Below are positions 1 to 64,000 of a DNA stretch of 64,000 bases, piece after piece. The translations under genes were made by a program, and so were the position numbers. Within the stretch, counting starts at the first letter, position 1; each line of letters opens with the position of its first letter. The notes under the pieces are model-generated. The model was not told the DNA's origin. It did not search any database and saw only the letters and a list, made by a program, of their open reading frames with translations. The DNA lies in contig NZ_CP029462.1 in NCBI RefSeq assembly GCF_003367905.1, forward strand, positions 62,001 through 126,000, read 5' to 3'. The DNA is from Megasphaera stantonii (GTDB lineage: Bacteria; Bacillota; Negativicutes; Veillonellales; Megasphaeraceae).

Positions 1-257
1 AGCAGGACGGAGACCACGCGGAAGAAGAAGCGGGCGACGTGCTATTTGTCTTTGCAAATGTATGCCGGCATTTTCATATCGAGCCGGAATGCGCGTTACA
101 TCGAGCGAACAGCAAGTTTCGCCGCCGTTTTTCTCACGTCGAGCAGCGCGTTAAGGAATCGGGCCGTTCGTGGAACGAGTTTTCCTTAGACGAACTGGAT
201 TCCTTTTGGAAGGAAGCCAAGGACTTGGAACGGCGCGGCTGCGGCGACGGGGAATAG
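1..257 (+). CDS. mazG: Nucleoside triphosphate pyrophosphohydrolase MazG, C-terminal end (5' truncated by window)
   Basis: The frame is open from the first bases of the window (codons from position 3) to the stop at 255-257, so only about the last 84 residues are present. They match the C-terminal MazG fold: an acidic EEEAGD helix that binds Mg2+ and the NTP phosphates, then a hydrophobic helix, a HIEPECALHRANSKF segment and a FRRRFSHVE segment. MazG hydrolyses non-canonical or excess NTPs to NMP and pyrophosphate. The gene lies 44 bp ahead of the HU gene, the mazG-hup order common in Firmicutes. The family is clear; the N-terminal half is outside the window. Confidence 0.9.
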   Translation, partial: QDGDHAEEEAGDVLFVFANVCRHFHIEPECALHRANSKFRRRFSHVEQRVKESGRSWNEFSLDELDSFWKEAKDLERRGCGDGE

Positions 258-301
258 GTTGGCTGTGAAGATAGATGTAACCAAATAAAGGAGGACTTGT
301 A

Positions 302-580
302 ATGAACAAAACAGAATTAATTGCGAGTGTCGCACAGAAATCCGATCTGACGAAAAAAGATGCTGAAAAAGCGGTAAAGGCTGTATTTGAAGCCATCAGC
401 GAAAGCTTGATCGAAGGCGATAAAGTACAGATTATCGGTTTCGGCACTTTTGAAGTTCGCCAGCGCAAAGCCCGTGAAGGCCGCAATCCGCGCAACAACG
501 AACCGATTCAGATCGAAGCTTCCAAGACACCGGCATTTAAAGCTGGCAAACAGTTAAAAGACTTGGTCAACAATAAATAA
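302..580 (+). CDS. hup: HU family DNA-binding protein
   Basis: A 92-residue protein, the usual HU length. It starts [21 protein letters not shown] and carries the family signature around the beta-arm ([20 protein letters not shown]) with the DNA-intercalating proline (NEPIQI) and the C-terminal [10 protein letters not shown] helix. HU dimers bind and bend DNA without sequence specificity and compact the nucleoid. The ATG is preceded by a strong AGGAGG at 290-295. A hairpin terminator follows at once, so it is probably transcribed alone or at the end of the mazG transcript. Confidence 0.97.
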
Positions 581-592
581 TGTCGTAAAACG

Positions 593-620
593 AGGGCCGC
601 ATAGTACACGGCCCTTTTCT
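593..620 (+). terminator. Rho-independent terminator of the HU gene
   Basis: An inverted repeat of GGGCCG and CGGCCC with a 9-nt loop is followed by TTTTCTTT, directly after the HU stop codon. Confidence 0.8.
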
Positions 621-690
621 TTACTTGATTTTTGTCGTAACATAGAGATAGTAAGGTAATCGTATCTTCTACCCAAAAGAAGGGATTTGT

Positions 691-1851
691 ATGACGAAGA
701 AAAAAGTCCTGATCATGTCGGCGTCGATCGGCACAGGACATACGCAGGCAGCGCGCGCAATAGAAGAATATGTGAAAACGATTCCTGCCGACTGGGAGGT
801 AGAGCACGTCGATTTTCTTTCTAACGACGTCTTGTCTATCGATAATATCGTCAAGGAGACGTATATCAAAATCCTGGACTTATTCCCTTTATTATACGAT
901 TTGATGTACTACTCTTCTCAGGGCTATAAGAAGGGCATGGCAGTTAAGACGCTCATTTCTTGGGGGCTGAAGCGCCGCATGCTGCGCGTTTTAGCCGACA
1001 AGAAGCCGGACGTCCTCGTCTTCACCCATCCGTTTCCGGCCGGCGCGGCGGCTCTGCTCAAGCGTCAGCGCCGCTTAACGATTCCCCTCGTCGGCATCAT
1101 TACGGATTTTGCCATTCATCAGCTGTGGGTATACCCGCAGATCGACGCGTATTTTGTTGCCGCGTCTCCCCTGAAAAAGCTGCTGACCGAGCAGGGCATC
1201 GACGGCCGGAAGATTACCGTGTCGGGAATTCCCGTCCGCAGCGCCTTTAAGCAGGGCACGTGGCGCTGGGATGAAGACCATCAGCGCAACAAAAACGTCC
1301 TCATCATGGGCGGCGGATTGGGCATGGGGTCTATCCGCCAGTCTCTGGTACGCCTTGACAAGCTGGACGATGTCGATAGCTTTACTGTCGTTACGGGATA
1401 TAACGCCGATTTATACGATGAAATTTATCAGCTTCGCCGCGAACTGCGCCATCCCGTCAAGGTACTGGGGTATACGAACCGCATTGCCGAGCTCATGGCG
1501 AAGGCGGCCCTCCTGGTCACGAAGCCGGGAGCGCTGACGTGCACGGAAGCGGCGACGGTTCAGGTGCCGATGGTGTTGTACAGCCCCATTCCCGGACAGG
1601 AAGAGGCGAACGCCATGTACATGCAGGAGAAGGGCTGCGCCCGCTGGGCGAAGGGACAGGAAAATCTGGCCGTCATTACGGCAGATTTGCTGCGGCACCC
1701 GGAAAAACTGCAGGCTATGTCGGAGGCCAGCGTGTCGTGCCACCGCGACGGAGCGCGTATTATTGCGACTCACATTCGTCAGATTGTATTTCCGGACGAT
1801 GAGGAATCCCTGTCGGTCTGCGGCAGCGAATATTCTCACGAATCAATATAA
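691..1851 (+). CDS. Glycosyltransferase of the MGDG synthase / UgtP type
   Basis: A 386-residue GT-B fold glycosyltransferase. The N-terminus has the family motif SASIGTGHTQAARA (about residues 7-20), as in monogalactosyldiacylglycerol synthases and Bacillus UgtP. The C-terminal half has the UDP-sugar pocket (LIMGGGLGMG near 205; LVTKPGALTCTEA near 275; PGQEEANA near 300). Such enzymes transfer glucose or galactose from a UDP-sugar to diacylglycerol at the cytoplasmic membrane; a MurG-like role is less likely because the N-terminal motif is of the MGDG type. The acceptor and sugar cannot be read from sequence. Flanked by terminators on both sides, so monocistronic. Confidence 0.88.
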   Translation: MTKKKVLIMSASIGTGHTQAARAIEEYVKTIPADWEVEHVDFLSNDVLSIDNIVKETYIKILDLFPLLYDLMYYSSQGYKKGMAVKTLISWGLKRRMLRVLADKKPDVLVFTHPFPAGAAALLKRQRRLTIPLVGIITDFAIHQLWVYPQIDAYFVAASPLKKLLTEQGIDGRKITVSGIPVRSAFKQGTWRWDEDHQRNKNVLIMGGGLGMGSIRQSLVRLDKLDDVDSFTVVTGYNADLYDEIYQLRRELRHPVKVLGYTNRIAELMAKAALLVTKPGALTCTEAATVQVPMVLYSPIPGQEEANAMYMQEKGCARWAKGQENLAVITADLLRHPEKLQAMSEASVSCHRDGARIIATHIRQIVFPDDEESLSVCGSEYSHESI

Positions 1852-1854
1852 CTA

Positions 1855-1905
1855 AGCCGGATGGCCCATAGTCTTCACTATGGAAGCAGCATCCGGCTCT
1901 TTTTA
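1855..1905 (+). terminator. Rho-independent terminator after the glycosyltransferase
   Basis: AGCCGGAT at 1855-1862 pairs with ATCCGGCT at 1891-1898, with an inner CCATAG/CTATGG stem, and is followed by CTTTTTAT. The ribosome-binding site of the next gene begins immediately behind the T run. Confidence 0.85.
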
Positions 1906-1920
1906 TAGGAGGAATGGCAA

Positions 1921-3297
1921 GTGAAAAAGACTACTACACGGCGGCCCCGCCAGACCAGACAGCCGCGTCGTCCCAAGGGCTCGTCATCACGGCCGTGGGT
2001 CGTCCTGCTGTGCCTTATCGCCTTATGCATCGGCGCGTATTGGCTTGCCGGCGACAAGGATACGGGCAGGGAAACGTCGTCGGACCGGCAGATGGAACAG
2101 ATAGAAACGGTTCGCGACGACGGAAAAGACGCCGTATATACAGATACTTCCCAGGAATTAAGCGATGCCATTGCGGCTTGGCTCAAGGAACAGGGGGCCG
2201 ACGTACAGGAGCTGAAGCGCGAAGAGCGGAGCGAAGACCGGCAGGCGACGGGCGGCGCGATTTACTGGACGACGCGCAGCACCGCCGTGACGCCGTCTGA
2301 GCCCTTCTCCCGGGAAAAATTGGAAAAATTCCTGCAAAAGAGCGGCGGCAAAGCGTCTATATACCGGGTGACCCAGACGAAGCTCGACGGGAAGGACGCG
2401 GTGGAATACGATATCGCTTACTTCGATACCCTCGACGGCGATCCGCTGTACCTGGTGACGGACAAGCTGTACGTTTTGCCGGTGCAGGAAAAGGGCGGCT
2501 TAGTCAAGAATATAAAGGACATATTCACAGAATCGTCTTCGCCTGACGATGAAAAGAAGCAACAGGCAGAAACGAAGAAAGCTGTAACGGAATCGAAGCC
2601 AGAGCAGACTGAGCCGAAGCAAAGTCATCCGGCTCAAGTACAGGGCCGTCTGGCCATCGTTATTGACGACTGCGGCGTCGACCTCGATACGTTGTCGCGT
2701 ATGAATTCCATTCCCGTCCCGCTGACATATGCCGTCATGCCGTATAAGGCTCATACAGCCGAAGCCGCCGCCAGCGGCTACAGCGCGGGACGCAAGATAT
2801 TTGTGCACATGCCCATGCAGCCTCTGAACACGACGTCGTCGGAAGAAATATTTATCGGCGGCGACATGAGCGACAGCAAGATTCAGGCTACGGCTAATGA
2901 AATCCTCGATCAGGTGCCCTATGCCGTCGGCATGAACAACCACCAGGGATCAATGGCCACGGCAGACGAACGCATCATGAAAAGCGTCATGTCCGTTATG
3001 AGGCAGCGCGGGCTGGCCTTCCTCGACAGCCGCACGAACAGCGCCTCCGTAGGCGAGCAGACTGCTTCGGCTATGGGCGTCATGACAGGCCGCAATAACC
3101 TGTTCATCGACAATGATTCCGATGTGGCTTCTATTAAAGAACGGCTGCGTCAGGGCGGAGACATGGCGATACGAAACGGCAGCGCCGTCGTCATCGGCCA
3201 CTGCAGGCCGAATACGGCGCAGGCTCTCAGCGAAATGGTCGATGAGCTCCATGCCAAGGGCGTCGACATCGTATTTGTAACGGACTTGATGTCGTAG
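1921..3297 (+). CDS. Divergent polysaccharide deacetylase family protein (YibQ/DUF610 type)
   Basis: 458 residues from a GTG start preceded by AGGAGGAATGGCAA. A basic N-terminus (KKTTTRRPRQTRQ) is followed by one membrane anchor at about residues 22-42 (WVVLLCLIALCIGAYWLAG), a variable extracytoplasmic linker rich in K, E and Q (to about residue 235), then the deacetylase-like domain starting GRLAIVIDDCGVD with HMPMQP, MNNHQGS, FLDSRT and the late GHCRP motif. Divergent members keep the NodB-like barrel; their substrate is not established, and envelope polysaccharide processing is the usual inference. It sits 12 bp upstream of a TauE-type transporter and is probably co-transcribed with it. 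Confidence 0.85.
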   Translation: MKKTTTRRPRQTRQPRRPKGSSSRPWVVLLCLIALCIGAYWLAGDKDTGRETSSDRQMEQIETVRDDGKDAVYTDTSQELSDAIAAWLKEQGADVQELKREERSEDRQATGGAIYWTTRSTAVTPSEPFSREKLEKFLQKSGGKASIYRVTQTKLDGKDAVEYDIAYFDTLDGDPLYLVTDKLYVLPVQEKGGLVKNIKDIFTESSSPDDEKKQQAETKKAVTESKPEQTEPKQSHPAQVQGRLAIVIDDCGVDLDTLSRMNSIPVPLTYAVMPYKAHTAEAAASGYSAGRKIFVHMPMQPLNTTSSEEIFIGGDMSDSKIQATANEILDQVPYAVGMNNHQGSMATADERIMKSVMSVMRQRGLAFLDSRTNSASVGEQTASAMGVMTGRNNLFIDNDSDVASIKERLRQGGDMAIRNGSAVVIGHCRPNTAQALSEMVDELHAKGVDIVFVTDLMS

Positions 3298-3309
3298 CGG
3301 GGGAAGACT

Positions 3310-4095
3310 ATGGATATAGGGGATAGTACGATTTCTATATACATTCTGATATTCGTCATGGGCGGCGGATTTTTGGCAGGCTTCGTCGACGCCATTGCCG
3401 GAGGCGGAGGCCTTATTTCCCTGCCGGTGCTGCTGGCGACGGGCATGCCGCCCCATCTGGCTATCGGTACGAATAAATTTTCCGCTACCTTCGGCGCCGT
3501 CATGAGCGCCTGGCAGTTCTGGCGGGCCGGCAAGGTAGACGTCCACCTGATGAAGATAGCCCTGCCCTGTACCTTCGTTGGAGCCGTGCTGGGCTGCGCC
3601 TGTATGCTTCACCTGTCGGCCCAATGGCTCCAGCCGATTATCATCGCGGCCCTGGTGGCGACGATTCTCTTTGTTTTCAGCCGGGGAAGCTCTATGGGAG
3701 CGGTCAATACGTATCAGGGCGAGACGAAGAAGAACCTGGCCTTAGCCATGGCCGCAGCCGGCGCTATCGGATTTTACGACGGTTTCATCGGTCCCGGCAC
3801 GGGAACCTTTCTCATCGTGGCCTTTGTTTCCCTGGGCTTTGATTTCATCATCGCCGCCGGCAACGCCAAGGTGCTGAACCTGATGAGCAATCTGACCAGC
3901 TTCGTCCTCCTCGTATACTGGGGAAAAATATTGTATATTTACGGCGCGGCGATGGCCGTTTGCCTGTTTGCCGGCGCGTATTTCGGCTCCCGTCTGGCGA
4001 TACGGCGCGGTACGGCCTTTGTCCGGGCGATTATGCTCGTCGTGACGACCGTGTTAATTGTTAAGCTGGCCTTGGATTACGCCGGATTACTATAG
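3310..4095 (+). CDS. TSUP family transporter (sulfite exporter TauE/SafE family)
   Basis: 261 residues with about seven to eight hydrophobic segments. The first repeat begins IYILIFVMGGGFLAGFVDAIAGGGGLISLPVLL and contains the family-typical GGGGLIS glycine patch; the second repeat has GFYDGFIGPGTGTFL, also diagnostic of the TauE/SafE (DUF81) fold. Members move organosulfur compounds, sulfite or other small anions across the inner membrane; the substrate here is unknown. It follows the deacetylase by 12 bp and precedes the SDR by 16 bp, so these three probably form an operon, though no shared pathway is evident. Confidence 0.9.
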   Translation: MDIGDSTISIYILIFVMGGGFLAGFVDAIAGGGGLISLPVLLATGMPPHLAIGTNKFSATFGAVMSAWQFWRAGKVDVHLMKIALPCTFVGAVLGCACMLHLSAQWLQPIIIAALVATILFVFSRGSSMGAVNTYQGETKKNLALAMAAAGAIGFYDGFIGPGTGTFLIVAFVSLGFDFIIAAGNAKVLNLMSNLTSFVLLVYWGKILYIYGAAMAVCLFAGAYFGSRLAIRRGTAFVRAIMLVVTTVLIVKLALDYAGLL

Positions 4096-4111
4096 CGAAG
4101 GAGGGAATGCG

Positions 4112-4864
4112 ATGATGGAATCTGCTCAGAAAACGGTCTTCATCAGCGGCGGCACGTCGGGCATCGGCCTGGCGGCAGCGGAAATTTTACTGGAAAGAGG
4201 CTGGACCGTCGCGGTCAGCGGCCGCAGCGCTGAGCGGGGCAAGGCGGCTCTGGACTATTTGAACGTCGGCAGCCGTGCCGTATATATGAGCGGCGACGTA
4301 GGCAATGATGAGGACTGCCGCCGCATGATTGGTGAAACGGTTCGTCAGTTTGGACGGCTGGACGGCCTCGTTACGTCGGCAGGATATTATGAAGAATGCC
4401 TGCTGGAATATACTGACGACGAACAGGTGCGGAAGATGTTTGCCGTCAACGTGTACGGCACGATTTCCTTGTGCAGATATGCTCTGCCGTATCTCAAGAA
4501 GACCTGCGGCAGCATCGTCACCGTAAGCAGCGACGCCGGCCTGCAGGGAAACGTAGCCTGCTCGGTTTACGGCGCGACGAAGGGGGCCGTCGTGGCTTTT
4601 ACGAAATCCCTGGCACTGGAGGCGGCGCCCCATCAGGTGCGGGTTAACTGCGTCTGTCCCGGCGACGTAGAAACGCCGCTTTTGGAAAAGCAGCTGCAAG
4701 GCGACCCGTCCCTGACAATAGAATCCATGAAAGAACAGTACCCCTTGTACCGGCTGGCGAAACCGCAGGAAGTGGGGAAGGCCATCGCCTTTTTGCTCAG
4801 CGACGACGCGTCGTTTATCACCGCTGCGGCTCTTCCCGTCGACGGCGGTTTGACAAGCTGGTAA
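4112..4864 (+). CDS. SDR family NAD(P)-dependent oxidoreductase
   Basis: I start it at ATG 4112 (250 residues) because AAGGAGGG at 4098-4105 is spaced correctly; the upstream in-frame start at 4058 lies inside the previous gene. It has the classical short-chain dehydrogenase layout: the nucleotide-binding TGxxxGIG variant SGGTSGIGLA near residue 10, a catalytic Ser (VSSDAG), the YxxxK pair (YGATKGA), and the VCPGDVETP segment after it. The C-terminal VDGGLTSW is typical of FabG-like members. An Arg-rich SGRSAERG after the second strand suggests NADPH. The substrate is not predictable. Confidence 0.92.
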   Translation: MMESAQKTVFISGGTSGIGLAAAEILLERGWTVAVSGRSAERGKAALDYLNVGSRAVYMSGDVGNDEDCRRMIGETVRQFGRLDGLVTSAGYYEECLLEYTDDEQVRKMFAVNVYGTISLCRYALPYLKKTCGSIVTVSSDAGLQGNVACSVYGATKGAVVAFTKSLALEAAPHQVRVNCVCPGDVETPLLEKQLQGDPSLTIESMKEQYPLYRLAKPQEVGKAIAFLLSDDASFITAAALPVDGGLTSW

Positions 4865-4893
4865 AAACATGGGAAAATAAATTAACTCATCAA

Positions 4894-4905
4894 ATTTGCG
4901 CAAAT
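4894..4905. promoter_or_regulatory. 12-bp perfect palindrome ahead of the membrane-protein gene
   Basis: ATTTGCGCAAAT lies 12 bp upstream of the ATG at 4918. The same 10-bp core TTTGCGCAAA recurs at 15180-15189 upstream of yicC. It may be an operator; no regulator is known. Confidence 0.35.
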
Positions 4906-4917
4906 GAGGTGGTATAT

Positions 4918-5838
4918 ATGTCAGAAGAAATGAAAACAGTAGAACAGCTGCAGGAAGAAATTGCCAAGCTGAAACAGGAATTGGCCGATTTGAAATCCAG
5001 TCAGGCTCCGGCTCAGGAAGCTGAGCCCGTCGCTGCGGCCGATCAGGAAATTCCCGGCGGCGAAAGCGAAATGGCCCTGCAAGTCCTCCAGACGATTGAG
5101 CAGTCTACAGACGATGTAGACGTTAAAGTCGAGACGCTGTGCCGCTGGGCGGCGGCCCGCGCCGGTGCGATTGTCGTCGCACCGCTGCTGGGAACGGTGG
5201 CTCTCATGGCGAACGAAGTATATCTCGTCAGCCGCATCGCCCGCATTTACAACGTCAAGCTGACCGAACGGGCCCTCATCGCCTTCCTCGGCGCCGTCGG
5301 CAGCCGCATGATCGGCACCCTGCTTACGACGCTCATCCCGTTCAGCGTCATTCAGGTTCCCGTAGCCGTAGGCATTACGTACAGCCTGGGCCGCGTGACG
5401 CAGCGCTGGATGAAGGACGGCATGCCCAGCGACATGACGCCGTACGTCGAAATGATGGGCGAATGGAAGGACAAAGCACGCGAACAGGTCGACCGCCTGC
5501 GTGAAAATCCCTTGAAAAACGTTCCCCTCGGCGACGAAACCGTCGATTTCATCAAGCGGTGGGGCGGTACGGCTGCGGAAAAATTCCAGGACGTCAAGGA
5601 AAAAGGTCAGGAATTATACCACAATGTCCGCCATAAGGACGATTTAGTAGAAGAAATTATCGAAGAAAAAGCGGCGGAAGACGCGGCGAAGGCCGTCGCT
5701 GCAGAAACGGCGGCCGAAGCTGCCGACGACGCGGCAGAACAGGCTGCGGCAGCCGAAACAACGGAAACAGAGAAAAAGACTACGGTAGAAGAACAGGTCA
5801 AGGCCGCCGTAGAAGACGCCAAGATTCCGCTGGATTAA
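4918..5838 (+). CDS. Membrane protein with coiled-coil N-terminus, DUF697/YcjF-like
   Basis: ATG 4918 is chosen over GTG 4909 because GAGGTGG at 4906-4912 is then correctly spaced; 306 residues. A predicted coiled coil at about 5-35 (EQLQEEIAKLKQELADLK) is followed by an acidic linker, then a hydrophobic region at about 75-155 with two to three membrane segments (GAIVVAPLLGTVALMANEVYLVSRIARIY; AFLGAVGSRMIGTLLTTLIPFSVIQVPVAVGITYSLG) resembling the DUF697 domain that often accompanies GTPases, and a long Ala/Glu-rich tail. No GTPase domain is present. Function unknown. A YkvA-type membrane protein follows within 10 bp and is probably co-expressed. Confidence 0.7.
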   Translation: MSEEMKTVEQLQEEIAKLKQELADLKSSQAPAQEAEPVAAADQEIPGGESEMALQVLQTIEQSTDDVDVKVETLCRWAAARAGAIVVAPLLGTVALMANEVYLVSRIARIYNVKLTERALIAFLGAVGSRMIGTLLTTLIPFSVIQVPVAVGITYSLGRVTQRWMKDGMPSDMTPYVEMMGEWKDKAREQVDRLRENPLKNVPLGDETVDFIKRWGGTAAEKFQDVKEKGQELYHNVRHKDDLVEEIIEEKAAEDAAKAVAAETAAEAADDAAEQAAAAETTETEKKTTVEEQVKAAVEDAKIPLD

Positions 5839-5847
5839 AAAGGGACG

Positions 5848-6192
5848 ATGCGTATGTGGAAACTGCTGAGCTTTTTCGCCCGTTTTTATACGCCGGGAAA
5901 ATTTATTCGCTTTATACGGGGAACGGGACGGCGCCTTCATTTCCTGCCCAAGCTGATGACAATTTTTTACTGCATGCAGGATAAGGATACGCCGAAGTTC
6001 GTCAAGCTGGCCCTGATGGGGGCCCTGGGGTACGTCATACTGCCTCTGGATTTAGTGTCCGACGCCTTTATCGGCATCGGCTGGCTCGACGACGCCGCCG
6101 TCGTAGCGGCGGCCCTGCGCTTGGCCGGAACGTACGTCAAGCCGGAGCACCTGGAAAAGGTACGCCGCATGTTTCCCTTTGCCAACGTGTGA
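5848..6192 (+). CDS. YkvA family (DUF1232) small membrane protein
   Basis: 114 residues. The core KLALMGALGYVILPLDLVSDAFIGIGWLDDAAVVAAALRLA at about 52-92 is the DUF1232 signature: a hydrophobic helix ending in a LPLDLVSD turn, then a second amphipathic segment with the DD pair. The family's biochemical role is not established. ATG 5848 is 9 bp after the stop of the preceding membrane protein and shares its transcript; a hairpin follows at 6199. An ATG two codons later (5854) is also possible. Confidence 0.85.
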   Translation: MRMWKLLSFFARFYTPGKFIRFIRGTGRRLHFLPKLMTIFYCMQDKDTPKFVKLALMGALGYVILPLDLVSDAFIGIGWLDDAAVVAAALRLAGTYVKPEHLEKVRRMFPFANV

Positions 6193-6198
6193 CGATAT

Positions 6199-6240
6199 AG
6201 ACAATTCCGATACGGATATCCGTGTTGGGATTGTCTATTT
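6199..6240 (+). terminator. Probable terminator after the YkvA gene
   Basis: AGACAATTCC at 6199-6208 pairs with GGGATTGTCT at 6227-6236 with one mismatch, and TACGGATATCCGTG forms an inner stem. The T run (ATTTCT) is weak, so termination may be partial. Confidence 0.6.
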
Positions 6241-6262
6241 CTCATGAATTGGCGAAATTCCT

Positions 6263-6291
6263 TTGACAAACATACGCACTCATCGTAAAAT
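6263..6291 (+). promoter_or_regulatory. Sigma-A type promoter of the thioesterase-murI operon
   Basis: A perfect TTGACA at 6263-6268 is separated by 17 bp from TAAAAT at 6286-6291. The thioesterase ATG follows at 6326 with a GGAGGATG ribosome-binding site. Confidence 0.8.
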
Positions 6292-6325
6292 GATGTGAGT
6301 GTGCTATATAGGAGGATGAATTGGC

Positions 6326-6751
6326 ATGGTTACTGTTACTGAAAAAGTGCGGTTTTATGAAACCGATATGATGGGAATTGCCCACCACTCCAACCACATC
6401 CGCTGGTTTGAATGCGGCCGCTGCGAGTATTTAAGGCAGGCCGGCATAGACTTGTTCGAGCTGATGGACGAAGGCATATTATTTCCCATAAAGAGCGTCT
6501 CCTGCGAGTACGTCAGCCCCATTAACTACGCCGATACCATCGTGATTGAAACGCGTCTGACCCGTCTGTCGCGGGCCCAGATGACGTATTCATACCGCAT
6601 TGTGCGCAAGGAAGACGGCGTCCTGCTGGCCGTCGGCACGTCGCAGAACGTGTTTACTCATAAGGATACGGGGACAGTGGCCCGCTTGGACGACAGGCAC
6701 TACAATAAATTGAAAGCATGGTATGAGCGGGAGGAAGCTTCTGCCCAATAA
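6326..6751 (+). CDS. Acyl-CoA thioesterase, 4-hydroxybenzoyl-CoA thioesterase / YbgC family
   Basis: 141 residues with a hot-dog fold pattern. The N-terminus VRFYETDMMGIAHHSNHIRWFECGRCEYLR carries the YbgC-type active-site Asp in the family motif (Y-x-D-x-D/M-G-I-x-x-H-x-x-Y/H). The following strands (VSCEYVSPINYADTIVIETRL; TYSYRIVRKEDGVLLAVGTS) match the central sheet. The family hydrolyses short- to medium-chain acyl-CoA; the natural substrate is undetermined. It is the first gene of a unit with murI, 14 bp apart, driven by the promoter at 6263. Confidence 0.9.
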   Translation: MVTVTEKVRFYETDMMGIAHHSNHIRWFECGRCEYLRQAGIDLFELMDEGILFPIKSVSCEYVSPINYADTIVIETRLTRLSRAQMTYSYRIVRKEDGVLLAVGTSQNVFTHKDTGTVARLDDRHYNKLKAWYEREEASAQ

Positions 6752-6765
6752 TGGAGGAATGACAA

Positions 6766-7569
6766 GTGGAGCGGAATAGACAGCCTATCGGCGTATTCGA
6801 TTCCGGCGTCGGCGGTTTGACTGTCGTAAATAAGCTGCGCATGCTGCTGCCTCATGAAAATATCATTTATGTCGGCGATACGAAGCGCAATCCCTACGGT
6901 TCGCGCACGCCGGAAGAAATATTTTCATATACGAGAGATATACTGCGTTTTATGAGCGAAAAAGAGGTCAAGCTCGTCGCTATCGGCTGCAATACCGTAA
7001 CGGCCGTGGCCTACGAGACGGTGCGGAAAGAAGTGCCGTATCCCCTCATCGGCATGAGCCGCGGCATTCGTACGGCCCGGGAAATCAGCGCCAAGAAAAA
7101 AATCGCCGTCTTCGCGACGGATTTGACGATTGCCAATCACAGCCATAAAAAAATGGCTGCGGCCATCGATCCGGACATCGAAATTGTAGAACAAGCCTGC
7201 CCGGCCTTGGCCAATCTCGTCGAGCGGGGCGTCCTGTCCGGCGAGGAGATCATGGAGCCCCTTCGTCGATATACGGCCCCGGTCATTGCGTCCGGAGCTG
7301 ATACGGCCATTTTTGGCTGCACGCATTTTCCCTTTGTGCAGCCTTTATTCGAAGAGCTGTGCGGCGATACGATCGCCTTTGTAGACCCGGCTCACGAAAT
7401 GGCCTTACAGACGCTGGAAGTATTAAAGAAGGGCGGCCTTCTCAATCACGACCGCCTGCCGGGATATCTGCGCCTTTGCTTTACCGCCGAGGCCCGGCGC
7501 GGCGGCAAGCTGGCCGAACATCTCATTCCGGCCAACGAATTTACAGTTGAAGAAATATCCTTTGCCTGA
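6766..7569 (+). CDS. murI: Glutamate racemase
   Basis: 267 residues from GTG 6766, preceded by GGAGGAATGACAA. It interconverts L- and D-glutamate, supplying D-Glu for peptidoglycan in the cytoplasm. Visible signatures: IGVFDSGVGGLTV (residues 8-20), YVGDTKRNPYGSR, the first catalytic cysteine in AIGCNTVTA and the second in FGCTHFPF, near three quarters of the length. Length and motif spacing are those of an intact enzyme. It is co-transcribed with the thioesterase upstream. Confidence 0.97.
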   Translation: MERNRQPIGVFDSGVGGLTVVNKLRMLLPHENIIYVGDTKRNPYGSRTPEEIFSYTRDILRFMSEKEVKLVAIGCNTVTAVAYETVRKEVPYPLIGMSRGIRTAREISAKKKIAVFATDLTIANHSHKKMAAAIDPDIEIVEQACPALANLVERGVLSGEEIMEPLRRYTAPVIASGADTAIFGCTHFPFVQPLFEELCGDTIAFVDPAHEMALQTLEVLKKGGLLNHDRLPGYLRLCFTAEARRGGKLAEHLIPANEFTVEEISFA

Positions 7570-7628
7570 GGGCGGAGAAAATTACGGCCTTATCGGATAG
7601 ATAAGGCATCAAAAAGGAGTCTTGCGCC

Positions 7629-8171
7629 GTGTTATTGTATGTATTGATCAACATCGTCATTGCCGTTATCGGCATCGTCGCCGTACTGTATCTTCTGTTT
7701 CGCTTGTTTGCCTGGAGGCAGGGCGACGCCCGCTTCGTCATCGAGGCGCGCCGCCGCAAGCCCTTTGAGCTGAAGCAGATGACGGCTGATACGGCTGTCT
7801 TTGAAACGGAAGTTCCCTTTCATAACGCCGGGCGTCAGTTAGGCACGATCATGGATTTTTATCCCCGTACGCTGCTGCCGAGAGAACAATACGACAAATG
7901 CGTCGTCCATTCGCAGCTGGCTAATAAAGAAGCCGAACGGGACGACAACTACTGGGAATCTGTCATTTACTATCCTGGAAAAGGAAGCAGCCTTCGCGTC
8001 ACCATCGCCCTCGTCAGCAAGAGCGGCAATATCCGCGAAGATTTGAAGACTTTCCCCGACATGCCCATCGATTTGGTATACCAGGTCGTGTCGAGAAGCG
8101 AATGGTACATCCACAAAGCCCGCATTACCCTGAAGGCTTCGGAAGTACAGCACGCATTGGAACTGCATTAG
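7629..8171 (+). CDS. Membrane-anchored hypothetical protein
   Basis: 180 residues from GTG 7629, with AAAAGGAG at 7612-7619. The first 25 residues form a clear transmembrane helix (LLYVLINIVIAVIGIVAVLYLLFRLF) followed by basic residues, so the rest (about 150 residues, mixed alpha/beta, for example VFETEVPFHNAGRQLGTIMDF and DMPIDLVYQVVSRSEWYIHKARITL) is probably cytoplasmic. I recognise no family. It precedes the CofE-like gene by 13 bp, and the two probably form a unit with rdgB and the phosphoesterase gene. No function can be assigned. Confidence 0.65.
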   Translation: MLLYVLINIVIAVIGIVAVLYLLFRLFAWRQGDARFVIEARRRKPFELKQMTADTAVFETEVPFHNAGRQLGTIMDFYPRTLLPREQYDKCVVHSQLANKEAERDDNYWESVIYYPGKGSSLRVTIALVSKSGNIREDLKTFPDMPIDLVYQVVSRSEWYIHKARITLKASEVQHALELH

Positions 8172-8184
8172 GAGGTATATGGAA

Positions 8185-8859
8185 ATGGCAGAATTAGAAC
8201 TTGTACCGATTAAGACGAGAATCCTTACGGATAAAGATGACATTGTCGATGCCATTGAAGAATATGCAAAGGATATTGTCGGTCCCGACGATATCGTATG
8301 CACGGCCGAAAGCGTCGTAGCGATTACGCAGCGCCGCTATACGCGCCCGGAAGAGCTGACGCCGTCGTGGCAGGCCCGCCTCATGCGCCGCTTCGTTCCC
8401 GGCGAGGGCAGCATGGCCAGCCTCTACGGCATGCAGGCCGCTATGAATCTGGAAGGGGAATGGAAGATGCTCTTCTGCTTCATCATCGGTTTCCTGGCGA
8501 AATTAATCGGTAAAAACGGCGTCTGGTACCAGCTGTGCCGCCAGGCATCCCTGACAGACGACGTCACGGGCACGATGCCGCCCTTTGACAAATGCATCGT
8601 CTACGGACCGGCTGAACCGGATAAGGTAGCGGAAAAGATCAAGCAGCGACTGGGCTGTTACGGCGCCTGCGTCGCCGACGTCAACGATTTGAAGCGCTCT
8701 GCCGTCCTCGGCCATTCAAAAGGCCTCAATCCCAGTGAAATCGCCCGCATTCTCATCGACAATCCCTTCGGCAACGCGTCGCAGAAGACTCCTATCGTCG
8801 TAATCAAGAATTACGCGAAGTTCGTTCATCAAAAGCCCGAAGCTGCGGCTGCAAACTAA
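8185..8859 (+). CDS. CofE-like protein (coenzyme F420-0:L-glutamate ligase family homologue)
   Basis: 224 residues from ATG 8185; AGGAGG at 8170-8175 fits this start better than ATG 8179, which would leave 3 bp. The N-terminus (ELELVPIKTRILTDKDDIVDAIEEYAKDIVGPDDIVCTAESVVAITQ) matches the N-terminal domain of the CofE family, with the Thr/Glu pair (CTAESVVAI) where CofE has SEKxVAI. The mid-region instead holds hydrophobic MLFCFIIGFLAKLIG. CofE adds glutamates to F420, a cofactor not expected in Negativicutes, and no other F420 gene is seen here, so a different amide ligase or a non-enzymatic role is likely. Family membership is fairly sure, function is not. Confidence 0.72.
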   Translation: MAELELVPIKTRILTDKDDIVDAIEEYAKDIVGPDDIVCTAESVVAITQRRYTRPEELTPSWQARLMRRFVPGEGSMASLYGMQAAMNLEGEWKMLFCFIIGFLAKLIGKNGVWYQLCRQASLTDDVTGTMPPFDKCIVYGPAEPDKVAEKIKQRLGCYGACVADVNDLKRSAVLGHSKGLNPSEIARILIDNPFGNASQKTPIVVIKNYAKFVHQKPEAAAAN

Positions 8860-8876
8860 GGAGTGACGACGGAACT

Positions 8877-9467
8877 ATGAAACAGACTATCGTCCTGGCA
8901 ACGCATAACGCCGGAAAAATACGGGAATTCAAAAGCGTATTGGAACCCTTGGGATATACGGCGACAGCCGTCCGCGACTTGTGTCCTCAGCTGCCGGAGC
9001 CGGAAGAAACGGGGACGACCTTTGAAGAAAACGCCCGCCTGAAAGCGGCGTATTATATGAAGGCCACCGGGCTTCCCTGTCTGGCCGATGATTCCGGCAT
9101 CATCGCTGACGCCTTAGGCGGACGCCCCGGCGTCTATTCGGCCCGCTATGCCGGCCCGGAATGTGACGATGAAAAGAACAACCAAAAGCTGATCGACGAA
9201 TTGTCGGCTTTCCCGCCGGAAAAGCGGACGGTTCATTACGCCTGCGTGCTGGCCCTGCTGTTTCCCGACGGACGGGAAATCGTCAGGGAAGGCCGCTGCA
9301 GCGGCGTGCTGCGCGATTTTTATGCTGGTACGAACGGCTTCGGCTACGATCCGTTGTTTTACGTGCCGGAAAAGGGCAAGACCATGGCCGAGATGACGAT
9401 GGAAGAGAAAAATGAAATCAGCCATCGGGGCAAAGCTCTGGAGCTGCTCGTCGAGGCCCTGTCATGA
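8877..9467 (+). CDS. rdgB: XTP/dITP diphosphatase (RdgB/HAM1 family)
   Basis: 196 residues, the standard family length. It hydrolyses ITP, dITP and XTP to the monophosphate plus pyrophosphate, keeping deaminated purines out of nucleic acids. Motifs: LATHNAGKIREFK at the N-terminus (substrate binding), the PEPEETGTTFEENARLKA helix with the metal-binding glutamates, LADDSGIIADALGGRPGVYSARYAG, and the C-terminal FGYDPLFYVPEKGKTMAEM ... ISHRGKAL. Its stop overlaps the ATG of the phosphoesterase gene by 4 bp, indicating translational coupling. Confidence 0.97.
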   Translation: MKQTIVLATHNAGKIREFKSVLEPLGYTATAVRDLCPQLPEPEETGTTFEENARLKAAYYMKATGLPCLADDSGIIADALGGRPGVYSARYAGPECDDEKNNQKLIDELSAFPPEKRTVHYACVLALLFPDGREIVREGRCSGVLRDFYAGTNGFGYDPLFYVPEKGKTMAEMTMEEKNEISHRGKALELLVEALS

Positions 9468-9955
9468 AGCCCGTCCTCATAGGTGTCGTCAGCGACAGCC
9501 ACGGCCGCTTTCGTCCGCTGGAACGCATGGTATCGCAGGCGCCGGACGTAGCGGCGTGGATACACTGCGGCGATTACAGCGACGACGGCGACGATTTAGC
9601 CATATATACAGGCGTGCCCGTATATTCCGTCAGGGGCAACAACGATTTTATGAGCGACGCGCCGGCGTGCCGCAAGGTGACCATCGGCGGCGTGAATATT
9701 ATCGCCGTTCACGGGCACCAGTGGTACGGCGAAGCGCGGCTGGCTAAGCTTCGGCAGCTCGGAAGAGAACACGAGGCCCGGCTCGTCCTGTTTGGACATA
9801 CGCACCGCCGCTTTTGCCAGCGTGACGACGATATGACCATCGTCAATCCCGGCAGCGTTTCCCTGCCCCGCGACGGCAGAGTGGGCACGTATGCCGTGTG
9901 CGCCATAGCCGACGGCGTGCTGACGGATATACAGTTTTATGAACTGACAAAGTAA
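9464..9955 (+). CDS. YfcE/MJ0936-type metallophosphoesterase
   Basis: 163 residues, calcineurin-like fold of the small YfcE/MJ0936 group. Metal-binding motifs are in the expected order: D-x-H in GVVSDSHGR (residues about 8-13), GD in HCGDYSDDG, GNxD in VRGNNDF, H in AVHGHQWYG and GHTH in LFGHTHRRF, with the closing NPGSVSLPR. These proteins are phosphodiesterases on artificial substrates; the cellular substrate is not known. Coupled to rdgB by a 4-bp overlap, a frequent pairing in Firmicutes. Confidence 0.93.
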
Positions 9956-9992
9956 CTTTTATTTGGAAATTTTATTGAAAAGGTATGATGAA

Positions 9993-10769
9993 ATGGCAAC
10001 GAAAACGAATAAATTAAAATTGTATGGCTTCAATAATCTGACCAAAACGCTGAGCTTCAACATATACGACATTTGTTATGCCCTCAGCGAAGAGTCGCGC
10101 CGCCAGTATATCGAATATATTGATGAACAATATAACGCAGAACGGCTGACGAATATTTTAAAAAATGTCTCGTCTATTATCGGCGCAAATATTTTGAATA
10201 TTGCCAGCCAGGATTACGATCCCCAGGGGGCCAGCGTGACCATCCTCATTTCGGAAGAGCCTGTCGAACCGGCCGACGCCGACGTAGTTTGTCATCTGGA
10301 TAAGAGCCATCTGACAGTTCATACGTATCCGGAAAGCCATCCCCAGAAGGGGATTATGACCTTCCGCGCCGATATTGACGTATCGACGTGCGGCCGTATT
10401 TCTCCTCTCAACGCGCTGAATTACCTGATTGACAATTTCGACTCCGACATCGTAACCCTCGACTACCATGTCCGCGGCTTTACCCGCGACGTGAGCGGCA
10501 AGAAGCTGTTCATCGATCACCGCATTAATTCCATCCAAAACTACATTTCCCAAAGTACGCGCAGCCGTTATAATATGATAGACGTCAACGTATATCAGGA
10601 AAATATCTTCCATACGAAAATGATGCTGAAGGATTTTGATTTGAACAACTATCTGTTCAACATGACTGCCGATCAGCTGACGGAACGGCAGCGCAATCAA
10701 ATCCGCAAGCTCGTATATCAGGAAATGCTGGAAATATTCAACGGCCACAACATGCCGACGATGCGTTAA
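9993..10769 (+). CDS. speD: S-adenosylmethionine decarboxylase proenzyme, E. coli type
   Basis: I place the start at ATG 9993 (258 residues; [15 protein letters not shown]), which aligns with E. coli SpeD; the TTG at 9963 lies upstream without a good ribosome site. It decarboxylates S-adenosylmethionine (SAM) to the aminopropyl donor for spermidine. The proenzyme self-cleaves at the Lys-Ser bond in [16 protein letters not shown], giving pyruvoyl Ser105. Other hallmarks are [64 protein letters not shown] and [13 protein letters not shown]. No spermidine synthase is adjacent. The E. coli-like class rather than the short Bacillus class is notable in a Firmicute. Confidence 0.97.
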
Positions 10770-10787
10770 TTTTTTATCTCTATGAAC

Positions 10788-10830
10788 AAAACTGCCTGTT
10801 GTCTTAAATTAAGACGGCAGGCAGTTTTTC
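10788..10830 (+). terminator. Rho-independent terminator after speD
   Basis: AAAACTGCCTG and CGGCAGGCAGTTTT flank an inner GTCTTAA/TTAAGAC stem and are followed by TTTTTCTTTTAT. Confidence 0.9.
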
Positions 10831-10850
10831 TTTTATAATCTTGATACTCG

Positions 10851-10859
10851 TGGTATAAT
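10851..10859 (+). promoter_or_regulatory. Extended -10 promoter of the DUF4153 gene
   Basis: TGGTATAAT (TGn plus consensus TATAAT) lies 40 bp before the start codon. The -35 region is poor, as often with extended -10 promoters. Confidence 0.6.
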
Positions 10860-10898
10860 ACCTGTAACATCATGTAAACAGAAAGGAGCTGGCTTCCT

Positions 10899-12503
10899 GT
10901 GAATATAGTACTGCAACTCCGCCGGCGAAGCGTCGACAGTATCCGCCGCTTTACGGTGCCGTTCCTCATTTCCATCTTATTGTTTGCCGATTTGGCCTAT
11001 CTGACTTGCTGGCCGTCGGACGAGAAATGGCCTGTCTATGGAGCCATATCTTTGTGTATTGCTGCTATGTTCTCTGTCTGGTGGCAGCTGGTATTGGAAG
11101 CGCGCCGGATCACAGGGACGAAGGCCTGGCTGTGGCAAGGCGCGTCCCTTGTCGTATGGGCTGGCTCGTACGGTACGTGGATGGCCGTACAGGACATGAC
11201 CTATATCATCTTATATGGCTCCGGTATATTTCTGGCCTTGACAGCCAGTATTCTGGCCTGGCTGACGTATTATGCCGGTGAAAGCGCCTTCAACCGCGTA
11301 TTCTGCGGCGCCCTGCAGGCCGTCGGTGTCGCCGTCGTCGCTGACATATCCCTGTCTATTTGCGCCATGGCTCTGCAGACGCTGCTTCAGCTGTCCTTAT
11401 CTTTTTCCAACTTGTACGCATTGATTTTCTATGCGTCGTTTTTGGTCGTCGGGTGGAACGTATTCTTGTCGTCTGTTCCCAAAGTGGGATGTCCGGCATT
11501 GCCGTCCAAGCCCTTCGGAAATGTCATGGCCTACGTCGTCGTGCCGGTCTACGGCGTATTACTGGCGATTCTGTACATATACATCGCCATGATTTTCTTT
11601 AAGGGAGAAATGCCTGTAGGGAAAATGAACTGGTTTGCTTCCATTGCGCTGCTGGTATACGCCTTTTGTTATTTGACCTGCAGCGGTTATGACAAGCATG
11701 CCTGGCTGCTGCGTTACCGCCGATGGGGCGGTTTGCTTCTCCTTCCTGTCGTAGCCGTACAGCTTTGGGGCGTGTATATTCGTCATGAAGCCTATGGATT
11801 GACAGAGCTGCGCTATTTGTCCATGGCCTGCACAGCCTTTGGTATTGCCGTGATTCCGGCGGCCCTGCGCCGTCTGTCCGGAACCTGGTTGTTTCTGTTG
11901 GCCGCGGGTATGACGCTCATCATTTCCGTAACGCCCCTAAATGTGCTGGACACGCCGTACCGCAGTCAGGAAAAGCGGCTATTGGCGATGATGGAAGAAA
12001 AGGGAATGCTTCAAAACGGCGTGGTCTCAGATGCCGCGGATTTATCTCACGAAGACAAAGAAGAACTATACAGCACGTACCGCTACGTGAAGAGCTATAC
12101 GGGCCAGAGGGACCCAGCTGTCGAAGCCGTTCTGCAGTCTCCAGTCATGGAGTCTCTCCGCTATGCCGGCCCCCATTACCGGTCGCGGTATTTCATCAAT
12201 GACAGTACAGCCGCGCCGGTATCCGGATACGCGACGATGTACGTCGTGGAAAGGACGGCCGGTAAAGACGGCATGATCACGGTTCAAACGCAGAGGGGAG
12301 ACGTAGCGATTTCCCTGCTGTCCTATGCCGAACAGCTGTGCCGGCAGTACGAAGGCGCCGGTCAGATGGCCAACCGAAATGTGGCGAATTTGTATCTCCT
12401 TCCCGACGATGGCCATTATCTCTTTATACGCACGATGAATGTCGATTTGGCCGACGATGTCGTTCAGAGCATTTCCATATCGGCTATCTTGTTGGAAAAA
12501 TAA
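10899..12503 (+). CDS. DUF4153 family multi-pass membrane protein
   Basis: 534 residues from GTG 10899 (AGAAAGGAG upstream). About eleven hydrophobic segments fill the first 350 residues (for example FLISILLFADLAYLTC, IAAMFSVWWQLVL, YIILYGSGIFLALTASILAWLTYY), and the remaining C-terminal domain (about residues 365-534) is soluble with short repeats of charged residues. Layout and length fit the DUF4153 family, whose function is unknown. It stands alone between a terminator and the aldolase gene. Confidence 0.75.
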   Translation: MNIVLQLRRRSVDSIRRFTVPFLISILLFADLAYLTCWPSDEKWPVYGAISLCIAAMFSVWWQLVLEARRITGTKAWLWQGASLVVWAGSYGTWMAVQDMTYIILYGSGIFLALTASILAWLTYYAGESAFNRVFCGALQAVGVAVVADISLSICAMALQTLLQLSLSFSNLYALIFYASFLVVGWNVFLSSVPKVGCPALPSKPFGNVMAYVVVPVYGVLLAILYIYIAMIFFKGEMPVGKMNWFASIALLVYAFCYLTCSGYDKHAWLLRYRRWGGLLLLPVVAVQLWGVYIRHEAYGLTELRYLSMACTAFGIAVIPAALRRLSGTWLFLLAAGMTLIISVTPLNVLDTPYRSQEKRLLAMMEEKGMLQNGVVSDAADLSHEDKEELYSTYRYVKSYTGQRDPAVEAVLQSPVMESLRYAGPHYRSRYFINDSTAAPVSGYATMYVVERTAGKDGMITVQTQRGDVAISLLSYAEQLCRQYEGAGQMANRNVANLYLLPDDGHYLFIRTMNVDLADDVVQSISISAILLEK

Positions 12504-12564
12504 AGTTGCCTCAGGCCGTAGTCATGGTATAGTATACATAGATGGACATGAAGGAGTGTTATAT

Positions 12565-13194
12565 ATGGATACGAAGAAAAAATTGTGTAAAATCGGTGAA
12601 AAAATGAAGGAAGCCGGCCTCGTCGCCGCCTGCGACGGCAATATCAGCTTCCGCAATCCCAATGGAACAATCGTCATCACGCCGTCGGGCCTTCCGAAGG
12701 GCGAATTGAAGCCGTCTCAGCTTCTGGTCATGGATATAAACGGCAAGGTGATAAAAGGAGAAGGCAAGCCGTCGTCGGAAACGCCTCTTCATTTAGAAAT
12801 CTATAAGGCTCGTCCCGATGTCAACGCCATTATCCATGCTCATCCCATCGTCGCTACCGCCGTAACCGTCGCCGGGCTGGCCTTTCCCAGCACCATTGTA
12901 ACCGAAGGCGCTATCGTCTTGGGGAAATCCGTGCCGACCGTGCCGTACGCTGCGCCGGGCAGCGCCGAATTGGCCACGGCCTGCGCCGAATACGCCAAGA
13001 AGGTCAACGTATTTCTCATGGAACGCCACGGCGCGACAGCTCTGGGTAAAGACCTGAAGGAAGCCCTGTACCGCATGGAAACGCTGGAGGCCGTTGCCAA
13101 AGTCTACCGGGCGTCGCTGGCCTTCGCCGTCAATTCCCGGGCTTTGCAGGATATCAGCCGTAGCCAGGAGCTGGCATCGTTTTTCCTGCGCTAG
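12565..13194 (+). CDS. Class II aldolase/adducin family protein (L-fuculose-phosphate aldolase-like)
   Basis: ATG 12565 is supported by AAGGAG at 12551-12556; the open frame extends 126 bp further up into the DUF4153 gene. 209 residues, normal for the family. Motifs: CDGNISFRN and ITPSGLPKG (phosphate binding), SSETPLHLEIY, IIHAHPIVATA with the two zinc-ligand histidines, and the third in MERHGATALG. Family members cleave ketose 1-phosphates (fuculose-1-P, rhamnulose-1-P, 5-methylthioribulose-1-P). No sugar operon is nearby, whereas mtnP-mtnA and speD lie in the same window, so methylthioribulose-1-phosphate aldolase (Ald2-like) is an attractive but unproven assignment. Confidence 0.85.
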   Translation: MDTKKKLCKIGEKMKEAGLVAACDGNISFRNPNGTIVITPSGLPKGELKPSQLLVMDINGKVIKGEGKPSSETPLHLEIYKARPDVNAIIHAHPIVATAVTVAGLAFPSTIVTEGAIVLGKSVPTVPYAAPGSAELATACAEYAKKVNVFLMERHGATALGKDLKEALYRMETLEAVAKVYRASLAFAVNSRALQDISRSQELASFFLR

Positions 13195-13220
13195 TCAGTT
13201 CAGATTAACTTATACAATAC

Positions 13221-13259
13221 AAAAAGCTGTTCAACCTATCATCGGCTGAACAGCTTTTT
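13221..13259. terminator. Bidirectional terminator between the aldolase gene and rqcH
   Basis: AAAAAGCTGTTCA at 13221-13233 pairs perfectly with TGAACAGCTTTTT at 13247-13259. A and T runs on both sides allow termination of both converging genes. Confidence 0.88.
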
Positions 13260-13346
13260 GCTGTTTTTATGTGCCCAGTTATTTTTTAGATTTTTTAATA
13301 AAATGCCTCTTTCATCAGCGGATTCACAGCAGGGGAGGTGTTTCAG

Positions 13347-15062
13347 TTACTTGCTCCAATCCTTCGGCTCTACGACGTAGGTCGTCTGGTTTTCAAATAC
13401 GACGAAGCCCGGTGCGGCGTGGGCCGGCTTCTTGACGTTGCGCACGAGGGCGCAGTCTACTTCGGCCTTCGACGTGCCGCGGGCCTTGCTGTAATAGGCG
13501 GCCATCTGGGCGGCCATTTCGATTTGCTCATCTGTCGGCGTCACGTTGTGGCAGGCTAATATGACGTGGGACCCGGGCTGATTTTTGATGTGGAACCACA
13601 GGTCGTAGGGATGGGCTTTCTTCTGGGTCAGGAAATCGTTCTGCCTGTTGTTGCGGCCTACCCAGATGGGGATGCCGCCGGCGTCGGCCGTCAGGATTTG
13701 CTGGGAAAATTCCCGCTTCATCTTATCTTTGGATGTAGAGGAAATAAGCCCCATTTGCCGCATTTCAGCCTTGATATCGACAATTTCCGCCTTGCTGCCG
13801 ATGTTGTCCAGGGCGTATTCCAGCGAGTAGAGGTACTGGAGATGCTGCTCGTTTTCTGCGATGAGCTCGGCCGATTTCTGCTTGCGGTTGCGCATCTTCG
13901 TGTAACGCTTGTAATAGCGGTTGGCGTTGTCCGTCATGGAGTAGGCCGGTTCGAGGGGAATGGTAATCGGTTCCTGCTGCTCCGATAGGAGATTGGCGAC
14001 GGTGACGCTCTTTTCGTGGTCGTGCTTTTCGTAGGCGTAGATCATGAGCAAGTCGCCGTAAAGCTTATAGGTATCCATCTTATCCGTCTCTTTCAATTCG
14101 GACGAAATGCGCTTGATCTTTTTCTTTTGCTTTTCAATGAGCTTGGCGACGCGCTTCTGCATGTCTTCCTGCTCGCCGTTGAGGCTGCCCTTGCTGGCGG
14201 CCTGATAGTCGTCGAGGTATTCTTCGATGGACGAGAAGCGGCGGCGCGGATAGGCGGACAGGCTTTGCAGCTCCAGAGGGAAGATGATTTCCTTTCCCTT
14301 GACCGTATAGACGAAGGCTCCCGATACGCCGTCAAGCTCTTGGCCTAGGCGTTCGATACAGCGGCACCAGGAGAATTTGTCGGCCGGCGACAGGTCCTGG
14401 ACGAGGGCGTTTTTATCGAGGCCGCTTCGGACGGCCAACTCGTCGAGGACGACGGTGCTCATGCCATTGAACCGCTTGAGCATCCATTTTCCCAGTGGTT
14501 CGTCCGTACCCGTTTCCATCATGGCGGCTAATTCTTCAGCGGAAAAGTCGAAGGGGTTCATGCGCATGAAGTTTGGCGGGAAATCATAGGGCTCTTTTGG
14601 GAAAATAGTACGCAGGGCCTGCTTGTCCTTGCGGGTCTTGATGAGGGCTTCGATGATGACGCCGTCTTCGGTGAAGATGACGTTGCTGTATTTGCCCATG
14701 AGCTCGACGTGGATCTTCCGCGTCGCCAGCTGGCCCGACGTATCGAGGACGTCGACGGCAATTTCAATGAGCCGGTCCATGTGGAGCTGGCTGATCGAGG
14801 CGATGCGGCCGTTTTCATAGTATTTGCGCAGAAACATGCACAAGCCCGTCGGCACGTCCGGCGTCGGCGGCATCTGCCGCGCGACGTACAGCCGCGGCGA
14901 ATCGTCCAAGGTCATGATAAGGTGGTGGACGCCCGTGTCGTTGAACACGCGGAAGTAAAGAGAGCGGTTGTCCAGCTGGTATATTTTGGAAATCTGACCG
15001 CCTTTTAATATATCTTTTAATTCATTGGTAATGCAATGAAGCGTAATGCCATCGAGATTCAT
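13347..15062 (-). CDS. rqcH: Rqc2/RqcH homologue, NFACT family (fibronectin-binding protein A-like)
   Basis: 571 residues. An NFACT-N domain starts MNLDGITLHCITNELKDIL and includes the long nucleotide-like ALIKTRKDKQALRTIFPKEPYDFPP stretch. A coiled-coil region follows (about residues 285-420, EDMQKRVAKLIEKQKKKIKRISSELKETDKM). The C-terminal NFACT-R domain contains DLWFHIKNQPGSHVIL. In Bacillus, RqcH binds stalled 50S-peptidyl-tRNA complexes and directs C-terminal alanine tailing of the nascent chain; older annotations call it fibronectin-binding protein. It is transcribed divergently from yicC, with its own extended -10 promoter near 15104-15109. Confidence 0.93.
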   Translation of the reverse strand: MNLDGITLHCITNELKDILKGGQISKIYQLDNRSLYFRVFNDTGVHHLIMTLDDSPRLYVARQMPPTPDVPTGLCMFLRKYYENGRIASISQLHMDRLIEIAVDVLDTSGQLATRKIHVELMGKYSNVIFTEDGVIIEALIKTRKDKQALRTIFPKEPYDFPPNFMRMNPFDFSAEELAAMMETGTDEPLGKWMLKRFNGMSTVVLDELAVRSGLDKNALVQDLSPADKFSWCRCIERLGQELDGVSGAFVYTVKGKEIIFPLELQSLSAYPRRRFSSIEEYLDDYQAASKGSLNGEQEDMQKRVAKLIEKQKKKIKRISSELKETDKMDTYKLYGDLLMIYAYEKHDHEKSVTVANLLSEQQEPITIPLEPAYSMTDNANRYYKRYTKMRNRKQKSAELIAENEQHLQYLYSLEYALDNIGSKAEIVDIKAEMRQMGLISSTSKDKMKREFSQQILTADAGGIPIWVGRNNRQNDFLTQKKAHPYDLWFHIKNQPGSHVILACHNVTPTDEQIEMAAQMAAYYSKARGTSKAEVDCALVRNVKKPAHAAPGFVVFENQTTYVVEPKDWSK

Positions 15063-15130
15063 AATGACAACTCCTATTCTTTCACAAAATTACTCTATTC
15101 TGACATCATACCATAAATACGGGGCCGTGA

Positions 15131-15211
15131 GTAGATAGGCCTGCGGCCGGACGCGGATTTTGAGGGGAAAAGTCGGCCTTTTGCGCAAAAGTATATAGAC
15201 CTGCGGCCGGA
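15131..15211. repeat. Pair of 21-bp direct repeats in the rqcH-yicC promoter region
   Basis: Positions 15131-15151 and 15191-15211 agree at 19 of 21 bases (GTAkATAGrCCTGCGGCCGGA) with start points exactly 60 bp apart. A perfect 14-bp palindrome CTTTTGCGCAAAAG at 15178-15191 abuts the second copy. The second copy overlaps the -35 region of the yicC promoter, so the repeats may be regulator sites. Confidence 0.6.
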
Positions 15212-15224
15212 TTTACGTTATACT
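15196..15224 (+). promoter_or_regulatory. Putative promoter of the yicC-remA-gmk-rpoZ operon
   Basis: TATACT at 15219-15224 with a poor -35 (TAGACC at 15196-15201, 17-bp spacing) inside the second direct repeat. The yicC GTG follows at 15266. Confidence 0.5.
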
Positions 15225-15265
15225 AATACATTAGATAGAACGATGCTGTAGAGGAGGTCATCATA

Positions 15266-16150
15266 GTGCGCAGCATGACCGGCTTCGGCCGAGGCACGTA
15301 CAGCGATGAGCACGTCAGCGTGACCATTGAAATGCGTGCCGTCAACCAACGATTTTTAGAGTTAAACATCCGCATGCCCCACGCTTATCTGGCGCTGGAA
15401 GATAAATTGCGGAAGGGCATAAAGGAGACGCTGCACCGCGGCAAGGTCGACGTATACGTCACTGTCGGCGAACTGACGCCGGCGGCGCCGCAGATCCGCA
15501 TCGACTACGCGGCCCTGTCAGCCTGCAAGGCGGCGCTGGACGACGTAAACCAGTCGCTGTTCGGCGGAGAAAAGACGACGCTGCCGCTGATCATGGGCTT
15601 GACGAAGGACTGGTTCGTCCAGGAACCGCCGGCAGTCGACGCCGAAGAGGTATGGCCCGTTTTCGCCCAGGCTCTGCAGGGCGCCTTGGACGGCATGGTG
15701 GCCATGCGGGATAAGGAAGGTGCTAATATCCGCCGCGACTTGCTGGCGCGGACCGACAGGATGGCGGCTATGATCGACGCCATTGAAGCGAAGAAAGAAG
15801 ACGTCGTCGCCCGCTATAAGGAACGGCTGGAGAAAAAAATACTGGCCCTGTTCGACGCGGCCCGTCAGGTCCCCGACCAGGACCGGCTTCTGCAGGAAGT
15901 AGCCACATACGCCGACAAGGTGGATTTTACGGAAGAAGTTGTACGCTTCCGTAGCCATGTGGTACAATTAAAGGGCTTTCTGGAGCAGGACGGCGACGTA
16001 GGCCGCAAGCTCGATTTCCTCATTCAGGAAATGAACAGGGAAGTCAATACGATTGGCTCGAAGGCCAACGACACCGACGTGACGGAATATGTCCTGCAGT
16101 TGAAAAACGAAATTGAAAAAATTCGCGAACAGGTGCAGAATATCGAATGA
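15266..16150 (+). CDS. yicC: YicC family endoribonuclease-like protein
   Basis: 294 residues from GTG 15266 with GAGGAGG upstream. The N-terminus [38 protein letters not shown] and the C-terminus [21 protein letters not shown] ... [26 protein letters not shown] are the two YicC signature blocks, separated by an alpha-helical middle. E. coli YicC is an RNase that acts on small RNAs; the Firmicutes homologues are less studied. It leads a conserved cluster with remA, gmk and rpoZ, with 10-35 bp gaps, so these are co-expressed. Confidence 0.95.
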
Positions 16151-16160
16151 TGGTGAGGCT

Positions 16161-16439
16161 ATGAATTTCAACTTATTGAATATAGGGTTCGGCAACATGG
16201 TAATGGGCTGTAAAGTCGTGGCCATTATCAGCCCCGAATCGGCGCCGATCAAGCGCATGGTGCAGGAAGCGCGGGAGCGCAATACGCTCATCGACGCGAC
16301 CTTCGGCCGCAAGACCCGCTCAGTCCTCATCATGGACAACGGGCAGATCATCTTATCGGCCCTGCAGGCGGAAACTATTTCCCACCGTATTTTGCAGGTC
16401 GACGGGGAAGATAAGGAAGAACCAGAAGAAGAGTTATAA
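16161..16439 (+). CDS. remA: RemA/DUF370 family DNA-binding regulator
   Basis: 92 residues from ATG 16161, 10 bp after the yicC stop; the open frame continues upstream inside yicC without a ribosome site. The sequence [68 protein letters not shown] covers the whole DUF370 domain. Bacillus RemA is a ring-forming DNA-binding protein that activates matrix and osmolyte genes; in the yicC-gmk context its role in this lineage is unknown. The conserved RKTRS basic patch is present. Confidence 0.93.
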
Positions 16440-16456
16440 GAGAGGATGGAGCGACC

Positions 16457-17071
16457 ATGATCGATTCAGGTCTGCTTATCGTCGTCTCCGGCCCGTCCGG
16501 CGCCGGCAAGGGGACGATATGCGACGCACTGCGGGAGCATTTTCCCAATATCCACTATTCTATTTCCATGACGACGCGCCAGCCGCGTCCGGGCGAAGAA
16601 GACGGCGTCAATTATTATTTTACCGACAACGGCCGTTTTGAAGAGCTGCTGAAGGAAGACGCGTTTCTGGAACACGCCAAGGTATACGACCATTATTACG
16701 GCACGCCGAAGGAATACGTATACCAGATGCTCCGCCAGGGCAACCACGTCATGCTGGAAATCGACATTCAGGGAGCTATGCAGGTAAAGGAAAAGTATCC
16801 CCAAGGCGTCTTTATCTACATCGTGCCGCCGAGTAAGGCCGTTCTGGAAGAGCGGCTCCGGGGACGCCATACCGACTCGGATGAAGTCATCGCCGCGCGG
16901 CTGGCGAAGGCCCGGAACGAGCTGGAATGGATTGATAAATACGACTATGTCATCGTCAACGATGATCTGGGCGAAGCGATTCAGAAGGCCGCCGCCGTGC
17001 TGAAAGCCGAGGAGTGCAGAGTTATGCGCAACGCCAACTGTATCGAAGAGACCAAGCAGGCGTATCAATAG
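16457..17071 (+). CDS. gmk: Guanylate kinase
   Basis: 204 residues. It phosphorylates GMP to GDP with ATP. The P-loop VSGPSGAGKGTI is at residues 9-20, the GMP-binding block ISMTTRQPRPGEEDGVNYYF follows, then FLEHAKVYDHYYGTPKEYV, LEIDIQGAMQVKEKYPQ and the Arg-containing lid ERLRGRHTDSDEVIAARLAKA. Normal length and complete. It is in the conserved yicC-remA-gmk-rpoZ-coaBC order. Confidence 0.98.
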   Translation: MIDSGLLIVVSGPSGAGKGTICDALREHFPNIHYSISMTTRQPRPGEEDGVNYYFTDNGRFEELLKEDAFLEHAKVYDHYYGTPKEYVYQMLRQGNHVMLEIDIQGAMQVKEKYPQGVFIYIVPPSKAVLEERLRGRHTDSDEVIAARLAKARNELEWIDKYDYVIVNDDLGEAIQKAAAVLKAEECRVMRNANCIEETKQAYQ

Positions 17072-17105
17072 AAATTTGTATGCAGTAAAGAGGAGAGATG
17101 TTCTT

Positions 17106-17315
17106 ATGTTGATCAAACCGACGTTGGAATCGTTAATGAAAAAAGTAGACAGCAAATACACCTTAGTCACGCTGGCGGCAAAACGGGCCCGCGAATTGAC
17201 GGACGGCGACGAACCGCTCGTAGATGTAGAAACGACGCGCGTCGTTTCCATCGCGATGGAAGAAATCGATCAGGGCAAGATTACCTATGAAAAGCCTCAG
17301 GGCGGCATTAAATAA
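17106..17315 (+). CDS. rpoZ: DNA-directed RNA polymerase subunit omega
   Basis: ATG 17106 (69 residues), with AGAGGAGAG at 17089-17097. The omega signature is clear: MLIKPTLESLMKKVDSKYTLVTLAAKRARELTDG. Omega binds the beta' subunit and helps RNA polymerase assembly. It lies between gmk and coaBC, as in most Firmicutes. Confidence 0.95.
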   Translation: MLIKPTLESLMKKVDSKYTLVTLAAKRARELTDGDEPLVDVETTRVVSIAMEEIDQGKITYEKPQGGIK

Positions 17316-17335
17316 TTGCGGAGGATATCATCGCC

Positions 17336-18550
17336 ATGTTATTAGAAAACAAGAAAATCGTCTTGGCCATCAGCGGCGGCATCGCCGCGTTTAAGGCAGC
17401 TGAAATCGCCAGCATGCTGCGCAAGCGCGGCGCTGAAGTCAAGTGCATTATGACCGAACATGCGACGGAGTTTATTACGCCGCTGACGATGAGGGAAATT
17501 TCCGGCAACCCCGTCGCCGTATCCATGTTCAGCGATATTCCCGAATTTAACGTCGAGCACATCGCCCTGGCCCAGTGGGCCGACGTGTTCGTCATCGCTC
17601 CGGCTACAGCCAACGTCATCGGCAAAATTGCCGGCGGCATCGCCGACGATATGCTGACGACGACGGTCATGGCTACGACGGCTCCCGTCGTCATCGCCCC
17701 GGCTATGAACAGCAACATGTATATGAACCCCATCGTACAGAAAAATATCGCCGCCCTCAAGGAGTACGGCTATGAAATCATCGAGCCCGCTACAGGTCAT
17801 TTGGCCTGCGGCGTCACCGGCGTCGGCCGTCTGCCCGAACCGGAAGACATTGTCGACTACGTCGAATTTACAGCCTGCCGGACGAGCCTGCTGAAAGGGA
17901 AGAAGGTCATCGTCACGGCCGGCGGCACGCGCGAACCTATCGACCCGGTCCGCTTTATCGGCAACCATTCCAGCGGCCGCATGGGCTTTGCCATCGCTAA
18001 AGCCGCAGCCTTTGCCGGCGCAGACGTCACCTTGGTCGCCGGCAGCAATGACCATCTGAAGACGCCGGCCGGCGTAGCGCGCCGCATCGACGTAGGCAGC
18101 ACCAACGACATGAAGGCCGCCGTCGATTCGTATTACGACGACTGCGATCTGGTCATCAAGTCGGCTGCTGTCGCCGATTACCGTTCGGCTCATCCGGCAG
18201 CGAATAAGATCAAGAAATCCGACGAAACGCTGACCTTGACGATGGCTAAAAACCCGGACATCCTGTACGGCTTGGGCCAGCGCAAGGCCCATCAGGTTCT
18301 CATCGGCTTTGCTGCCGAAACAACGAACCTCATCGAGTACGGCACGGCTAAGTTAAAGAAGAAGAACCTCGACATGCTCGTCGCCAACGACGTCAGCGCC
18401 GAAGGGGCCGGCTTCCAGGGCACGACGAATATCGCCACCTTCCTGTTCCCTGACGGCTCGATGGAAAAGCTCGAGAAAATGGACAAGGAAGACCTGGCGG
18501 CGGTCATCGTAGAACGGGCCGCGGCGATTTTAGCCAAAAAAAATCAGTAA
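17336..18550 (+). CDS. coaBC: Bifunctional phosphopantothenoylcysteine decarboxylase / phosphopantothenate-cysteine ligase
   Basis: 404 residues. The N-terminal CoaC flavoprotein domain (about 1-180) has [21 protein letters not shown], the His-containing [14 protein letters not shown], and the substrate motif APAMNSNMY followed by the reductive-Cys segment [10 protein letters not shown]. The C-terminal CoaB domain (about 185-404) has [25 protein letters not shown] and KSAAVADYR. The two activities convert 4'-phosphopantothenate to 4'-phosphopantetheine in coenzyme A synthesis. It is 20 bp behind rpoZ and the last gene before the SAM riboswitch. Confidence 0.97.
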
Positions 18551-18577
18551 TCGAGGCCATGATTTTTCGAATAGGTC

Positions 18578-18606
18578 TTGCATAATTCCTCTTGTTAGTA
18601 TACAAT
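18578..18606 (+). promoter_or_regulatory. metK: Promoter of the SAM-riboswitch/metK transcript
   Basis: TTGCAT at 18578-18583 and TACAAT at 18601-18606 with 17-bp spacing, about 15-20 bp upstream of the riboswitch P1 stem. Confidence 0.65.
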
Positions 18607-18624
18607 AGGTCAAGTGAATAAAAT

Positions 18625-18768
18625 ATTTAACCATCAAGAGCTGTGGAGGGATTGGCCCGATGATGCAGCAGCAACCTTCAGTGAATGAAAGGTGCTAAAT
18701 CCAACAGTGTAGCGTACTGAAAGATGGGCTGATACATACCCCTCTTTTCAGAGGGGATTTTTTTTGAA
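18625..18768 (+). ncRNA. SAM-I (S-box) riboswitch with terminator
   Basis: The metK leader contains the S-box core: the P1 strand CCATC at 18631-18635 followed by AAGAG, then GGAGGGATTGGCCCGATGATGC with the kink-turn GATGA, GCAACC, then GGTGCTAAATCC, and the closing ACTGAAAGATGGG whose GATGG at 18723-18727 completes P1. A terminator hairpin CCCCTC/GAGGGG at 18739-18756 followed by nine T residues comes right after. Known SAM-I logic: SAM binding stabilises P1 and lets the terminator form, turning metK off. Positions are assigned by eye against the consensus. Confidence 0.93.
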
Positions 18769-18785
18769 CGCATAAGGAGGATATA

Positions 18786-19976
<1,191 letters not shown>

Positions 19977-20044
19977 AACTGGGCCATCTCAGAGGAATCA
20001 TGCCTTCCAGGTGGCATGGCTGAATTAAATATGATACAATGTAT

Positions 20045-20069
20045 AGGGGCTTGCTTCGTCAAGTCCCTA
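20045..20069 (+). other. Stable hairpin in the priA leader
   Basis: AGGGGCTTG at 20045-20053 pairs with CAAGTCCCT (one G-T pair) across a 6-nt CTTCGT loop, just downstream of a possible -10 (TACAAT at 20035-20040). It is followed by ATCTTTATG, so it could be a weak attenuator; I cannot tell. Confidence 0.35.
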
Positions 20070-20101
20070 TCTTTATGTTATACAAACGCAGGAGCAGGGC
20101 T

Positions 20102-22462
20102 ATGGTAGCAGACATCATCATCAATACGACGGCCAAACGGCTGCAGCAGACCTTTTCCTATATCGTCCCGGACGGCATGGCTGTGCACGTCGGCAGCCGC
20201 GTGCAGGTTCCCTTTGGACGGCGGCAGGAAGAAGGAATCGTCGTCGCCGTCAGCGAGAGGAATGCAGGCGAATATGCATACGAGCTCAAGCCGATCAGCA
20301 CCGTGCTGTCGGCGCAGGCGGGGTTTCAGGAAGAAATGATCGAAACGGCTTCCTGGATCAGCCGGTATTATCTCTGCAACCTTGCCGACGCCCTCCGCCT
20401 GTTCATGATAGAAAAGAAAGGGCTGGAAGTCCGTCTGTATGTTACGGTTGGAACGAAGGCTCCCGCGTCGGCGGAAGACGCCGATGTCGCTGCGTACGTC
20501 CAAGCGAAAGGCCAGGTGGAAAAAGCGGCGCTGTCGCGGAAATTCGGTGCCAGGCGAGTAGACGATTTGCTTGCGGCAGGCGTACTGCAGGTAGAGAAGG
20601 GCTGGAAAAATAAAATATCCGATAAAACGGAAAAGTGGTTATCTTTTGTGCGGGATGATGCCGAGGGCCTGCTGGCGAACCGGCGGCGGCAGGCGGCCTT
20701 GCTGGCTGAATTGAAGCAAGCAGGCAGTGCGCCCGTATCTGCTTTTATCGGAAAAGGATACAGTGCCGACGTCATCCGCCGCCTCTGCGGCACGGGACTG
20801 GCGGCTATCAGTGAAAGGAATGTCCGGACGAGGCAGCTGCTGCCGACGTTGGAACAGAGCCGTCCTCTGACGCTGACAGACGAGCAGGCCCGGGCCGTAC
20901 AGGCCGTCCGCGGCGACACGACGGGGCGCACTTATGTGCTGCACGGCGTTACGGGGAGCGGCAAGACCGAAGTGTATATGCAGCTGGCCGAAGACGTATT
21001 GCGGCAGGGAAAGCAGGTCATCGTCCTCGTGCCGGAAATCGCCCTGACCGGCCAAATCGTAAGGCAGTTTGTCCGCCGCTTTGGAAACGACGTCGTCGTC
21101 ATGCACAGCCAGCTCTCGAAGGGCGAACGGAAAAACAACTGGCTCCGCATGCTCCGCGGCGAAAGCCACATCTGCATCGGAGCCCGCTCGGCCGTCTTTA
21201 CGGCGGCGCAGCATCTCGGCCTCGTCATCGTCGATGAAGCTCACGACAGCTCGTACAAGCAGGAAGAATCGCCGCGCTATCATGCCGTCGCCGTAGCGCA
21301 GAAGCGCGCCGCCTATTACTGCTGCCCGGTCATATTGGGCAGCGCCACGCCGTCGGTCAGCGATTACTACGCAGCCCTGCAGGGAGAATATACGCTGCTG
21401 GAGCTGAAAGAACGCATCCACGGCCGGCCTTTGCCGACTGTAACCATTGCCGACATGCGCGACGAACTGGCCAGGGGCAACTACCGCGTCGTGTCGGACG
21501 CCATGGTTTCCCTGCTGGAAGAAACGCTGGCAGCCGGTCAGCAGGCTATCATCCTGCTGAACCGCCGCGGATTTGCCACCTTCGTCATGTGCCGCAAGTG
21601 CGGCTACGTCGTCAAATGCGACACCTGCGACGTGCCCATGGTCTACCACAAGCAGAGCGACCACCTGCAGTGCCACTACTGCGAGGCGTCCAAGCCGATT
21701 CCGACGGTATGTCCGGCCTGCGGCAGCAAGTATATCAAGTTTTTCGGAACGGGAACAGAAAAGGTCGAAGAACAGCTGGGCGAGCTGTTTCCCAGCAGCC
21801 GCGTCGTCCGCCTGGACCAGGATACGGCCAGCCGCAAGTACAGCGGCGAGCAGATATTGGAACGGTTCCGGCGGCATGAATATGATATCCTCTTAGGGAC
21901 GCAGATGGTAGCGAAAGGCCATGACTTTGCCAACGTCAGCGCCGTCGGCATTTTATCTGCCGACAGCCTGCTCAACCTGCCGGCCTATTGGGCTGGCGAA
22001 CGGACCTTTCAGCTCCTGACGCAGGCCGCCGGACGGGCCGGACGGGGAGACGCGCCGGGCAGGGTCGTCATGCAGACCTATGCGCCGGAGCACTACGTCA
22101 TTCAGTGCGCGCAGAAGCAGGATTATCACGCCTTCTACGAGCAGGAAATCGAATTTCGCCGCGCCCTGCAGTACCCGCCCTTCCATCGCATCATAAAAAT
22201 CATCCTTACAGACGAAGAGGAGCAGCCCCTGTGGCGGCGGGGAAACGATTTGGCGGCGTCACTGCAAAGCTGGACGCGCTGGGAACACAGTCCCGTCGAA
22301 GTCATTGGCCCCTTTGCCGACATCATCAAGAGGATACGCGGCAAATACCGCCTGGTTATCTTGATAAAAGGCAAATCCCTGGATGATATCAAAGACTATA
22401 TGCGCCGTGAGCCCCAGTGCTGGGCTTCCGGCGTCGTCATTGACGTGGACCCGTCCTTCTAA
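20102..22462 (+). CDS. priA: Primosomal protein N' (replication restart helicase PriA)
   Basis: ATG 20102 (786 residues) with AGGAGCAGGG upstream; longer in-frame starts (20039, 20075) lack ribosome sites. PriA is a 3'-to-5' DNA helicase that reloads the replisome at collapsed forks. The N-terminal DNA-binding domain begins ADIIINTTAKRLQQTFSYIVPDG. Helicase motifs: Walker A LHGVTGSGKTEVYM, Walker B IVDEAHDSSYKQEE, ILGSATPS, then the zinc region with paired cysteines (CRKCGYVVKCDTC ... CHYCEA ... CPACGSKYIKFFGTGTEKVEE) and GTQMVAKGHDF. It begins the def-fmt-DUF116-rsmB-rlmN series. Confidence 0.97.
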   Translation: MVADIIINTTAKRLQQTFSYIVPDGMAVHVGSRVQVPFGRRQEEGIVVAVSERNAGEYAYELKPISTVLSAQAGFQEEMIETASWISRYYLCNLADALRLFMIEKKGLEVRLYVTVGTKAPASAEDADVAAYVQAKGQVEKAALSRKFGARRVDDLLAAGVLQVEKGWKNKISDKTEKWLSFVRDDAEGLLANRRRQAALLAELKQAGSAPVSAFIGKGYSADVIRRLCGTGLAAISERNVRTRQLLPTLEQSRPLTLTDEQARAVQAVRGDTTGRTYVLHGVTGSGKTEVYMQLAEDVLRQGKQVIVLVPEIALTGQIVRQFVRRFGNDVVVMHSQLSKGERKNNWLRMLRGESHICIGARSAVFTAAQHLGLVIVDEAHDSSYKQEESPRYHAVAVAQKRAAYYCCPVILGSATPSVSDYYAALQGEYTLLELKERIHGRPLPTVTIADMRDELARGNYRVVSDAMVSLLEETLAAGQQAIILLNRRGFATFVMCRKCGYVVKCDTCDVPMVYHKQSDHLQCHYCEASKPIPTVCPACGSKYIKFFGTGTEKVEEQLGELFPSSRVVRLDQDTASRKYSGEQILERFRRHEYDILLGTQMVAKGHDFANVSAVGILSADSLLNLPAYWAGERTFQLLTQAAGRAGRGDAPGRVVMQTYAPEHYVIQCAQKQDYHAFYEQEIEFRRALQYPPFHRIIKIILTDEEEQPLWRRGNDLAASLQSWTRWEHSPVEVIGPFADIIKRIRGKYRLVILIKGKSLDDIKDYMRREPQCWASGVVIDVDPSF

Positions 22463-22499
22463 AACGAAAAAGCCGTATCTGTAGAGATATGAAAAAATA

Positions 22500-22508
22500 T
22501 GATATAAT
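22500..22508 (+). promoter_or_regulatory. Extended -10 promoter upstream of def
   Basis: TGATATAAT (TG, one base, consensus TATAAT) 46 bp before the def start codon. No good -35 is visible. Confidence 0.5.
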
Positions 22509-22554
22509 AAAGAGAAAAATGTAAATATACTATAGTAAGCTATGAGGTGAGAGA

Positions 22555-23013
22555 ATGGCAACGCTAAAAATCATTGAAGCCGGCGCGCCTATTTTGAAAG
22601 AAACGGCAAAACCGGTTGAACATATTACGAAACACATTAAAAAACTGCTCGATGACATGGCTGAAACCATGTACGCTGCCGAAGGCGTCGGCCTCGCAGG
22701 CCCGCAGGTCAACGAATCGCTGCAGCTCGTCGTCCTCGACGACGGCAACGGCTTAATCGAGCTGATCAATCCGGAAATCATCGAGCGTTCGGAAGAAACG
22801 GACGACGGAGATGAAGGCTGCCTGAGTGTTCCCGGCTATTACGGTACGGTAAAACGGCATCACCGCATCAAGGTCAAGGCCCTGAACCGCCGCGGCAAGA
22901 CGGTGATCTACGAGCCTGAAGGATTCCTGGCTCGTATTTTCCAGCATGAAATCGATCATTTATACGGTACGCTTTTTATTGAAAAAGCAGAAAATTTACG
23001 GAGAATAGGCTAA
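22555..23013 (+). CDS. def: Peptide deformylase
   Basis: 152 residues. It removes the N-formyl group from nascent proteins. Motif 1 reads EGVGLAGPQVNE (the usual GxGLAAPQ with Gly for the second Ala), motif 2 EGCLSVPGYYG has the metal-binding cysteine, and motif 3 FQHEIDHLYG holds both metal-binding histidines and the catalytic glutamate. The TAA stop overlaps the fmt start (TAATG), so the deformylase and formyltransferase are translationally coupled, as in most bacteria. Confidence 0.98.
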   Translation: MATLKIIEAGAPILKETAKPVEHITKHIKKLLDDMAETMYAAEGVGLAGPQVNESLQLVVLDDGNGLIELINPEIIERSEETDDGDEGCLSVPGYYGTVKRHHRIKVKALNRRGKTVIYEPEGFLARIFQHEIDHLYGTLFIEKAENLRRIG

Positions 23014-23954
23014 TGGCATCGTTACGAATCGTATTTATGGGGACGCCCGATTTTTCCGTGCCGTCCCTGCAAACGCTGTACGATCAGGGCTTCGATATCG
23101 CTGCAGTGTACAGCCAGCCCGATAAGCAGCGGGGCCGAGGGAAAAAGGTGTCCTTTTCGCCCGTAAAGGAAAAGGCTCTGGAATTGGGGATTCCCGTGCT
23201 GCAGCCGGATACGCTGCGGGACGAACAGGTCGTAGCCGAATTGGCGGCATTTCAGCCCGACGTCATCATCGTCATTGCCTACGGCAAGATTTTGCCCAAG
23301 GCCGTACTGGATATTCCTAAGTACGGCTGCCTGAACGTGCATGGCTCGCTTCTTCCGAAGTATCGGGGAGCCGCGCCGATCCAGTATGCCGTCAAGGACG
23401 GCGAGGCCGTAAGCGGTGTGACGATCATGCTCCTCGACGAAGGCATGGATACGGGGGCCATCCTGAAGAAAGCGGAAATAAAGCTGGACCCGAAGGAAAC
23501 GACGGGATCGCTTTTCGATAAATTGTCCGTATTGGGCGCACAGACGCTGACGGACGTATTGGCCCATATTGAAGAGTATGAACGAAATGCCTGCCCCCAA
23601 GACGAATCTCAGGCTACGTACACGGCAAAAATAGACAAGGAAACAGCGCAAATCGACTGGACGCAGGACGCTATTGTCATCGAGCGGCTTATCCGCACCC
23701 TCGATCCTCATCCCGGCGCTTATACATGGCTCGACGGCAAACGCCTCAAGGTGTGGAGCGCCGACGTCGTTGACGGAGCCGGCGCTGAACCGGGGACGAT
23801 CATCGCTGTTACTAAGAAGAACTTTACGGTACAGACCGGCAGCGGCGCGCTGTGCGTGCGTGAAGTACAGCCGGAAAGCCGGAAGCGCATGCAGACGGCC
23901 CAGTTTCTCCAAGGCATTTCCTTGCAGCCTGGCGACGTTTTAACGAGGGAGTAA
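23013..23954 (+). CDS. fmt: Methionyl-tRNA formyltransferase
   Basis: 313 residues. It formylates initiator Met-tRNA using 10-formyl-tetrahydrofolate. Visible: RIVFMGTPDFSVPSLQTL at the N-terminus, the folate-site block IVIAYGKILPKAVLDIPKYGCLNVHGSLLPKYRGAAPIQYAV with the catalytic Asn-His-Ser and Asp later (LDEGMDTGAILKK), and a C-terminal OB-fold domain (about 205-313). Starts on the last base of def's stop codon. Confidence 0.98.
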   Translation: MASLRIVFMGTPDFSVPSLQTLYDQGFDIAAVYSQPDKQRGRGKKVSFSPVKEKALELGIPVLQPDTLRDEQVVAELAAFQPDVIIVIAYGKILPKAVLDIPKYGCLNVHGSLLPKYRGAAPIQYAVKDGEAVSGVTIMLLDEGMDTGAILKKAEIKLDPKETTGSLFDKLSVLGAQTLTDVLAHIEEYERNACPQDESQATYTAKIDKETAQIDWTQDAIVIERLIRTLDPHPGAYTWLDGKRLKVWSADVVDGAGAEPGTIIAVTKKNFTVQTGSGALCVREVQPESRKRMQTAQFLQGISLQPGDVLTRE

Positions 23955-23958
23955 CCCC

Positions 23959-24723
23959 GTGAAGGCAGCGTACAGGCAGACGATTTTATTTTTAAGCGGC
24001 GGCGGTATCGCTGCCGCCGTCTTTTTAGCTGGATTTGCCGCCGTCTGCGCACTGGTCAAACCGGGATTGGCCCTGTATGTACCGGTTGCAGCGGCTTGGT
24101 GGGACTGGGCCGTCCGGCTGTGCTTGGCGGCGGCCGCTGCAGCTTATGGGTTTACGTGGGTCTGTGTACTGGCCGGAACGCCTTCAAACAAGCGGCTTCG
24201 CCAGTTGTTATTTGTCTGCCTTCGCGTCCTCTTTTCCCTCGTGCGCTGTATCGGCAAGCTGCTGTATGCGGAAAGCGCTATAAGCCGGGCCTATATCCAG
24301 GTCCTGAATCACTTGGTTTTGCGCCGTCCGCTCTGCCTGCCGCCGCGGCAAGTCCTGCTGCTGGCGCCGCACTGTCTGCAGTGGGACCAATGCCCGCATA
24401 AAATCACGCGGAACGTGCAGAACTGCCGGCGGTGCGGCCGCTGCCCTATTGGTGAGATGACGGCCCTGTCGGAACGCCTGGGCATTTCTTTCGCTGTCGT
24501 TCCCGGCGGAACGCTGGCCCGGCAAGTCGTCGCGGCCTGTCGTCCGAAGGCTGTAGTAGCCGTCGCCTGCGAGCGCGACTTAATCAGCGGCATGCAGGAC
24601 GTAGCGCCTTTACCGGCTGTCGGCTTGCTGAACAAGCGGCCGAACGGCCCTTGCTTCAATACTGACGTCGATATACGAGCCTTAACAGAAATTTTATCTG
24701 CAATGATAGGAGAAGATGCATGA
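23959..24723 (+). CDS. DUF116 domain-containing membrane protein
   Basis: 254 residues from GTG 23959, 4 bp after fmt. The N-terminal 110 residues contain two to three membrane segments (ILFLSGGGIAAAVFLAGFAAVCAL; DWAVRLCLAAAAAAYGFTWVCVLAG). The C-terminal domain is DUF116: LLAPHCLQWDQCPHKITRNVQNCRRCGRCPIGEMTAL with five or six cysteines that may bind metal, then VVPGGTLARQVVAACRPKAVVAVACERDLISGM. Its function is unknown; linkage to fmt and rsmB is conserved in several clostridia, as I recall. The stop overlaps the rsmB start by 4 bp. Confidence 0.88.
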   Translation: MKAAYRQTILFLSGGGIAAAVFLAGFAAVCALVKPGLALYVPVAAAWWDWAVRLCLAAAAAAYGFTWVCVLAGTPSNKRLRQLLFVCLRVLFSLVRCIGKLLYAESAISRAYIQVLNHLVLRRPLCLPPRQVLLLAPHCLQWDQCPHKITRNVQNCRRCGRCPIGEMTALSERLGISFAVVPGGTLARQVVAACRPKAVVAVACERDLISGMQDVAPLPAVGLLNKRPNGPCFNTDVDIRALTEILSAMIGEDA

Positions 24724-26051
24724 ACGTACGTGAAATAGCCCTGCGCAGCCTGCTGGCTATCTGCAAAGACGAAGGATACAGCAATATCGTTGTGTCGCAG
24801 GCTATCCAAAAATATAAAATGGAAGACCGGGACCGCCGGTTTTACACGGAATTAGTATACGGCACGCTGCGGTATATCAATTACTTAGACTGGATCGTAT
24901 CAAAAATCAGCACGCGCAAGCTCAATAAGCTCGATCCCCTGTGTCTGGCCATCGTCCGCTTAGGCTTGTACCAGATATTCGGCATGACCAAGGTGCCCGA
25001 GTCGGCGGCATGCAACGAATCGGTCAAGCTGGCGACGCGCCTCGGCAATAAAGGCATGGCCGGTTTCGTCAATGCTATGCTGCGCAGCAGCCTTCGCCGC
25101 CGGCAAGAATTTTCTATTCCGACGATGGAAGAAGATCCGCTGCTGCATCTGACGCTGACGTATCATCAGCAGGATTGGCTGGTAAAAGCGTGGATTAAAG
25201 AGTACGGCCTGGCTGAAACAGAAGCGCTGTGCCGGTATTTCGACAGCATACCGGTCCTTTGCCTGCGGACAAATACGGCTCGCGTCAGCCGCGACGAGCT
25301 CATTGCCCAACTGGCGGAAGAGGGAATTCAGGCTGAAAAAGCAGCCTATGCGCCTGAAGGCGTATATTTGCCGGAAATCCCTAACATCGGCAGCGTCAAA
25401 GCCCTGAAAAAAGGGCTGGCTATCATTCAGGACGAGCCGTCTCAGCTCGTCGCCCATGTGCTGGATCCTCAGCCTCACGAGCTCATTTTCGACGTCTGCG
25501 CCGCGCCGGGAGGAAAGACGACGCACATCGCCGCCCTGGGCGGACCGACCTGTACGGTCTACGGCGGAGATATTTACGAGCATAAGCTGCGCCTCATCGA
25601 AAGCAACGCCAAGCATCTGGGCTTGGCCAACGTGCGCACGATTTTGCAGAACGCCTGCACTATCGGCCAGTCCTACGCCGGCCGTGCCGACCGGGTACTC
25701 GTCGATGCGCCGTGCTCCGGCCTGGGCGTGCTGCGCCATAAAATCGACTTGCGGTGGCGCAAGAAGCCCAGCGACTTACGGACTCTGCCGGTACTGCAGA
25801 AGCGCATCCTGGACAGCGCATCCCAATGCGTCAAGCCCGGCGGCGTCCTCGTGTACAGCACCTGCACGATGCACGATGAAGAAAATATCCAGATTGTACG
25901 GCAATTTTTGCAGGATCACGGCGACTTCCACCTGGAAAACGCTGCAGATTTCTGCCGCCTGCCGAATCACGACGGGCCGTGCATCCAGCTGCTGCCGCAG
26001 CGCGACCACCTGGACGGCTTTTTCATCGCCCGCATGAGAAGAGGAGAGTAA
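24720..26051 (+). CDS. rsmB: 16S rRNA (cytosine(967)-C(5))-methyltransferase
   Basis: 443 residues. An N-terminal NusB-like RNA-binding domain (about 1-140, NVREIALRSLLAICKDEGYSNIVVSQAI) precedes a Rossmann SAM-binding domain: FDVCAAPGGKTTHIAALGG (motif I), DAPCSGLGVLRHKIDLRW (motif IV with the product-release Cys) and VYSTCTMHDEEN (motif VI with the nucleophilic Cys). It methylates C967 of 16S rRNA. Overlaps the DUF116 gene and is 1 bp ahead of rlmN. Confidence 0.96.
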   Translation: MNVREIALRSLLAICKDEGYSNIVVSQAIQKYKMEDRDRRFYTELVYGTLRYINYLDWIVSKISTRKLNKLDPLCLAIVRLGLYQIFGMTKVPESAACNESVKLATRLGNKGMAGFVNAMLRSSLRRRQEFSIPTMEEDPLLHLTLTYHQQDWLVKAWIKEYGLAETEALCRYFDSIPVLCLRTNTARVSRDELIAQLAEEGIQAEKAAYAPEGVYLPEIPNIGSVKALKKGLAIIQDEPSQLVAHVLDPQPHELIFDVCAAPGGKTTHIAALGGPTCTVYGGDIYEHKLRLIESNAKHLGLANVRTILQNACTIGQSYAGRADRVLVDAPCSGLGVLRHKIDLRWRKKPSDLRTLPVLQKRILDSASQCVKPGGVLVYSTCTMHDEENIQIVRQFLQDHGDFHLENAADFCRLPNHDGPCIQLLPQRDHLDGFFIARMRRGE

Positions 26052-26052
26052 C

Positions 26053-27081
26053 ATGGCCGATATATTCGATATGACCAAAACAGAGCTGCAGGAGTTCCTT
26101 GTAACCCGGGGCATGAAAAAATTCCGGGCAGACCAAATCTTCCATTACATCTATAAGCAGCATATTTTTTCCTGGGACGACATGGTCCTGCTGCCCAAGG
26201 GCGACAGGGAGAAGCTAAAGGCCGATCTGCCCATCTGTTTCCCCGAAATCCTGTCTAAGCTGGAGTCGCCGGACGGTCAGACGGTCAAGCTGCTTTTGAG
26301 CCTGCACGACGGCAACACCGTCGAAACAGTCCTCATGATGCACGACTACGGCAATTCTATCTGCTTGTCGTCGCAAGTGGGCTGCGCCGTAAACTGCGCC
26401 TTCTGCGCTTCGGCTAAAAACGGCTTCGTCCGCAATTTGACAGCCGGCGAAATGGTAGCTCAGCTCATGGCATTCCGCAAATACGTAACGCCGGAGCTTC
26501 ACTCTATCGTCATCATGGGGACGGGCGAGCCCCTGCTGAACTATGACAACGTCGTCCGTTTTATGAAGATGATCCATGAAAAGGACACGCTGTATCTGGG
26601 ATACCGCAACATGGCCCTGTCGACGTCGGGCATCGTGCCGCGCATGTACGACCTGGCCGACGAAGGCATCCCTATTACGCTGGCCGTGTCGCTCCACGCG
26701 CCGAACGACGAGCTGCGCCGCCGCATCATGCCGATTACGGACACCTATCCCGTCGCCGACGTGCTGAAGGCGGCAGACCATTATTTTCAGAAAACAGGCC
26801 GCAAGGTGACTTTTGAATACATCCTGATACAGGGCGTAAACTGCAGCACGGCCTGCGCCCGCGAGCTCGCAGAGCTGTTCGGCGGCAAAAATATCCTGAT
26901 TAACGCCATTCCCATAAACGATAATTACGACGTCGGCCTGTATCGTCCGTCAGCAGGAGAAATCAATTCCTTTATTGCGTATTTGCAGAAACGCGGCATA
27001 AACGTCACGCTGCGCCGCGAAATGGGAAGCCAGATCCAGGCCGCCTGCGGGCAGCTGCGTATCAAGCGTGAAAACATTTGA
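26053..27081 (+). CDS. rlmN: Dual-specificity 23S rRNA (A2503) / tRNA (A37) C2-methyltransferase
   Basis: 342 residues; a radical SAM enzyme. The cluster motif CxxxCxxC is in SSQVGCAVNCAFCASAKNGF, the SAM-binding GTGEPLLNYDNV is next, and the methyl-accepting cysteine region appears at the C-terminus (MGSQIQAACGQL). Length and order match RlmN rather than Cfr. It uses two SAM molecules per methyl transfer. One base separates it from rsmB. Confidence 0.97.
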   Translation: MADIFDMTKTELQEFLVTRGMKKFRADQIFHYIYKQHIFSWDDMVLLPKGDREKLKADLPICFPEILSKLESPDGQTVKLLLSLHDGNTVETVLMMHDYGNSICLSSQVGCAVNCAFCASAKNGFVRNLTAGEMVAQLMAFRKYVTPELHSIVIMGTGEPLLNYDNVVRFMKMIHEKDTLYLGYRNMALSTSGIVPRMYDLADEGIPITLAVSLHAPNDELRRRIMPITDTYPVADVLKAADHYFQKTGRKVTFEYILIQGVNCSTACARELAELFGGKNILINAIPINDNYDVGLYRPSAGEINSFIAYLQKRGINVTLRREMGSQIQAACGQLRIKRENI

Positions 27082-27150
27082 CATGTCCTAGGGAATATGA
27101 TATGAATTATGTGTATGTAATAACAACGCACCGCGAGAGGACGTGAGACT

Positions 27151-27858
27151 TTGGGCACATACGGCGAATCACGAATCGGTCTGGTGCGCAAGGTAAATGA
27201 AGATTCTTTTTATATAAGCCGCGAACGAAACGTCTTGGCCGTCGCCGACGGCATGGGCGGGTACGTCGGCGGCGAAATAGCCAGCAAGACGGCCGTAGAA
27301 GCCATCGCCTATTATTTTAAGAACTTTACCTTTGCCGCGCCGGTACAACTGGAAAAAGCCATTCAATACGCAAATTCCTGCATTATCAGCAAGACGATGA
27401 TCGACCCGTCGCTGGAAGGCATGGGAACGACCATATCCCTCGTAACCCTGGCTAAGCAGCACGCCTTTTGGGGCCACGTCGGCGACAGCCGCATTTACTT
27501 GTGCCGCGGCGGCCGGCTGCAGCAAATCTCCGTAGATCATACGATCGTCCAGGAGCTGCTGGAACGTCATAAAATCACGTCAGAAGAGCTGCAGAACCAT
27601 CCGCAGCGCCACGTCCTGACCCGCGCCGTCGGCGTCGATAAGACGCTGCTCGTAGACAGCGGGGCCTTCGCCGTAGAGAGGGGAGACCGGATACTCATTT
27701 GCTCTGACGGCCTGACGTCGTTTTTGGATGAGCAGGTCCTGCGCGACGCCGTCGGCGATTACAGCCGCAGTGAACGCGATATTATCAACGATCTTTTTGC
27801 CCAGGTATACGATAACGGCGCAAAAGACAATGTTACTGCAATTTTAACAACCATATAA
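27151..27858 (+). CDS. prpC: Stp1/IreP family PP2C-type Ser/Thr phosphatase
   Basis: 235 residues from TTG 27151 (GAGAGGACGTGAG upstream). PP2C motifs in order: GLVRKVNEDSF, VADGMGGYVGGEIAS with the metal-binding Asp, GMGTTI, GHVGDSRIYL, ICSDGLTSFLDE and KDNVTAIL. It dephosphorylates targets of the PASTA kinase encoded 39 bp downstream; the pair forms a signalling module in Firmicutes and is located, as usual, between rlmN and rsgA. Confidence 0.96.
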   Translation: MGTYGESRIGLVRKVNEDSFYISRERNVLAVADGMGGYVGGEIASKTAVEAIAYYFKNFTFAAPVQLEKAIQYANSCIISKTMIDPSLEGMGTTISLVTLAKQHAFWGHVGDSRIYLCRGGRLQQISVDHTIVQELLERHKITSEELQNHPQRHVLTRAVGVDKTLLVDSGAFAVERGDRILICSDGLTSFLDEQVLRDAVGDYSRSERDIINDLFAQVYDNGAKDNVTAILTTI

Positions 27859-27897
27859 TCGGGATTGACTACTATGAAAGTGGTGGAGAATCTAAAA

Positions 27898-29823
27898 ATG
27901 ATTGGTCATATATTAGACAACAGATACAAGATATTGGAGGAAGTAGGCACCGGCGGCATGGCCGTCGTCTACAAGGCCCAGGATATTTTGCTGGATCGTA
28001 TTGTCGCCGTCAAGATCCTTCTCGCAAAATACGGAGACGACCACGATTTCGTCGTCCGGTTCCGTCAGGAAGCGCAGGCGGCGGCCAAGCTGTCCCATCC
28101 CAATATCGTAAATATATATGATGTTGGTTATGACGAAAATGTGCATTACATCGTCATGGAATACGTCCGCGGCGAAACGCTGAAGGAATATATTGAAAAG
28201 CACGGCCATCTGCCGATCAATACGTCCATACAGATTACCTTCGATATCGGCGAGGCTTTGGAAAATGCCCATAAAAACGGCATCGTCCACTGCGACATCA
28301 AGCCCCATAACATCCTGGTGACTGAAACGGGACGCATCAAAGTCGCCGACTTTGGCATCGCCAGAGCTATAAATTCCAGCGCGACCAACAAGGATGACCA
28401 CGCCGTGCTGGGCTCCGTCCATTATTTTTCGCCGGAACAGGCCAGCGGCGGCCCCGTAGACGAACGGACGGATATCTATTCCTTGGGCGTCGTCATGTAC
28501 GAGATGATGACCGGCGTCGTGCCCTTCGAAGGCGAGACGGCAATCAGCGTCGCCCTGCAGCACGTGCAGGATGATATTCCCTTGCCGACGAAGTATAACC
28601 GCCGCATTCCCCGACTGGTGGAACAGTGTATTTTAAAGGCCATGGCCAAGAATCCCGACGACCGGTTCCAGTCGATTGCCGAAATGATGTCGGAGCTTCG
28701 CCTGTCCCAGGGATTTGTCAATACCAATAAAGGGGCTATGCCGATTATCAAAAATAATTTTGCGACCCAGAAGATTCCGCCGCTGAAATCGCCGGAAGAG
28801 GAGCAGAAGAAAAATATCTTTTCCCGCATGCTCGATTCCATCAGCAGCCATTCGAAAAAATCCATTATCATCGGCATGCTCGGCGTCTTTGTCGTCGCGT
28901 TTATGTGGGCTTTCTTTTCCTTCGGCAATTTCTGGAGCACTCAGGATATTACCGTTCCCGACGTAACAGGCAAGCAGGTGGAAATCGCCAAGGAAATACT
29001 GTCCAAGGAACACCTCAACGTTTCGGTCAACGAAATAGAAAGCGATGAAGTGCCTGTCGGCGAGGTCATTACCCAGACGCCGTCGGGAGGGGCCGTCGTC
29101 AAGGAAAACCGGACTATTTACCTGACCGTCAGCAAGGGCAATCAAGGCTCGGAAGTCCTCATGCCCGACCTGCGGGACCTGACGCTGGATGAAGCGAAGA
29201 AAAAGCTGTCTGAAATCGGCCTGACCATCGGCTCCGTCCATTACGCCGAAAGCGAAAAATATGAAAACGGCAAGATCATCAGCCAGAGCCCGGCCTCGCC
29301 GCGCAAAGTAGCGAAGGGCTCGTCGGTCGACGTCATTATCTGCCGCAAGGCCGAAAAGAAGAATGACGCTAAAAACGGACAGGATGCGCCGACCGTCAGC
29401 GGCATGACCTTGGATACGGCCATGAAGACCTTGGAAAACGCCGGATATATCGTCGGCAACGTGACCAATCTGGATGCGTCCAAGGACAACGCCCTGGCTA
29501 AGGTTGTCAAACAAAGTCCGCGCAGCGGCAACGTCGTCGATTTGACTGTCGAATACGGCGCAGCGGCGGCTGTTCCCGACGGCAGCGCCAATAATCAGGA
29601 ACCGGCCGGCACGCCTCATTACGGCACGGTGAATATCAGCGTTCCTTCCGGCGCGTCGAGTCAGCACGTGCAGATCGTCGTGACGGACGACAACGGCACC
29701 CGTGTCGTCTATGACAAGAACCAGTCCGGCGGCGACAGCATTACTAAAAATATCAGCGGCGTAGGCAAGACCCGCGTCAAGGTATATATCAACAATTCGT
29801 TAGTACAGGATCAGTACATTTAA
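27898..29823 (+). CDS. prkC: PASTA-domain Ser/Thr protein kinase (PrkC/Stk type)
   Basis: ATG 27898 (641 residues) is chosen because GGTGGAG at 27882-27888 is well placed; the frame extends to 27865. Cytoplasmic kinase domain at 1-270: GTGGMAVVYKA loop, Lys39 in VAVKIL, Asp133 in HCDIKPHNIL, DFGIA, SPEQA. One transmembrane helix at about 321-341 (IIIGMLGVFVVAFMWAFFSF). Outside are three PASTA domains (about 348-412, 415-483, 496-553) that in homologues sense muropeptides or lipid II, then a Ser/Gly-rich tail domain. Together with prpC it controls wall synthesis and growth in relatives. Confidence 0.96.
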   Translation: MIGHILDNRYKILEEVGTGGMAVVYKAQDILLDRIVAVKILLAKYGDDHDFVVRFRQEAQAAAKLSHPNIVNIYDVGYDENVHYIVMEYVRGETLKEYIEKHGHLPINTSIQITFDIGEALENAHKNGIVHCDIKPHNILVTETGRIKVADFGIARAINSSATNKDDHAVLGSVHYFSPEQASGGPVDERTDIYSLGVVMYEMMTGVVPFEGETAISVALQHVQDDIPLPTKYNRRIPRLVEQCILKAMAKNPDDRFQSIAEMMSELRLSQGFVNTNKGAMPIIKNNFATQKIPPLKSPEEEQKKNIFSRMLDSISSHSKKSIIIGMLGVFVVAFMWAFFSFGNFWSTQDITVPDVTGKQVEIAKEILSKEHLNVSVNEIESDEVPVGEVITQTPSGGAVVKENRTIYLTVSKGNQGSEVLMPDLRDLTLDEAKKKLSEIGLTIGSVHYAESEKYENGKIISQSPASPRKVAKGSSVDVIICRKAEKKNDAKNGQDAPTVSGMTLDTAMKTLENAGYIVGNVTNLDASKDNALAKVVKQSPRSGNVVDLTVEYGAAAAVPDGSANNQEPAGTPHYGTVNISVPSGASSQHVQIVVTDDNGTRVVYDKNQSGGDSITKNISGVGKTRVKVYINNSLVQDQYI

Positions 29824-29836
29824 TTGAAGGAGGATC

Positions 29837-30694
29837 ATGACTACAGGCCGCGTTATAAAAAATTACAACGGATATTACTACGTAGATATCGGCGCCGGAC
29901 AGCTCGTCGAATGCCGTCGCCGGGGAAAGGTCAAGGCGAAAATACTCGTCGGAGATGAGCTGGAAATTACGGAATTAGGCGGCGGAAAGGGCGTTGTCGA
30001 AAAGCAGCTGCCGCGGCGGAACAGCCTCCGCCGCCCGGCCGTAGCCAACATCGATCAGATGTTTGTCATCATGGCGGCGCAATCGCCGGACCCCAATCAG
30101 TTTCTCGTCGACAAGCTGCTCATGACCTGCGAATACGGCGGCGTTCATCCGAAGCTGTGCTTTAACAAGTGCGATTTAGACCGTGAAACAGCGGAAGCTT
30201 ATAAAGCCTTTTATGAAACCTGCGGCTATGATGTCTATCTTGTGTCTGCCGTTACCGGCGAAGGGCTGGACGCCATCAAGGCTTTGCTTCCTCATAAGAT
30301 GACCGTATTTGCCGGGCCGTCCGGCGTCGGGAAGTCGAGCCTGCTGTCTCAGATTTTAGGGCGGGACCTGTCTGTCGGCTCGGTCAGCGAAAAAATCAAG
30401 CGGGGCCGCCATACGACGAGGCATTCGGAAATCATGCAGCTGGAAGGCGATACGTATGTCATCGATACGCCGGGATTCAGCTCGCTGGAATTCGAGCACC
30501 TCGACAAAGGGGAGGTCTTCGCCTTATTTCCCGACATGACGCCTTACGGCGGACACTGCCGCTTTTCGTCGTGCCTCCACTTGTCGGAGCCGGACTGCCC
30601 CGTAAAGGATGCCGTTGCCGAAGGCAAGATACAGAAAGAACGGTATGAAACGTACTGCAAAATCGTCAATTCTATTCTCGAAAGGAACCGATAG
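29837..30694 (+). CDS. rsgA: Ribosome small subunit-dependent GTPase A
   Basis: 285 residues. Circularly permuted GTPase: OB fold (1-70), G4 motif FNKCDL, then G1 GPSGVGKSSLLSQI, G2 RHTTRH and G3 DTPGF; the C-terminal zinc finger reads GHCRFSSCLHLSEPDCPV. It checks late 30S subunit maturation. Sits between prkC and rpe in the standard order with 13 and 2 bp gaps. Confidence 0.97.
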   Translation: MTTGRVIKNYNGYYYVDIGAGQLVECRRRGKVKAKILVGDELEITELGGGKGVVEKQLPRRNSLRRPAVANIDQMFVIMAAQSPDPNQFLVDKLLMTCEYGGVHPKLCFNKCDLDRETAEAYKAFYETCGYDVYLVSAVTGEGLDAIKALLPHKMTVFAGPSGVGKSSLLSQILGRDLSVGSVSEKIKRGRHTTRHSEIMQLEGDTYVIDTPGFSSLEFEHLDKGEVFALFPDMTPYGGHCRFSSCLHLSEPDCPVKDAVAEGKIQKERYETYCKIVNSILERNR

Positions 30695-30696
30695 GT

Positions 30697-31341
30697 ATGA
30701 TACACATTTGTCCTTCTATTTTGTCCGCCGATTTTTCCCGGCTGGCTGAAGAAATTAAAGACGTAGAATCAAAGGGAGCAGACTGCATCCATCTCGACAT
30801 GATGGACGGCCATTTCGTGCCGAACCTGACGTTCGGCGTGCCGATCATCGCCGCCTTGCGGAAGCACGTTTCCATTCCCTTCGACGCCCATTTGATGGTC
30901 GAACATCCCGACGTATACGTAGACGGCCTGGCAAAAGCCGGCGTGCAGTACGTTACAGTCCATCAGGAAGCGTGTCCTCACCTGGACAGCACGCTGCAGC
31001 ATATCCGCAGCGCCGGCATGAAGTGCGGCGTCGCCTTGAATCCGGCTACGCCTGTATCGTCTTTATCCTGCGTGGCGGCGCAGCTCGATATGATCCTCAT
31101 CATGAGCGTCAATCCCGGCTTCGGCGGTCAGAAATTCATTCCCTATTCGCTGGATAAAATCCGCGAAGCCAGGGCGCTGCTCGATTCCGTCGGCAACACG
31201 GAAGCCGTCGTAGAAGTAGACGGCGGCGTCAACGCCGATACAGTACAGTCCGTCAAGGAAGCCGGCGCTACCTTCCTCGTCGCCGGCAGCGCCGTATTTG
31301 GAGCGGCAGACCGGGCTGCAGCCATCGCCGCGCTGCGGTAA
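30697..31341 (+). CDS. rpe: Ribulose-phosphate 3-epimerase
   Basis: 214 residues, TIM barrel. It interconverts ribulose 5-phosphate and xylulose 5-phosphate. Signatures: ICPSILSADFSRL, CIHLDMMDGHFVPNLTFGVPII (metal-binding His and Asp), FDAHLMVEHPDVY, MSVNPGFGGQKFIP, and VDGGVNADTVQSVKEAGATFLVAGSAVF. Complete. Ribulose-5-P is also the sugar precursor of riboflavin made by enzymes encoded next door. Confidence 0.97.
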   Translation: MIHICPSILSADFSRLAEEIKDVESKGADCIHLDMMDGHFVPNLTFGVPIIAALRKHVSIPFDAHLMVEHPDVYVDGLAKAGVQYVTVHQEACPHLDSTLQHIRSAGMKCGVALNPATPVSSLSCVAAQLDMILIMSVNPGFGGQKFIPYSLDKIREARALLDSVGNTEAVVEVDGGVNADTVQSVKEAGATFLVAGSAVFGAADRAAAIAALR

Positions 31342-31403
31342 GAAGTCTGTACTTGTATTTCTATCCCTTATGTGCTAAAATCATAGGTGGATATGAATAA
31401 TAG

Positions 31404-31600
31404 TCTTTGGGGCAAGGTGAGAAAGGGCAGCTTTCAATTCCTGACCGGCGGTATAGTCCGCTAGCCTGGCGTAAGCGGGGCTGAACCGATGCGATTTCGG
31501 TACCGACAGTATAGTCTGGATGGGAAAAGACGACATTTCGTTTATTTTTGTTGTGCGCAAAAGGCTATTGGGTTTCCATACCCGTAGCCTTTTTATTTTT
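31404..31600 (+). ncRNA. FMN riboswitch (RFN element) with terminator
   Basis: The leader of the rib operon carries the RFN consensus: CTTTGGGGCAAGGTGAG, then CCTGACCGGCGGTATAGTCC, GCTAGC, AACCGATGCGATTTCGGTACCGACAGTATAGTC and GGATGGGAAAAGACG (to about 31533). A terminator follows at 31559-31600 (AAAAGGCTA/TAGCCTTTT plus T run), before the ribD ribosome site. Known logic: FMN binding favours termination and reduces riboflavin synthesis. Boundaries are by eye. Confidence 0.93.
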
Positions 31601-31625
31601 TATAATAAAATCTATCAGGAAAGGA

Positions 31626-32771
31626 ATGACAGATTTGGAACCGGTAGATTATATGAGAAAAGCCCTGGAGCTGGCAAAGCTGGCTTTAGGGTATACAACG
31701 CCGAATCCGGCCGTCGGCTGCGTCATCGTAAAAGACGGCGAAATCGTCGGCACGGGCTATCATCGCCAGGCCGGCACGCCCCATGCGGAAGTATGGGCCC
31801 TGCGCGAAGCCGGCGACAAGGCGAAGGGCGCGACGGTATACGTTACGCTGGAACCCTGCGCGCATTACGGGCGGACGCCGCCCTGCGCCCGCACGCTCGT
31901 GGAAAAGGGAGTCGGCAAGGTCGTCATCGCCATGCTGGATCCCAACCCTCTCGTAGCGGGAAAGGGAGCGGCCATTCTCCGGCAGGCCGGCATACCTGTC
32001 GAAATCGGGCTGCTTTCCAAGGAAGCCGCTCAGCTGAACGAAGTATTCATTAAAAATATGATGGTGCAGAAGCCGTTTATCGCCGTCAAAATAGCGCAGA
32101 GCCTCGACGGCTGCATCGCCTCGCGGACGGGAAAATCCCAGTGGATTACAAATCAATGGGCCCGCAATTACGGCCACTACCTGCGCTCTATCTACGACGG
32201 CATCCTCGTCGGCATCAACACGGTCAAGCTCGACAATCCGCTGCTGACCTGCCGCATCCGCCGCGAAGCCCATGACGAGCCTCACCAGCCGGTACGCATC
32301 ATCATGGATTCGCAGGGCCACATTCCTCTCAATTCCCTCGTCCTGACGGATAAGACGTCGCCGACCATCGTCGTGACGACGTCCCTCTGCCCGGTAGAAA
32401 AGATGAGAGAATTGAAAAACATGGGCGTCACCGTCCTGCTGGCTCCGCTGAACAAGGATCGTCACATCGATTTGCCGGCCGCTCTGGACTTACTGTACAA
32501 GCAGGGCCTGCAGAGCATCCTCGTCGAAGGGGGCAGCAAAATTCAGGGGACCTTCTTCGACCACAAGCTCGTCGATAAGATATACGCCTTTATCGGCGAC
32601 AAAGTCATCGGCGGCGAACAGGCCCTGTCGTCTGTCGGCGGCCATGGCGTCGATTCCCTCGACGAGTGCCTGCCCCTGTCTTACGATTCGGTCGAGCTGC
32701 ACGACGGCAATATTTTGATTACAGCGTATAATACGAACAGGGAGGGAGCTTATGTTCACTGGCATCATTGA
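31626..32771 (+). CDS. ribD: Bifunctional riboflavin deaminase/reductase RibD
   Basis: ATG 31626 (381 residues) follows CAGGAAAGGA; the longer frame to 31548 runs through the riboswitch terminator and is not credible. Deaminase domain (about 1-145): AVGCVIVKDGEIVGTGYH, zinc ligands in PHAEVWAL and EPCAHYGRTPPCARTL. Reductase domain: FIAVKIAQSLDGCIASRTGKSQWIT and LVEGGSKIQGTF. It deaminates and then reduces the pyrimidine intermediate of riboflavin synthesis. Its 3' end overlaps ribE by 20 bp. Confidence 0.96.
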   Translation: MTDLEPVDYMRKALELAKLALGYTTPNPAVGCVIVKDGEIVGTGYHRQAGTPHAEVWALREAGDKAKGATVYVTLEPCAHYGRTPPCARTLVEKGVGKVVIAMLDPNPLVAGKGAAILRQAGIPVEIGLLSKEAAQLNEVFIKNMMVQKPFIAVKIAQSLDGCIASRTGKSQWITNQWARNYGHYLRSIYDGILVGINTVKLDNPLLTCRIRREAHDEPHQPVRIIMDSQGHIPLNSLVLTDKTSPTIVVTTSLCPVEKMRELKNMGVTVLLAPLNKDRHIDLPAALDLLYKQGLQSILVEGGSKIQGTFFDHKLVDKIYAFIGDKVIGGEQALSSVGGHGVDSLDECLPLSYDSVELHDGNILITAYNTNREGAYVHWHH

Positions 32772-33393
32772 GGAATTGGGCACCGTCGGCCAGATGGACC
32801 GCCGTCCCGACTCGATAAAGCTGACGATTCAGGCCCGTAAGGTACTGGAAGGGACGCAGCTCGGCGACAGCATCGCCGTCAACGGCGTCTGCCTGACGGT
32901 GACCTCCATGACGGATTCGTCCTTCACGGCCGACGTCATGCACGAAACGATGCGCCGTTCGTCCCTGAGCGACATCAAGAGCGGCTCGAAGGTCAATTTG
33001 GAACGGGCTATGCAGGTCGGCGGCAGGCTGGGCGGCCACATCGTCAGCGGCCATATCGACGGCGTCGGCCATATCGCCCGCATCGCCGCCGACGGCATCG
33101 CCCGGGTCATTACGATTTCCATTCCCAAGGACATGGAGCCGTTCATCGTCGAAAAAGGCTCTATAGCCATCGACGGCATCAGCCTGACCGTCGTTTCCGT
33201 AGGCAACAGCCAATTTTCCGTTTCCATCATTCCCCATACGATGGCCAATACGACGCTCATCGACAAGCATCCCGGCGCCGTCGTCAATTTGGAAACCGAC
33301 GTAATTGGGAAATATGTCCATAGTTTTACAACAGCCCATACGGGCAAACGTTCCGGCATCACAATGGAAACGCTGTTGGAAAATGGATTTTAA
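32752..33393 (+). CDS. ribE: Riboflavin synthase, alpha subunit
   Basis: 213 residues made of two similar barrel halves: [15 protein letters not shown] ... [16 protein letters not shown] and later [10 protein letters not shown] ... [17 protein letters not shown]. It dismutates two 6,7-dimethyl-8-ribityllumazine molecules to riboflavin. The two repeats each carry the expected lumazine-contacting segment. Lies between ribD and ribH with no ribBA gene in between, which is unusual for a Firmicutes rib operon. Confidence 0.97.
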
Positions 33394-33425
33394 AATACTA
33401 TTTCAGAATAGGAGAGTGTTCTACT

Positions 33426-33890
33426 ATGGCACACATTAAAGAAGGTCAATTAATTGGTTCTGGTTCTAAGTTTGGTATCGTCGTAGCGCGTTTCAACGAA
33501 TTTATCTGCAGCAAGCTCCTCGGCGGCGCATACGACGCCCTCCATCGTCACGGCGTAAGCGACGACGACATCACGACGGCCTGGGTTCCCGGCTCCTTTG
33601 AAATTCCCCTCATCGCCCAGAAAATGGCCGAATCGGGCAAATACGACGCCGTCATCTGCCTCGGCGCAGTTATCCGCGGCGCGACGAGCCACTACGACCT
33701 GGTCTGCAATGAAGCAGCCAAGGGCATTGCTCAGGCGTCCCTGAAGACGGGCGTGCCTATCATGTTCGGCGTCATTACGACGGAAAATATCGAACAGGCT
33801 ATCGAACGGGCCGGCACGAAAGCGGGCAACAAGGGCTTCGACGTAGCGACAGCGGCTATCGAAATGGTCAACCTCATAAAAGAACTGTAA
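33426..33890 (+). CDS. ribH: 6,7-dimethyl-8-ribityllumazine synthase
   Basis: 154 residues. It condenses the ribityl-aminopyrimidine with 3,4-dihydroxybutanone 4-phosphate. Motifs: [58 protein letters not shown] with the catalytic His, and [27 protein letters not shown]. Complete and normal length. Last gene of the riboswitch-controlled operon. Confidence 0.97.
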
Positions 33891-33900
33891 GAAAACGCAA

Positions 33901-33943
33901 GAGGCTGATGCCGAAGAATTTCTTCGCGCACCAGCCTCTTTTA
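33901..33943 (+). terminator. Terminator of the rib operon
   Basis: GAGGCTG at 33901-33907 pairs with CAGCCTC at 33932-33938, with an inner CGAAGAA/TTCTTCG stem and trailing TTTTAT. It may also stop the converging minus-strand gene, but the T run on that side is broken. Confidence 0.82.
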
Positions 33944-33957
33944 TACGCTGTATGCAG

Positions 33958-34392
33958 TTATTCTGCCGCAGGCTCCGTATCGGGCTCGTCTTTCGTCGTA
34001 AAGCCGATGATCCGCCGCGGCTTGTCCGTATCGTCGGTCCGATTGACGGCGACGAGAAGCAGGTTCAGCTGAGATAAGTGCTGAACCAATTCGACGTGAG
34101 AGCCGTCAGATAGTTCGCCATAGAAGACGATCATGTTCGGGTCCCAAAAGCCTACGTCCTGAATGCTGAAGGTAATGTTGCCGGCCGATACGAGGCGGCC
34201 GCCGGCCTGCATGTCGTCGGGCATGTCCGATTCAAAATTGTTGATGAGCGCGACGATGCGCCGGTACATATCCGAAGCCAGGTAGGGCGTTTCCGGATCT
34301 TCGTCTTCCGCCGTATCCAGCGGCGCCGACGGCGGAATGATCAGGAGATCCCGGCCGTCTGCCGCCGTATATTCCTTCTTTTCGTCTGCCAT
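33958..34392 (-). CDS. Small acidic cytoplasmic protein, possibly DUF6173 family
   Basis: 144 residues with an acidic N-terminus, then YRRIVALINNFESDMPDDMQAGGRLVSAGNITFSIQDVGFWDPNMIVFYGELSDGSHVELVQHLSQLNLLLVAVNR, a pattern I associate with DUF6173 (a globular domain of unknown function with the conserved VQH-SQ segment). No signal peptide or membrane segment. It is single, between the rib terminator and the divergent hslO promoter. The family assignment is from memory and tentative. Confidence 0.6.
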   Translation of the reverse strand: MADEKKEYTAADGRDLLIIPPSAPLDTAEDEDPETPYLASDMYRRIVALINNFESDMPDDMQAGGRLVSAGNITFSIQDVGFWDPNMIVFYGELSDGSHVELVQHLSQLNLLLVAVNRTDDTDKPRRIIGFTTKDEPDTEPAAE

Positions 34393-34514
34393 AGTAATGC
34401 CCCCTTTTTCCGTTTCTTATATACATAATTCCATGCGGAAGGGAGAAATCCTGCCGGCACGGCGAAAGAGTCCGGCAGCGGGCAGTACAGTTTTTCCGAC
34501 CTGCCAAATTAGTA

Positions 34515-34543
34515 GTGAAAAATACTCGCAGGTGTAGTATAAT
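34515..34543 (+). promoter_or_regulatory. Putative promoter of the hslO-mtnP-mtnA-ahcY-mtaD operon
   Basis: Consensus TATAAT at 34538-34543 with a weak -35 (GTGAAA at 34515-34520, 17-bp spacing); the hslO ATG follows at 34582. Confidence 0.5.
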
Positions 34544-34581
34544 TAGATTCAGATTTTATGTAGAAAGGATATCAGAACAGG

Positions 34582-35466
34582 ATGCATATTGAAGACCAGA
34601 TCGTCCATTATACATCAGACGAGTTAATTCGCGTTTCTATCGCCCAGACGCGCCGCATAACCGAAACGGCGCGGCAGCGGCATCATTTGTCGCCTGTGGC
34701 CTGCGCCGCCTTGGGCCGGGCCATGACGGGAGCGCTCCTCCTGGCCGGAGACTATAAAAATCATGAAGGCGTTTCCCTTAAATTTGCCGGCGACGGCCCA
34801 TTAGGAGCCGTTCACGTCGACGCCTTCGATTCCAATAAAGTACGGGGCTATATCGACAATCCCACAGTTGATTTGCCCCTCAAAGCAAACGGAAAATTAG
34901 ATGTAGGAGCCGCTGTAGGCCAGCACGGCCAGCTGACGGTAACGCGCTTTACGCCGGAGCAGATGACCTATACGAGCCAAGCCGACCTCGTATCCGGCGA
35001 AATTGCCGAAGATTTGGCTTATTACTTATACACGTCGGAGCAGATTCCCTCGACGATCAGCTTAGGCGTCCTCGTCGACCGGGACTATACGATTGCCGCG
35101 TCAGGCGGCTTTCTCGTCCAGGCGCTGCCGGGAGCGAAAGAAGAAGACTTAGCGCGGGTCGAGGCCAACATTACGCAGATCGGGCCGATTACGACGTATT
35201 TGAAGAATCATCCCGATGGAGAAGGGCTGATCGACATTATTTTAAGCGGCATGCATTTTAAAGAATTATTCCGCAAGCCTGCCTGGTGGCAGTGCACGTG
35301 CTCGCGCCAGCGCATTGAAAACGTCCTCCTGTCCCTGAGAGCCCAGGATAAGGAGGAACTGCTGCAGGACCCGCAGGTAGAGATGACCTGCCATTACTGC
35401 GGTGAAAAATACGTCATCAGCCACGACGAATTAGTTACTTTATTCGAAAACGCACATAAGGAGTGA
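34582..35466 (+). CDS. hslO: Hsp33 redox-regulated chaperone
   Basis: 294 residues. Hsp33 is a holdase switched on by oxidation of a zinc-bound cysteine centre. The N-terminal domain has VACAALGRAMTGALLLA and LKFAGDGPLGAVHVDA; the C-terminal zinc centre has CxC (WQCTCSRQR) and CxxC (MTCHYCGEKY). All four cysteines are present. It is the first gene of an operon: mtnP begins 4 bp after its stop. Pairing an oxidative-stress chaperone with SAM-nucleoside recycling is unusual. Confidence 0.96.
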   Translation: MHIEDQIVHYTSDELIRVSIAQTRRITETARQRHHLSPVACAALGRAMTGALLLAGDYKNHEGVSLKFAGDGPLGAVHVDAFDSNKVRGYIDNPTVDLPLKANGKLDVGAAVGQHGQLTVTRFTPEQMTYTSQADLVSGEIAEDLAYYLYTSEQIPSTISLGVLVDRDYTIAASGGFLVQALPGAKEEDLARVEANITQIGPITTYLKNHPDGEGLIDIILSGMHFKELFRKPAWWQCTCSRQRIENVLLSLRAQDKEELLQDPQVEMTCHYCGEKYVISHDELVTLFENAHKE

Positions 35467-35470
35467 TAGT

Positions 35471-36265
35471 ATGGGCTTAATTGCCATCATCGGCGGTACG
35501 GGCGTCTGCGATATCAAGATGCTGAAAAACGCCAAAGAGCATCACATGGACACCTTTTATGGTACGATCCATTATGTCCGCGGCACGTATGAGGGAAAAG
35601 AACTGATTTTCCTTCCCCGTCATGGTAAAACCCATTCCATACCGCCTCATCTGATCAACTACCGGGGCAACATGCTGGGCTTAAAGCGGTTAGGCGTTAC
35701 AGCCGTTATTTCGACGACGGCCGTCGGGTCCCTGAACCGCGACTTTAAGCCGAACGAATTTGTCCTGCCCGACCAGTTCCTCGATTTTACGAAGTCGCGC
35801 CATACGTCTTTCTTTGACGGCGGGGAAAACGGCGTCGTCCACGTCGATATGACCGAGCCGTACTGCCCGACCCTGCGCCGTACTCTCATGGCAGCGGCTG
35901 ACGAACTGGGAGGATACGCCCTGCACAACGGCGGCACCTACGTATGCACGGAAGGACCGCGGTTTGAGACGCCGGCGGAAATCAAGATGTACGAAACGCT
36001 GGGCGGCGACCTCGTCGGCATGACCAACGTGCCGGAAGTCTGCCTAGCCCGGGAAGCTGAAATCTGCTACGCTACGGTTTCCATGGTTACGAACTTCGCC
36101 GCCGGCATTTCTCCGTCCGCCCTGACTCATTCGGAAGTCGTAGACTGCATGGCGGAAAACTCCCTCCGCCTGCGTACCCTGATCATGAAAGCCGTCGAAC
36201 TGTACGGCGACGACGATTGCCTGTGCCGCCACGCCCTGCAGGAATACGGCGGCTTTACGGTGTAA
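35471..36265 (+). CDS. mtnP: S-methyl-5'-thioadenosine/thioinosine phosphorylase (MTAP/MTIP family)
   Basis: 264 residues of the trimeric purine phosphorylase family. Phosphate-binding GGTGVCDIKML and RHGKTHSIPPHLINYRGNM are at the N-terminus, ISTTAVGSLN and the family block YVCTEGPRFETPAEIKMYETLGGDLVGMTNVPEV follow. The purine-contact segment reads VTNFAAGIS: Asn208 and Ala210 stand where human MTAP has Asp220 and Asp222, which recognise the 6-amino group. This suggests a 6-oxopurine substrate (methylthioinosine), consistent with the deaminase gene mtaD in the same operon. Product: 5-methylthioribose 1-phosphate, the MtnA substrate made next door. Confidence 0.9.
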   Translation: MGLIAIIGGTGVCDIKMLKNAKEHHMDTFYGTIHYVRGTYEGKELIFLPRHGKTHSIPPHLINYRGNMLGLKRLGVTAVISTTAVGSLNRDFKPNEFVLPDQFLDFTKSRHTSFFDGGENGVVHVDMTEPYCPTLRRTLMAAADELGGYALHNGGTYVCTEGPRFETPAEIKMYETLGGDLVGMTNVPEVCLAREAEICYATVSMVTNFAAGISPSALTHSEVVDCMAENSLRLRTLIMKAVELYGDDDCLCRHALQEYGGFTV

Positions 36266-36266
36266 T

Positions 36267-37322
36267 ATGGATACGCTGCGCTGGCAGAACGGCCAGCTGG
36301 TCCTGCTGGATCAAACGAAGCTTCCCCTGGAAGAATCCTATATTACCTGTACAAAATGGCAGGACGTATACGACGCCATTTCCATCCTCGCCGTACGGGG
36401 CGCGCCGGCTATCGGCGTAGCCGCGGCTTACGGCTCGGTCCTGGCGGCCCGCATGCTGGCCGATACGCGCGACTATGAGTCGACTTCGGAGTTCCTTGCC
36501 GATTTCTCCGAATGCTGCCGCTGCCTCGACGAAGCCCGGCCTACGGCTGTCAACCTGCACTGGGCCCTGGAAACGATGAAAGCCGCGGCGTATGGAGCAG
36601 AGGAACAACCGGTCTCGTCTATTCTCCAGCTGCTGGAAGACAAGGCGAAATCCATGCAGGCCGAAGATGTGGCAATCAACACGGCCATGTCGGAATACGG
36701 CGCCGAAGAGTTAGCTGCGGCAGGTAAGCCTCTGACGATATTGACGCACTGCAACGCCGGGGCGCTGGCTACGGCCGGCGTCGGCACGGCCCTGGGCGTC
36801 ATCCGCTCCCTTCACAAGCGGGGGCTGATCCGCATGGTTTATGCCGATGAAACGCGGCCTCTCCTGCAGGGAGCGCGCCTCACCGTATCGGAGCTCATGG
36901 CCGACGGCATTCCCGTGACGCTCATTACGGACAACATGGCCGCCTGGGTCATGAAGACGAAGGGCGTCGACGCCGTCGTCGTCGGGGCCGACCGCATTAC
37001 GGCCAACGGAGACACGGCCAACAAAATCGGCACCTACGGCGTGTCGATTTTGGCGAAGGAACACGGCGTTCCCTTTTACGTCGCCGCCCCGATTTCGACC
37101 TTCGACCTGTCCCTGGACAAAGGGGAACAAATTCCCATTGAGGAGCGAAATCATGACGAAGTGCGTTCCATTCAGGGAGTACCGACGGCGCTGCCGGAAG
37201 CCGCCGTCTTTAATCCGGCCTTCGACGTAACGCCTCACGAGAATATCGCGGCTATTTTTACGGAAAAAGGGGTTATCCGCAAGCCTGACACTGCGCAGGT
37301 TCATGCATTTTTCAATATATAG
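36267..37322 (+). CDS. mtnA: 5-methylthioribose-1-phosphate isomerase
   Basis: 351 residues, eIF2B-alpha-like fold. It converts methylthioribose 1-phosphate to methylthioribulose 1-phosphate. Signatures: RGAPAIGVAAAYG, the catalytic cysteine in THCNAGALATAGVGTALGVI, the catalytic Asp in VGADRITANGDTANKIGTYG, and DETRPLLQGARLTVSEL. It starts 1 bp after mtnP. No mtnB, mtnC or mtnD follows, so the next step is open: see the class II aldolase at 12565. Confidence 0.96.
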   Translation: MDTLRWQNGQLVLLDQTKLPLEESYITCTKWQDVYDAISILAVRGAPAIGVAAAYGSVLAARMLADTRDYESTSEFLADFSECCRCLDEARPTAVNLHWALETMKAAAYGAEEQPVSSILQLLEDKAKSMQAEDVAINTAMSEYGAEELAAAGKPLTILTHCNAGALATAGVGTALGVIRSLHKRGLIRMVYADETRPLLQGARLTVSELMADGIPVTLITDNMAAWVMKTKGVDAVVVGADRITANGDTANKIGTYGVSILAKEHGVPFYVAAPISTFDLSLDKGEQIPIEERNHDEVRSIQGVPTALPEAAVFNPAFDVTPHENIAAIFTEKGVIRKPDTAQVHAFFNI

Positions 37323-37339
37323 AAAGGAAGTCTTATCGT

Positions 37340-38581
37340 ATGGAATCTATTATTCGCGACATCAAATTAGCTAAGAGCGGTCATGAAAAAATCAGCTGGG
37401 TTGACCACTACATGCCGGCGCTGAACGCTATCGGCGACGAATTAGCTAAAGAACAGACCTTTAAAGGCAAGACGGTCTGCGTCAGCGTCCATTTGGAAGC
37501 TAAAACGGCGTACTTGGCCGAAGTCCTGCACCGGGCCGGCGCCAACGTCATCGTCACGGGAAGCAATCCCTTGTCGACGCAGGACGACGTCGCCGCAGCT
37601 CTCGTAGAAGACGGCCTGACAGTCTATGCCTGGTATGGCGCGACAGAGGAAGAATATTTCAATTTCCTCAACAAATCTCTGGACCATCATCCGGATATCA
37701 TCATCGACGACGGCGGCGATCAGGTTCATCTGCTCCATACGACGCGGACTGACGCCCTGGAAAACCTCCTCGGCGGCACGGAAGAAACGACGACAGGCGT
37801 TAACCGCCTTCATGGCCTCGATAAAGCGGGCCAGCTGAAATTCTCCATGATTGCGGCAAACGATTCGTACTGCAAATACCTTTTCGATAACCGCTACGGC
37901 ACAGGCCAGTCCACGTGGGACGGCATCATGCGCACGACGAACCTCACCGTCGTCGGCAAGAAAGTCGTCATCGCCGGCTACGGTTGGTGCGGCCGCGGCT
38001 GCGCTATGCGGGCTAAGGGCCTGGGCGCTCACGTCATCGTTACGGAAGTAGACCCCATCAAGGCTATCGAAGCCGTATTCGACGGCTTTGAAGTGCTGCC
38101 GATGGCTGAAGCCGCCAAGGTAGGCGATATCTTCGTCACCCTGACAGGGGACAAGGACGTCATCCGCGGCGAACACATGAAAAATATGAAGGACGGCGTC
38201 ATCTTGGCCAACGCCGGTCATTTCGACGTAGAAATCAACCGTCCCGAACTGGAAGCATTGGCTGTGCGCCATTTTGAAGCCCGTCATAATATCGAAGGCT
38301 ACGAGCTGCCCGACGGACGCATTATCAATTTGCTGGCTGAAGGCCGCCTGGTAAACCTCGCTGCCGGCGACGGCCATCCGGCGGAAATCATGGACTTGTC
38401 CTTCGCCGTACAGGCATTGGCAGCTAAATATATTCTGGAACATCACGCTGAACTGGGAAATCACGTATACGTCCTGCCCCGCGATATCGACATGGAAATC
38501 GCTAAGATCAAGCTGCGCTCCATGGGCTACAGCATTGACACCCTGACGGAAGAACAGCGCAAATACTTAAATCTGGACTGA
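37340..38581 (+). CDS. ahcY: Adenosylhomocysteinase (S-adenosyl/S-inosyl-homocysteine hydrolase)
   Basis: 413 residues, the short form without the 40-residue insertion of proteobacterial enzymes. It hydrolyses S-adenosylhomocysteine (SAH) to homocysteine and the nucleoside, using bound NAD. NAD motif: VIAGYGWCGRGCAMRAKGLGAHVIVTEVDPIKA (about 213-245); substrate segments include EAKTAYLAEVL, IIDDGGDQVHLLH, and HFDVEINRPEL; the C-terminus LRSMGYSIDTLTEEQRKYL. Between mtnA (17 bp) and mtaD (20 bp). With a deaminase beside it, it might act on S-inosylhomocysteine, as reported for a methanogen enzyme. Confidence 0.95.
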   Translation: MESIIRDIKLAKSGHEKISWVDHYMPALNAIGDELAKEQTFKGKTVCVSVHLEAKTAYLAEVLHRAGANVIVTGSNPLSTQDDVAAALVEDGLTVYAWYGATEEEYFNFLNKSLDHHPDIIIDDGGDQVHLLHTTRTDALENLLGGTEETTTGVNRLHGLDKAGQLKFSMIAANDSYCKYLFDNRYGTGQSTWDGIMRTTNLTVVGKKVVIAGYGWCGRGCAMRAKGLGAHVIVTEVDPIKAIEAVFDGFEVLPMAEAAKVGDIFVTLTGDKDVIRGEHMKNMKDGVILANAGHFDVEINRPELEALAVRHFEARHNIEGYELPDGRIINLLAEGRLVNLAAGDGHPAEIMDLSFAVQALAAKYILEHHAELGNHVYVLPRDIDMEIAKIKLRSMGYSIDTLTEEQRKYLNLD

Positions 38582-38601
38582 TTGGGCAGGGAGGACAGCC
38601 G

Positions 38602-39882
38602 ATGAAAACGTTGATCAAAGACGTGGCCTTATACAAAGACCACGTCATTACAGAGCATCAGAACATTGAAGTGACGGACAGCGTCATTACGGGATTTCCG
38701 ACGTCGCCCCAGGCAGGGGATTACGATGAAGTACTCGAAGGCCGTTCCATGCTGGCCCTGCCTGGTTTCGTCAATACGCATACGCACATCGCCATGACGG
38801 TATTCCGCAGCTATGCCGACGACATGCAGCTTATGGACTGGCTGGAAAAGAAGATCTGGCCGGCAGAGGACAAGCTGGACAGCGACGTCGTATACGCCCA
38901 GACGATGCTAGGCATCGCCGAAATGATCCGCTGCGGCACGACGAGCTTCGCCGACATGTATTTCTTCATGGACGACGTAGCCAGAGCCGTAGAAGCCTCT
39001 GGCATCCGGGCCGCCCTGAGCCGCGGCTTGACGGGCGTGACGCCCAATGCCCAGCAGGCGCTGCAGGAAAATAAGGAATTTTACAAGACGTGGCATGGAA
39101 AGGCGGACGGACGCATTACGGTCATGTTCGGTCCCCATGCCCCTTATACGTGCCCGCCCGACTACATCCGCCAGGTCGTCGAAGCCGCCGGCGAATTGGG
39201 GGCGGAAGTGCACACGCATTTGTGCGAAACGAAGGGCGAAGTAGACAGTATTGTCAAACAGTACGGCAAATCGCCTATCGCCTTGATGGACGAACTTGGA
39301 CTGTTTGACTGCGGCTGTTTGGCGGCTCACTGCGTGTGGGTCGACGACGCTGACATGGATATTATGGTCAAGAAGGGCGTCCGCGTCGCTCACAATCCGG
39401 GCAGCAACTTAAAGCTGGCCAGCGGCATCGCTCCCGTACAGGACATGCTGAAAAAAGGCATCGTCGTAGGCCTCGGCACGGACGGAGCATCGAGCAACAA
39501 CAACCTGGACATTATGGAAGAAATGCATTTGGCCGCATTTATCCATAAGGCCCATACGCTGGACCCCTTAGTCGTCCCGGCTGAATCAGCTGTCAACATG
39601 ATGACCGAAGCCGGCGCAGCATGCCTCGGATATACGGATATCGGCAAATTAGAAACAGGGTATAAAGCCGATATTACCCTCGTCGACAGAGAAGGGCTCC
39701 ATTGGTATCCGAAAAACGATTCCATGTCCTTGCTGGCATACTCAGCCAACAGCTTTGACGTCGATACGGTCATGGTAAACGGTAAGGTGTTGCTGAAAGG
39801 CAAGGAATTTACGACACTGGATATTGAAAAAATCAAAGCGGAAGCAGAGCGGACCAAAGAAAAGCTCTTTTCCGCTTTATAA
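38602..39882 (+). CDS. mtaD: 5'-methylthioadenosine / S-adenosylhomocysteine deaminase
   Basis: 426 residues, amidohydrolase superfamily (TrzN/MtaD group). Metal ligands: HxH in FVNTHTHIAMT, later H in EVHTHLCETKGEVDSI, H in LAAHCVWVD and D in LGTDGASSNNNLD. The FRSYADDMQLMDWLEKKIWPAEDKL segment is typical of the MTA/SAH deaminases characterised in Thermotoga. It converts MTA, SAH or adenosine to the inosine derivatives. Its operon partners mtnP and ahcY could take those products. A strong terminator follows. Confidence 0.93.
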   Translation: MKTLIKDVALYKDHVITEHQNIEVTDSVITGFPTSPQAGDYDEVLEGRSMLALPGFVNTHTHIAMTVFRSYADDMQLMDWLEKKIWPAEDKLDSDVVYAQTMLGIAEMIRCGTTSFADMYFFMDDVARAVEASGIRAALSRGLTGVTPNAQQALQENKEFYKTWHGKADGRITVMFGPHAPYTCPPDYIRQVVEAAGELGAEVHTHLCETKGEVDSIVKQYGKSPIALMDELGLFDCGCLAAHCVWVDDADMDIMVKKGVRVAHNPGSNLKLASGIAPVQDMLKKGIVVGLGTDGASSNNNLDIMEEMHLAAFIHKAHTLDPLVVPAESAVNMMTEAGAACLGYTDIGKLETGYKADITLVDREGLHWYPKNDSMSLLAYSANSFDVDTVMVNGKVLLKGKEFTTLDIEKIKAEAERTKEKLFSAL

Positions 39883-39893
39883 TCCCATCTCAA

Positions 39894-39930
39894 GACGGCC
39901 GTTCCCTGAAAGGGGGAGCGGCCGTTTTTG
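39894..39930 (+). terminator. Terminator of the hslO-mtaD operon
   Basis: ACGGCCGTTCCC at 39895-39906 pairs with GGGGGAGCGGCCGT (small mismatches) and is followed by TTTTTG. Confidence 0.88.
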
Positions 39931-39969
39931 CATGCCTCCGGTGACAGAGGAGATAGGGCGCAGTAGTTT

Positions 39970-40008
39970 TTTACATATATTTCACATAATCGCCTGCATT
40001 TCTTTACA
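39970..40008 (+). promoter_or_regulatory. Pho-box-like direct repeats upstream of the secreted phosphatase gene
   Basis: TTTACA at 39970-39975, TTCACA at 39981-39986 and TTTACA at 40003-40008 start 11 and then 22 bp apart, i.e. on one 11-bp helical phase. This matches the TT(A/C/T)ACA-N5 repeats bound by Gram-positive PhoP. A possible -10 (TAGTAT, 40033-40038) follows. The regulator itself is not in the window. Confidence 0.6.
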
Positions 40009-40078
40009 CAAAAGGCCTAAAGTAAAAGCAGTTAGTATACCTTTGCTAGTTTATAGCTCAATAGGAGATGTTGCAATT

Positions 40079-41644
40079 ATGTGTCCATTTCATGTCAAAA
40101 AGAGTAAGAAAGTTGCTGCTGCGTATGTGGCAGCAGTATTATGTATGGCTTCTTTCGGCGTATTTGCTGCGACCGAGCATTGGAACGATGCGTCCCTTAC
40201 GCCGCAAGTGACGACGAGAACGACCGTTTCAGAAAATACGGATTGGCAGCAGTGGAAAGACAATTGGGATGCCATTAAGACCAATTACGAACAAGTATCC
40301 ATCGCTCCCGGCGCCGACGCCTCTCAGCTGAATTTCGGCTGGTACTCCAAGGAAAAAGCCGACCGCGCGCAGGTCCGCATCGCCGACAATCAGGCAATGA
40401 AACACGCCGTAACCTTCGACGGCTCCTGCCAGGATGGTACGGTAATCAGCGGCGTACCCTATTACACCAACAAGGTTACGGTAAAAGATCTGAAGCCGGA
40501 AACGACATACTGGTACCAGGTAAGACTCAATGGCAAATGGCAGGAAGCCCACCAGATTAAGACGGGCAACCCCGATGATTTCACAATCATGTACGTCGGA
40601 GACCCGCAGATCGGCGCGTCGTCCGGCCAGATTCCATCAGAAGGAACGGCAAAACAGAACGGCGACATCGCGGCCCGGAACGACTCGTATAACTGGGCAA
40701 AAACCTTGAATTACGCCTTGGCTCAGCATCCGGAAATCAACTTCCTCGTATCGCCTGGCGACCAGATTAACGAACCAGCAGAAGACCAGAGCGCCGCTAA
40801 GATTCAGATGCAGGAATATCAATATGCCGGCTACTTGTCTCCTGCCGCGCTGCGCAGCCTGCCTGCCGCTACGAGCATCGGCAACCACGACTGCATGACG
40901 TCGGGCTATCAGAATCACTTCAACGTTCCGAATCCCTTTACGGAAGAAACGAATTCGACTAAAGCCGGCTACGGTTACTACTATACCTACGGCAGCGCGC
41001 TGTTCATCGTCATCAACGCCAATAATTACAACGCCGCCGACCATCAGGCCTTGATCGAAAAGGCCATCAAAGCCCATCCGGATACGAAATGGCGCATCGT
41101 CGTCATGCACCAGGATATTTACGGCAGCGGCAAAGACCACTCCGATTCGGACGGCATCCTGCTCCGCACGCAGCTCACGCCGATTTTCGACGCCAACAAG
41201 ATCGACGTCGTCCTTCAGGGCCATGACCATACTTACGCCCGCACATACCAGCTGAGCAGCGACGGCAAGGATCATGCAACCTTTGACCAGTTCAAAGTAG
41301 CCGGCCAGTGCGGCCAGAAGCATAACCTGCTGGATGCAGCCCTGAAAAATCAGGAATTTAAAAACAATTACGTATCCCAGAACATGTGCTATACCATTGC
41401 CGACATGAGCCAGGGCGTGCTCCGCAACCCGAAGGGCGTATTCTACATGTCGTCCAACTCTGCGACAGGCTCCAAGTTCTACGAACTCATTCCGCAGCAG
41501 CAGGATTACATCGCCGCCCGCAGCCAGACATGGCGTCCGACCTATTCGGTTATCCGCATTACAAATAACAGCTTTACCATCAATACCTATGACGCTGAAA
41601 CAGGAACGCCCATCGACAGCTCGTACAGCATCATAAAGGACTAA
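40079..41644 (+). CDS. Secreted purple acid phosphatase-like metallophosphoesterase
   Basis: ATG 40079 (521 residues) is chosen because AGGAG at 40063-40067 fits; the frame is open to 39824, inside mtaD. A signal peptide is obvious: KKSKKVAAAYVAAVLCMASFGVFAA, cleaved near AFA/AT. A fibronectin-III-like purple-acid-phosphatase N-terminal domain follows (SQLNFGWYSKEKADRAQVRIAD ... VTVKDLKPETTYWYQVRLNGKWQ), then the metal site GDPQIGA, SPGDQINE, TSIGNHDCM, VVMHQDIYG and LQGHDHTYAR. These hydrolyse phosphate esters outside the cytoplasm. The promoter looks phosphate-regulated. A YibE/F gene follows by 6 bp. Confidence 0.9.
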   Translation: MCPFHVKKSKKVAAAYVAAVLCMASFGVFAATEHWNDASLTPQVTTRTTVSENTDWQQWKDNWDAIKTNYEQVSIAPGADASQLNFGWYSKEKADRAQVRIADNQAMKHAVTFDGSCQDGTVISGVPYYTNKVTVKDLKPETTYWYQVRLNGKWQEAHQIKTGNPDDFTIMYVGDPQIGASSGQIPSEGTAKQNGDIAARNDSYNWAKTLNYALAQHPEINFLVSPGDQINEPAEDQSAAKIQMQEYQYAGYLSPAALRSLPAATSIGNHDCMTSGYQNHFNVPNPFTEETNSTKAGYGYYYTYGSALFIVINANNYNAADHQALIEKAIKAHPDTKWRIVVMHQDIYGSGKDHSDSDGILLRTQLTPIFDANKIDVVLQGHDHTYARTYQLSSDGKDHATFDQFKVAGQCGQKHNLLDAALKNQEFKNNYVSQNMCYTIADMSQGVLRNPKGVFYMSSNSATGSKFYELIPQQQDYIAARSQTWRPTYSVIRITNNSFTINTYDAETGTPIDSSYSIIKD

Positions 41645-41650
41645 GCACAG

Positions 41651-42784
41651 ATGATACATTCTAAATGGTTTCGTTTGCTCCTCGTCATCGTCTGTATCGT
41701 CGCCGGAGGGTACTTCCTTCAATCGTACAATCAGGTCGATAAACCGCAGATGGTCAACACAGACGGCCGTACCTTTGAAAAGGCTCAGGTCATAGAAATC
41801 ATTCAGGATAACGTGCAGGAAAATGGAAGCCGCGTCGGCGACCAAATCGTGTCGCTGCGCATTGAAAGCGGCGTCCATGCCGGGAAAACCGTTCAGGCAA
41901 ATTGCCCGAACGGTCTTCTCTTTGGCACGGTCTGCGAACCGGGGATGGAAGTCGTCGTCATATCCAGTACGATCGGCCAGCTCGATCTGCACACGGTATA
42001 TAACATCGACCGTTCCCTGCCGATTTACCTGTACATTGCAGCCTTCCTGATTTTACTGAGCGTCGTCGGCGGAAAAAAGGGCGTCAAATCAGCCGTCGCC
42101 TTAGTATTTACCTTTATCTGCTTTGTATTTCTCTTTTTCCCCATGATCTTGCGGGGCACAGGGCCCGTTGCAGCTTCAATCCTCACGTCGGGCATCGTCC
42201 TGGCGGCGACGATGTACCTCATCAACGGCTGGTCGAAAAAGAGCGTCACAGCCTTTTTAGCGACGCTGGGAGGCATTCTGACTGCCGGCATTTCAGCTAT
42301 TATCTTTGGCCAGGCCGTCAATCTGTCCGGCTACAACGTATCGAATATTGAAAGCCTCATGTTTGTCGCTCAGAATACGATGATCGACATTGGCCAGATT
42401 CTCTTTGCCGGCATCTTATTCGCCAGCTTAGGCGCTGTCATGGATATTGCCATGGACGTGACGTCGGCCTGTGCGGAAATCGAAAAGCATAATCCTCAAA
42501 TCAGCCGCAAGGCCCTGTTTCAGGCAGGAATGAACGTAGGCCGCGACGTCATGGGAACCATGTCGACGACGCTCATCCTGGCGTTTTTCGGCGGTTCTCT
42601 GGGAACGTGGGTATTAGATTACGTCTATGACTTGCCGTACTTGCAGCTCATCAACTCCAACTCGATCGGCATCGAAATTATGAAGGGCTTCTCAGCTAGC
42701 TTCGGCGTCATATTTACCGTGCCTATTGCAGCGGCTCTGAGCGCCTTTACCTGGCGTAAGGAAAACAGCAAAAAACAGTTGTAA
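41651..42784 (+). CDS. YibE/F family multi-pass membrane protein
   Basis: 377 residues. A membrane anchor at about 5-22 (WFRLLLVIVCIVAGGYFLQ), then an extracytoplasmic domain (about 25-120, GRTFEKAQVIEIIQDNVQENGSRVGDQIVSLRIESG), then six or more transmembrane helices (IYLYIAAFLILLSVVGGKKGVKSAVALVFTFICFVFLFFPMIL onward), which is the YibE/YibF layout. The mid-region CAEIEKHNPQISRKALFQAGMNVGRDVMGTMSTTLILAFFGG is the most conserved block. Transport substrate unknown. It shares a transcript with the phosphatase; its terminator is interrupted by the IS element just downstream. Confidence 0.88.
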   Translation: MIHSKWFRLLLVIVCIVAGGYFLQSYNQVDKPQMVNTDGRTFEKAQVIEIIQDNVQENGSRVGDQIVSLRIESGVHAGKTVQANCPNGLLFGTVCEPGMEVVVISSTIGQLDLHTVYNIDRSLPIYLYIAAFLILLSVVGGKKGVKSAVALVFTFICFVFLFFPMILRGTGPVAASILTSGIVLAATMYLINGWSKKSVTAFLATLGGILTAGISAIIFGQAVNLSGYNVSNIESLMFVAQNTMIDIGQILFAGILFASLGAVMDIAMDVTSACAEIEKHNPQISRKALFQAGMNVGRDVMGTMSTTLILAFFGGSLGTWVLDYVYDLPYLQLINSNSIGIEIMKGFSASFGVIFTVPIAAALSAFTWRKENSKKQL

Positions 42785-42812
42785 AGCTATAACAACCAGC
42801 ATCATATGTATT

Positions 42813-42836
42813 AAAGGCCTCATTTCAATAGGATTA
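42813..42836 (+). terminator. Left half of the YibE/F gene terminator, split by the IS element
   Basis: CCTCATTTCA (42818-42827 with flanking AAAGG) is the left arm of a hairpin whose right arm TGAAATGAGGC with TTTTC lies at 44387-44401. Removing the 1539-bp element and one TTA copy rejoins a normal terminator with a loop of roughly 18 nt. Confidence 0.8.
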
Positions 42837-42892
42837 TGAACTGACCCCCAAAAGTTAGACCAAAAATCTAACGATGGGAGGTCAGTTTTTTT

Positions 42893-43471
42893 ATGGCGAA
42901 ATACAGTTACGAATTTAAGAAGCAACTGGTATCAGAATACCTGGACAATCAGGGAAGCTATGCTTCCATTTCACAAAAACATGGCATGTTGGACAGTTGC
43001 CAGTTAAGAAAATGGGTTGCTGCTTACAAAAAAATGGGGGATGCCGGGTTAAAACGCTCTCGCTCCCGGAAAGAATACTCTTTCGAAGAAAAGCTTTCTG
43101 TGGTAGAGTCTTACTTAACAAGCGAACTCTCGTATCAGGAACTGGCTCTTCAAATGGGAATCAACAATCCGTCGCTACTTGTCAGATGGGTAAATGACTT
43201 TAAAATAGCTGGGCCGGATGCGTTAAGACCGCACAGGAAAGGCAGGAAGAAGACATTGAATACATCGCAAGCAAAAGAAACAGAAGCACAAGTTCAGCAT
43301 ACGGAGGTGGATACCCGTGCGGAGCACGTGAAGGAATTAGAGGATGAACTTCTTAAACTCCGTATAGAGAATGCCGTTTTAAAAGAACTGAGGAGACTGC
43401 GGTTAGAGGACGAAGCAAAGCGGAGAGGGTTGCAAACGTCATCTTCAGTCTCCGAGGACAATTCAAACTAA
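42893..43471 (+). CDS. IS3 family transposase OrfA (helix-turn-helix protein)
   Basis: 192 residues from ATG 42893 (GGGAGGTCAG upstream). Two tandem helix-turn-helix domains: KYSYEFKKQLVSEYLDNQGSYASISQKHGM (about 3-55) and YSFEEKLSVVESYLTSELSYQELALQMGI (about 60-110). A basic linker and a leucine-zipper-like C-terminus (KELEDELLKLRIENAVLKELRRL, about 143-166) follow, as in IS150 InsJ-type OrfA. It binds the inverted repeats and can be extended by frameshifting into OrfB. Confidence 0.93.
   Translation: MAKYSYEFKKQLVSEYLDNQGSYASISQKHGMLDSCQLRKWVAAYKKMGDAGLKRSRSRKEYSFEEKLSVVESYLTSELSYQELALQMGINNPSLLVRWVNDFKIAGPDALRPHRKGRKKTLNTSQAKETEAQVQHTEVDTRAEHVKELEDELLKLRIENAVLKELRRLRLEDEAKRRGLQTSSSVSEDNSN
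43378..43384 (+). other. Candidate -1 programmed frameshift heptamer
   Basis: In the orfA frame the sequence reads T TTA AAA, an X-XXY-YYZ heptamer, in codons for Val-Leu-Lys just before the leucine zipper ends. The -1 frame is open from here to the end of orfB. This fits IS3 biology, but A-AAA-AAG is the usual site in this family and I see no clear stimulatory structure. Confidence 0.45.
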
Positions 43472-44313
43472 AAGATCTTCTCTCCTACACCCATTTGCCG
43501 AAAGCCACCTACATGTACTGGCAGAAACGCATGGGCCGCGAACATCCGGACAAAGAAATAGAAGATACCATACAGGAACTTTGCAAACAGCATACCACCT
43601 ATGGCTATCGGCGAATCACGGGTGAGCTTACCAATCAGGGATGGCGCGTGAACAAGAAGAAAGCACAGCGTATCATGCAAAAGCTGAGCTTTCAGGTCAC
43701 TTGTTTTACGCGCAAGAGCCGCAGATACAGCTCTTACAAAGGGAAGGTGGGAACCATCGCTCCCAATAGAATACGCCGTCGCTTTCACACGACGGTTCCC
43801 CATCAGAAAATCACAACAGATACGACAGAATTTAAATACTATGAATTGGATGCCCAGGGGCATCTGACGCAGCATAAGCTGTATCTGGATCCCTTTCTGG
43901 ATATGTTCAATGGAGAAATCCTCAGCTATAGAATAGGGAACCGTCCTTCTGCTGAAAATATATTAGCAGCACAGGCAGAAGCCATCGACATCACCGCGGA
44001 TTGCCCGTATCGCAGAACCTTCCATTCCGATCAGGGTTGGGCGTACCAAATGAAGGCATACGTCCGCAAGCTCAAGCAAGAACGGATTTTTCAAAGCATG
44101 TCCCGGAAAGGCAACTGTCTGGATAATGCGGTGATGGAGAACTTCTTCGGCTTACTGAAACAGGAAATGTACTACGGCGTCGTGTATTATAGCTACGAAG
44201 AATTGAAATCAGCCATCGAACAGTATATCAAGTACTATAACGAACAACGAATCAAAGAAAAACTAGGCTGGAAGAGTCCTGTCCAATACAGGCGGTCTCT
44301 ATCCGCTGCATAA
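43384..44313 (+). CDS. IS3 family transposase OrfB (DDE integrase domain)
   Basis: The open -1 frame is listed from the candidate slip site; the first possible independent starts are TTG 43495 or ATG 43513. Residues encoded before 43495 (VIFSLRGQFKLKDLLSYTH) match the normal OrfB N-terminal HTH_21-like region, so translation by frameshifting from orfA is more likely than independent initiation. The catalytic core has the DDE triad in TTDTTEFKYY, FHSDQGWAYQ and NAVMENFFGLLK, with the terminal YNEQRIKEKLGWKSPVQYR signature. It cuts and joins the element's ends. Confidence 0.92.
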   Translation, partial: RTEETAVRGRSKAERVANVIFSLRGQFKLKDLLSYTHLPKATYMYWQKRMGREHPDKEIEDTIQELCKQHTTYGYRRITGELTNQGWRVNKKKAQRIMQKLSFQVTCFTRKSRRYSSYKGKVGTIAPNRIRRRFHTTVPHQKITTDTTEFKYYELDAQGHLTQHKLYLDPFLDMFNGEILSYRIGNRPSAENILAAQAEAIDITADCPYRRTFHSDQGWAYQMKAYVRKLKQERIFQSMSRKGNCLDNAVMENFFGLLKQEMYYGVVYYSYEELKSAIEQYIKYYNEQRIKEKLGWKSPVQYRRSLSAA

Positions 44314-44375
44314 AAAAGTAACGAGATAGCAAAAACTACCTCGTTACTAAAGTCTAACTTTTTGGGGTCACATCA

Positions 44376-44401
44376 TTACAAGCCTGTGAAATGAGGCTTT
44401 T
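44376..44401 (+). terminator. Right half of the split YibE/F gene terminator
   Basis: TGAAATGAGGC at 44387-44397 plus TTTTC completes the hairpin begun at 42818. In the present arrangement the two arms are 1.5 kb apart and cannot work as a simple terminator. Confidence 0.78.
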
Positions 44402-44658
44402 CTGCATATATACTGCAAATAATTTGCAAGTATCATCATTCTAAAATGAAGATATCTCCTTATGAAAGACAGGGCATGAACCTATGGCAGAGCTTTTCAA
44501 AATACGGACAAAACCGATAAGGTCAGGAAGATAGTAGTTCAACGCCGAAAAAATAAATGCCTTTCCAGCTCAAGGGGAGCTGGGCCTCGTAAAATCCGTT
44601 GACTTTTACTTAGGGATGCAGTATATATAAAGAGGGGAGAAATCGCTTGTTTTAGCGG
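44402..44658. other. Non-coding AT-rich region between the IS element and the RHH gene
   Basis: No conserved gene. It holds a 24-codon ATG frame at 44446-44520 without a ribosome site, and a CCAGCTC/GAGCTGG hairpin at 44565-44583. Some pieces look riboswitch-like (GGGCATGAACC, AGCTT), but I could not match a known class. It may be the structured leader of the ribbon-helix-helix gene or a decayed remnant. Confidence 0.4.
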
Positions 44659-44708
44659 TTTATTTAATCTAATCTATATTAATTTATGTTTATTTAGGTT
44701 TATTTAGG
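44659..44708 (+). repeat. Helically phased TTTATTTA repeats upstream of the RHH gene
   Basis: TTTATTTAGG occurs in perfect tandem at 44689-44698 and 44699-44708, with a related TTTATTTAAT at 44659-44668; start points are 30 and 10 bp apart. This is the arrangement expected for ribbon-helix-helix operators and suggests autoregulation of the gene at 44737. Confidence 0.6.
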
Positions 44709-44736
44709 CTAAAAAATAGAAAAGGAGAAATGAAAT

Positions 44737-44988
44737 ATGCAATTTGAAGAGGTTCCAAAAAGAAAAAGGATCATTGACTTTTTCCCCGAAGAAAAGGAAG
44801 TGCCTCAAAAAAAGAAGAGAGGCGCCGCTAAAAAAGACGATGAGAAAAAGAAACGCCATCGAATTTCTACCTATTTGACAGATAAGCAATATAAGCAATT
44901 TATGGCGTACTGCGAAGACCAAGATCTATCTCCGGCCGAAGCCGTCAGGATGGCCATTCGCGAAACGATTGGCAAGGTCAATAAATAG
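44737..44988 (+). CDS. Small ribbon-helix-helix (CopG/MetJ-like) protein
   Basis: 83 residues with AAAAGGAG at 44719-44726. The N-terminal 45 residues are highly charged (KRKRIIDFFPEEKEVPQKKKRGAAKKDDEKKKRHR) and probably disordered. The C-terminal 40 residues, RISTYLTDKQYKQFMAYCEDQDLSPAEAVRMAIRETIGKVNK, have the RHH pattern of one beta strand and two helices. Such proteins repress their own promoters or serve plasmid copy number and toxin-antitoxin systems. No toxin or replication gene is adjacent, so it is an orphan regulator, possibly left from a mobile element. Phased repeats lie just upstream. Confidence 0.75.
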   Translation: MQFEEVPKRKRIIDFFPEEKEVPQKKKRGAAKKDDEKKKRHRISTYLTDKQYKQFMAYCEDQDLSPAEAVRMAIRETIGKVNK

Positions 44989-45795
44989 ATTGTTATTCTC
45001 AATTTATAAAATTCACACCAGCAGCCAGCTGTAAAACCAATTCTGATATAGTTTGTCGGGCTTATAGATATATTGCCGTTTCACGAAACAACTGAAATAA
45101 GTTTTAGTAAAATTTACAGATATGCATGTAAATCCGTATGGAATTACATGTTTATATAGGATAATTGCCGCGCATATGCTGTATGCCAGGACTGAGGACT
45201 AATCACGGCAGCCAAAATATATGGTATGGATGTATTAGAAAAAAAATTTAGAAGGGTAATCATCCCGGGATATTGCTTCATGTATTGCTGCATAAATTTA
45301 TTGCTGGTATACATTATAGCAATCAGGACATCGACGGCCGTATCGGGGGATATATTTAGTTCCGATAACGTTAAATTATCGGAACTAAATAAAAAGAGAA
45401 AAATCTGGTGATTTACGGTTCCTTTGGCAGCTTATTAGCTTGTTCGATCCTGCCTCTGTCTTTATACGTACGCAGCGCCCCACATTTACTGTCATTCTTT
45501 CATTGGCTAGTATATAGACAAGTTGTGTTGTATTGCAAATCGTATATATGCAGAATGCTGCGCGGCAGATTAAAGCTTTTAGCTGGTTATGATATTTCTC
45601 TCATACCAGTGCTGTGCTGATTTGTACTTCTGCAAAATTTTCTTTGCAATTTTCCGCAGACTATCTTCATATTTTGGCTTTTAAGCCCCGTTTTAAACCT
45701 TCTATATGGTTTTTATATGGCTTTGCCGTTTTTGCGCTTAAAAACGCTTTTTTGAAAGGCAAATTTAATAGGTTCAGCTGATAATTTCATAAGTA
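44989..45795. other. Long AT-rich region without a supported gene
   Basis: About 0.8 kb. Two open frames are present (45226-45411, 61 codons, with one hydrophobic stretch; 45408-45620, 70 codons), but neither has a ribosome-binding site, family resemblance or typical codon use, and I do not call them. The notable content is the inverted repeat at 45354-45390. No tRNA or known RNA motif was recognised. This looks like decayed horizontally acquired DNA. Confidence 0.5.
45354..45390. repeat. Perfect inverted repeat, 15-bp arms, 7-bp spacer
   Basis: ATTTAGTTCCGATAA at 45354-45368 and its exact complement TTATCGGAACTAAAT at 45376-45390 flank CGTTAAA. Neither side has a T run, so it is not a terminator. 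The symmetry and length fit an operator or a recombinase-binding site. The arms share the pattern TTCnnGATAA (1-bp length difference) with the palindrome at 49264-49285. Confidence 0.8.
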
Positions 45796-45836
45796 AAGAC
45801 CGAAGCCTTCTCATGAGAGAAACGCTTCGGTCTTTT
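45796..45836. terminator. Terminator of the SLH porin gene
   Basis: AAGACCGAAGC at 45796-45806 pairs with GCTTCGGTCTT at 45824-45834. A T run follows on both strands (stronger on plus), and the porin gene stop is 34 bp away on the minus strand. Confidence 0.8.
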
Positions 45837-45868
45837 GTAATCAGGTGATTTTTTTTGTTGTTCAGCAA

Positions 45869-47206
45869 TTAGAAAGTAAATACGAACTGTGCCCGTGTCT
45901 GTTCTTCCGGATCGGAATCAGGACCATCTTTCGTCTGGCTGCCAAAGGACTGCATAACGCTGAACATAGCGTTTTTAGCGAATACGTAGTCGATGCCGGC
46001 ACCCCAGGATTTGATATTATCCATCTGGCCAAAGCGCCAGCTGTTCGTGGAGCCGCCTAAGAATGCGCCTTCTTCAGCATCGAGGTATTCAACCCAGAGA
46101 TCCCAGGACTTCGGAGTTGCCATGCTGGTTTTGCCGTATGTAACGCGGCCAATCCATACGTTGGCATTGTCATCGCCATTATCATTTTTTTCGCCGTTGA
46201 CGAAGTTTACGTTTTCATAGTTAGCAAGGACGTTCCATTTGGAGCCGAAGTTTACGCTGGTATATGCGCCCCAAAGGTCATCGGCAAAGAAGTCGCCGCC
46301 TTCGACAGCCGAATTGCCGCCGCCGACGAAGTTATTGTAATAGACGCCTACAGCCGTATTGTTGCCGAAGAATCCTTCGACTTCGCCATATGCCGTTTTT
46401 ACGCCTTCCATTTCAACTTCTTCGCCGTCCCATTTTTCCAAGCCGCCGGCGATATCGCCTTCTTTAAATTTACCATAGCCGCCTGTTACAGCAAATTTGC
46501 CGTTGTTAAACTGCAGCTGAGCGCGGTCGAATACATCGCCGTACTGGTAGCCATAAGAACGGGGGCCGCCGAGAATGTATGCAGAAGTACGGCCGGCGCT
46601 GACTTTCCAGTTGGAACCGAAGGCGTAGTCTACATTGATGATGTCGGCAAACACATCGTTGCTTCCGTCATGAGCCTGACCGTTAGCGCCAAAGTTCTGA
46701 TTGTCTGTGCTGAGACCGACCGTAGCCGTTACGCGGTCGTTAACCTGGGCCGTGCCGCGGAGGCGAATACGGTAATCCCAGGAGTTGTCGTCTTCTTTAG
46801 ATTTATTGTCGTTCTGATAACGGTAACGAAGACGAGCGTCGCCAGTAAACTTAATATTGCCGACTTTATTTTCCAAGTTCGATACGCGGACACCGAGATT
46901 GTTCAATTCATCAGCATATTCGTCAGCTAATTTGTTGATCAGGGCGCGCTGTTCTACCGTAGCGCGATCCATGTGAGCCATGGCTTTAGCTACCATTTCA
47001 GCAGCTTCGTAACGAGTAATGTTGCGGTTACCTTCGAAATATTTGCCGTCTACGCCCTGAACAATGCCCGAGTCGGCCAGTTCTACAACGGATTTGTAGG
47101 CCCAGCTGTCGGTCGGTACGTCTACAAACGGGTTGGCTGCAAACGCGCACGTTGCGCCTACAGCCATCGTTGCTGCTAATGCTGCTAATACTTTTGCTTT
47201 CATCAT
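45869..47206 (-). CDS. Outer-membrane porin with N-terminal SLH domain (OmpM-like)
   Basis: 445 residues. Signal peptide MMKAKVLAALAATMAVGATCAFA, then an S-layer-homology domain (NPFVDVPTDSWAYKSVVELADSGIVQGVDGKYFEGNRNITRYEAAEMVAKAM, about 24-76). A coiled-coil linker follows (VEQRALINKLADEYADELNNLGVRVSNLENKVG), then a beta-barrel of alternating polar/aromatic strands ending in the C-terminal Phe of VFTF. In Negativicutes these proteins tether the outer membrane to polyamine-modified peptidoglycan through the SLH domain and form pores. Strong promoter and long leader indicate high expression. Confidence 0.95.
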   Translation of the reverse strand: MMKAKVLAALAATMAVGATCAFAANPFVDVPTDSWAYKSVVELADSGIVQGVDGKYFEGNRNITRYEAAEMVAKAMAHMDRATVEQRALINKLADEYADELNNLGVRVSNLENKVGNIKFTGDARLRYRYQNDNKSKEDDNSWDYRIRLRGTAQVNDRVTATVGLSTDNQNFGANGQAHDGSNDVFADIINVDYAFGSNWKVSAGRTSAYILGGPRSYGYQYGDVFDRAQLQFNNGKFAVTGGYGKFKEGDIAGGLEKWDGEEVEMEGVKTAYGEVEGFFGNNTAVGVYYNNFVGGGNSAVEGGDFFADDLWGAYTSVNFGSKWNVLANYENVNFVNGEKNDNGDDNANVWIGRVTYGKTSMATPKSWDLWVEYLDAEEGAFLGGSTNSWRFGQMDNIKSWGAGIDYVFAKNAMFSVMQSFGSQTKDGPDSDPEEQTRAQFVFTF

Positions 47207-47399
47207 TAACTACCTCTCTTCTTGAATAAAATAGAAAACATCTTGCTTTGTTACAGGCAGATAGTCTATTTTCTCAAAGAGCATTTGGCGAGTCTCCCTA
47301 GTTTCCTCTCTTTTGCTGCGTTGAGAAATTCACATAGTCTATCTTAATTTCGTTGTGCCTGCGGCACTGGTTTCGATGCCGCACCTCAACTTGATGTTC
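47207..47399 (-). other. Long structured 5' leader of the porin gene
   Basis: About 190 nt lie between the promoter at 47400-47429 and the start codon. On the minus strand GTGCGGCA and TGCCGCA(GGCAC) form a stable hairpin near 47360-47385. No known riboswitch is recognised; post-transcriptional control of the porin mRNA is possible. Confidence 0.45.
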
Positions 47400-47429
47400 A
47401 TTGTACAGTATAATATATTCTAATGTCAA
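47400..47429 (-). promoter_or_regulatory. Promoter of the SLH porin gene
   Basis: Read on the minus strand, TTGACA (47424-47429) and TACAAT (47400-47405) are 18 bp apart. Confidence 0.75.
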
Positions 47430-47688
47430 TAAAGGCTTGCTTTGTAATTTATTAAACTTATATAGTTATAACAAATAATTATATTATGTGTTATTTGTTA
47501 ATTATTTTCTAGTAAAAATAAAGATATTTCAAAATAATTATGATGTATTTTCGAGATATTTATAAAGTATTTAAGAATAGCGAGAAACCCAATTCTATTT
47601 CCTGCGTCGATATCTGACAATTCATCCTTGTACTTACTCAATTATTTAATAATATATAATTATATATTATTAGGTGATGGCATAAAAC
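47430..47688. other. Very AT-rich intergenic region with a 26-bp palindrome
   Basis: No gene or RNA is recognised in these 260 bp. A perfect 26-bp A/T-only palindrome at 47647-47672 (TAATAATATATAA and its complement) could extrude as a cruciform. The rest could serve as an UP element for the porin promoter. Confidence 0.5.
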
Positions 47689-47730
47689 AAACGACCCTTT
47701 TCTGCTGATTCCAGCGAAAAAGGGTCGTTT
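47689..47730 (-). terminator. Terminator of the hydrogenase-like gene
   Basis: AAACGACCCTTTT pairs with AAAAGGGTCGTTT across a short loop; on the minus strand a T-rich stretch follows. The gene's stop is 49 bp upstream of it. Confidence 0.82.
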
Positions 47731-47778
47731 ATGCGTATGTTTTTTTAGTCAGCCCTATTCAATAACCGCTATGTGTCA

Positions 47779-49017
47779 TTACGTATCCATATCCCGATCA
47801 TACAGGCGACTGTTCTCTAAAAATTCTTCGACTGTTGAAAAGCCCAATTCCTTCAGCAGCTCGATGACATAAGGATTCTCTGCCGGCGTTTTATACAGAG
47901 CTTCCTTTCCATAAGCCTGGACCTGCTTTTTGCCTTCTTCTTTAGAAATAATAGCTCGCGGGCCGCCGACACAGCCGCCCTTACAGCCCATTCCTTCGAA
48001 GAAATTGCCGCCGTGGTTTCCTGCCAGAATATCGTTGATCATGGCTTTACATTCCGGCACGCCATCGGCGCGACGGGTCTGAATGGTCACGCTGCGGTGC
48101 GGATTTAGTTGCCCTACCATTCGGGAAACGGCTTCCGATACGCCGCCGGCATAGGCGTATCCGATTCCCGCTTCAGATGCATGAGGAACCTTGTCCTCTG
48201 GCAGAGACGCCAGATCTATGTTGGAAACGGAAAATAAATCGGACAATTCCTGATAGGTCAGTACGTAATCAATAGCGCCAACTAAATCTGACTCTTTCTT
48301 TTCTGCCTTTTTAGCCAGGCAGGGGCCGATAAAGACGGTTTTCGCCGTCGGATGCAGCCTTTTAACCGTGCGGCCGCCGGCAATCATAGGCGACACTGAG
48401 CCGGGAACGTTAGGAAGCAGCTGATGATATAATTTTTTTATCATGGCAATCCACATAGGACAGCAGCAGCTCGTCAGCTGGAATTGGGTTTCGTCGCGGA
48501 TATTTTTGTCAAATTCCAGCGCTTCTTTTAACGTCAGGATATCGGCAAACACGGCCACTTCCAGCATTCCCGTGAACCCAAGGCATTTTAAAGCGGTGCG
48601 CAGCTTGCCCATCGTTACATCCTTTCCGAATTGGCCCGATATGGCCGGCGCAACCAGCGCATAGACCGGTCCGTCATATTCGCGCAGTTCTTGAACGACG
48701 GGGATGATTTCTTTACTTGTTTTCAGCGCATCTAATTTGCAGGCGTCGACGCAAGCCTGACAGCCTACACATTTTTCATCGTCAATCACAACGCCCTCGT
48801 CTCCGAGCGCTACAGCGTCCCACTCGCAGGCGGTCTGACAATCCCTTGGGCTGTCTGGCGGACAGAGACAAGGCTTCACGCGCCAAATCAGCGGCTTGTC
48901 CTCAGGATGGATCAGGCAACCGATCAGTTTCGGGTCTGCATCGCCGCCGACTGCTAAGGGTTTGCCGTCGGCCCCTTGTTTCAGCAAGTGCCAGTATAGT
49001 TCTTCTAACGTCTGCAT
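47779..49017 (-). CDS. [FeFe]-hydrogenase-like protein with two N-terminal [4Fe-4S] sites
   Basis: ATG at 49017 (412 residues) is preferred over TTG 49023 because AAGGAGG at 49024-49030 is then spaced by 6 bp. N-terminal cysteines CLCPPDSPRDCQTACEWDAV and CVGCQACVDACKLDAL bind two 4Fe-4S clusters. The H-cluster motifs are L1 TSCCCPMWIAM, L2 GPCLAKKAE and L3 EGMGCKGGCVGGP: the cluster-binding cysteines are present but L2 has Gly in place of the Met of MPC and L1 an extra Cys. It therefore differs from prototypical group A enzymes. No maturase genes are adjacent. Proton reduction, CO2-linked electron transfer or redox sensing are possible. Confidence 0.85.
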   Translation of the reverse strand: MQTLEELYWHLLKQGADGKPLAVGGDADPKLIGCLIHPEDKPLIWRVKPCLCPPDSPRDCQTACEWDAVALGDEGVVIDDEKCVGCQACVDACKLDALKTSKEIIPVVQELREYDGPVYALVAPAISGQFGKDVTMGKLRTALKCLGFTGMLEVAVFADILTLKEALEFDKNIRDETQFQLTSCCCPMWIAMIKKLYHQLLPNVPGSVSPMIAGGRTVKRLHPTAKTVFIGPCLAKKAEKKESDLVGAIDYVLTYQELSDLFSVSNIDLASLPEDKVPHASEAGIGYAYAGGVSEAVSRMVGQLNPHRSVTIQTRRADGVPECKAMINDILAGNHGGNFFEGMGCKGGCVGGPRAIISKEEGKKQVQAYGKEALYKTPAENPYVIELLKELGFSTVEEFLENSRLYDRDMDT

Positions 49018-49201
49018 AGTCAACCTCCTTATAGCTCACAGTCAAGCATAATCTATTTTTATGTATATCATAGCAAATTTTATTGATATTGGCATCTGTT
49101 TTTTATATTTTCTTCGTATATATTCCGGCGTCGCCATGATAGCTCTATTCGTATGAACATGATACAAAATGTTTGTTCGGCTAGAAAGAAATACATCGTC
49201 C

Positions 49202-49213
49202 AAACAAATGTTT
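49202..49213. promoter_or_regulatory. LexA-box-like site upstream of the tyrosine recombinase
   Basis: AAACAAATGTTT matches the GAACnnnnGTTC consensus at 6 of 8 positions and is identical over 12 bp to the outermost site of the lexA/yneA region (50680-50691). A partial site (AAATGTTTGTTC) lies at 49168-49179. Confidence 0.4.
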
Positions 49214-49263
49214 ACAGAAGAAGCCCTTCGGGCCGCCGTTCATATGTTTGACTTTTCTATTAT

Positions 49264-49285
49264 TTCATGATAAGGTTATCATGAA
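49264..49285. repeat. 22-bp near-perfect palindrome directly upstream of the recombinase
   Basis: TTCATGATAA at 49264-49273 and TTATCATGAA at 49276-49285 are exact complements around GG. It ends 18 bp before the ribosome-binding site. Candidate operator or recombination core site. Confidence 0.7.
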
Positions 49286-49318
49286 CCTGTATATTTCATG
49301 CAAAGGAGGACTGCGGCT

Positions 49319-50305
49319 TTGAAAAAAGAATTGAAGCATTTCTACATTGGCCGGGCCGACATCATCGCCAATAATGATAAGCTGACCGATAAAGCGCGGC
49401 AAAGCATTTACACGGCGCGGGCCGACAATACGATCGACGCCTATGAGTCGGACTGGAATGATTTCTGCGATTGGTGCGAATATCATCAGCTGTCGTCCTT
49501 CCCTGCCCAGCCGGAGACGATCGTCAACTATATCAACGATTTAGCCGACAATGCCAAGGCCAATACAGTCGCCCGGCGTATCAGCGCCCTGACGGAAAAT
49601 TTCGATGCCGCCGGCATAAAGGATAATCCCTGCCGATTCCCTATCGTCCGAAACGCCCTGCGCGGTATCAAGCGCATGAAAGGTACGATACAGCGCGGCA
49701 AGCTGCCGATTTTATTTGACGATATCAAGGAAATGCTGACCTATCTCGAAGGAGATGAATTGCAGCAGGCCCGCGATAAGGCCATCTTGCTTATCGGATT
49801 TTACGGAGCTATGCGCCGCTCAGAAATCGCCAATCTGGAAGTAGACGACTTGCAGTTTACCCGCCTTGGGCTCCTGCTTACACTGCGCAAATCCAAGACC
49901 GACCAGTTTGACCGCGGCCAGATGATCGCCATTCCCCTGGTACAGGATGAAGAAATCTGCGCCGTACGTGCTTTAAAGCATTGGCTGAAGCTCAGCGGCA
50001 TCTCGTCGGGTCCCGTATTCCGGGGCTTTACGCGCAATCATACAATCCGCAAGACGAAGATCTCCGATAAAACCATCGCTCTCATCGTCAAGCATTATGT
50101 CGGACTCATGGGCATGGACCCGAAGGATTACGGAGCTCACAGCCTGCGGCACGGTTTTGCCACGTCGGCAGCCCAGCACCAGGTCGATGAACGGCAAATC
50201 ATGAGACAAACCCGTCATAAATCGCAGGCTATCGTGCGGCGGTATATTGACGAAGCAGACCGGCTCATCGACAATCCCATTTTCAAGATAACGGAAACTA
50301 AGTGA
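49319..50305 (+). CDS. Tyrosine-type site-specific recombinase/integrase
   Basis: TTG 49319 (328 residues) is chosen because AAGGAGGA at 49303-49310 is 8 bp away; ATG 49298 would overlap that site. A SAM-like core-binding domain (about 30-125, NTIDAYESDWNDFCDWCEYHQL) precedes the catalytic domain with Arg166 (FYGAMRRSEIANL), Lys in KSKTDQFDRG, His274-x-x-Arg277 (HSLRHGFATSA), His300 and the nucleophile Tyr309 (IVRRYIDEADR). It is complete, with no phage or conjugation genes around it. It could be a chromosomal invertase or an orphan integrase. Confidence 0.92.
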   Translation: MKKELKHFYIGRADIIANNDKLTDKARQSIYTARADNTIDAYESDWNDFCDWCEYHQLSSFPAQPETIVNYINDLADNAKANTVARRISALTENFDAAGIKDNPCRFPIVRNALRGIKRMKGTIQRGKLPILFDDIKEMLTYLEGDELQQARDKAILLIGFYGAMRRSEIANLEVDDLQFTRLGLLLTLRKSKTDQFDRGQMIAIPLVQDEEICAVRALKHWLKLSGISSGPVFRGFTRNHTIRKTKISDKTIALIVKHYVGLMGMDPKDYGAHSLRHGFATSAAQHQVDERQIMRQTRHKSQAIVRRYIDEADRLIDNPIFKITETK

Positions 50306-50309
50306 CCAT

Positions 50310-50350
50310 ACATACAAAAGAGCGGCGAATAAAGCCGCTCTTTTGTATGT
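50310..50350. terminator. Bidirectional terminator between the recombinase and yneA-like genes
   Basis: ACATACAAAAGAGCGGC at 50310-50326 pairs perfectly with GCCGCTCTTTTGTATGT at 50334-50350; T runs on both strands. Confidence 0.9.
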
Positions 50351-50361
50351 ATTCCTTGGCC

Positions 50362-50655
50362 TCAGTCGTCTCCAGACGGAACGGGGACGTTGAGAATTTG
50401 TCCGGGATAGATATCCTGCGTATCTGATAAATGGTTCGTTTCCATAATATCGCTGACGACGTAGCGAATATCCGTTTCGTCGTTCGTACTGCGAGAAGCG
50501 ATTTCCCACACGGTATCGCCTTTCTCCACGCGAACCGGCGTATATTCTGTTTCTCCGCGATATACCCAGCCCAGCTGAGTGCTGGCGATGGCCAGCAGTC
50601 CGAGAAGCAATATATAGCCAAACAGGCGCTGTCTAATATTCTTTTTCTTTTTCAT
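50362..50655 (-). CDS. LysM-domain membrane protein, YneA-like cell division suppressor
   Basis: 97 residues: a basic N-terminus (MKKKKNIRQR), one membrane helix at about 12-30 (LFGYILLLGLLAIASTQLGW), and a single LysM domain (RVEKGDTVWEIASRSTNDETDIRYVVSDIMETNHLSDTQDIYPGQILNVP, about 42-91) facing the wall. The architecture and the divergent position next to lexA match Bacillus YneA, which halts cell division during the SOS response. The near-consensus promoter is embedded in LexA boxes. The name is by architecture and synteny, as the sequence itself is short. Confidence 0.82.
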   Translation of the reverse strand: MKKKKNIRQRLFGYILLLGLLAIASTQLGWVYRGETEYTPVRVEKGDTVWEIASRSTNDETDIRYVVSDIMETNHLSDTQDIYPGQILNVPVPSGDD

Positions 50656-50679
50656 ATGGCGTCACTCCTATGCATGCAA

Positions 50680-50808
50680 AAACAAATGTTTTTACAAACG
50701 TTCGTTCGTCGATGGTTATATTATATCGCCAAACAGTTGTTCTTGTCAAGATAATTATGGAACAATTGTTCTAAATCATTCTGTTGAAACGGGCTTGAAC
50801 AAACGTTT
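50680..50808. promoter_or_regulatory. Row of LexA boxes between the yneA-like gene and lexA
   Basis: Sites resembling GAACnnnnGTTC: 50680-50691 (6 of 8), 50696-50707 (7 of 8), 50731-50742 (7 of 8), 50760-50771 (8 of 8, GAACAATTGTTC) and 50797-50808 (7 of 8). The third sits between the -35 and -10 of the yneA-like promoter and the last overlaps the lexA -35, as expected for LexA repression and autorepression. Confidence 0.85.
50720..50749 (-). promoter_or_regulatory. Promoter of the yneA-like gene
   Basis: On the minus strand TTGACA (50744-50749) and TATAAT (50720-50725), 18 bp apart: both consensus hexamers, with a LexA box in the spacer. Confidence 0.85.
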
Positions 50809-50823
50809 GAATTACGGTATAAT
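50795..50823 (+). promoter_or_regulatory. lexA: Promoter of lexA
   Basis: TTGAAC at 50795-50800 and TATAAT at 50818-50823 with 17-bp spacing; the -35 overlaps the LexA box at 50797-50808. Confidence 0.8.
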
Positions 50824-50853
50824 ATAGACAAACTACTCTGGAGTGATGAAACC

Positions 50854-51474
50854 ATGCTGATGAATGATAAAATGCTGACGACGCGTCAAAAACAAATTTT
50901 GGAATATATTCGGGAATGCGTGCATAAATTTGGCTATCCCCCGTCGGTACGGGAAATCTGCAAGGAAGTCGGATTGAGTTCTACGTCTACGGTCCACGGG
51001 TATTTAAACCGCTTGGAAGAACAGGGCTTTATTCGCCGCGACCCTTCCAAGAACCGGACGATCGAGCTTCTCGACGAAGGCTCCTGGCGTTCTAAAAAGA
51101 TCATCCCCCTGCCGCTCGTAGGCCAGGTTCGGGCCGGCGCGCCGGTTTTGGCAGAAGAATGCGTAGAAGACGTATATCCCTTTTCCGCAGAATTTATCGG
51201 CAGCGACGAAGATTGCTTCTTATTGACGGTAAAGGGCGACAGTATGAAAAACGCCGGCATTTTTGAAGGCGATGTTCTCGTCGTACGCCAGCAGCACACG
51301 GCAGAAAACGGCGAAATCGTCGTAGCCCTTTTGGACGATGAAGCTACGGTCAAGCGGTATTTCCGCGAAGCCGACGCCATTCGCCTGCAGCCGGAAAACG
51401 ACGACTATGCGCCAATTTATACGCAGAACTGCACGATTTTGGGAAAAGTAACGGGCTTATTCCGTAAATACTAG
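50854..51474 (+). CDS. lexA: SOS transcriptional repressor LexA
   Basis: 206 residues. N-terminal winged helix-turn-helix (LTTRQKQILEYIRECVHKFGYPPSVREICKEVGLSSTSTVHGYLNRLEEQGFIRR). C-terminal latent protease with the Ala94-Gly95 cleavage bond in VRAGAPVL, the catalytic Ser130 (GDSMKNAGI) and Lys167 (ATVKRYF). RecA filaments trigger self-cleavage and derepress the SOS regulon. ATG 50854 is preceded by CTGGAGTGATG; ATG 50860 is an alternative. It is autoregulated through the box on its own -35. Confidence 0.98.
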   Translation: MLMNDKMLTTRQKQILEYIRECVHKFGYPPSVREICKEVGLSSTSTVHGYLNRLEEQGFIRRDPSKNRTIELLDEGSWRSKKIIPLPLVGQVRAGAPVLAEECVEDVYPFSAEFIGSDEDCFLLTVKGDSMKNAGIFEGDVLVVRQQHTAENGEIVVALLDDEATVKRYFREADAIRLQPENDDYAPIYTQNCTILGKVTGLFRKY

Positions 51475-51526
51475 GGAAGGCGTTTTTTTCCTGATTACAT
51501 ACTCACTTTTAATATCCTAAAAAATT

Positions 51527-51580
51527 ACATCCCCGCTTTACAGCAGAAATCTTCTGTCGTAAAGCGGGGATGTATTTTGT
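51527..51580. terminator. Bidirectional terminator between lexA and the MFS gene
   Basis: ACATCCCCGCTTTAC with AGCAGAA pairs with TTCTGT and GTAAAGCGGGGATGT; A/T runs on both sides. Confidence 0.88.
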
Positions 51581-51590
51581 CCTGATATTC

Positions 51591-52946
51591 TTATTTTTTG
51601 CTGCGGACCATCGACGGAAGTATTCCGACGATGCAGAGAATCGTAAAAATGATAAAGGCGAGTTGAATATTATCGGTCAGCATAGCTTCTCCGCCCTCCC
51701 CGGTCCGCGACATGACCAGCGTAACGATGGCCACGCTGAGGACCTGGCCGACGAGCCGTACCGTGCCGATCATAGAAGAGGCCATACCGACGTATTCTTT
51801 CGGAACCGATTCCATGATAGCGTTGTTGTTGGGCGCGGTGAACAGGGAAAAACCGATGCCGATGATCATCAGGCAGGCCAGCAGAACCCACACGGACTGC
51901 AAGGGCACGTCATAAGCCAAGAATGCCAGCCCGACGGCAATGCAGCCCATGCCGGCCGAAGACAACAAGGCGGCCGATACATGGTCGGACAGCGAACCCG
52001 TGACCGGCGACAGGACGGCCATCAGTATGGGCTGAAGTAGCAGTACCAATCCGGCGTCGCGGGACGTAAAGCCCAAAATACGCTGCAGATACATGGACAG
52101 CAGAAAGCTGATAGCAAAGGTCGCACTGTAGTTCAGCATCGCCGCAAAGGATGAACAGGAAAAGGTCCTGTTGCGGAGAAACAGCTGTATGGGTATGATG
52201 GGATTGGTCTGCCTTTTTTCCCAGCAGAGAAACAGGGCGAACAGCGCCATGCCGCCTAACAGGACGTATTTGGCATATCCTAAATTCAGGATTTCCGACA
52301 GGCCGAACATCATAAGAACCAAGGCGATGGAATAGGCAATCGCTCCTGCCGTATCGAATTTTCCCTTGGTGTCGGCAATCCACTCCTCTTTCATGAAGGC
52401 TATCGTCGAAAGGACGGCGACGGCGCAGAAAAAGGCGATAAAGTAGAAAATGCTCTTCCAGCCGCAGTAGTAATTCAGGAAGCCGCCGATGACTGGCCCC
52501 AGGGACAAGCCGCAGTATACGGCGCTGACCGTAAAGCCCATGGCTTTTCCACGACGCTCCGGCGGATAGACCAGCGTGATGATAGCGAAGCTCGTAGCGA
52601 AGATACAAGCGCTGCCTATGCCCTGCAGCACGCGCAGGGCGATGAGGCCGTAAATGGACGAAATAAGGGAAACGCCTAAGGATGATATCATGAAGATAGA
52701 TGCGCCCCAGAGAAATACGCGCCGCTTGCCGAACTTATCGGCTAGCTTGCCGATCGGCATGATGCATATCGTCGAGGCGATGAGAAATACTTCGATAACC
52801 CATCCCAAGTGGGATTCTGTTACCTTATACGTCAGGCCGATATCCGGCAGGGCTAAATTCAAGGCGCTGCTCGTAAAGGGATTGATAAAAGAAACAATCA
52901 TGACAATTGCTAAAATGCGGTTTTCATATGAAAGATGAGGAACCAT
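51591..52946 (-). CDS. MFS transporter, drug:H+ antiporter-like (DHA2 type)
   Basis: 451 residues with 12-14 membrane helices. The MFS motif A is in GKLADKFGKRRVFLWG (about 66-81), motif B-like ALRVLQGIGSACIFATSFAII near 105, and the antiporter motif C-like segment CGLSLGPVIGGFLNYY near 147. This pattern is typical of multidrug exporters; the substrate is unknown. It lies 69 bp downstream of a same-strand gene of unknown function and converges with lexA. Confidence 0.9.
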   Translation of the reverse strand: MVPHLSYENRILAIVMIVSFINPFTSSALNLALPDIGLTYKVTESHLGWVIEVFLIASTICIMPIGKLADKFGKRRVFLWGASIFMISSLGVSLISSIYGLIALRVLQGIGSACIFATSFAIITLVYPPERRGKAMGFTVSAVYCGLSLGPVIGGFLNYYCGWKSIFYFIAFFCAVAVLSTIAFMKEEWIADTKGKFDTAGAIAYSIALVLMMFGLSEILNLGYAKYVLLGGMALFALFLCWEKRQTNPIIPIQLFLRNRTFSCSSFAAMLNYSATFAISFLLSMYLQRILGFTSRDAGLVLLLQPILMAVLSPVTGSLSDHVSAALLSSAGMGCIAVGLAFLAYDVPLQSVWVLLACLMIIGIGFSLFTAPNNNAIMESVPKEYVGMASSMIGTVRLVGQVLSVAIVTLVMSRTGEGGEAMLTDNIQLAFIIFTILCIVGILPSMVRSKK

Positions 52947-53015
52947 ATGCTATCATCGATCCTTTGCTGTCGTTTTTTTTTATTATAGCATAGGTTTGCC
53001 GCAACGCGTAAGTTT

Positions 53016-54287
53016 TTATCCCCTGCACGGAGACATATACGGTTCCTGCCGGCTGATTTTATCTAGCTGCTGCATCTGAAACGGCTTATATATCCCCTGT
53101 AATCCGGTTGTACTGCCGCTGATGGCTACCTGAACCATGTCCTGCAGGACGACAGCTCGCCGTACAACGCTATGACTCCACTGCCTCTCCTGCAGCTGCG
53201 CCGCCAGGTAATGCCGGGCTGCCTCGTATTCCTTGCAGATGATGAGCCAGCGAGCCTGCGATAAAAAGTGAAACTCGGCGGAAAAACCGACGAGCGGATG
53301 GTATTGCTCCCATGCGGCGTAAAACTGGTCTTCCCGGCGATGACGCTGATAAAAGGTCAGCAATGCCGTATACATGTGCTGAAAGCCGGGGACCCGTTGC
53401 TGAGCCCGGCGTCGGGCTGCGTCTATTTCACAGGCATAGCTGTAATAACGTTCTGCCAGGCGACGGGCGCTTTCTTTGTTATGGCAGAGGGAAAATTGGC
53501 CGGCGCAGTCGAACAGCTTACCTAAGAGGTAGTATATATCCCACGATTTCTCGTAGGCCTGCTTGGCCTGTATGACGGCGGCCATGTCTTCGATATGGCG
53601 CGGCAAGCCTTCTATTTCCAGCACCCGTTCCAAGCAGTCATAGATGCGGCGAAGCCGGGCCAGATGGCCGCCGCGGCTGCCGTATACGCTGCTCGGTACG
53701 GAAAATACGAGCATCAGCTCTTCCAGTACGAAGGAGTTAAGGGAAAACGATTCCAGGCCGCAGCGGGACAAGCCGTAGCAGGCGCGGCAGTACAGCCCTT
53801 TATCGGCTGGGCCCCATTTTTCCAGCAAGGATACCGTTTCGTCATACACCCTATAGGCTTGCTCCTTTTGCCGGCAGAGAGCGGCAAAATCGCCTTGTCC
53901 TTGTCCATCTTTGGCATTTCTGTATAATATCTGCGCATAGCGGTACAGCTGCTCCGGCTGCCGCCCCTTTTCCAGCAAGAGTTCCAACGTATCCCTAGCC
54001 TTCTGAAAGCACTCTTGTTTGTCATAGGGCAAGGCGCCGAAAGGCCGGCTCGTAAATCGTACCATATAATCCCGATAGTATAACGAGGCCAATCCTTGGA
54101 GCGCGCATCTGTCGTCCCGACGGGCCGGATCTGCCAATACGGCGCAGTAGGCCTGTTCTGCCAGCTGAAGCAGACGTTTCTCTCCGCTTTCTTTACGCAG
54201 CTGCTCCGCCAGCTGCAAGCACTCATTCCAGCGCTTCTGCCGGATGTGCTGCATCAGCTGTTGTTCCTGCCGTTCTATCTTGTTCAT
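53016..54287 (-). CDS. Hypothetical alpha-helical protein, TPR-like
   Basis: 423 residues, soluble, with no signal or membrane segment. I do not recognise a family. It is built of short amphipathic helices rich in Leu, Ala, Arg and Tyr (WNECLQLAEQLRKESGEKRLLQLAEQAYCAVL; ARDTLELLLEKGRQPEQLYRYAQILYRNA; ARHYLAAQLQERQWSHSVVRRAVVLQDMVQ), which fits a tetratricopeptide-like solenoid. Such scaffolds bind partner proteins. Between the proS terminator and the MFS gene. The ribosome site GGAGGCGACAAGC precedes ATG 54287. Confidence 0.6.
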   Translation of the reverse strand: MNKIERQEQQLMQHIRQKRWNECLQLAEQLRKESGEKRLLQLAEQAYCAVLADPARRDDRCALQGLASLYYRDYMVRFTSRPFGALPYDKQECFQKARDTLELLLEKGRQPEQLYRYAQILYRNAKDGQGQGDFAALCRQKEQAYRVYDETVSLLEKWGPADKGLYCRACYGLSRCGLESFSLNSFVLEELMLVFSVPSSVYGSRGGHLARLRRIYDCLERVLEIEGLPRHIEDMAAVIQAKQAYEKSWDIYYLLGKLFDCAGQFSLCHNKESARRLAERYYSYACEIDAARRRAQQRVPGFQHMYTALLTFYQRHRREDQFYAAWEQYHPLVGFSAEFHFLSQARWLIICKEYEAARHYLAAQLQERQWSHSVVRRAVVLQDMVQVAISGSTTGLQGIYKPFQMQQLDKISRQEPYMSPCRG

Positions 54288-54427
54288 GCTTGTCGCCTCC
54301 TTGTCGATGAAAGGTTATTCTTATCAATAGTATGACGAATAATGATTAAACTTTGACAAGAAAGGCATTAAAGTTATATTAAATTGGATTGGCCTTATCA
54401 TTTTGCATTTGTCAAGAGGCAACAGAA

Positions 54428-54465
54428 AAGAGACGATATGCGGTAGTATCCGTTTATCGTCTCTT
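54428..54465 (-). terminator. Terminator of the proS-containing operon
   Basis: AAGAGACGATA at 54428-54438 pairs with TATCGTCTCTT at 54455-54465; on the minus strand it is followed by TTTCTGTT, 15 bp after the proS stop. Confidence 0.85.
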
Positions 54466-54479
54466 AGTATGTACAGGTA

Positions 54480-56210
54480 TTACATATTGTTAGCGCGGAG
54501 TTCGTTTAAAATAGCTTGCACGCGGGCGGCGCTGTCGGCGATGGCGGCGACTTCTTCATGGCCCGTACGGCGCACCTTAATTTCTACGGTCTGATCGGCG
54601 GCGCTCTTCTTGCCTACGGTGATGCGGACGGGATATCCAATGAGGTCGGCGTCGTTGAATTTTACGCCGGCCCGTTCGTTCCTGTCGTCAAAGAGGACGT
54701 CGACGCCCATGCCTTTCAGCTGCGTATACAGCCCTTCGGCAATCTTCATCTGTTCTTCGTCCTTGCTGCTGACGGGTACGACGACGACTTCGTACGGCGC
54801 GATGGCTACGGGCCACATGATGCCCTTGTCGTCGTGGAACTGTTCGATAGCCGCGGCAATCGTCCGGGTTACGCCGATGCCGTAGCAGCCCATGACATAG
54901 GGCTTGGCCTTGCCGTTCTGGTCGAGGAAAGTCGCATTCAGGGCTTCGGAGTATTTCGTGCCCAGTTCAAATACCTGGCCGACTTCAATGCCCCGGACGA
55001 TGTCGATAGGCGCGCCGCAGTGCGGGCAGACGTCGTCTTTAGTCATGAGGCGGATCGTAGCAACCGTGACGTTTTGGAAATCCCGTTTGGGATTGACGTT
55101 CTTATAATGATAGCCGTGCTTATTAGCGCCGGTCACGCCGTTCGGCACGTTCATTGCCGTCGGGTCTACGATGACATAAAAGCTTTCATTATCCGGCGTA
55201 TCTGCGCCCATGGGGCTCATATAACCGGGCTGGAGGCCGTGAGCCTTCAGTTCTTCGTCTGTCGCCGGTTCAATCGTATTGCCGCCGACAAGATTCTGTA
55301 CGGCTACGTCGTTTACTTCATGGTCGCCGCGAACCATGCAGAGGACCGTTTTTCCATCTACGTCGAAGGCTACGGCTTTAATCGTCTTTTCTACGGGAAT
55401 TTGCAGGAAGTTGGCCAGATCTTCGATGGTCGAGCAGTTCGGCGTTTCGATGAGCTCTACGTCGGCTGCGTCTTCAGCCGCCATGTCCAGCGTATTTGGG
55501 ACGGCCTTTTCAATATCGGCGGCATACTGGCACTTCGAGCAGGAGACGACTTCGGCTTCGCCAGCTGCGGCCAGGGCCATGAATTCATGGGTATGGCTGC
55601 CGCCGATTTGGCCGCTGTCTGCTTCTACGGGCTTAAAATTCAAGCCGCAGCGCGTAAATACGCGGTCGTACGCGTCATACATAATCTGATAGGTCTTATG
55701 GAGGCCTTCTTCGTCAACATCGAAAGAATAGGCGTCCTTCATGACGAATTCGCGGCTACGCATGAGGCCGAAGCGGGGACGGATTTCGTCGCGGTATTTA
55801 TTCTGCATCTGCCAAAGGATCAGGGGCATCTGCTTATACGAACGCAGTTCGTTGCGGAGAAGCGTCGTAATCAATTCTTCATGGGTCGGCCCGAGGCAGT
55901 AGCCGTTGTCATGGCGGTCCTGCAGCTTGAACATTTCCGGACCGTAAGCGCTCCACCGGCCCGATTCATGCCAGATTTCGGCAGGCTGCATGATGGGCAT
56001 CATGATTTCCTGGGCGCCTGTAGCGTCCATTTCTTCGCGGACGATCTGTTCTACCTTCAGCGTCACGCGGCGGCCCAAGGGCAGGAAGCTGTACAAGCCG
56101 CTGCCGTTTTTCCGCAGCATGCCCGCTTTCAGCATATATTGATGGCTGGCAATCTCAGCGTCTGCCGGAATCTCCCGCAGCGTAGGACTATATAATTTTG
56201 ATGCTAACAT
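54480..56210 (-). CDS. proS: Prolyl-tRNA synthetase (bacterial type)
   Basis: 576 residues, class II synthetase of the long bacterial form. Motif 1-like SGLYSFLPLGRRVTLKVEQIVREEMDATGAQEIMMP, motif 2 YRDEIRPRFGLMRSREFVMKDAYSF, then an editing domain inserted at about 235-390 (CSTIEDLANFLQIPVEKTIKAVAF; VRGDHEVNDVAVQNLVGGNTIEPAT) that clears mischarged Ala-tRNAPro, motif 3 GCYGIGVTRTIAAAIEQFHDDKGIMWP and a C-terminal anticodon-binding domain. Last gene of the rpsB-to-proS series, 4 bp behind ispG. Confidence 0.98.
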   Translation of the reverse strand: MLASKLYSPTLREIPADAEIASHQYMLKAGMLRKNGSGLYSFLPLGRRVTLKVEQIVREEMDATGAQEIMMPIMQPAEIWHESGRWSAYGPEMFKLQDRHDNGYCLGPTHEELITTLLRNELRSYKQMPLILWQMQNKYRDEIRPRFGLMRSREFVMKDAYSFDVDEEGLHKTYQIMYDAYDRVFTRCGLNFKPVEADSGQIGGSHTHEFMALAAAGEAEVVSCSKCQYAADIEKAVPNTLDMAAEDAADVELIETPNCSTIEDLANFLQIPVEKTIKAVAFDVDGKTVLCMVRGDHEVNDVAVQNLVGGNTIEPATDEELKAHGLQPGYMSPMGADTPDNESFYVIVDPTAMNVPNGVTGANKHGYHYKNVNPKRDFQNVTVATIRLMTKDDVCPHCGAPIDIVRGIEVGQVFELGTKYSEALNATFLDQNGKAKPYVMGCYGIGVTRTIAAAIEQFHDDKGIMWPVAIAPYEVVVVPVSSKDEEQMKIAEGLYTQLKGMGVDVLFDDRNERAGVKFNDADLIGYPVRITVGKKSAADQTVEIKVRRTGHEEVAAIADSAARVQAILNELRANNM

Positions 56211-56214
56211 AGAC

Positions 56215-57282
<1,068 letters not shown>

Positions 57283-57297
57283 AGTAATCCGGCCTTT

Positions 57298-58320
57298 CTA
57301 AAAACGGCTGATGTCCTGGAACATGGCGAATAAGAACAGCACTCCCAGAATTACCATGCCTGTCGCCTGGATGTACTGCAGCGCCTTTTTAGGCATACGC
57401 CGGCCAGAAATTCCTTCTAAAATCAGCAGGATAATATATCCGCCGTCTAACAGCGGAATGGGCAGCAGATTTAAAATGCCCAGGTTGATGCTCAGGAAGG
57501 CCGTAAAGACGAGAAGGTTTACAAAGCCTACGGACGCTACCTGCCCGGCCAGCTGGGCTACACCGATGGGTCCGGCCAGGTCAGCCTTCGTTTCGCCGGT
57601 AATCATTTCATAGATGCCGACGAGCATGAGCTGGCAAAGCTGCCCCGTCCGCTGAACGGCCATGCCGGCCGATTCAAAAAATCCATGGGACTGTTTCGTT
57701 ATGACCGGCATGATGCCGAGGGTAGCGCGCTGCGACTGGCTGTCTACCTGAGGGATCATGTCCAGGCTCAGCTCCTTGCCGTCCCGTTCGACGACGACGG
57801 TGACGACAGATCGGCTGTGTTCGGCTACGGCCTGAGAAATATCGCTCCACTGCGTAATAGCCGTGCCACCGATGGATACGATGCGGTCGCCCTCCTGCAT
57901 GTCGGCCTGGCTGGCTGCGGAGTTTTCAATGACCGAGCCGACGACGGCCTGAGGCGATACGGTCATCGTGCCTACGGCAAAGGTAACGCCCCACAAGATG
58001 AGAATCGCCAGCAGAAAGTTCATGATGCCGCCGGCGGCAATGACCAGCAGCCGGGACGGAACGGGCTTATTCAAAAACGACCGTTCGTTCAGCGGCTCGT
58101 CTTCGGTCATGCCGGCGATGCGGTTAAATCCGCCCAAGGGCACGGCCCGCAGGGAATACAGCGTCGAACCATAGGTGCAGCTGTAAATCTTGGGGCCAAA
58201 GCCGATGGCAAATTCGTCGACCTGCATGCCCGTTAATTTTGCTGTAATGAAATGTCCAAATTCATGGACAAATACGATGAGACTGAATACAAATACAGTC
58301 GCTGCAATGGTAATACCCAA
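57298..58320 (-). CDS. rseP: RIP metalloprotease RseP (site-2 protease)
   Basis: 340 residues. The zinc motif HEFGH is in FVHEFGHFITAKL (first membrane helix, about 18-22), one PDZ domain occupies about 110-200 (AVVGSVIENSAASQADMQEGDRIVSIGG), and the second zinc ligand lies in NLLPIPLLDGGYIILLILEG. It cleaves membrane-embedded regulators and, in many bacteria, remnant signal peptides. In the conserved dxr-rseP-ispG order. Confidence 0.95.
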   Translation of the reverse strand: MGITIAATVFVFSLIVFVHEFGHFITAKLTGMQVDEFAIGFGPKIYSCTYGSTLYSLRAVPLGGFNRIAGMTEDEPLNERSFLNKPVPSRLLVIAAGGIMNFLLAILILWGVTFAVGTMTVSPQAVVGSVIENSAASQADMQEGDRIVSIGGTAITQWSDISQAVAEHSRSVVTVVVERDGKELSLDMIPQVDSQSQRATLGIMPVITKQSHGFFESAGMAVQRTGQLCQLMLVGIYEMITGETKADLAGPIGVAQLAGQVASVGFVNLLVFTAFLSINLGILNLLPIPLLDGGYIILLILEGISGRRMPKKALQYIQATGMVILGVLFLFAMFQDISRF

Positions 58321-58335
58321 TGTCCCAACACCTTT

Positions 58336-59481
58336 CTACAGTAAAGACGCCGCGCAGCGACGGGCCCAGGCGTCGGCGCTGCGAATCGCGTCTAAGGAAA
58401 CGTCGCGGCATACCGTATGGCGTTCCATGACGGTGCGTACGACGTCAAATATGCGTGTAAAAGAAATTTCCCGCCGCAAAAAGGCGTATACGGCGACTTC
58501 GTTCGCCCCGTTCAGCACGCAGGGCATCGTGCCTCCCGCCTTCCCTGCTTCATAGGCCAGGGGCAGGGAGGGAAATTTTTCAGGATCCGGCGCGAAGAAT
58601 TCCAGGCTGCCCAACGTTTTCCAGTCAATAGCCTTAGCTCCGCGCACGGGATAGCGCTGCGGATAGGTAAAGGCATATTGAATCGGCAGCCTCATATCGG
58701 GCATTCCCAGCTGAGCCAGGACGGAGCCGTCCGTAAATTGTATCATCGAGTGGATGATGCTCTGGGGCTGGACGACGACTTCGATGCGGTCGTAGGGCAT
58801 ATCGAACAGCCAGTGCGCTTCGATGACTTCCAGGCCCTTATTGAACATCGTCGCCGAGTCAATCGTAATCTTGCCGCCCATATTCCACGTCGGATGCTTG
58901 AGGCACTGCTCTACCGTAATGGACGGGAATTCTTCCAATGGCCGGTGAAAATGGGGGCCGCCTGAGGCCGTAATCAGCAGCTTGTCGACTTCACTGCCGC
59001 TGCGTCCTTCCAGACATTGGAAAATCGCTCCATGCTCGCTGTCGACAGGCAGGATGCGGACGCCGCGGCGCGCAGCCTCGGCCATGACCAGCTCGCCTGC
59101 CGCCACGAGGGTTTCCTTGTTGGCCAGGGCAATATCCAGCCCCTTCTCGATGGCATGGAGCGTCGGCTCAATGCCGGCAGCCCCGACTAAGGACGTCAGC
59201 ACCATATCGGCTTCGCATTCGTCAATGAGTTTGAGCAGACCTTCAGGCCCGGAAAAAACCGTGCACCTTTCGCCTACTTCCTGCCGCAGCTTTTCGGCTG
59301 CCGGCTCGTCGGTCATGCAGGCAAAGGCTGCGCCGTGGGCCTGAATCTGGCGAGCTGCCAGCTCCCAGTTCGAATGAGCGGCAACGGCGGCGAGGGTAAA
59401 CAGCTGCGGATGAGCTTCAATGACGTCGACGGCCTGGGTGCCGATCGACCCCGTACTGCCGAGGATGATAATTTTCTTCAA
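58336..59481 (-). CDS. dxr: 1-deoxy-D-xylulose-5-phosphate reductoisomerase
   Basis: 381 residues. NADPH-binding IILGSTGSIGTQAVDVI at the N-terminus, substrate and metal site VDSEHGAIFQCLEG and TASGGPHFHRP, then LKHPTWNMGGKITIDSATMFNKGLEVIEAHWLF. It makes MEP, the first committed intermediate of this isoprenoid route, whose C55 product is completed by uppS two genes upstream in the same transcript. Confidence 0.97.
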   Translation of the reverse strand: MKKIIILGSTGSIGTQAVDVIEAHPQLFTLAAVAAHSNWELAARQIQAHGAAFACMTDEPAAEKLRQEVGERCTVFSGPEGLLKLIDECEADMVLTSLVGAAGIEPTLHAIEKGLDIALANKETLVAAGELVMAEAARRGVRILPVDSEHGAIFQCLEGRSGSEVDKLLITASGGPHFHRPLEEFPSITVEQCLKHPTWNMGGKITIDSATMFNKGLEVIEAHWLFDMPYDRIEVVVQPQSIIHSMIQFTDGSVLAQLGMPDMRLPIQYAFTYPQRYPVRGAKAIDWKTLGSLEFFAPDPEKFPSLPLAYEAGKAGGTMPCVLNGANEVAVYAFLRREISFTRIFDVVRTVMERHTVCRDVSLDAIRSADAWARRCAASLL

Positions 59482-59495
59482 TGCAGGGCCTCCTC

Positions 59496-60323
59496 TCAGG
59501 CGATGAGTGTGAGATATACATATACGGCCGGAGCGGCGAACAGCAGGCTGTCAAAGCGATCCAGCACGCCGCCGTGCCCCGGAATCAGCGTCCCCGAATC
59601 CTTTACCTGGCAGACTCGTTTCAGTATCGATTCTACCAAGTCGCCGAGAGGAGCCGCCACGGCGACGATGATGCCGATAGCTAAGGCGTGGATGAGGGAA
59701 AACTGGAAAATAAGCGAAAAGACGAGAGCCGTGACGACGGTGCCGATAAAGCCTCCCAAAGCCCCTTCCTGCGTTTTGCCGGGGCTGATGGACGGGCACA
59801 ATTTATTTTTCCCCTTAACTTTTCCTACGGCAAAGGCAAAGGTATCGCTGGCCCACGTGGAAAAAATCAGGAGAAACATGAAAAAGCGCGCCGGCTCCAG
59901 CATGACGGACGAAAAAGCGTCGGTCATATACGATGCAATCTGCCCGTTTCGCAGCGCCAGCATAGCTAAAAAGCCTCCGCTTACGTACAGCAGGCCGTAC
60001 AGCGTATAGGCGCTGTCTACAGGCTTTATCTTCCCATGAAACAGGACGGTCTGCAGCAGCAGCCACAGCATGGCGGCTACGGCCAGCAGCATCATCACCT
60101 TTACGCTGCCGAACCAATAGGCGGCAAAAAAGCAGACGATCCATCCCGCTCCCATCCGTTCCGACAGATTCGCGCCCAGTTTGCGGACTAAATTACAATA
60201 CTCATGCCATCCCAAAATAGCCAGCAGGATTATCATGAAAAAAAACAGCCAGTCCCCTTCATAGATAATCCCTATCGTCAGGGCGCCGCCTATGACGCCG
60301 GTTATAATTCGTTTTGCCAACAT
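59496..60323 (-). CDS. cdsA: Phosphatidate cytidylyltransferase
   Basis: 275 residues with seven to eight membrane helices. It makes CDP-diacylglycerol from phosphatidate and CTP. The family signature is at the C-terminal third: DLVESILKRVCQVKDSGTLIPGHGGVLDRFDSLLFAAP. The conserved polar block STWASDTFAFAVGKVKGKNKLCPSISPGKTQEG is also intact. Located between uppS and dxr, the standard order. Confidence 0.96.
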   Translation of the reverse strand: MLAKRIITGVIGGALTIGIIYEGDWLFFFMIILLAILGWHEYCNLVRKLGANLSERMGAGWIVCFFAAYWFGSVKVMMLLAVAAMLWLLLQTVLFHGKIKPVDSAYTLYGLLYVSGGFLAMLALRNGQIASYMTDAFSSVMLEPARFFMFLLIFSTWASDTFAFAVGKVKGKNKLCPSISPGKTQEGALGGFIGTVVTALVFSLIFQFSLIHALAIGIIVAVAAPLGDLVESILKRVCQVKDSGTLIPGHGGVLDRFDSLLFAAPAVYVYLTLIA

Positions 60324-60341
60324 ATGTTTCGTTTACCTACC

Positions 60342-61109
60342 TTATTTCAAACCGCCAAAGCGGCGTTCTCTGCCCTGAAAGGCGAGAATCGCCTCTATGA
60401 GCGTCTCTTTTGTAAAATCAGGCCAGCACAAATCGGTATACCAGAATTCGGCGTAAGCCATCTGCCACAACAGGAAATTGCTGACCCGTTTGTCCGCGCC
60501 GGGCCGGATGAGCAGGTCCACGTCGTTTTCCGGCGCCGTATACAAATACGAAGCCAGGGAGTCTTCCGTAATATCCTCCGGCTCCAGACGGCCGGCCTTG
60601 ACGTCGGACGCCAGCTTCTGCATGGCCTGGGTCAGTTCCAGGCGGCCGCCGTAATTGACGGCGACGTTTAAAATCAATCCCGTGTTTCCGGCCATGTTCC
60701 GTTCCGCTTCGTCAAAGGCCTGGCGGAGCGACGGGGAAAGGCGGCTCAAATCGCCGATAAAGTGCAGGCGCACATTATGCTCGTTCAGTTCCAGAAGGTT
60801 TTTGCTCAGGTACTCCTTCATGAGCTTCATAATATAGGAAACTTCCTCGTCAGGCCGTTTCCAGTTTTCCGTCGAAAAGGCGTATACCGTCAGCACCTTG
60901 ATTCCTAATTCCCCGGCGGCGGCGACAATTTTCTTCAGCGTGTCCGCGCCGGCCCTGTGGCCGTAGCTGCGCGGCATGCTCCGCCGTTTAGCCCAGCGGC
61001 CGTTGCCGTCCATGATGATGGCGACGTGGCGGGGAATGTTGTTCGTATCGAGCAGTTCTATTCCTGTATGCCGTTCTTCCTTCTTCTTTTTTCCTAAAAA
61101 GTTAATCAT
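60342..61109 (-). CDS. uppS: Undecaprenyl diphosphate synthase (isoprenyl transferase)
   Basis: 255 residues. IIMDGNGRWAKRRSMPRSYGHRAGADTLKK holds the pyrophosphate-binding Asp; TVYAFSTENWKRPDEEVSYIM, LILNVAVNYGGRLEL and LLIRPGADKRVSNFLLWQMAYAEFWYTDLCWPDF complete the cis-prenyltransferase signatures. It makes the C55 carrier for wall polymers. Its start overlaps the stop of the small upstream gene by 4 bp. Confidence 0.97.
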   Translation of the reverse strand: MINFLGKKKKEERHTGIELLDTNNIPRHVAIIMDGNGRWAKRRSMPRSYGHRAGADTLKKIVAAAGELGIKVLTVYAFSTENWKRPDEEVSYIMKLMKEYLSKNLLELNEHNVRLHFIGDLSRLSPSLRQAFDEAERNMAGNTGLILNVAVNYGGRLELTQAMQKLASDVKAGRLEPEDITEDSLASYLYTAPENDVDLLIRPGADKRVSNFLLWQMAYAEFWYTDLCWPDFTKETLIEAILAFQGRERRFGGLK

Positions 61110-61351
61110 TCTTGCACTTCTCCACCTTGCAGCATGCGAGTTACGCTTTCGCTTTTCTTCAAATTCGCGTTTACCAGAAGATATACGACGCCGTCCCGCT
61201 CGCGGGCCCGGACGACGTAGGGATCTTCTTCATCGCGGGGAAAAAAGCGGCTTCGCGCCGTCGTGCGCTCTACTTCATACGGCACGTTTTTTTCCTGTAA
61301 TACAGATATGGCATACCGTAACGGCATGCCAATAAAATTTCGTATATCCAT
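61106..61351 (-). CDS. Small protein resembling a single PASTA domain
   Basis: 81 residues between frr and uppS, overlapping uppS by 4 bp and abutting frr, so it is clearly translated with them. IGMPLRYAISVLQEKNVPYEVER resembles the first half of PASTA domains (vGl..eeA...L...gl.v.v), and PYVVRARERDGVVYLLVNA resembles the closing strands. No signal peptide or membrane segment, so it would be cytoplasmic. The similarity is by pattern only; the function is unknown. Confidence 0.65.
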   Translation of the reverse strand: MDIRNFIGMPLRYAISVLQEKNVPYEVERTTARSRFFPRDEEDPYVVRARERDGVVYLLVNANLKKSESVTRMLQGGEVQE

Positions 61352-61911
61352 TATACTTCCATGACTTCTTTTTCTTTTTTCGCTTTGATTTCGTCGATCA
61401 GCTTGATCTTCTTGTCCGTCAGCTTCTGGATATTTTCCTGGGCTTCCTTGCTGTCGTCTTCCGTGATTTCCTTCTTCTTTTCCATCTTCTTGATGGCGTC
61501 GTTCGCGTCACGGCGGATATTGCGGATGACGACCTTAGAGTCTTCGGCGTCCTTGCTGACCTTCTTGCTTAATTCTTTACGGCGTTCTTCCGTCAGCTGG
61601 GGGATTTCCAGGCGGATCATCGTGCCGTCGTTGTTCGGGTTTAAGCCCAGATCGGATTTCAAAATAGCCCGTTCGATGTCGCCGAGCATTTTCCGTTCCC
61701 AGGGAACAATCGTAATGAGGCGCGGTTCCGGGGCGGATACGTTTGCAACCTGCTTGACCGGCGTAGGCGTACCATAGTAATCAACGCTGATACGGTCCAG
61801 TAGCGTCGTACTGGCCCGGCCAGTGCGAATCGAAGCCAAATCGCGCTTCAATGCTTCTATGGTCTTATCCATCTTTTCTTCGTTCTGCGTTAATAAGGTC
61901 TTTACGTCCAT
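61351..61911 (-). CDS. frr: Ribosome recycling factor
   Basis: Start at ATG 61911 (186 residues), since AAGGA lies 10 bp away; GTG 61920 would be too close. RRF and EF-G split post-termination ribosomes. Features: [74 protein letters not shown] and a C-terminal helical arm ending [14 protein letters not shown]-like. Downstream of pyrH in the usual order. Confidence 0.97.
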
Positions 61912-61963
61912 ACTATTCACTTCCTTAATCGTAATAATGGTATATATGTATATAATACAGCTT

Positions 61964-62689
61964 TTAGCCTTCTTTGTCGACTAATGTCCCCAAATCTTTT
62001 CCGCTGGCGGCGGCGATGATATTGCCTTCGACGTCGATGTTGAATACGACGATGGGAATGTTATTGTTCATGCACAGCGTCGTAGCCGTCGCGTCCATGA
62101 CTTTGAGCTCTTTATTGATGACATCCATGTAGGACAAGCGGCGGAACATCTTCGCGTCGGGATTGAGCTTCGGGTCGCTGTCGTATACGCCGTCTACGCC
62201 GTTCTTTGCCATGAGGATTGCGTCGGCTTCGATTTCTGCAGCCCGCAGTGCCGCCGTCGTATCCGTAGAGAAATAGGGATTGCCCGTACCAGCGCCGAAG
62301 ATGACGACGCGGCCCTTTTCCATGTGGCGGATCGCCCGGCGGCGGATGTACGGTTCTGCAACCTGCTGCATGTTGATAGCCGTCTGTACGCGCGTCGCAA
62401 CGCCGTTCTTTTCCATAGCGTCCTGCAGCGCCAGGGCGTTCATGACCGTTGCCAGCATGCCCATGTAGTCAGCTGATACGCGGTCCATGCCTTTTGCGCT
62501 GCCCGACAGGCCGCGCCAGATATTACCGCCACCTACGACGATAGCTACCTGAATGCCCAGCTTATTTACTTCTACGACTTGCTTGGCAATTGTTTCGACC
62601 GTTTCCGGGTCGATGCCGTATCCCTGGGCTCCCGCCAACGCTTCGCCGCTCAATTTCAATACAATGCGATTATATTTTTTCGTTTCCAT
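61964..62689 (-). CDS. pyrH: UMP kinase
   Basis: Start at ATG 62689 (241 residues, [20 protein letters not shown]); the open frame extends upstream through the tsf terminator and is not used. Amino-acid-kinase fold: [57 protein letters not shown]. It converts UMP to UDP and is usually activated by GTP. A terminator precedes it, so it may have its own promoter. Confidence 0.97.
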
Positions 62690-62742
62690 ACCAAGGCCTC
62701 CTGCTCCCGGCGCTGCCGCGCCGTATAAAGTCACATTAGAAA

Positions 62743-62771
62743 ATAAGAGAACACGAAAATGGTGTTCTCTT
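62743..62771 (-). terminator. Terminator between tsf and pyrH
   Basis: TAAGAGAACAC at 62743-62753 pairs with GTGTTCTCTTA at 62761-62771 across GAAAATG; on the minus strand followed by TTTTCT. It lies 10 bp after the tsf stop. Confidence 0.85.
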
Positions 62772-62781
62772 ATATGCAATC

Positions 62782-63429
62782 TTATTTAGCTTGTGCCATA
62801 ACTTCGGAAACGAAATCGTCGTTGCGCTTCTGGAGGCCTTCGCCCAATTCGTAGCGGGTGTAACGGCGGATGTCGATTTTTTCACCGATTTTAGCGATAT
62901 TTTCAGTAATAACCTGCTGAATCGTCTTGTCGGAATCTTTGATGAATTCCTGGTCGAGCAAGCAGTTTTCTTTGTAGAATTTTTCGATACGGCCGACGAT
63001 CATCTTTTCGACGATTTTTTCCGGTTTGCCTTCGTTCAGAGCCTGCTGGCGGAGAACTTCTTTTTCATGTTCGAGAACGTCTTCCGGAACGTCTTCTCTC
63101 TTGAGGTATGCCGGGTTAGCTGCGGCGATCTGCATTGCAATGTCTTTGCAGAGGTCTTTGAAGTTGTCCGTCTGGGCTACGAAGTCCGTTTCGCAGTTGA
63201 TTTCTACGAGAACGCCGATGCGGCCGTTGCCGTGGATATAGGAGTAAACCAAGCCTTCAGCTGCGATGCGGTCTGCTTTTTTAGCAGCGGCTGCCAAGCC
63301 TTTTTCGCGAAGGAAGTCGATTGCTTTTTCCATATCTCCATCCGTAGCTGCGAGCGCTTTTTTGCAGTCCATCATGCCAGCGCCAGTTTTTGTTCTTAAA
63401 TCTTTTACCATGCTTGCTGTAATAGCCAT
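62782..63429 (-). CDS. tsf: Translation elongation factor Ts
   Basis: 215 residues, the shorter Firmicutes form. It exchanges GDP for GTP on EF-Tu. Signatures: [38 protein letters not shown] and [18 protein letters not shown]; the C-terminal helical part ends with [27 protein letters not shown] precedes the start. It follows rpsB as in nearly all bacteria. Confidence 0.97.
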
Positions 63430-63466
63430 CTTAGATATTCCTCCTAAACATAATATACAGTTTGAA

Positions 63467-63497
63467 TAAAGGTAAGGAATGAAGCACTCCTTACCTT
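63467..63497 (-). other. Hairpin between rpsB and tsf
   Basis: AAAGGTAAGGA and TCCTTACCTTT form a perfect 11-bp stem with a short loop. On the minus strand the following ATTC is not a good T run, so it may be an attenuator or mRNA-stabilising element lowering tsf relative to rpsB. Confidence 0.55.
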
Positions 63498-63535
63498 TAT
63501 ATAATGAGCCATGTAGTTCTCAAAGGGCCGATGTC

Positions 63536-64000
63536 TTAGTTTTCTTCAGCGACAGCTTCCGTTTCAACGGCTGCTTCTTCAGCGGCGCCTTCTTCAACCT
63601 GTTCGCCCTGGTTGCCTTCCAAAACGGCGTCGGCGATTTTGCCGGTCAGCAGTTTTACGGCGCGGATAGCGTCGTCGTTTGCCGGAATCGGGTAGTCGAT
63701 GAGGTCGGGATCGCAGTTCGTGTCAACCGTAGCGATGATGGGGATGTTCAATTTGCGGGCTTCCGATACGGCGATTTCTTCTTTTTTCGGGTCGATAACG
63801 AAGAGAGCGTCCGGAAGTTTCTTCATGTCTTTGATGCCGCCGAGGTATTTCTGGAGTTTTTCCATTTCGTGTTTCAAAATGGTAACTTCCTTCTTCGGCA
63901 ATACGTCGAACGTGCCGTCTTCAGCCTGTTTTTCCAGCGTCTTCAAGCGTTTTACGCGTTTTTCAATCGTCTGGAAGTTGGTCAGCATGCCGCCGAGCCA
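63536..64000 (-). CDS. rpsB: 30S ribosomal protein S2, C-terminal part (cut by window end)
   Basis: The frame is open to the last base of the window ([19 protein letters not shown]), so the first 90-100 residues are missing. The rest matches S2: [85 protein letters not shown]. The C-terminal tail is acidic ([20 protein letters not shown]), as is common in the family. First gene of the rpsB-tsf pair. Confidence 0.97.

Follow-up and report, generated by a model that had tools for sequence, protein, structure and literature searches.

A class II aldolase near speD as a candidate for the third step of an oxygen-independent DHAP shunt in Megasphaera

Which substrate is split by the class II aldolase encoded near speD in Megasphaera stantonii? 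The genus is anaerobic. SpeD catalyses the first step towards spermidine, and spermidine synthesis yields MTA. An initial annotation proposed that the aldolase completes an oxygen-independent DHAP shunt for this product. We focused on a window of 64,000 nucleotides, positions 62001-126000 of the M. stantonii genome (a single contig of 2,652,760 bases, 99.95% complete). The main features, in window coordinates, are as follows.

9990-10769, + strand: speD, S-adenosylmethionine decarboxylase (438 bits, cut-off 255.8; longest open reading frame 9963-10769)
10788-10828, + strand: terminator-like hairpin just 3' of speD (19 pairs, T-rich tail)
10899-12503, + strand: gene for a DUF4153 membrane protein, between speD and the aldolase gene
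12506-12533, + strand: promoter-like site before the aldolase gene (9 of 12; weak, 7 such sites being found against 4.6 expected)
12565-13194, + strand: class II aldolase gene, 209 amino acids, candidate 5-methylthioribulose-1-phosphate / 5-deoxyribulose-1-phosphate aldolase
35471-36265, + strand: mtnP (296 bits on the MTAP model, cut-off 274.85; also 253.6 bits on the MTI-phosphorylase model, cut-off 223)
36267-37322, + strand: mtnA, methylthioribose-1-phosphate isomerase (440 bits, cut-off 279)
37340-38581, + strand: ahcY, adenosylhomocysteinase (672 bits, cut-off 275)
38602-39882, + strand: amidohydrolase resembling MTA/SAH/5'-deoxyadenosine deaminases (no cut-off passed among the 25 models listed)

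The aldolase gene sits in an open reading frame spanning 12439-13194 (+). The ATG at 12565 is likely to be its start, because 10 family proteins can all begin at the same Met-Asp (alignment A2, in which the start codons of several proteins were picked by hand). A single Pfam domain, Aldolase_II, makes up the protein (184 bits, cut-off 22.2). As the initial annotation claimed, the zinc-site motifs are in place; residues E72, H76, H91, H93 and H155 are invariant in an alignment of 55 sequences. The three metal-binding His and the catalytic Glu are all present, as is the class II aldolase fold in a predicted model. The AlphaFold model has a mean pLDDT of 95.5. Its best PDB match is DrdA (6btg/6btd; Z 27.9, rmsd 1.7, 187 aligned residues, 33% identity), although Bacteroides FucA, YgbL and others come within 1 Z and count as ties. 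Of 32 NCBIfam models matched, the 25 listed all scored below their cut-offs. The nearest among them include fuculose-phosphate aldolases and a ribulose-1-phosphate aldolase. Scores were 106 bits against a cut-off of 400 for the fucA model TIGR01086, and 64 bits against 170 for the RhaD model NF002963.

In line with the initial annotation, both upstream steps of the DHAP shunt, MtnP and MtnA, are encoded in the genome; each passes its curated cut-off. The genes form part of an hslO-mtnP-mtnA-ahcY-deaminase cluster (34582-39882). Since mtnP passes models for both MTA and MTI phosphorylases, and a deaminase-like gene ends the operon, MTA may be deaminated before MtnP acts. An aminopropyltransferase homolog (PF01564) is found at position 1986277 of the genome. 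By eye, two open reading frames downstream of the deaminase gene (42893-44313) resemble an IS3-type transposase pair. An FMN riboswitch (31399-31535) precedes apparent riboflavin genes (31548 onward, by eye).

Competing routes were sought in the whole genome. PF00596 matched two proteins, the speD-region aldolase and AraD. The latter scored 391 bits on an AraD subfamily model (cut-off 257), and the sugar-kinase-like open reading frame preceding its gene was read as araB. The PF00596 search returned no mtnB and no separate FucA or RhaD of this family. There was also no match to PF03079 (acireductone dioxygenase, ARD/MtnD), PF02952 (fucose isomerase, FucI) or PF06134 (rhamnose isomerase, RhaA). 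The initial annotation had noted that mtnB and mtnD are not in the mtn operon, and the genome check that it proposed, for these genes and for fucose or rhamnose pathways, turned up none of the families searched. It had also described the aldolase as free of sugar-catabolism neighbours. Consistent with this, no sugar kinase or isomerase was recognised beside the gene in M. stantonii or 11 relatives by homology to genes of the window and inspection by eye.

We lean slightly towards an aldolase for 5-methylthioribulose-1-phosphate and/or 5-deoxyribulose-1-phosphate. This assignment follows from elimination and partial gene context; no sequence feature proves it. Its observed basis is the mtn and speD genes, the predicted fold, the active-site residues and the lack of matches for the competing routes searched. 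Briefly, SpeD and the aminopropyltransferase would generate MTA, and radical-SAM enzymes would generate 5'-deoxyadenosine. MtnP, perhaps after the neighbouring deaminase, would produce the 1-phosphate. MtnA would isomerise this to 5-methylthioribulose-1-phosphate and/or 5-deoxyribulose-1-phosphate. The metal-dependent aldolase would split the product into dihydroxyacetone phosphate and either (methylthio)acetaldehyde or acetaldehyde. Finally, the aldehyde would presumably be reduced by an alcohol dehydrogenase. We infer the substrate, the flux and everything that follows cleavage. The whole would constitute an oxygen-independent, MtnP-type DHAP shunt with its aldolase locus apart from mtnP-mtnA.

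A variant of the DHAP shunt that uses MtnP is described in PMC10986504, as is what MtnA and Ald2 do in the pathway; further background is found in PMC6302742 and PMC12632272. M. stantonii resembles this variant in having MtnP and MtnA, a candidate class II aldolase for the third step and no mtnB or mtnD found. No report of a DHAP shunt in Megasphaera emerged from a literature search for which most subscription papers were out of reach. If our reading is correct, Megasphaera needs no oxygen to remove MTA and 5'-deoxyadenosine, using a split-locus DHAP shunt, and an uncharacterised aldolase clade is added to that pathway. The enzyme is likely to be a new member of a known pathway type rather than an established Ald2.

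The claim that the aldolase lies close to speD needs qualification. In M. stantonii, the DUF4153 gene and the terminator-like hairpin intervene; the hairpin comes from a purely consensus-based scan that found 5 in the region against 3.7 expected from shuffles. The DUF4153 gene occupies this position in M. stantonii and one relative (G013, locus L056), the two proteins being 36% identical. Conversely, nine same-genus relatives have an ortholog, and in seven of them the aldolase gene is directly downstream of speD. Computed from coordinates, taking the first aligned residue as the aldolase start, the intervening gaps measure 12, 15, 13, 12, 12 and 27 bp in six relatives and 136 bp in the seventh. 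Gaps of 12-27 bp make co-transcription of the two genes likely in the six. The aldolase gene is located elsewhere in the sister genus and in G016, a genome that gave no speD match. The speD-aldolase region is syntenic across about 17 kb in relatives. Hence, adjacency to speD represents one inherited arrangement, not many independent ones, and is weak as independent evidence. An Rfam search gave no match near speD, the aldolase gene or mtnP. Elsewhere in the window, a SAM riboswitch (18628-18730, +) lies upstream of an open reading frame (18786-19976) that is a putative metK.

The aldolase gene is 22 kb from mtnP-mtnA in M. stantonii and outside the mtn operon. Across its own family the distance is 20-450 kb where one contig holds both. 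Similarly, the aldolase flanks of all 11 relatives that have an ortholog are free of mtnA and mtnP (the G024 assembly apparently lacks the mtn operon).

To place these observations in the order (Veillonellales), we used a sample of 61 genomes, of which 53 were rated good. Aldolase orthologs (60-69% identity, E <= 1e-10) occur in M. stantonii itself, 9 of 14 same-genus relatives and both sister-genus genomes. Four further matches from the rest of the order, at 31-39% identity, look like AraD. By comparison, mtnA and mtnP are each present in 58 of 61 genomes and in all 53 good ones, speD in 59 and PF01564 in 60 of the 61. The genomes missing mtnA or mtnP are G024, G025 and G007 (75% complete). 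True loss of mtnP-mtnA was considered for G024 and G025 and is unlikely. Both cases look like assembly gaps, since a G025 contig begins with ahcY, and G024 (83% complete) is missing ahcY as well. The hslO-mtnP-mtnA-ahcY-deaminase cluster recurs order-wide. Among 20 loci (L128-L147), hslO was called in 20, mtnP in 18, mtnA in 19, ahcY in 17 and the deaminase gene in 19, with automatic calling of open reading frames overlooking some genes. True exceptions are six genomes of one genus (g11), where mtnP is far from mtnA. By eye, the 20 clusters hold no further conserved gene that might encode the next step. Any PF00596 match was found in 20 of 61 genomes (15 of the good ones). The other 38 of 53 good genomes carry mtnP-mtnA and no match for a class II aldolase or MtnB. 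Hence, the mtn module does not need a class II aldolase. Most of this order parallels cyanobacterial strains described in PMC8102628, whose annotations include mtnP and mtnA but lack an Ald2 homolog.

Two genomes bear on which nucleoside matters. G016 combines the aldolase with mtnP and mtnA and has no speD match; G005 has mtnP and mtnA with neither a speD nor a PF01564 match. This gene content hints that 5'-deoxyadenosine alone can keep the mtn module. A narrower form of our reading is therefore a tentative possibility: the aldolase would serve mainly the 5'-deoxyadenosine of radical-SAM enzymes, not MTA, and its proximity to speD would be incidental. What likelihood we allow it is a share of that given to the broader reading, and the two overlap. 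Activity of Bacillus thuringiensis DrdA on 5-deoxyribulose-1-phosphate, reported in PMC6079011 together with gene clusters in six phyla, fits this narrower form. However, speD is directly 5' of the aldolase gene in seven relatives and G016 keeps an aminopropyltransferase homolog. In addition, the pathway enzymes are described as accepting both substrates in PMC10986504.

The initial annotation had suggested placing the protein relative to Ald2 and FucA. We built two trees, of 121 rows and 96 rows. Six near-duplicates were dropped before the first. For the second, 28 rows were dropped (near-duplicates and long branches) and E. coli FucA was represented by the K-12 sequence instead of a mutant fragment; its bootstrap was not fully settled (correlation 0.989) and R. 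rubrum Ald2 was not among its rows. The Megasphaera aldolases form one clade in both trees (100/100 in the 96-row tree) on a long stem of about 1.0. This clade lies inside an 87-row group that a 99/100 branch parts from E. coli Ald2, DrdA and two FucAs. An MtnB reference also falls inside the group, on a very long branch whose placement is not to be trusted. The Megasphaera clade has no supported sister in either tree, and the nearest group differs between them. Phylogenetic assignment of the substrate was consequently dropped as evidence either way.

The check also failed to discriminate for a second reason. Ald2 of E. coli S88, from an mtnK-mtnA-aldolase operon, is sister to E. coli K-12 FucA (58% identity, 100/99), and DrdA is sister to Streptococcus pneumoniae FucA (54% identity, 100/95). 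The Megasphaera aldolase forms no clade with these two characterised enzymes, and the two do not pair with one another. Since each instead pairs with a different FucA, the sequences suggest that DHAP-shunt aldolases arose more than once.

Residue comparisons were made with the same enzymes. FucA Y113 is known from PDB titles as a mutated residue. In a comparison by sequence alignment only, DrdA, two FucAs and E. coli Ald2 have Tyr in the corresponding column; none is found in the Megasphaera aldolase or aligned members of its clade, mtnA-linked ones included. Two of the latter, L269 and Pusillibacter faecalis, have a Tyr one column away, so the comparison may be off by one. Glu114 is nearly invariant. 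Since it is common to mtnA-linked and microcompartment-linked members, it is no guide to substrate. An early equation of Glu114 with a catalytic Glu in MtnB was abandoned.

Gene context was then compared outside the family. Across the phylum, 275 of 398 genomes have an aldolase homolog (E <= 1e-22), up to 44% identical outside the genus. The M. stantonii mtn operon plus an aldolase gene, in the order mtnP-mtnA-ahcY-aldolase-mtaD, occurs in L199, L207 and L209, whose aldolases are 40-43% identical to that of M. stantonii (blastp). Three loci (L180, L185, L202) have mtnA-aldolase-mtnP-ahcY, and mtnA-aldolase pairs occur in L201, L210 and L213. The aldolases of L199, L207 and L209 fall outside the 87-row group holding the Megasphaera clade (branch 99/100). 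Hence, the mtnP-mtnA-ahcY-aldolase-mtaD operon argues by analogy, not descent.

We examined 40 phylum loci by tblastn within 7 kb; these were chosen among about the first 65 matches listed, are not a strict top 40 and include two from G429. Nine had mtnA or mtnP, 11 microcompartment genes, 7 an FGGY-type kinase only (two of these calls rest on 22% identity) and 13 none of these. A scan of named records used two short patterns from Megasphaera proteins, and so gave a biased sample with several short contigs. Among its best 80 of 113 loci, 9 came from the genus or sister genus and 71 from outside. Of the latter, 31 had mtnA or mtnP within 7 kb, mostly adjoining, 3 had microcompartment genes and 37 had neither.

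These contexts bear on a second alternative, which we regard as unlikely: a class II aldolase that splits a different ketose-1-phosphate, such as fuculose-, rhamnulose- or ribulose-1-phosphate, fed by an unrecognised kinase or an environmental sugar and unrelated to MTA. The 87-row group mixes microcompartment-linked (8), FGGY-linked (6) and mtn-linked (26) rows, and microcompartment or FGGY-kinase neighbours outnumber mtn neighbours at the phylum loci (18/40 versus 9/40). The sub-cut-off NCBIfam matches to fuculose- and ribulose-phosphate aldolases point the same way. Of 12 aldolase-bearing genomes, 4 (G019, G022, G023 and G024) also have a fucose isomerase homolog; in the other 8, none scored above the cut-off. 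Against this stand the absence of FucI and RhaA matches from the M. stantonii genome and of sugar kinase or isomerase neighbours recognised by eye or by homology to genes of the window in all 12 genomes. Moreover, G019 has the aldolase plus a separate rhaD beside rhaA, and G023 looks alike by eye. It is improbable that the protein instead shares only the fold and works as an epimerase, a decarboxylase or a dehydratase, such as a divergent MtnB, for although the superfamily includes 4-epimerases, decarboxylases and MtnB, the score on the MtnB model TIGR03328 (101 bits, residues 7-101 only) is below its cut-off of 137.05, the mtnD that an MtnB route calls for has no match, and the top fold match is an aldolase, albeit tied with YgbL, a putative aldolase/epimerase/decarboxylase.

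How does the preferred enzyme, an aldolase for 5-methylthioribulose-1-phosphate and/or 5-deoxyribulose-1-phosphate, compare with known systems? Unlike Ald2 of the DHAP shunt, its gene is not clustered with mtnA, and it lies outside the branch of E. coli S88 Ald2 and DrdA and lacks their Tyr. DrdA shares the fold and the same metal and Glu residues; however, identity is 33% in the structural alignment and DrdA itself groups with a FucA. The mtnA-linked aldolases of Chloroflexota, Oscillospiraceae and Aneurinibacillus belong to the same large clade, have Glu at about residue 114 and have the same proposed role. They are found near mtnA, whereas the Megasphaera clade sits at speD on its own stem. 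An aldolase on Pusillibacter faecalis plasmid pMM59_01 is near mtnA, an ABC transporter and a nucleoside phosphorylase. Finally, L-fuculose-1-phosphate aldolase FucA shares the fold and the metal and catalytic residues, but M. stantonii has no fucose isomerase match and the protein is below the cut-off of each FucA model listed. The proposal that this aldolase completes a DHAP shunt is partly supported, and the searches made turned up none of the findings that the initial annotation had named as refuting it. The proposal draws on the gene inventory and the speD link in relatives; the position outside the mtn operon, the unhelpful tree placement, the good genomes with mtnP-mtnA and no aldolase, and G016 without speD count against it.

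Some Megasphaera relatives lack the gene. There is no aldolase 3' of speD in G015, G020, G021 and G026, nor in G025 (78% complete; locus L307), which has no PF00596 match. The first four carry a RhaD-family protein (L295-L298, in G020, G021, G026 and G015); the two scanned scored 289 and 291 bits (cut-off 170). It is suggestive, if weak, that this orphan RhaD replaces the speD-linked aldolase in 4 of 4 genomes. The four form one clade (100/99), so the swap is a single event and correspondingly weak evidence.

Across the order, mtnP and mtnA are near-universal, usually in an mtnP-mtnA-ahcY-deaminase operon, and the step after MtnA may vary. Neither a class II aldolase nor a dehydratase was matched in most genomes. 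In Megasphaera the aldolase is speD-linked and its clade uncharacterised, except that one subclade has in its place an orphan of the RhaD family next to a metQ-type gene. It is a doubtful but conceivable generalisation that different class II aldolases were enlisted on several occasions for the third step of deoxynucleoside salvage, and that other members of the order rely on an unknown enzyme or excrete what is of no use to them. At L295-L298, the RhaD-family gene is divergent from the adjoining metQ-type gene, and no rhamnose gene was recognised beside it. SAM riboswitches at these loci are on the strand of the metQ-type gene, not that of the orphan rhaD. An ECF transporter with a T-box adjoins in three of the four (L296-L298).
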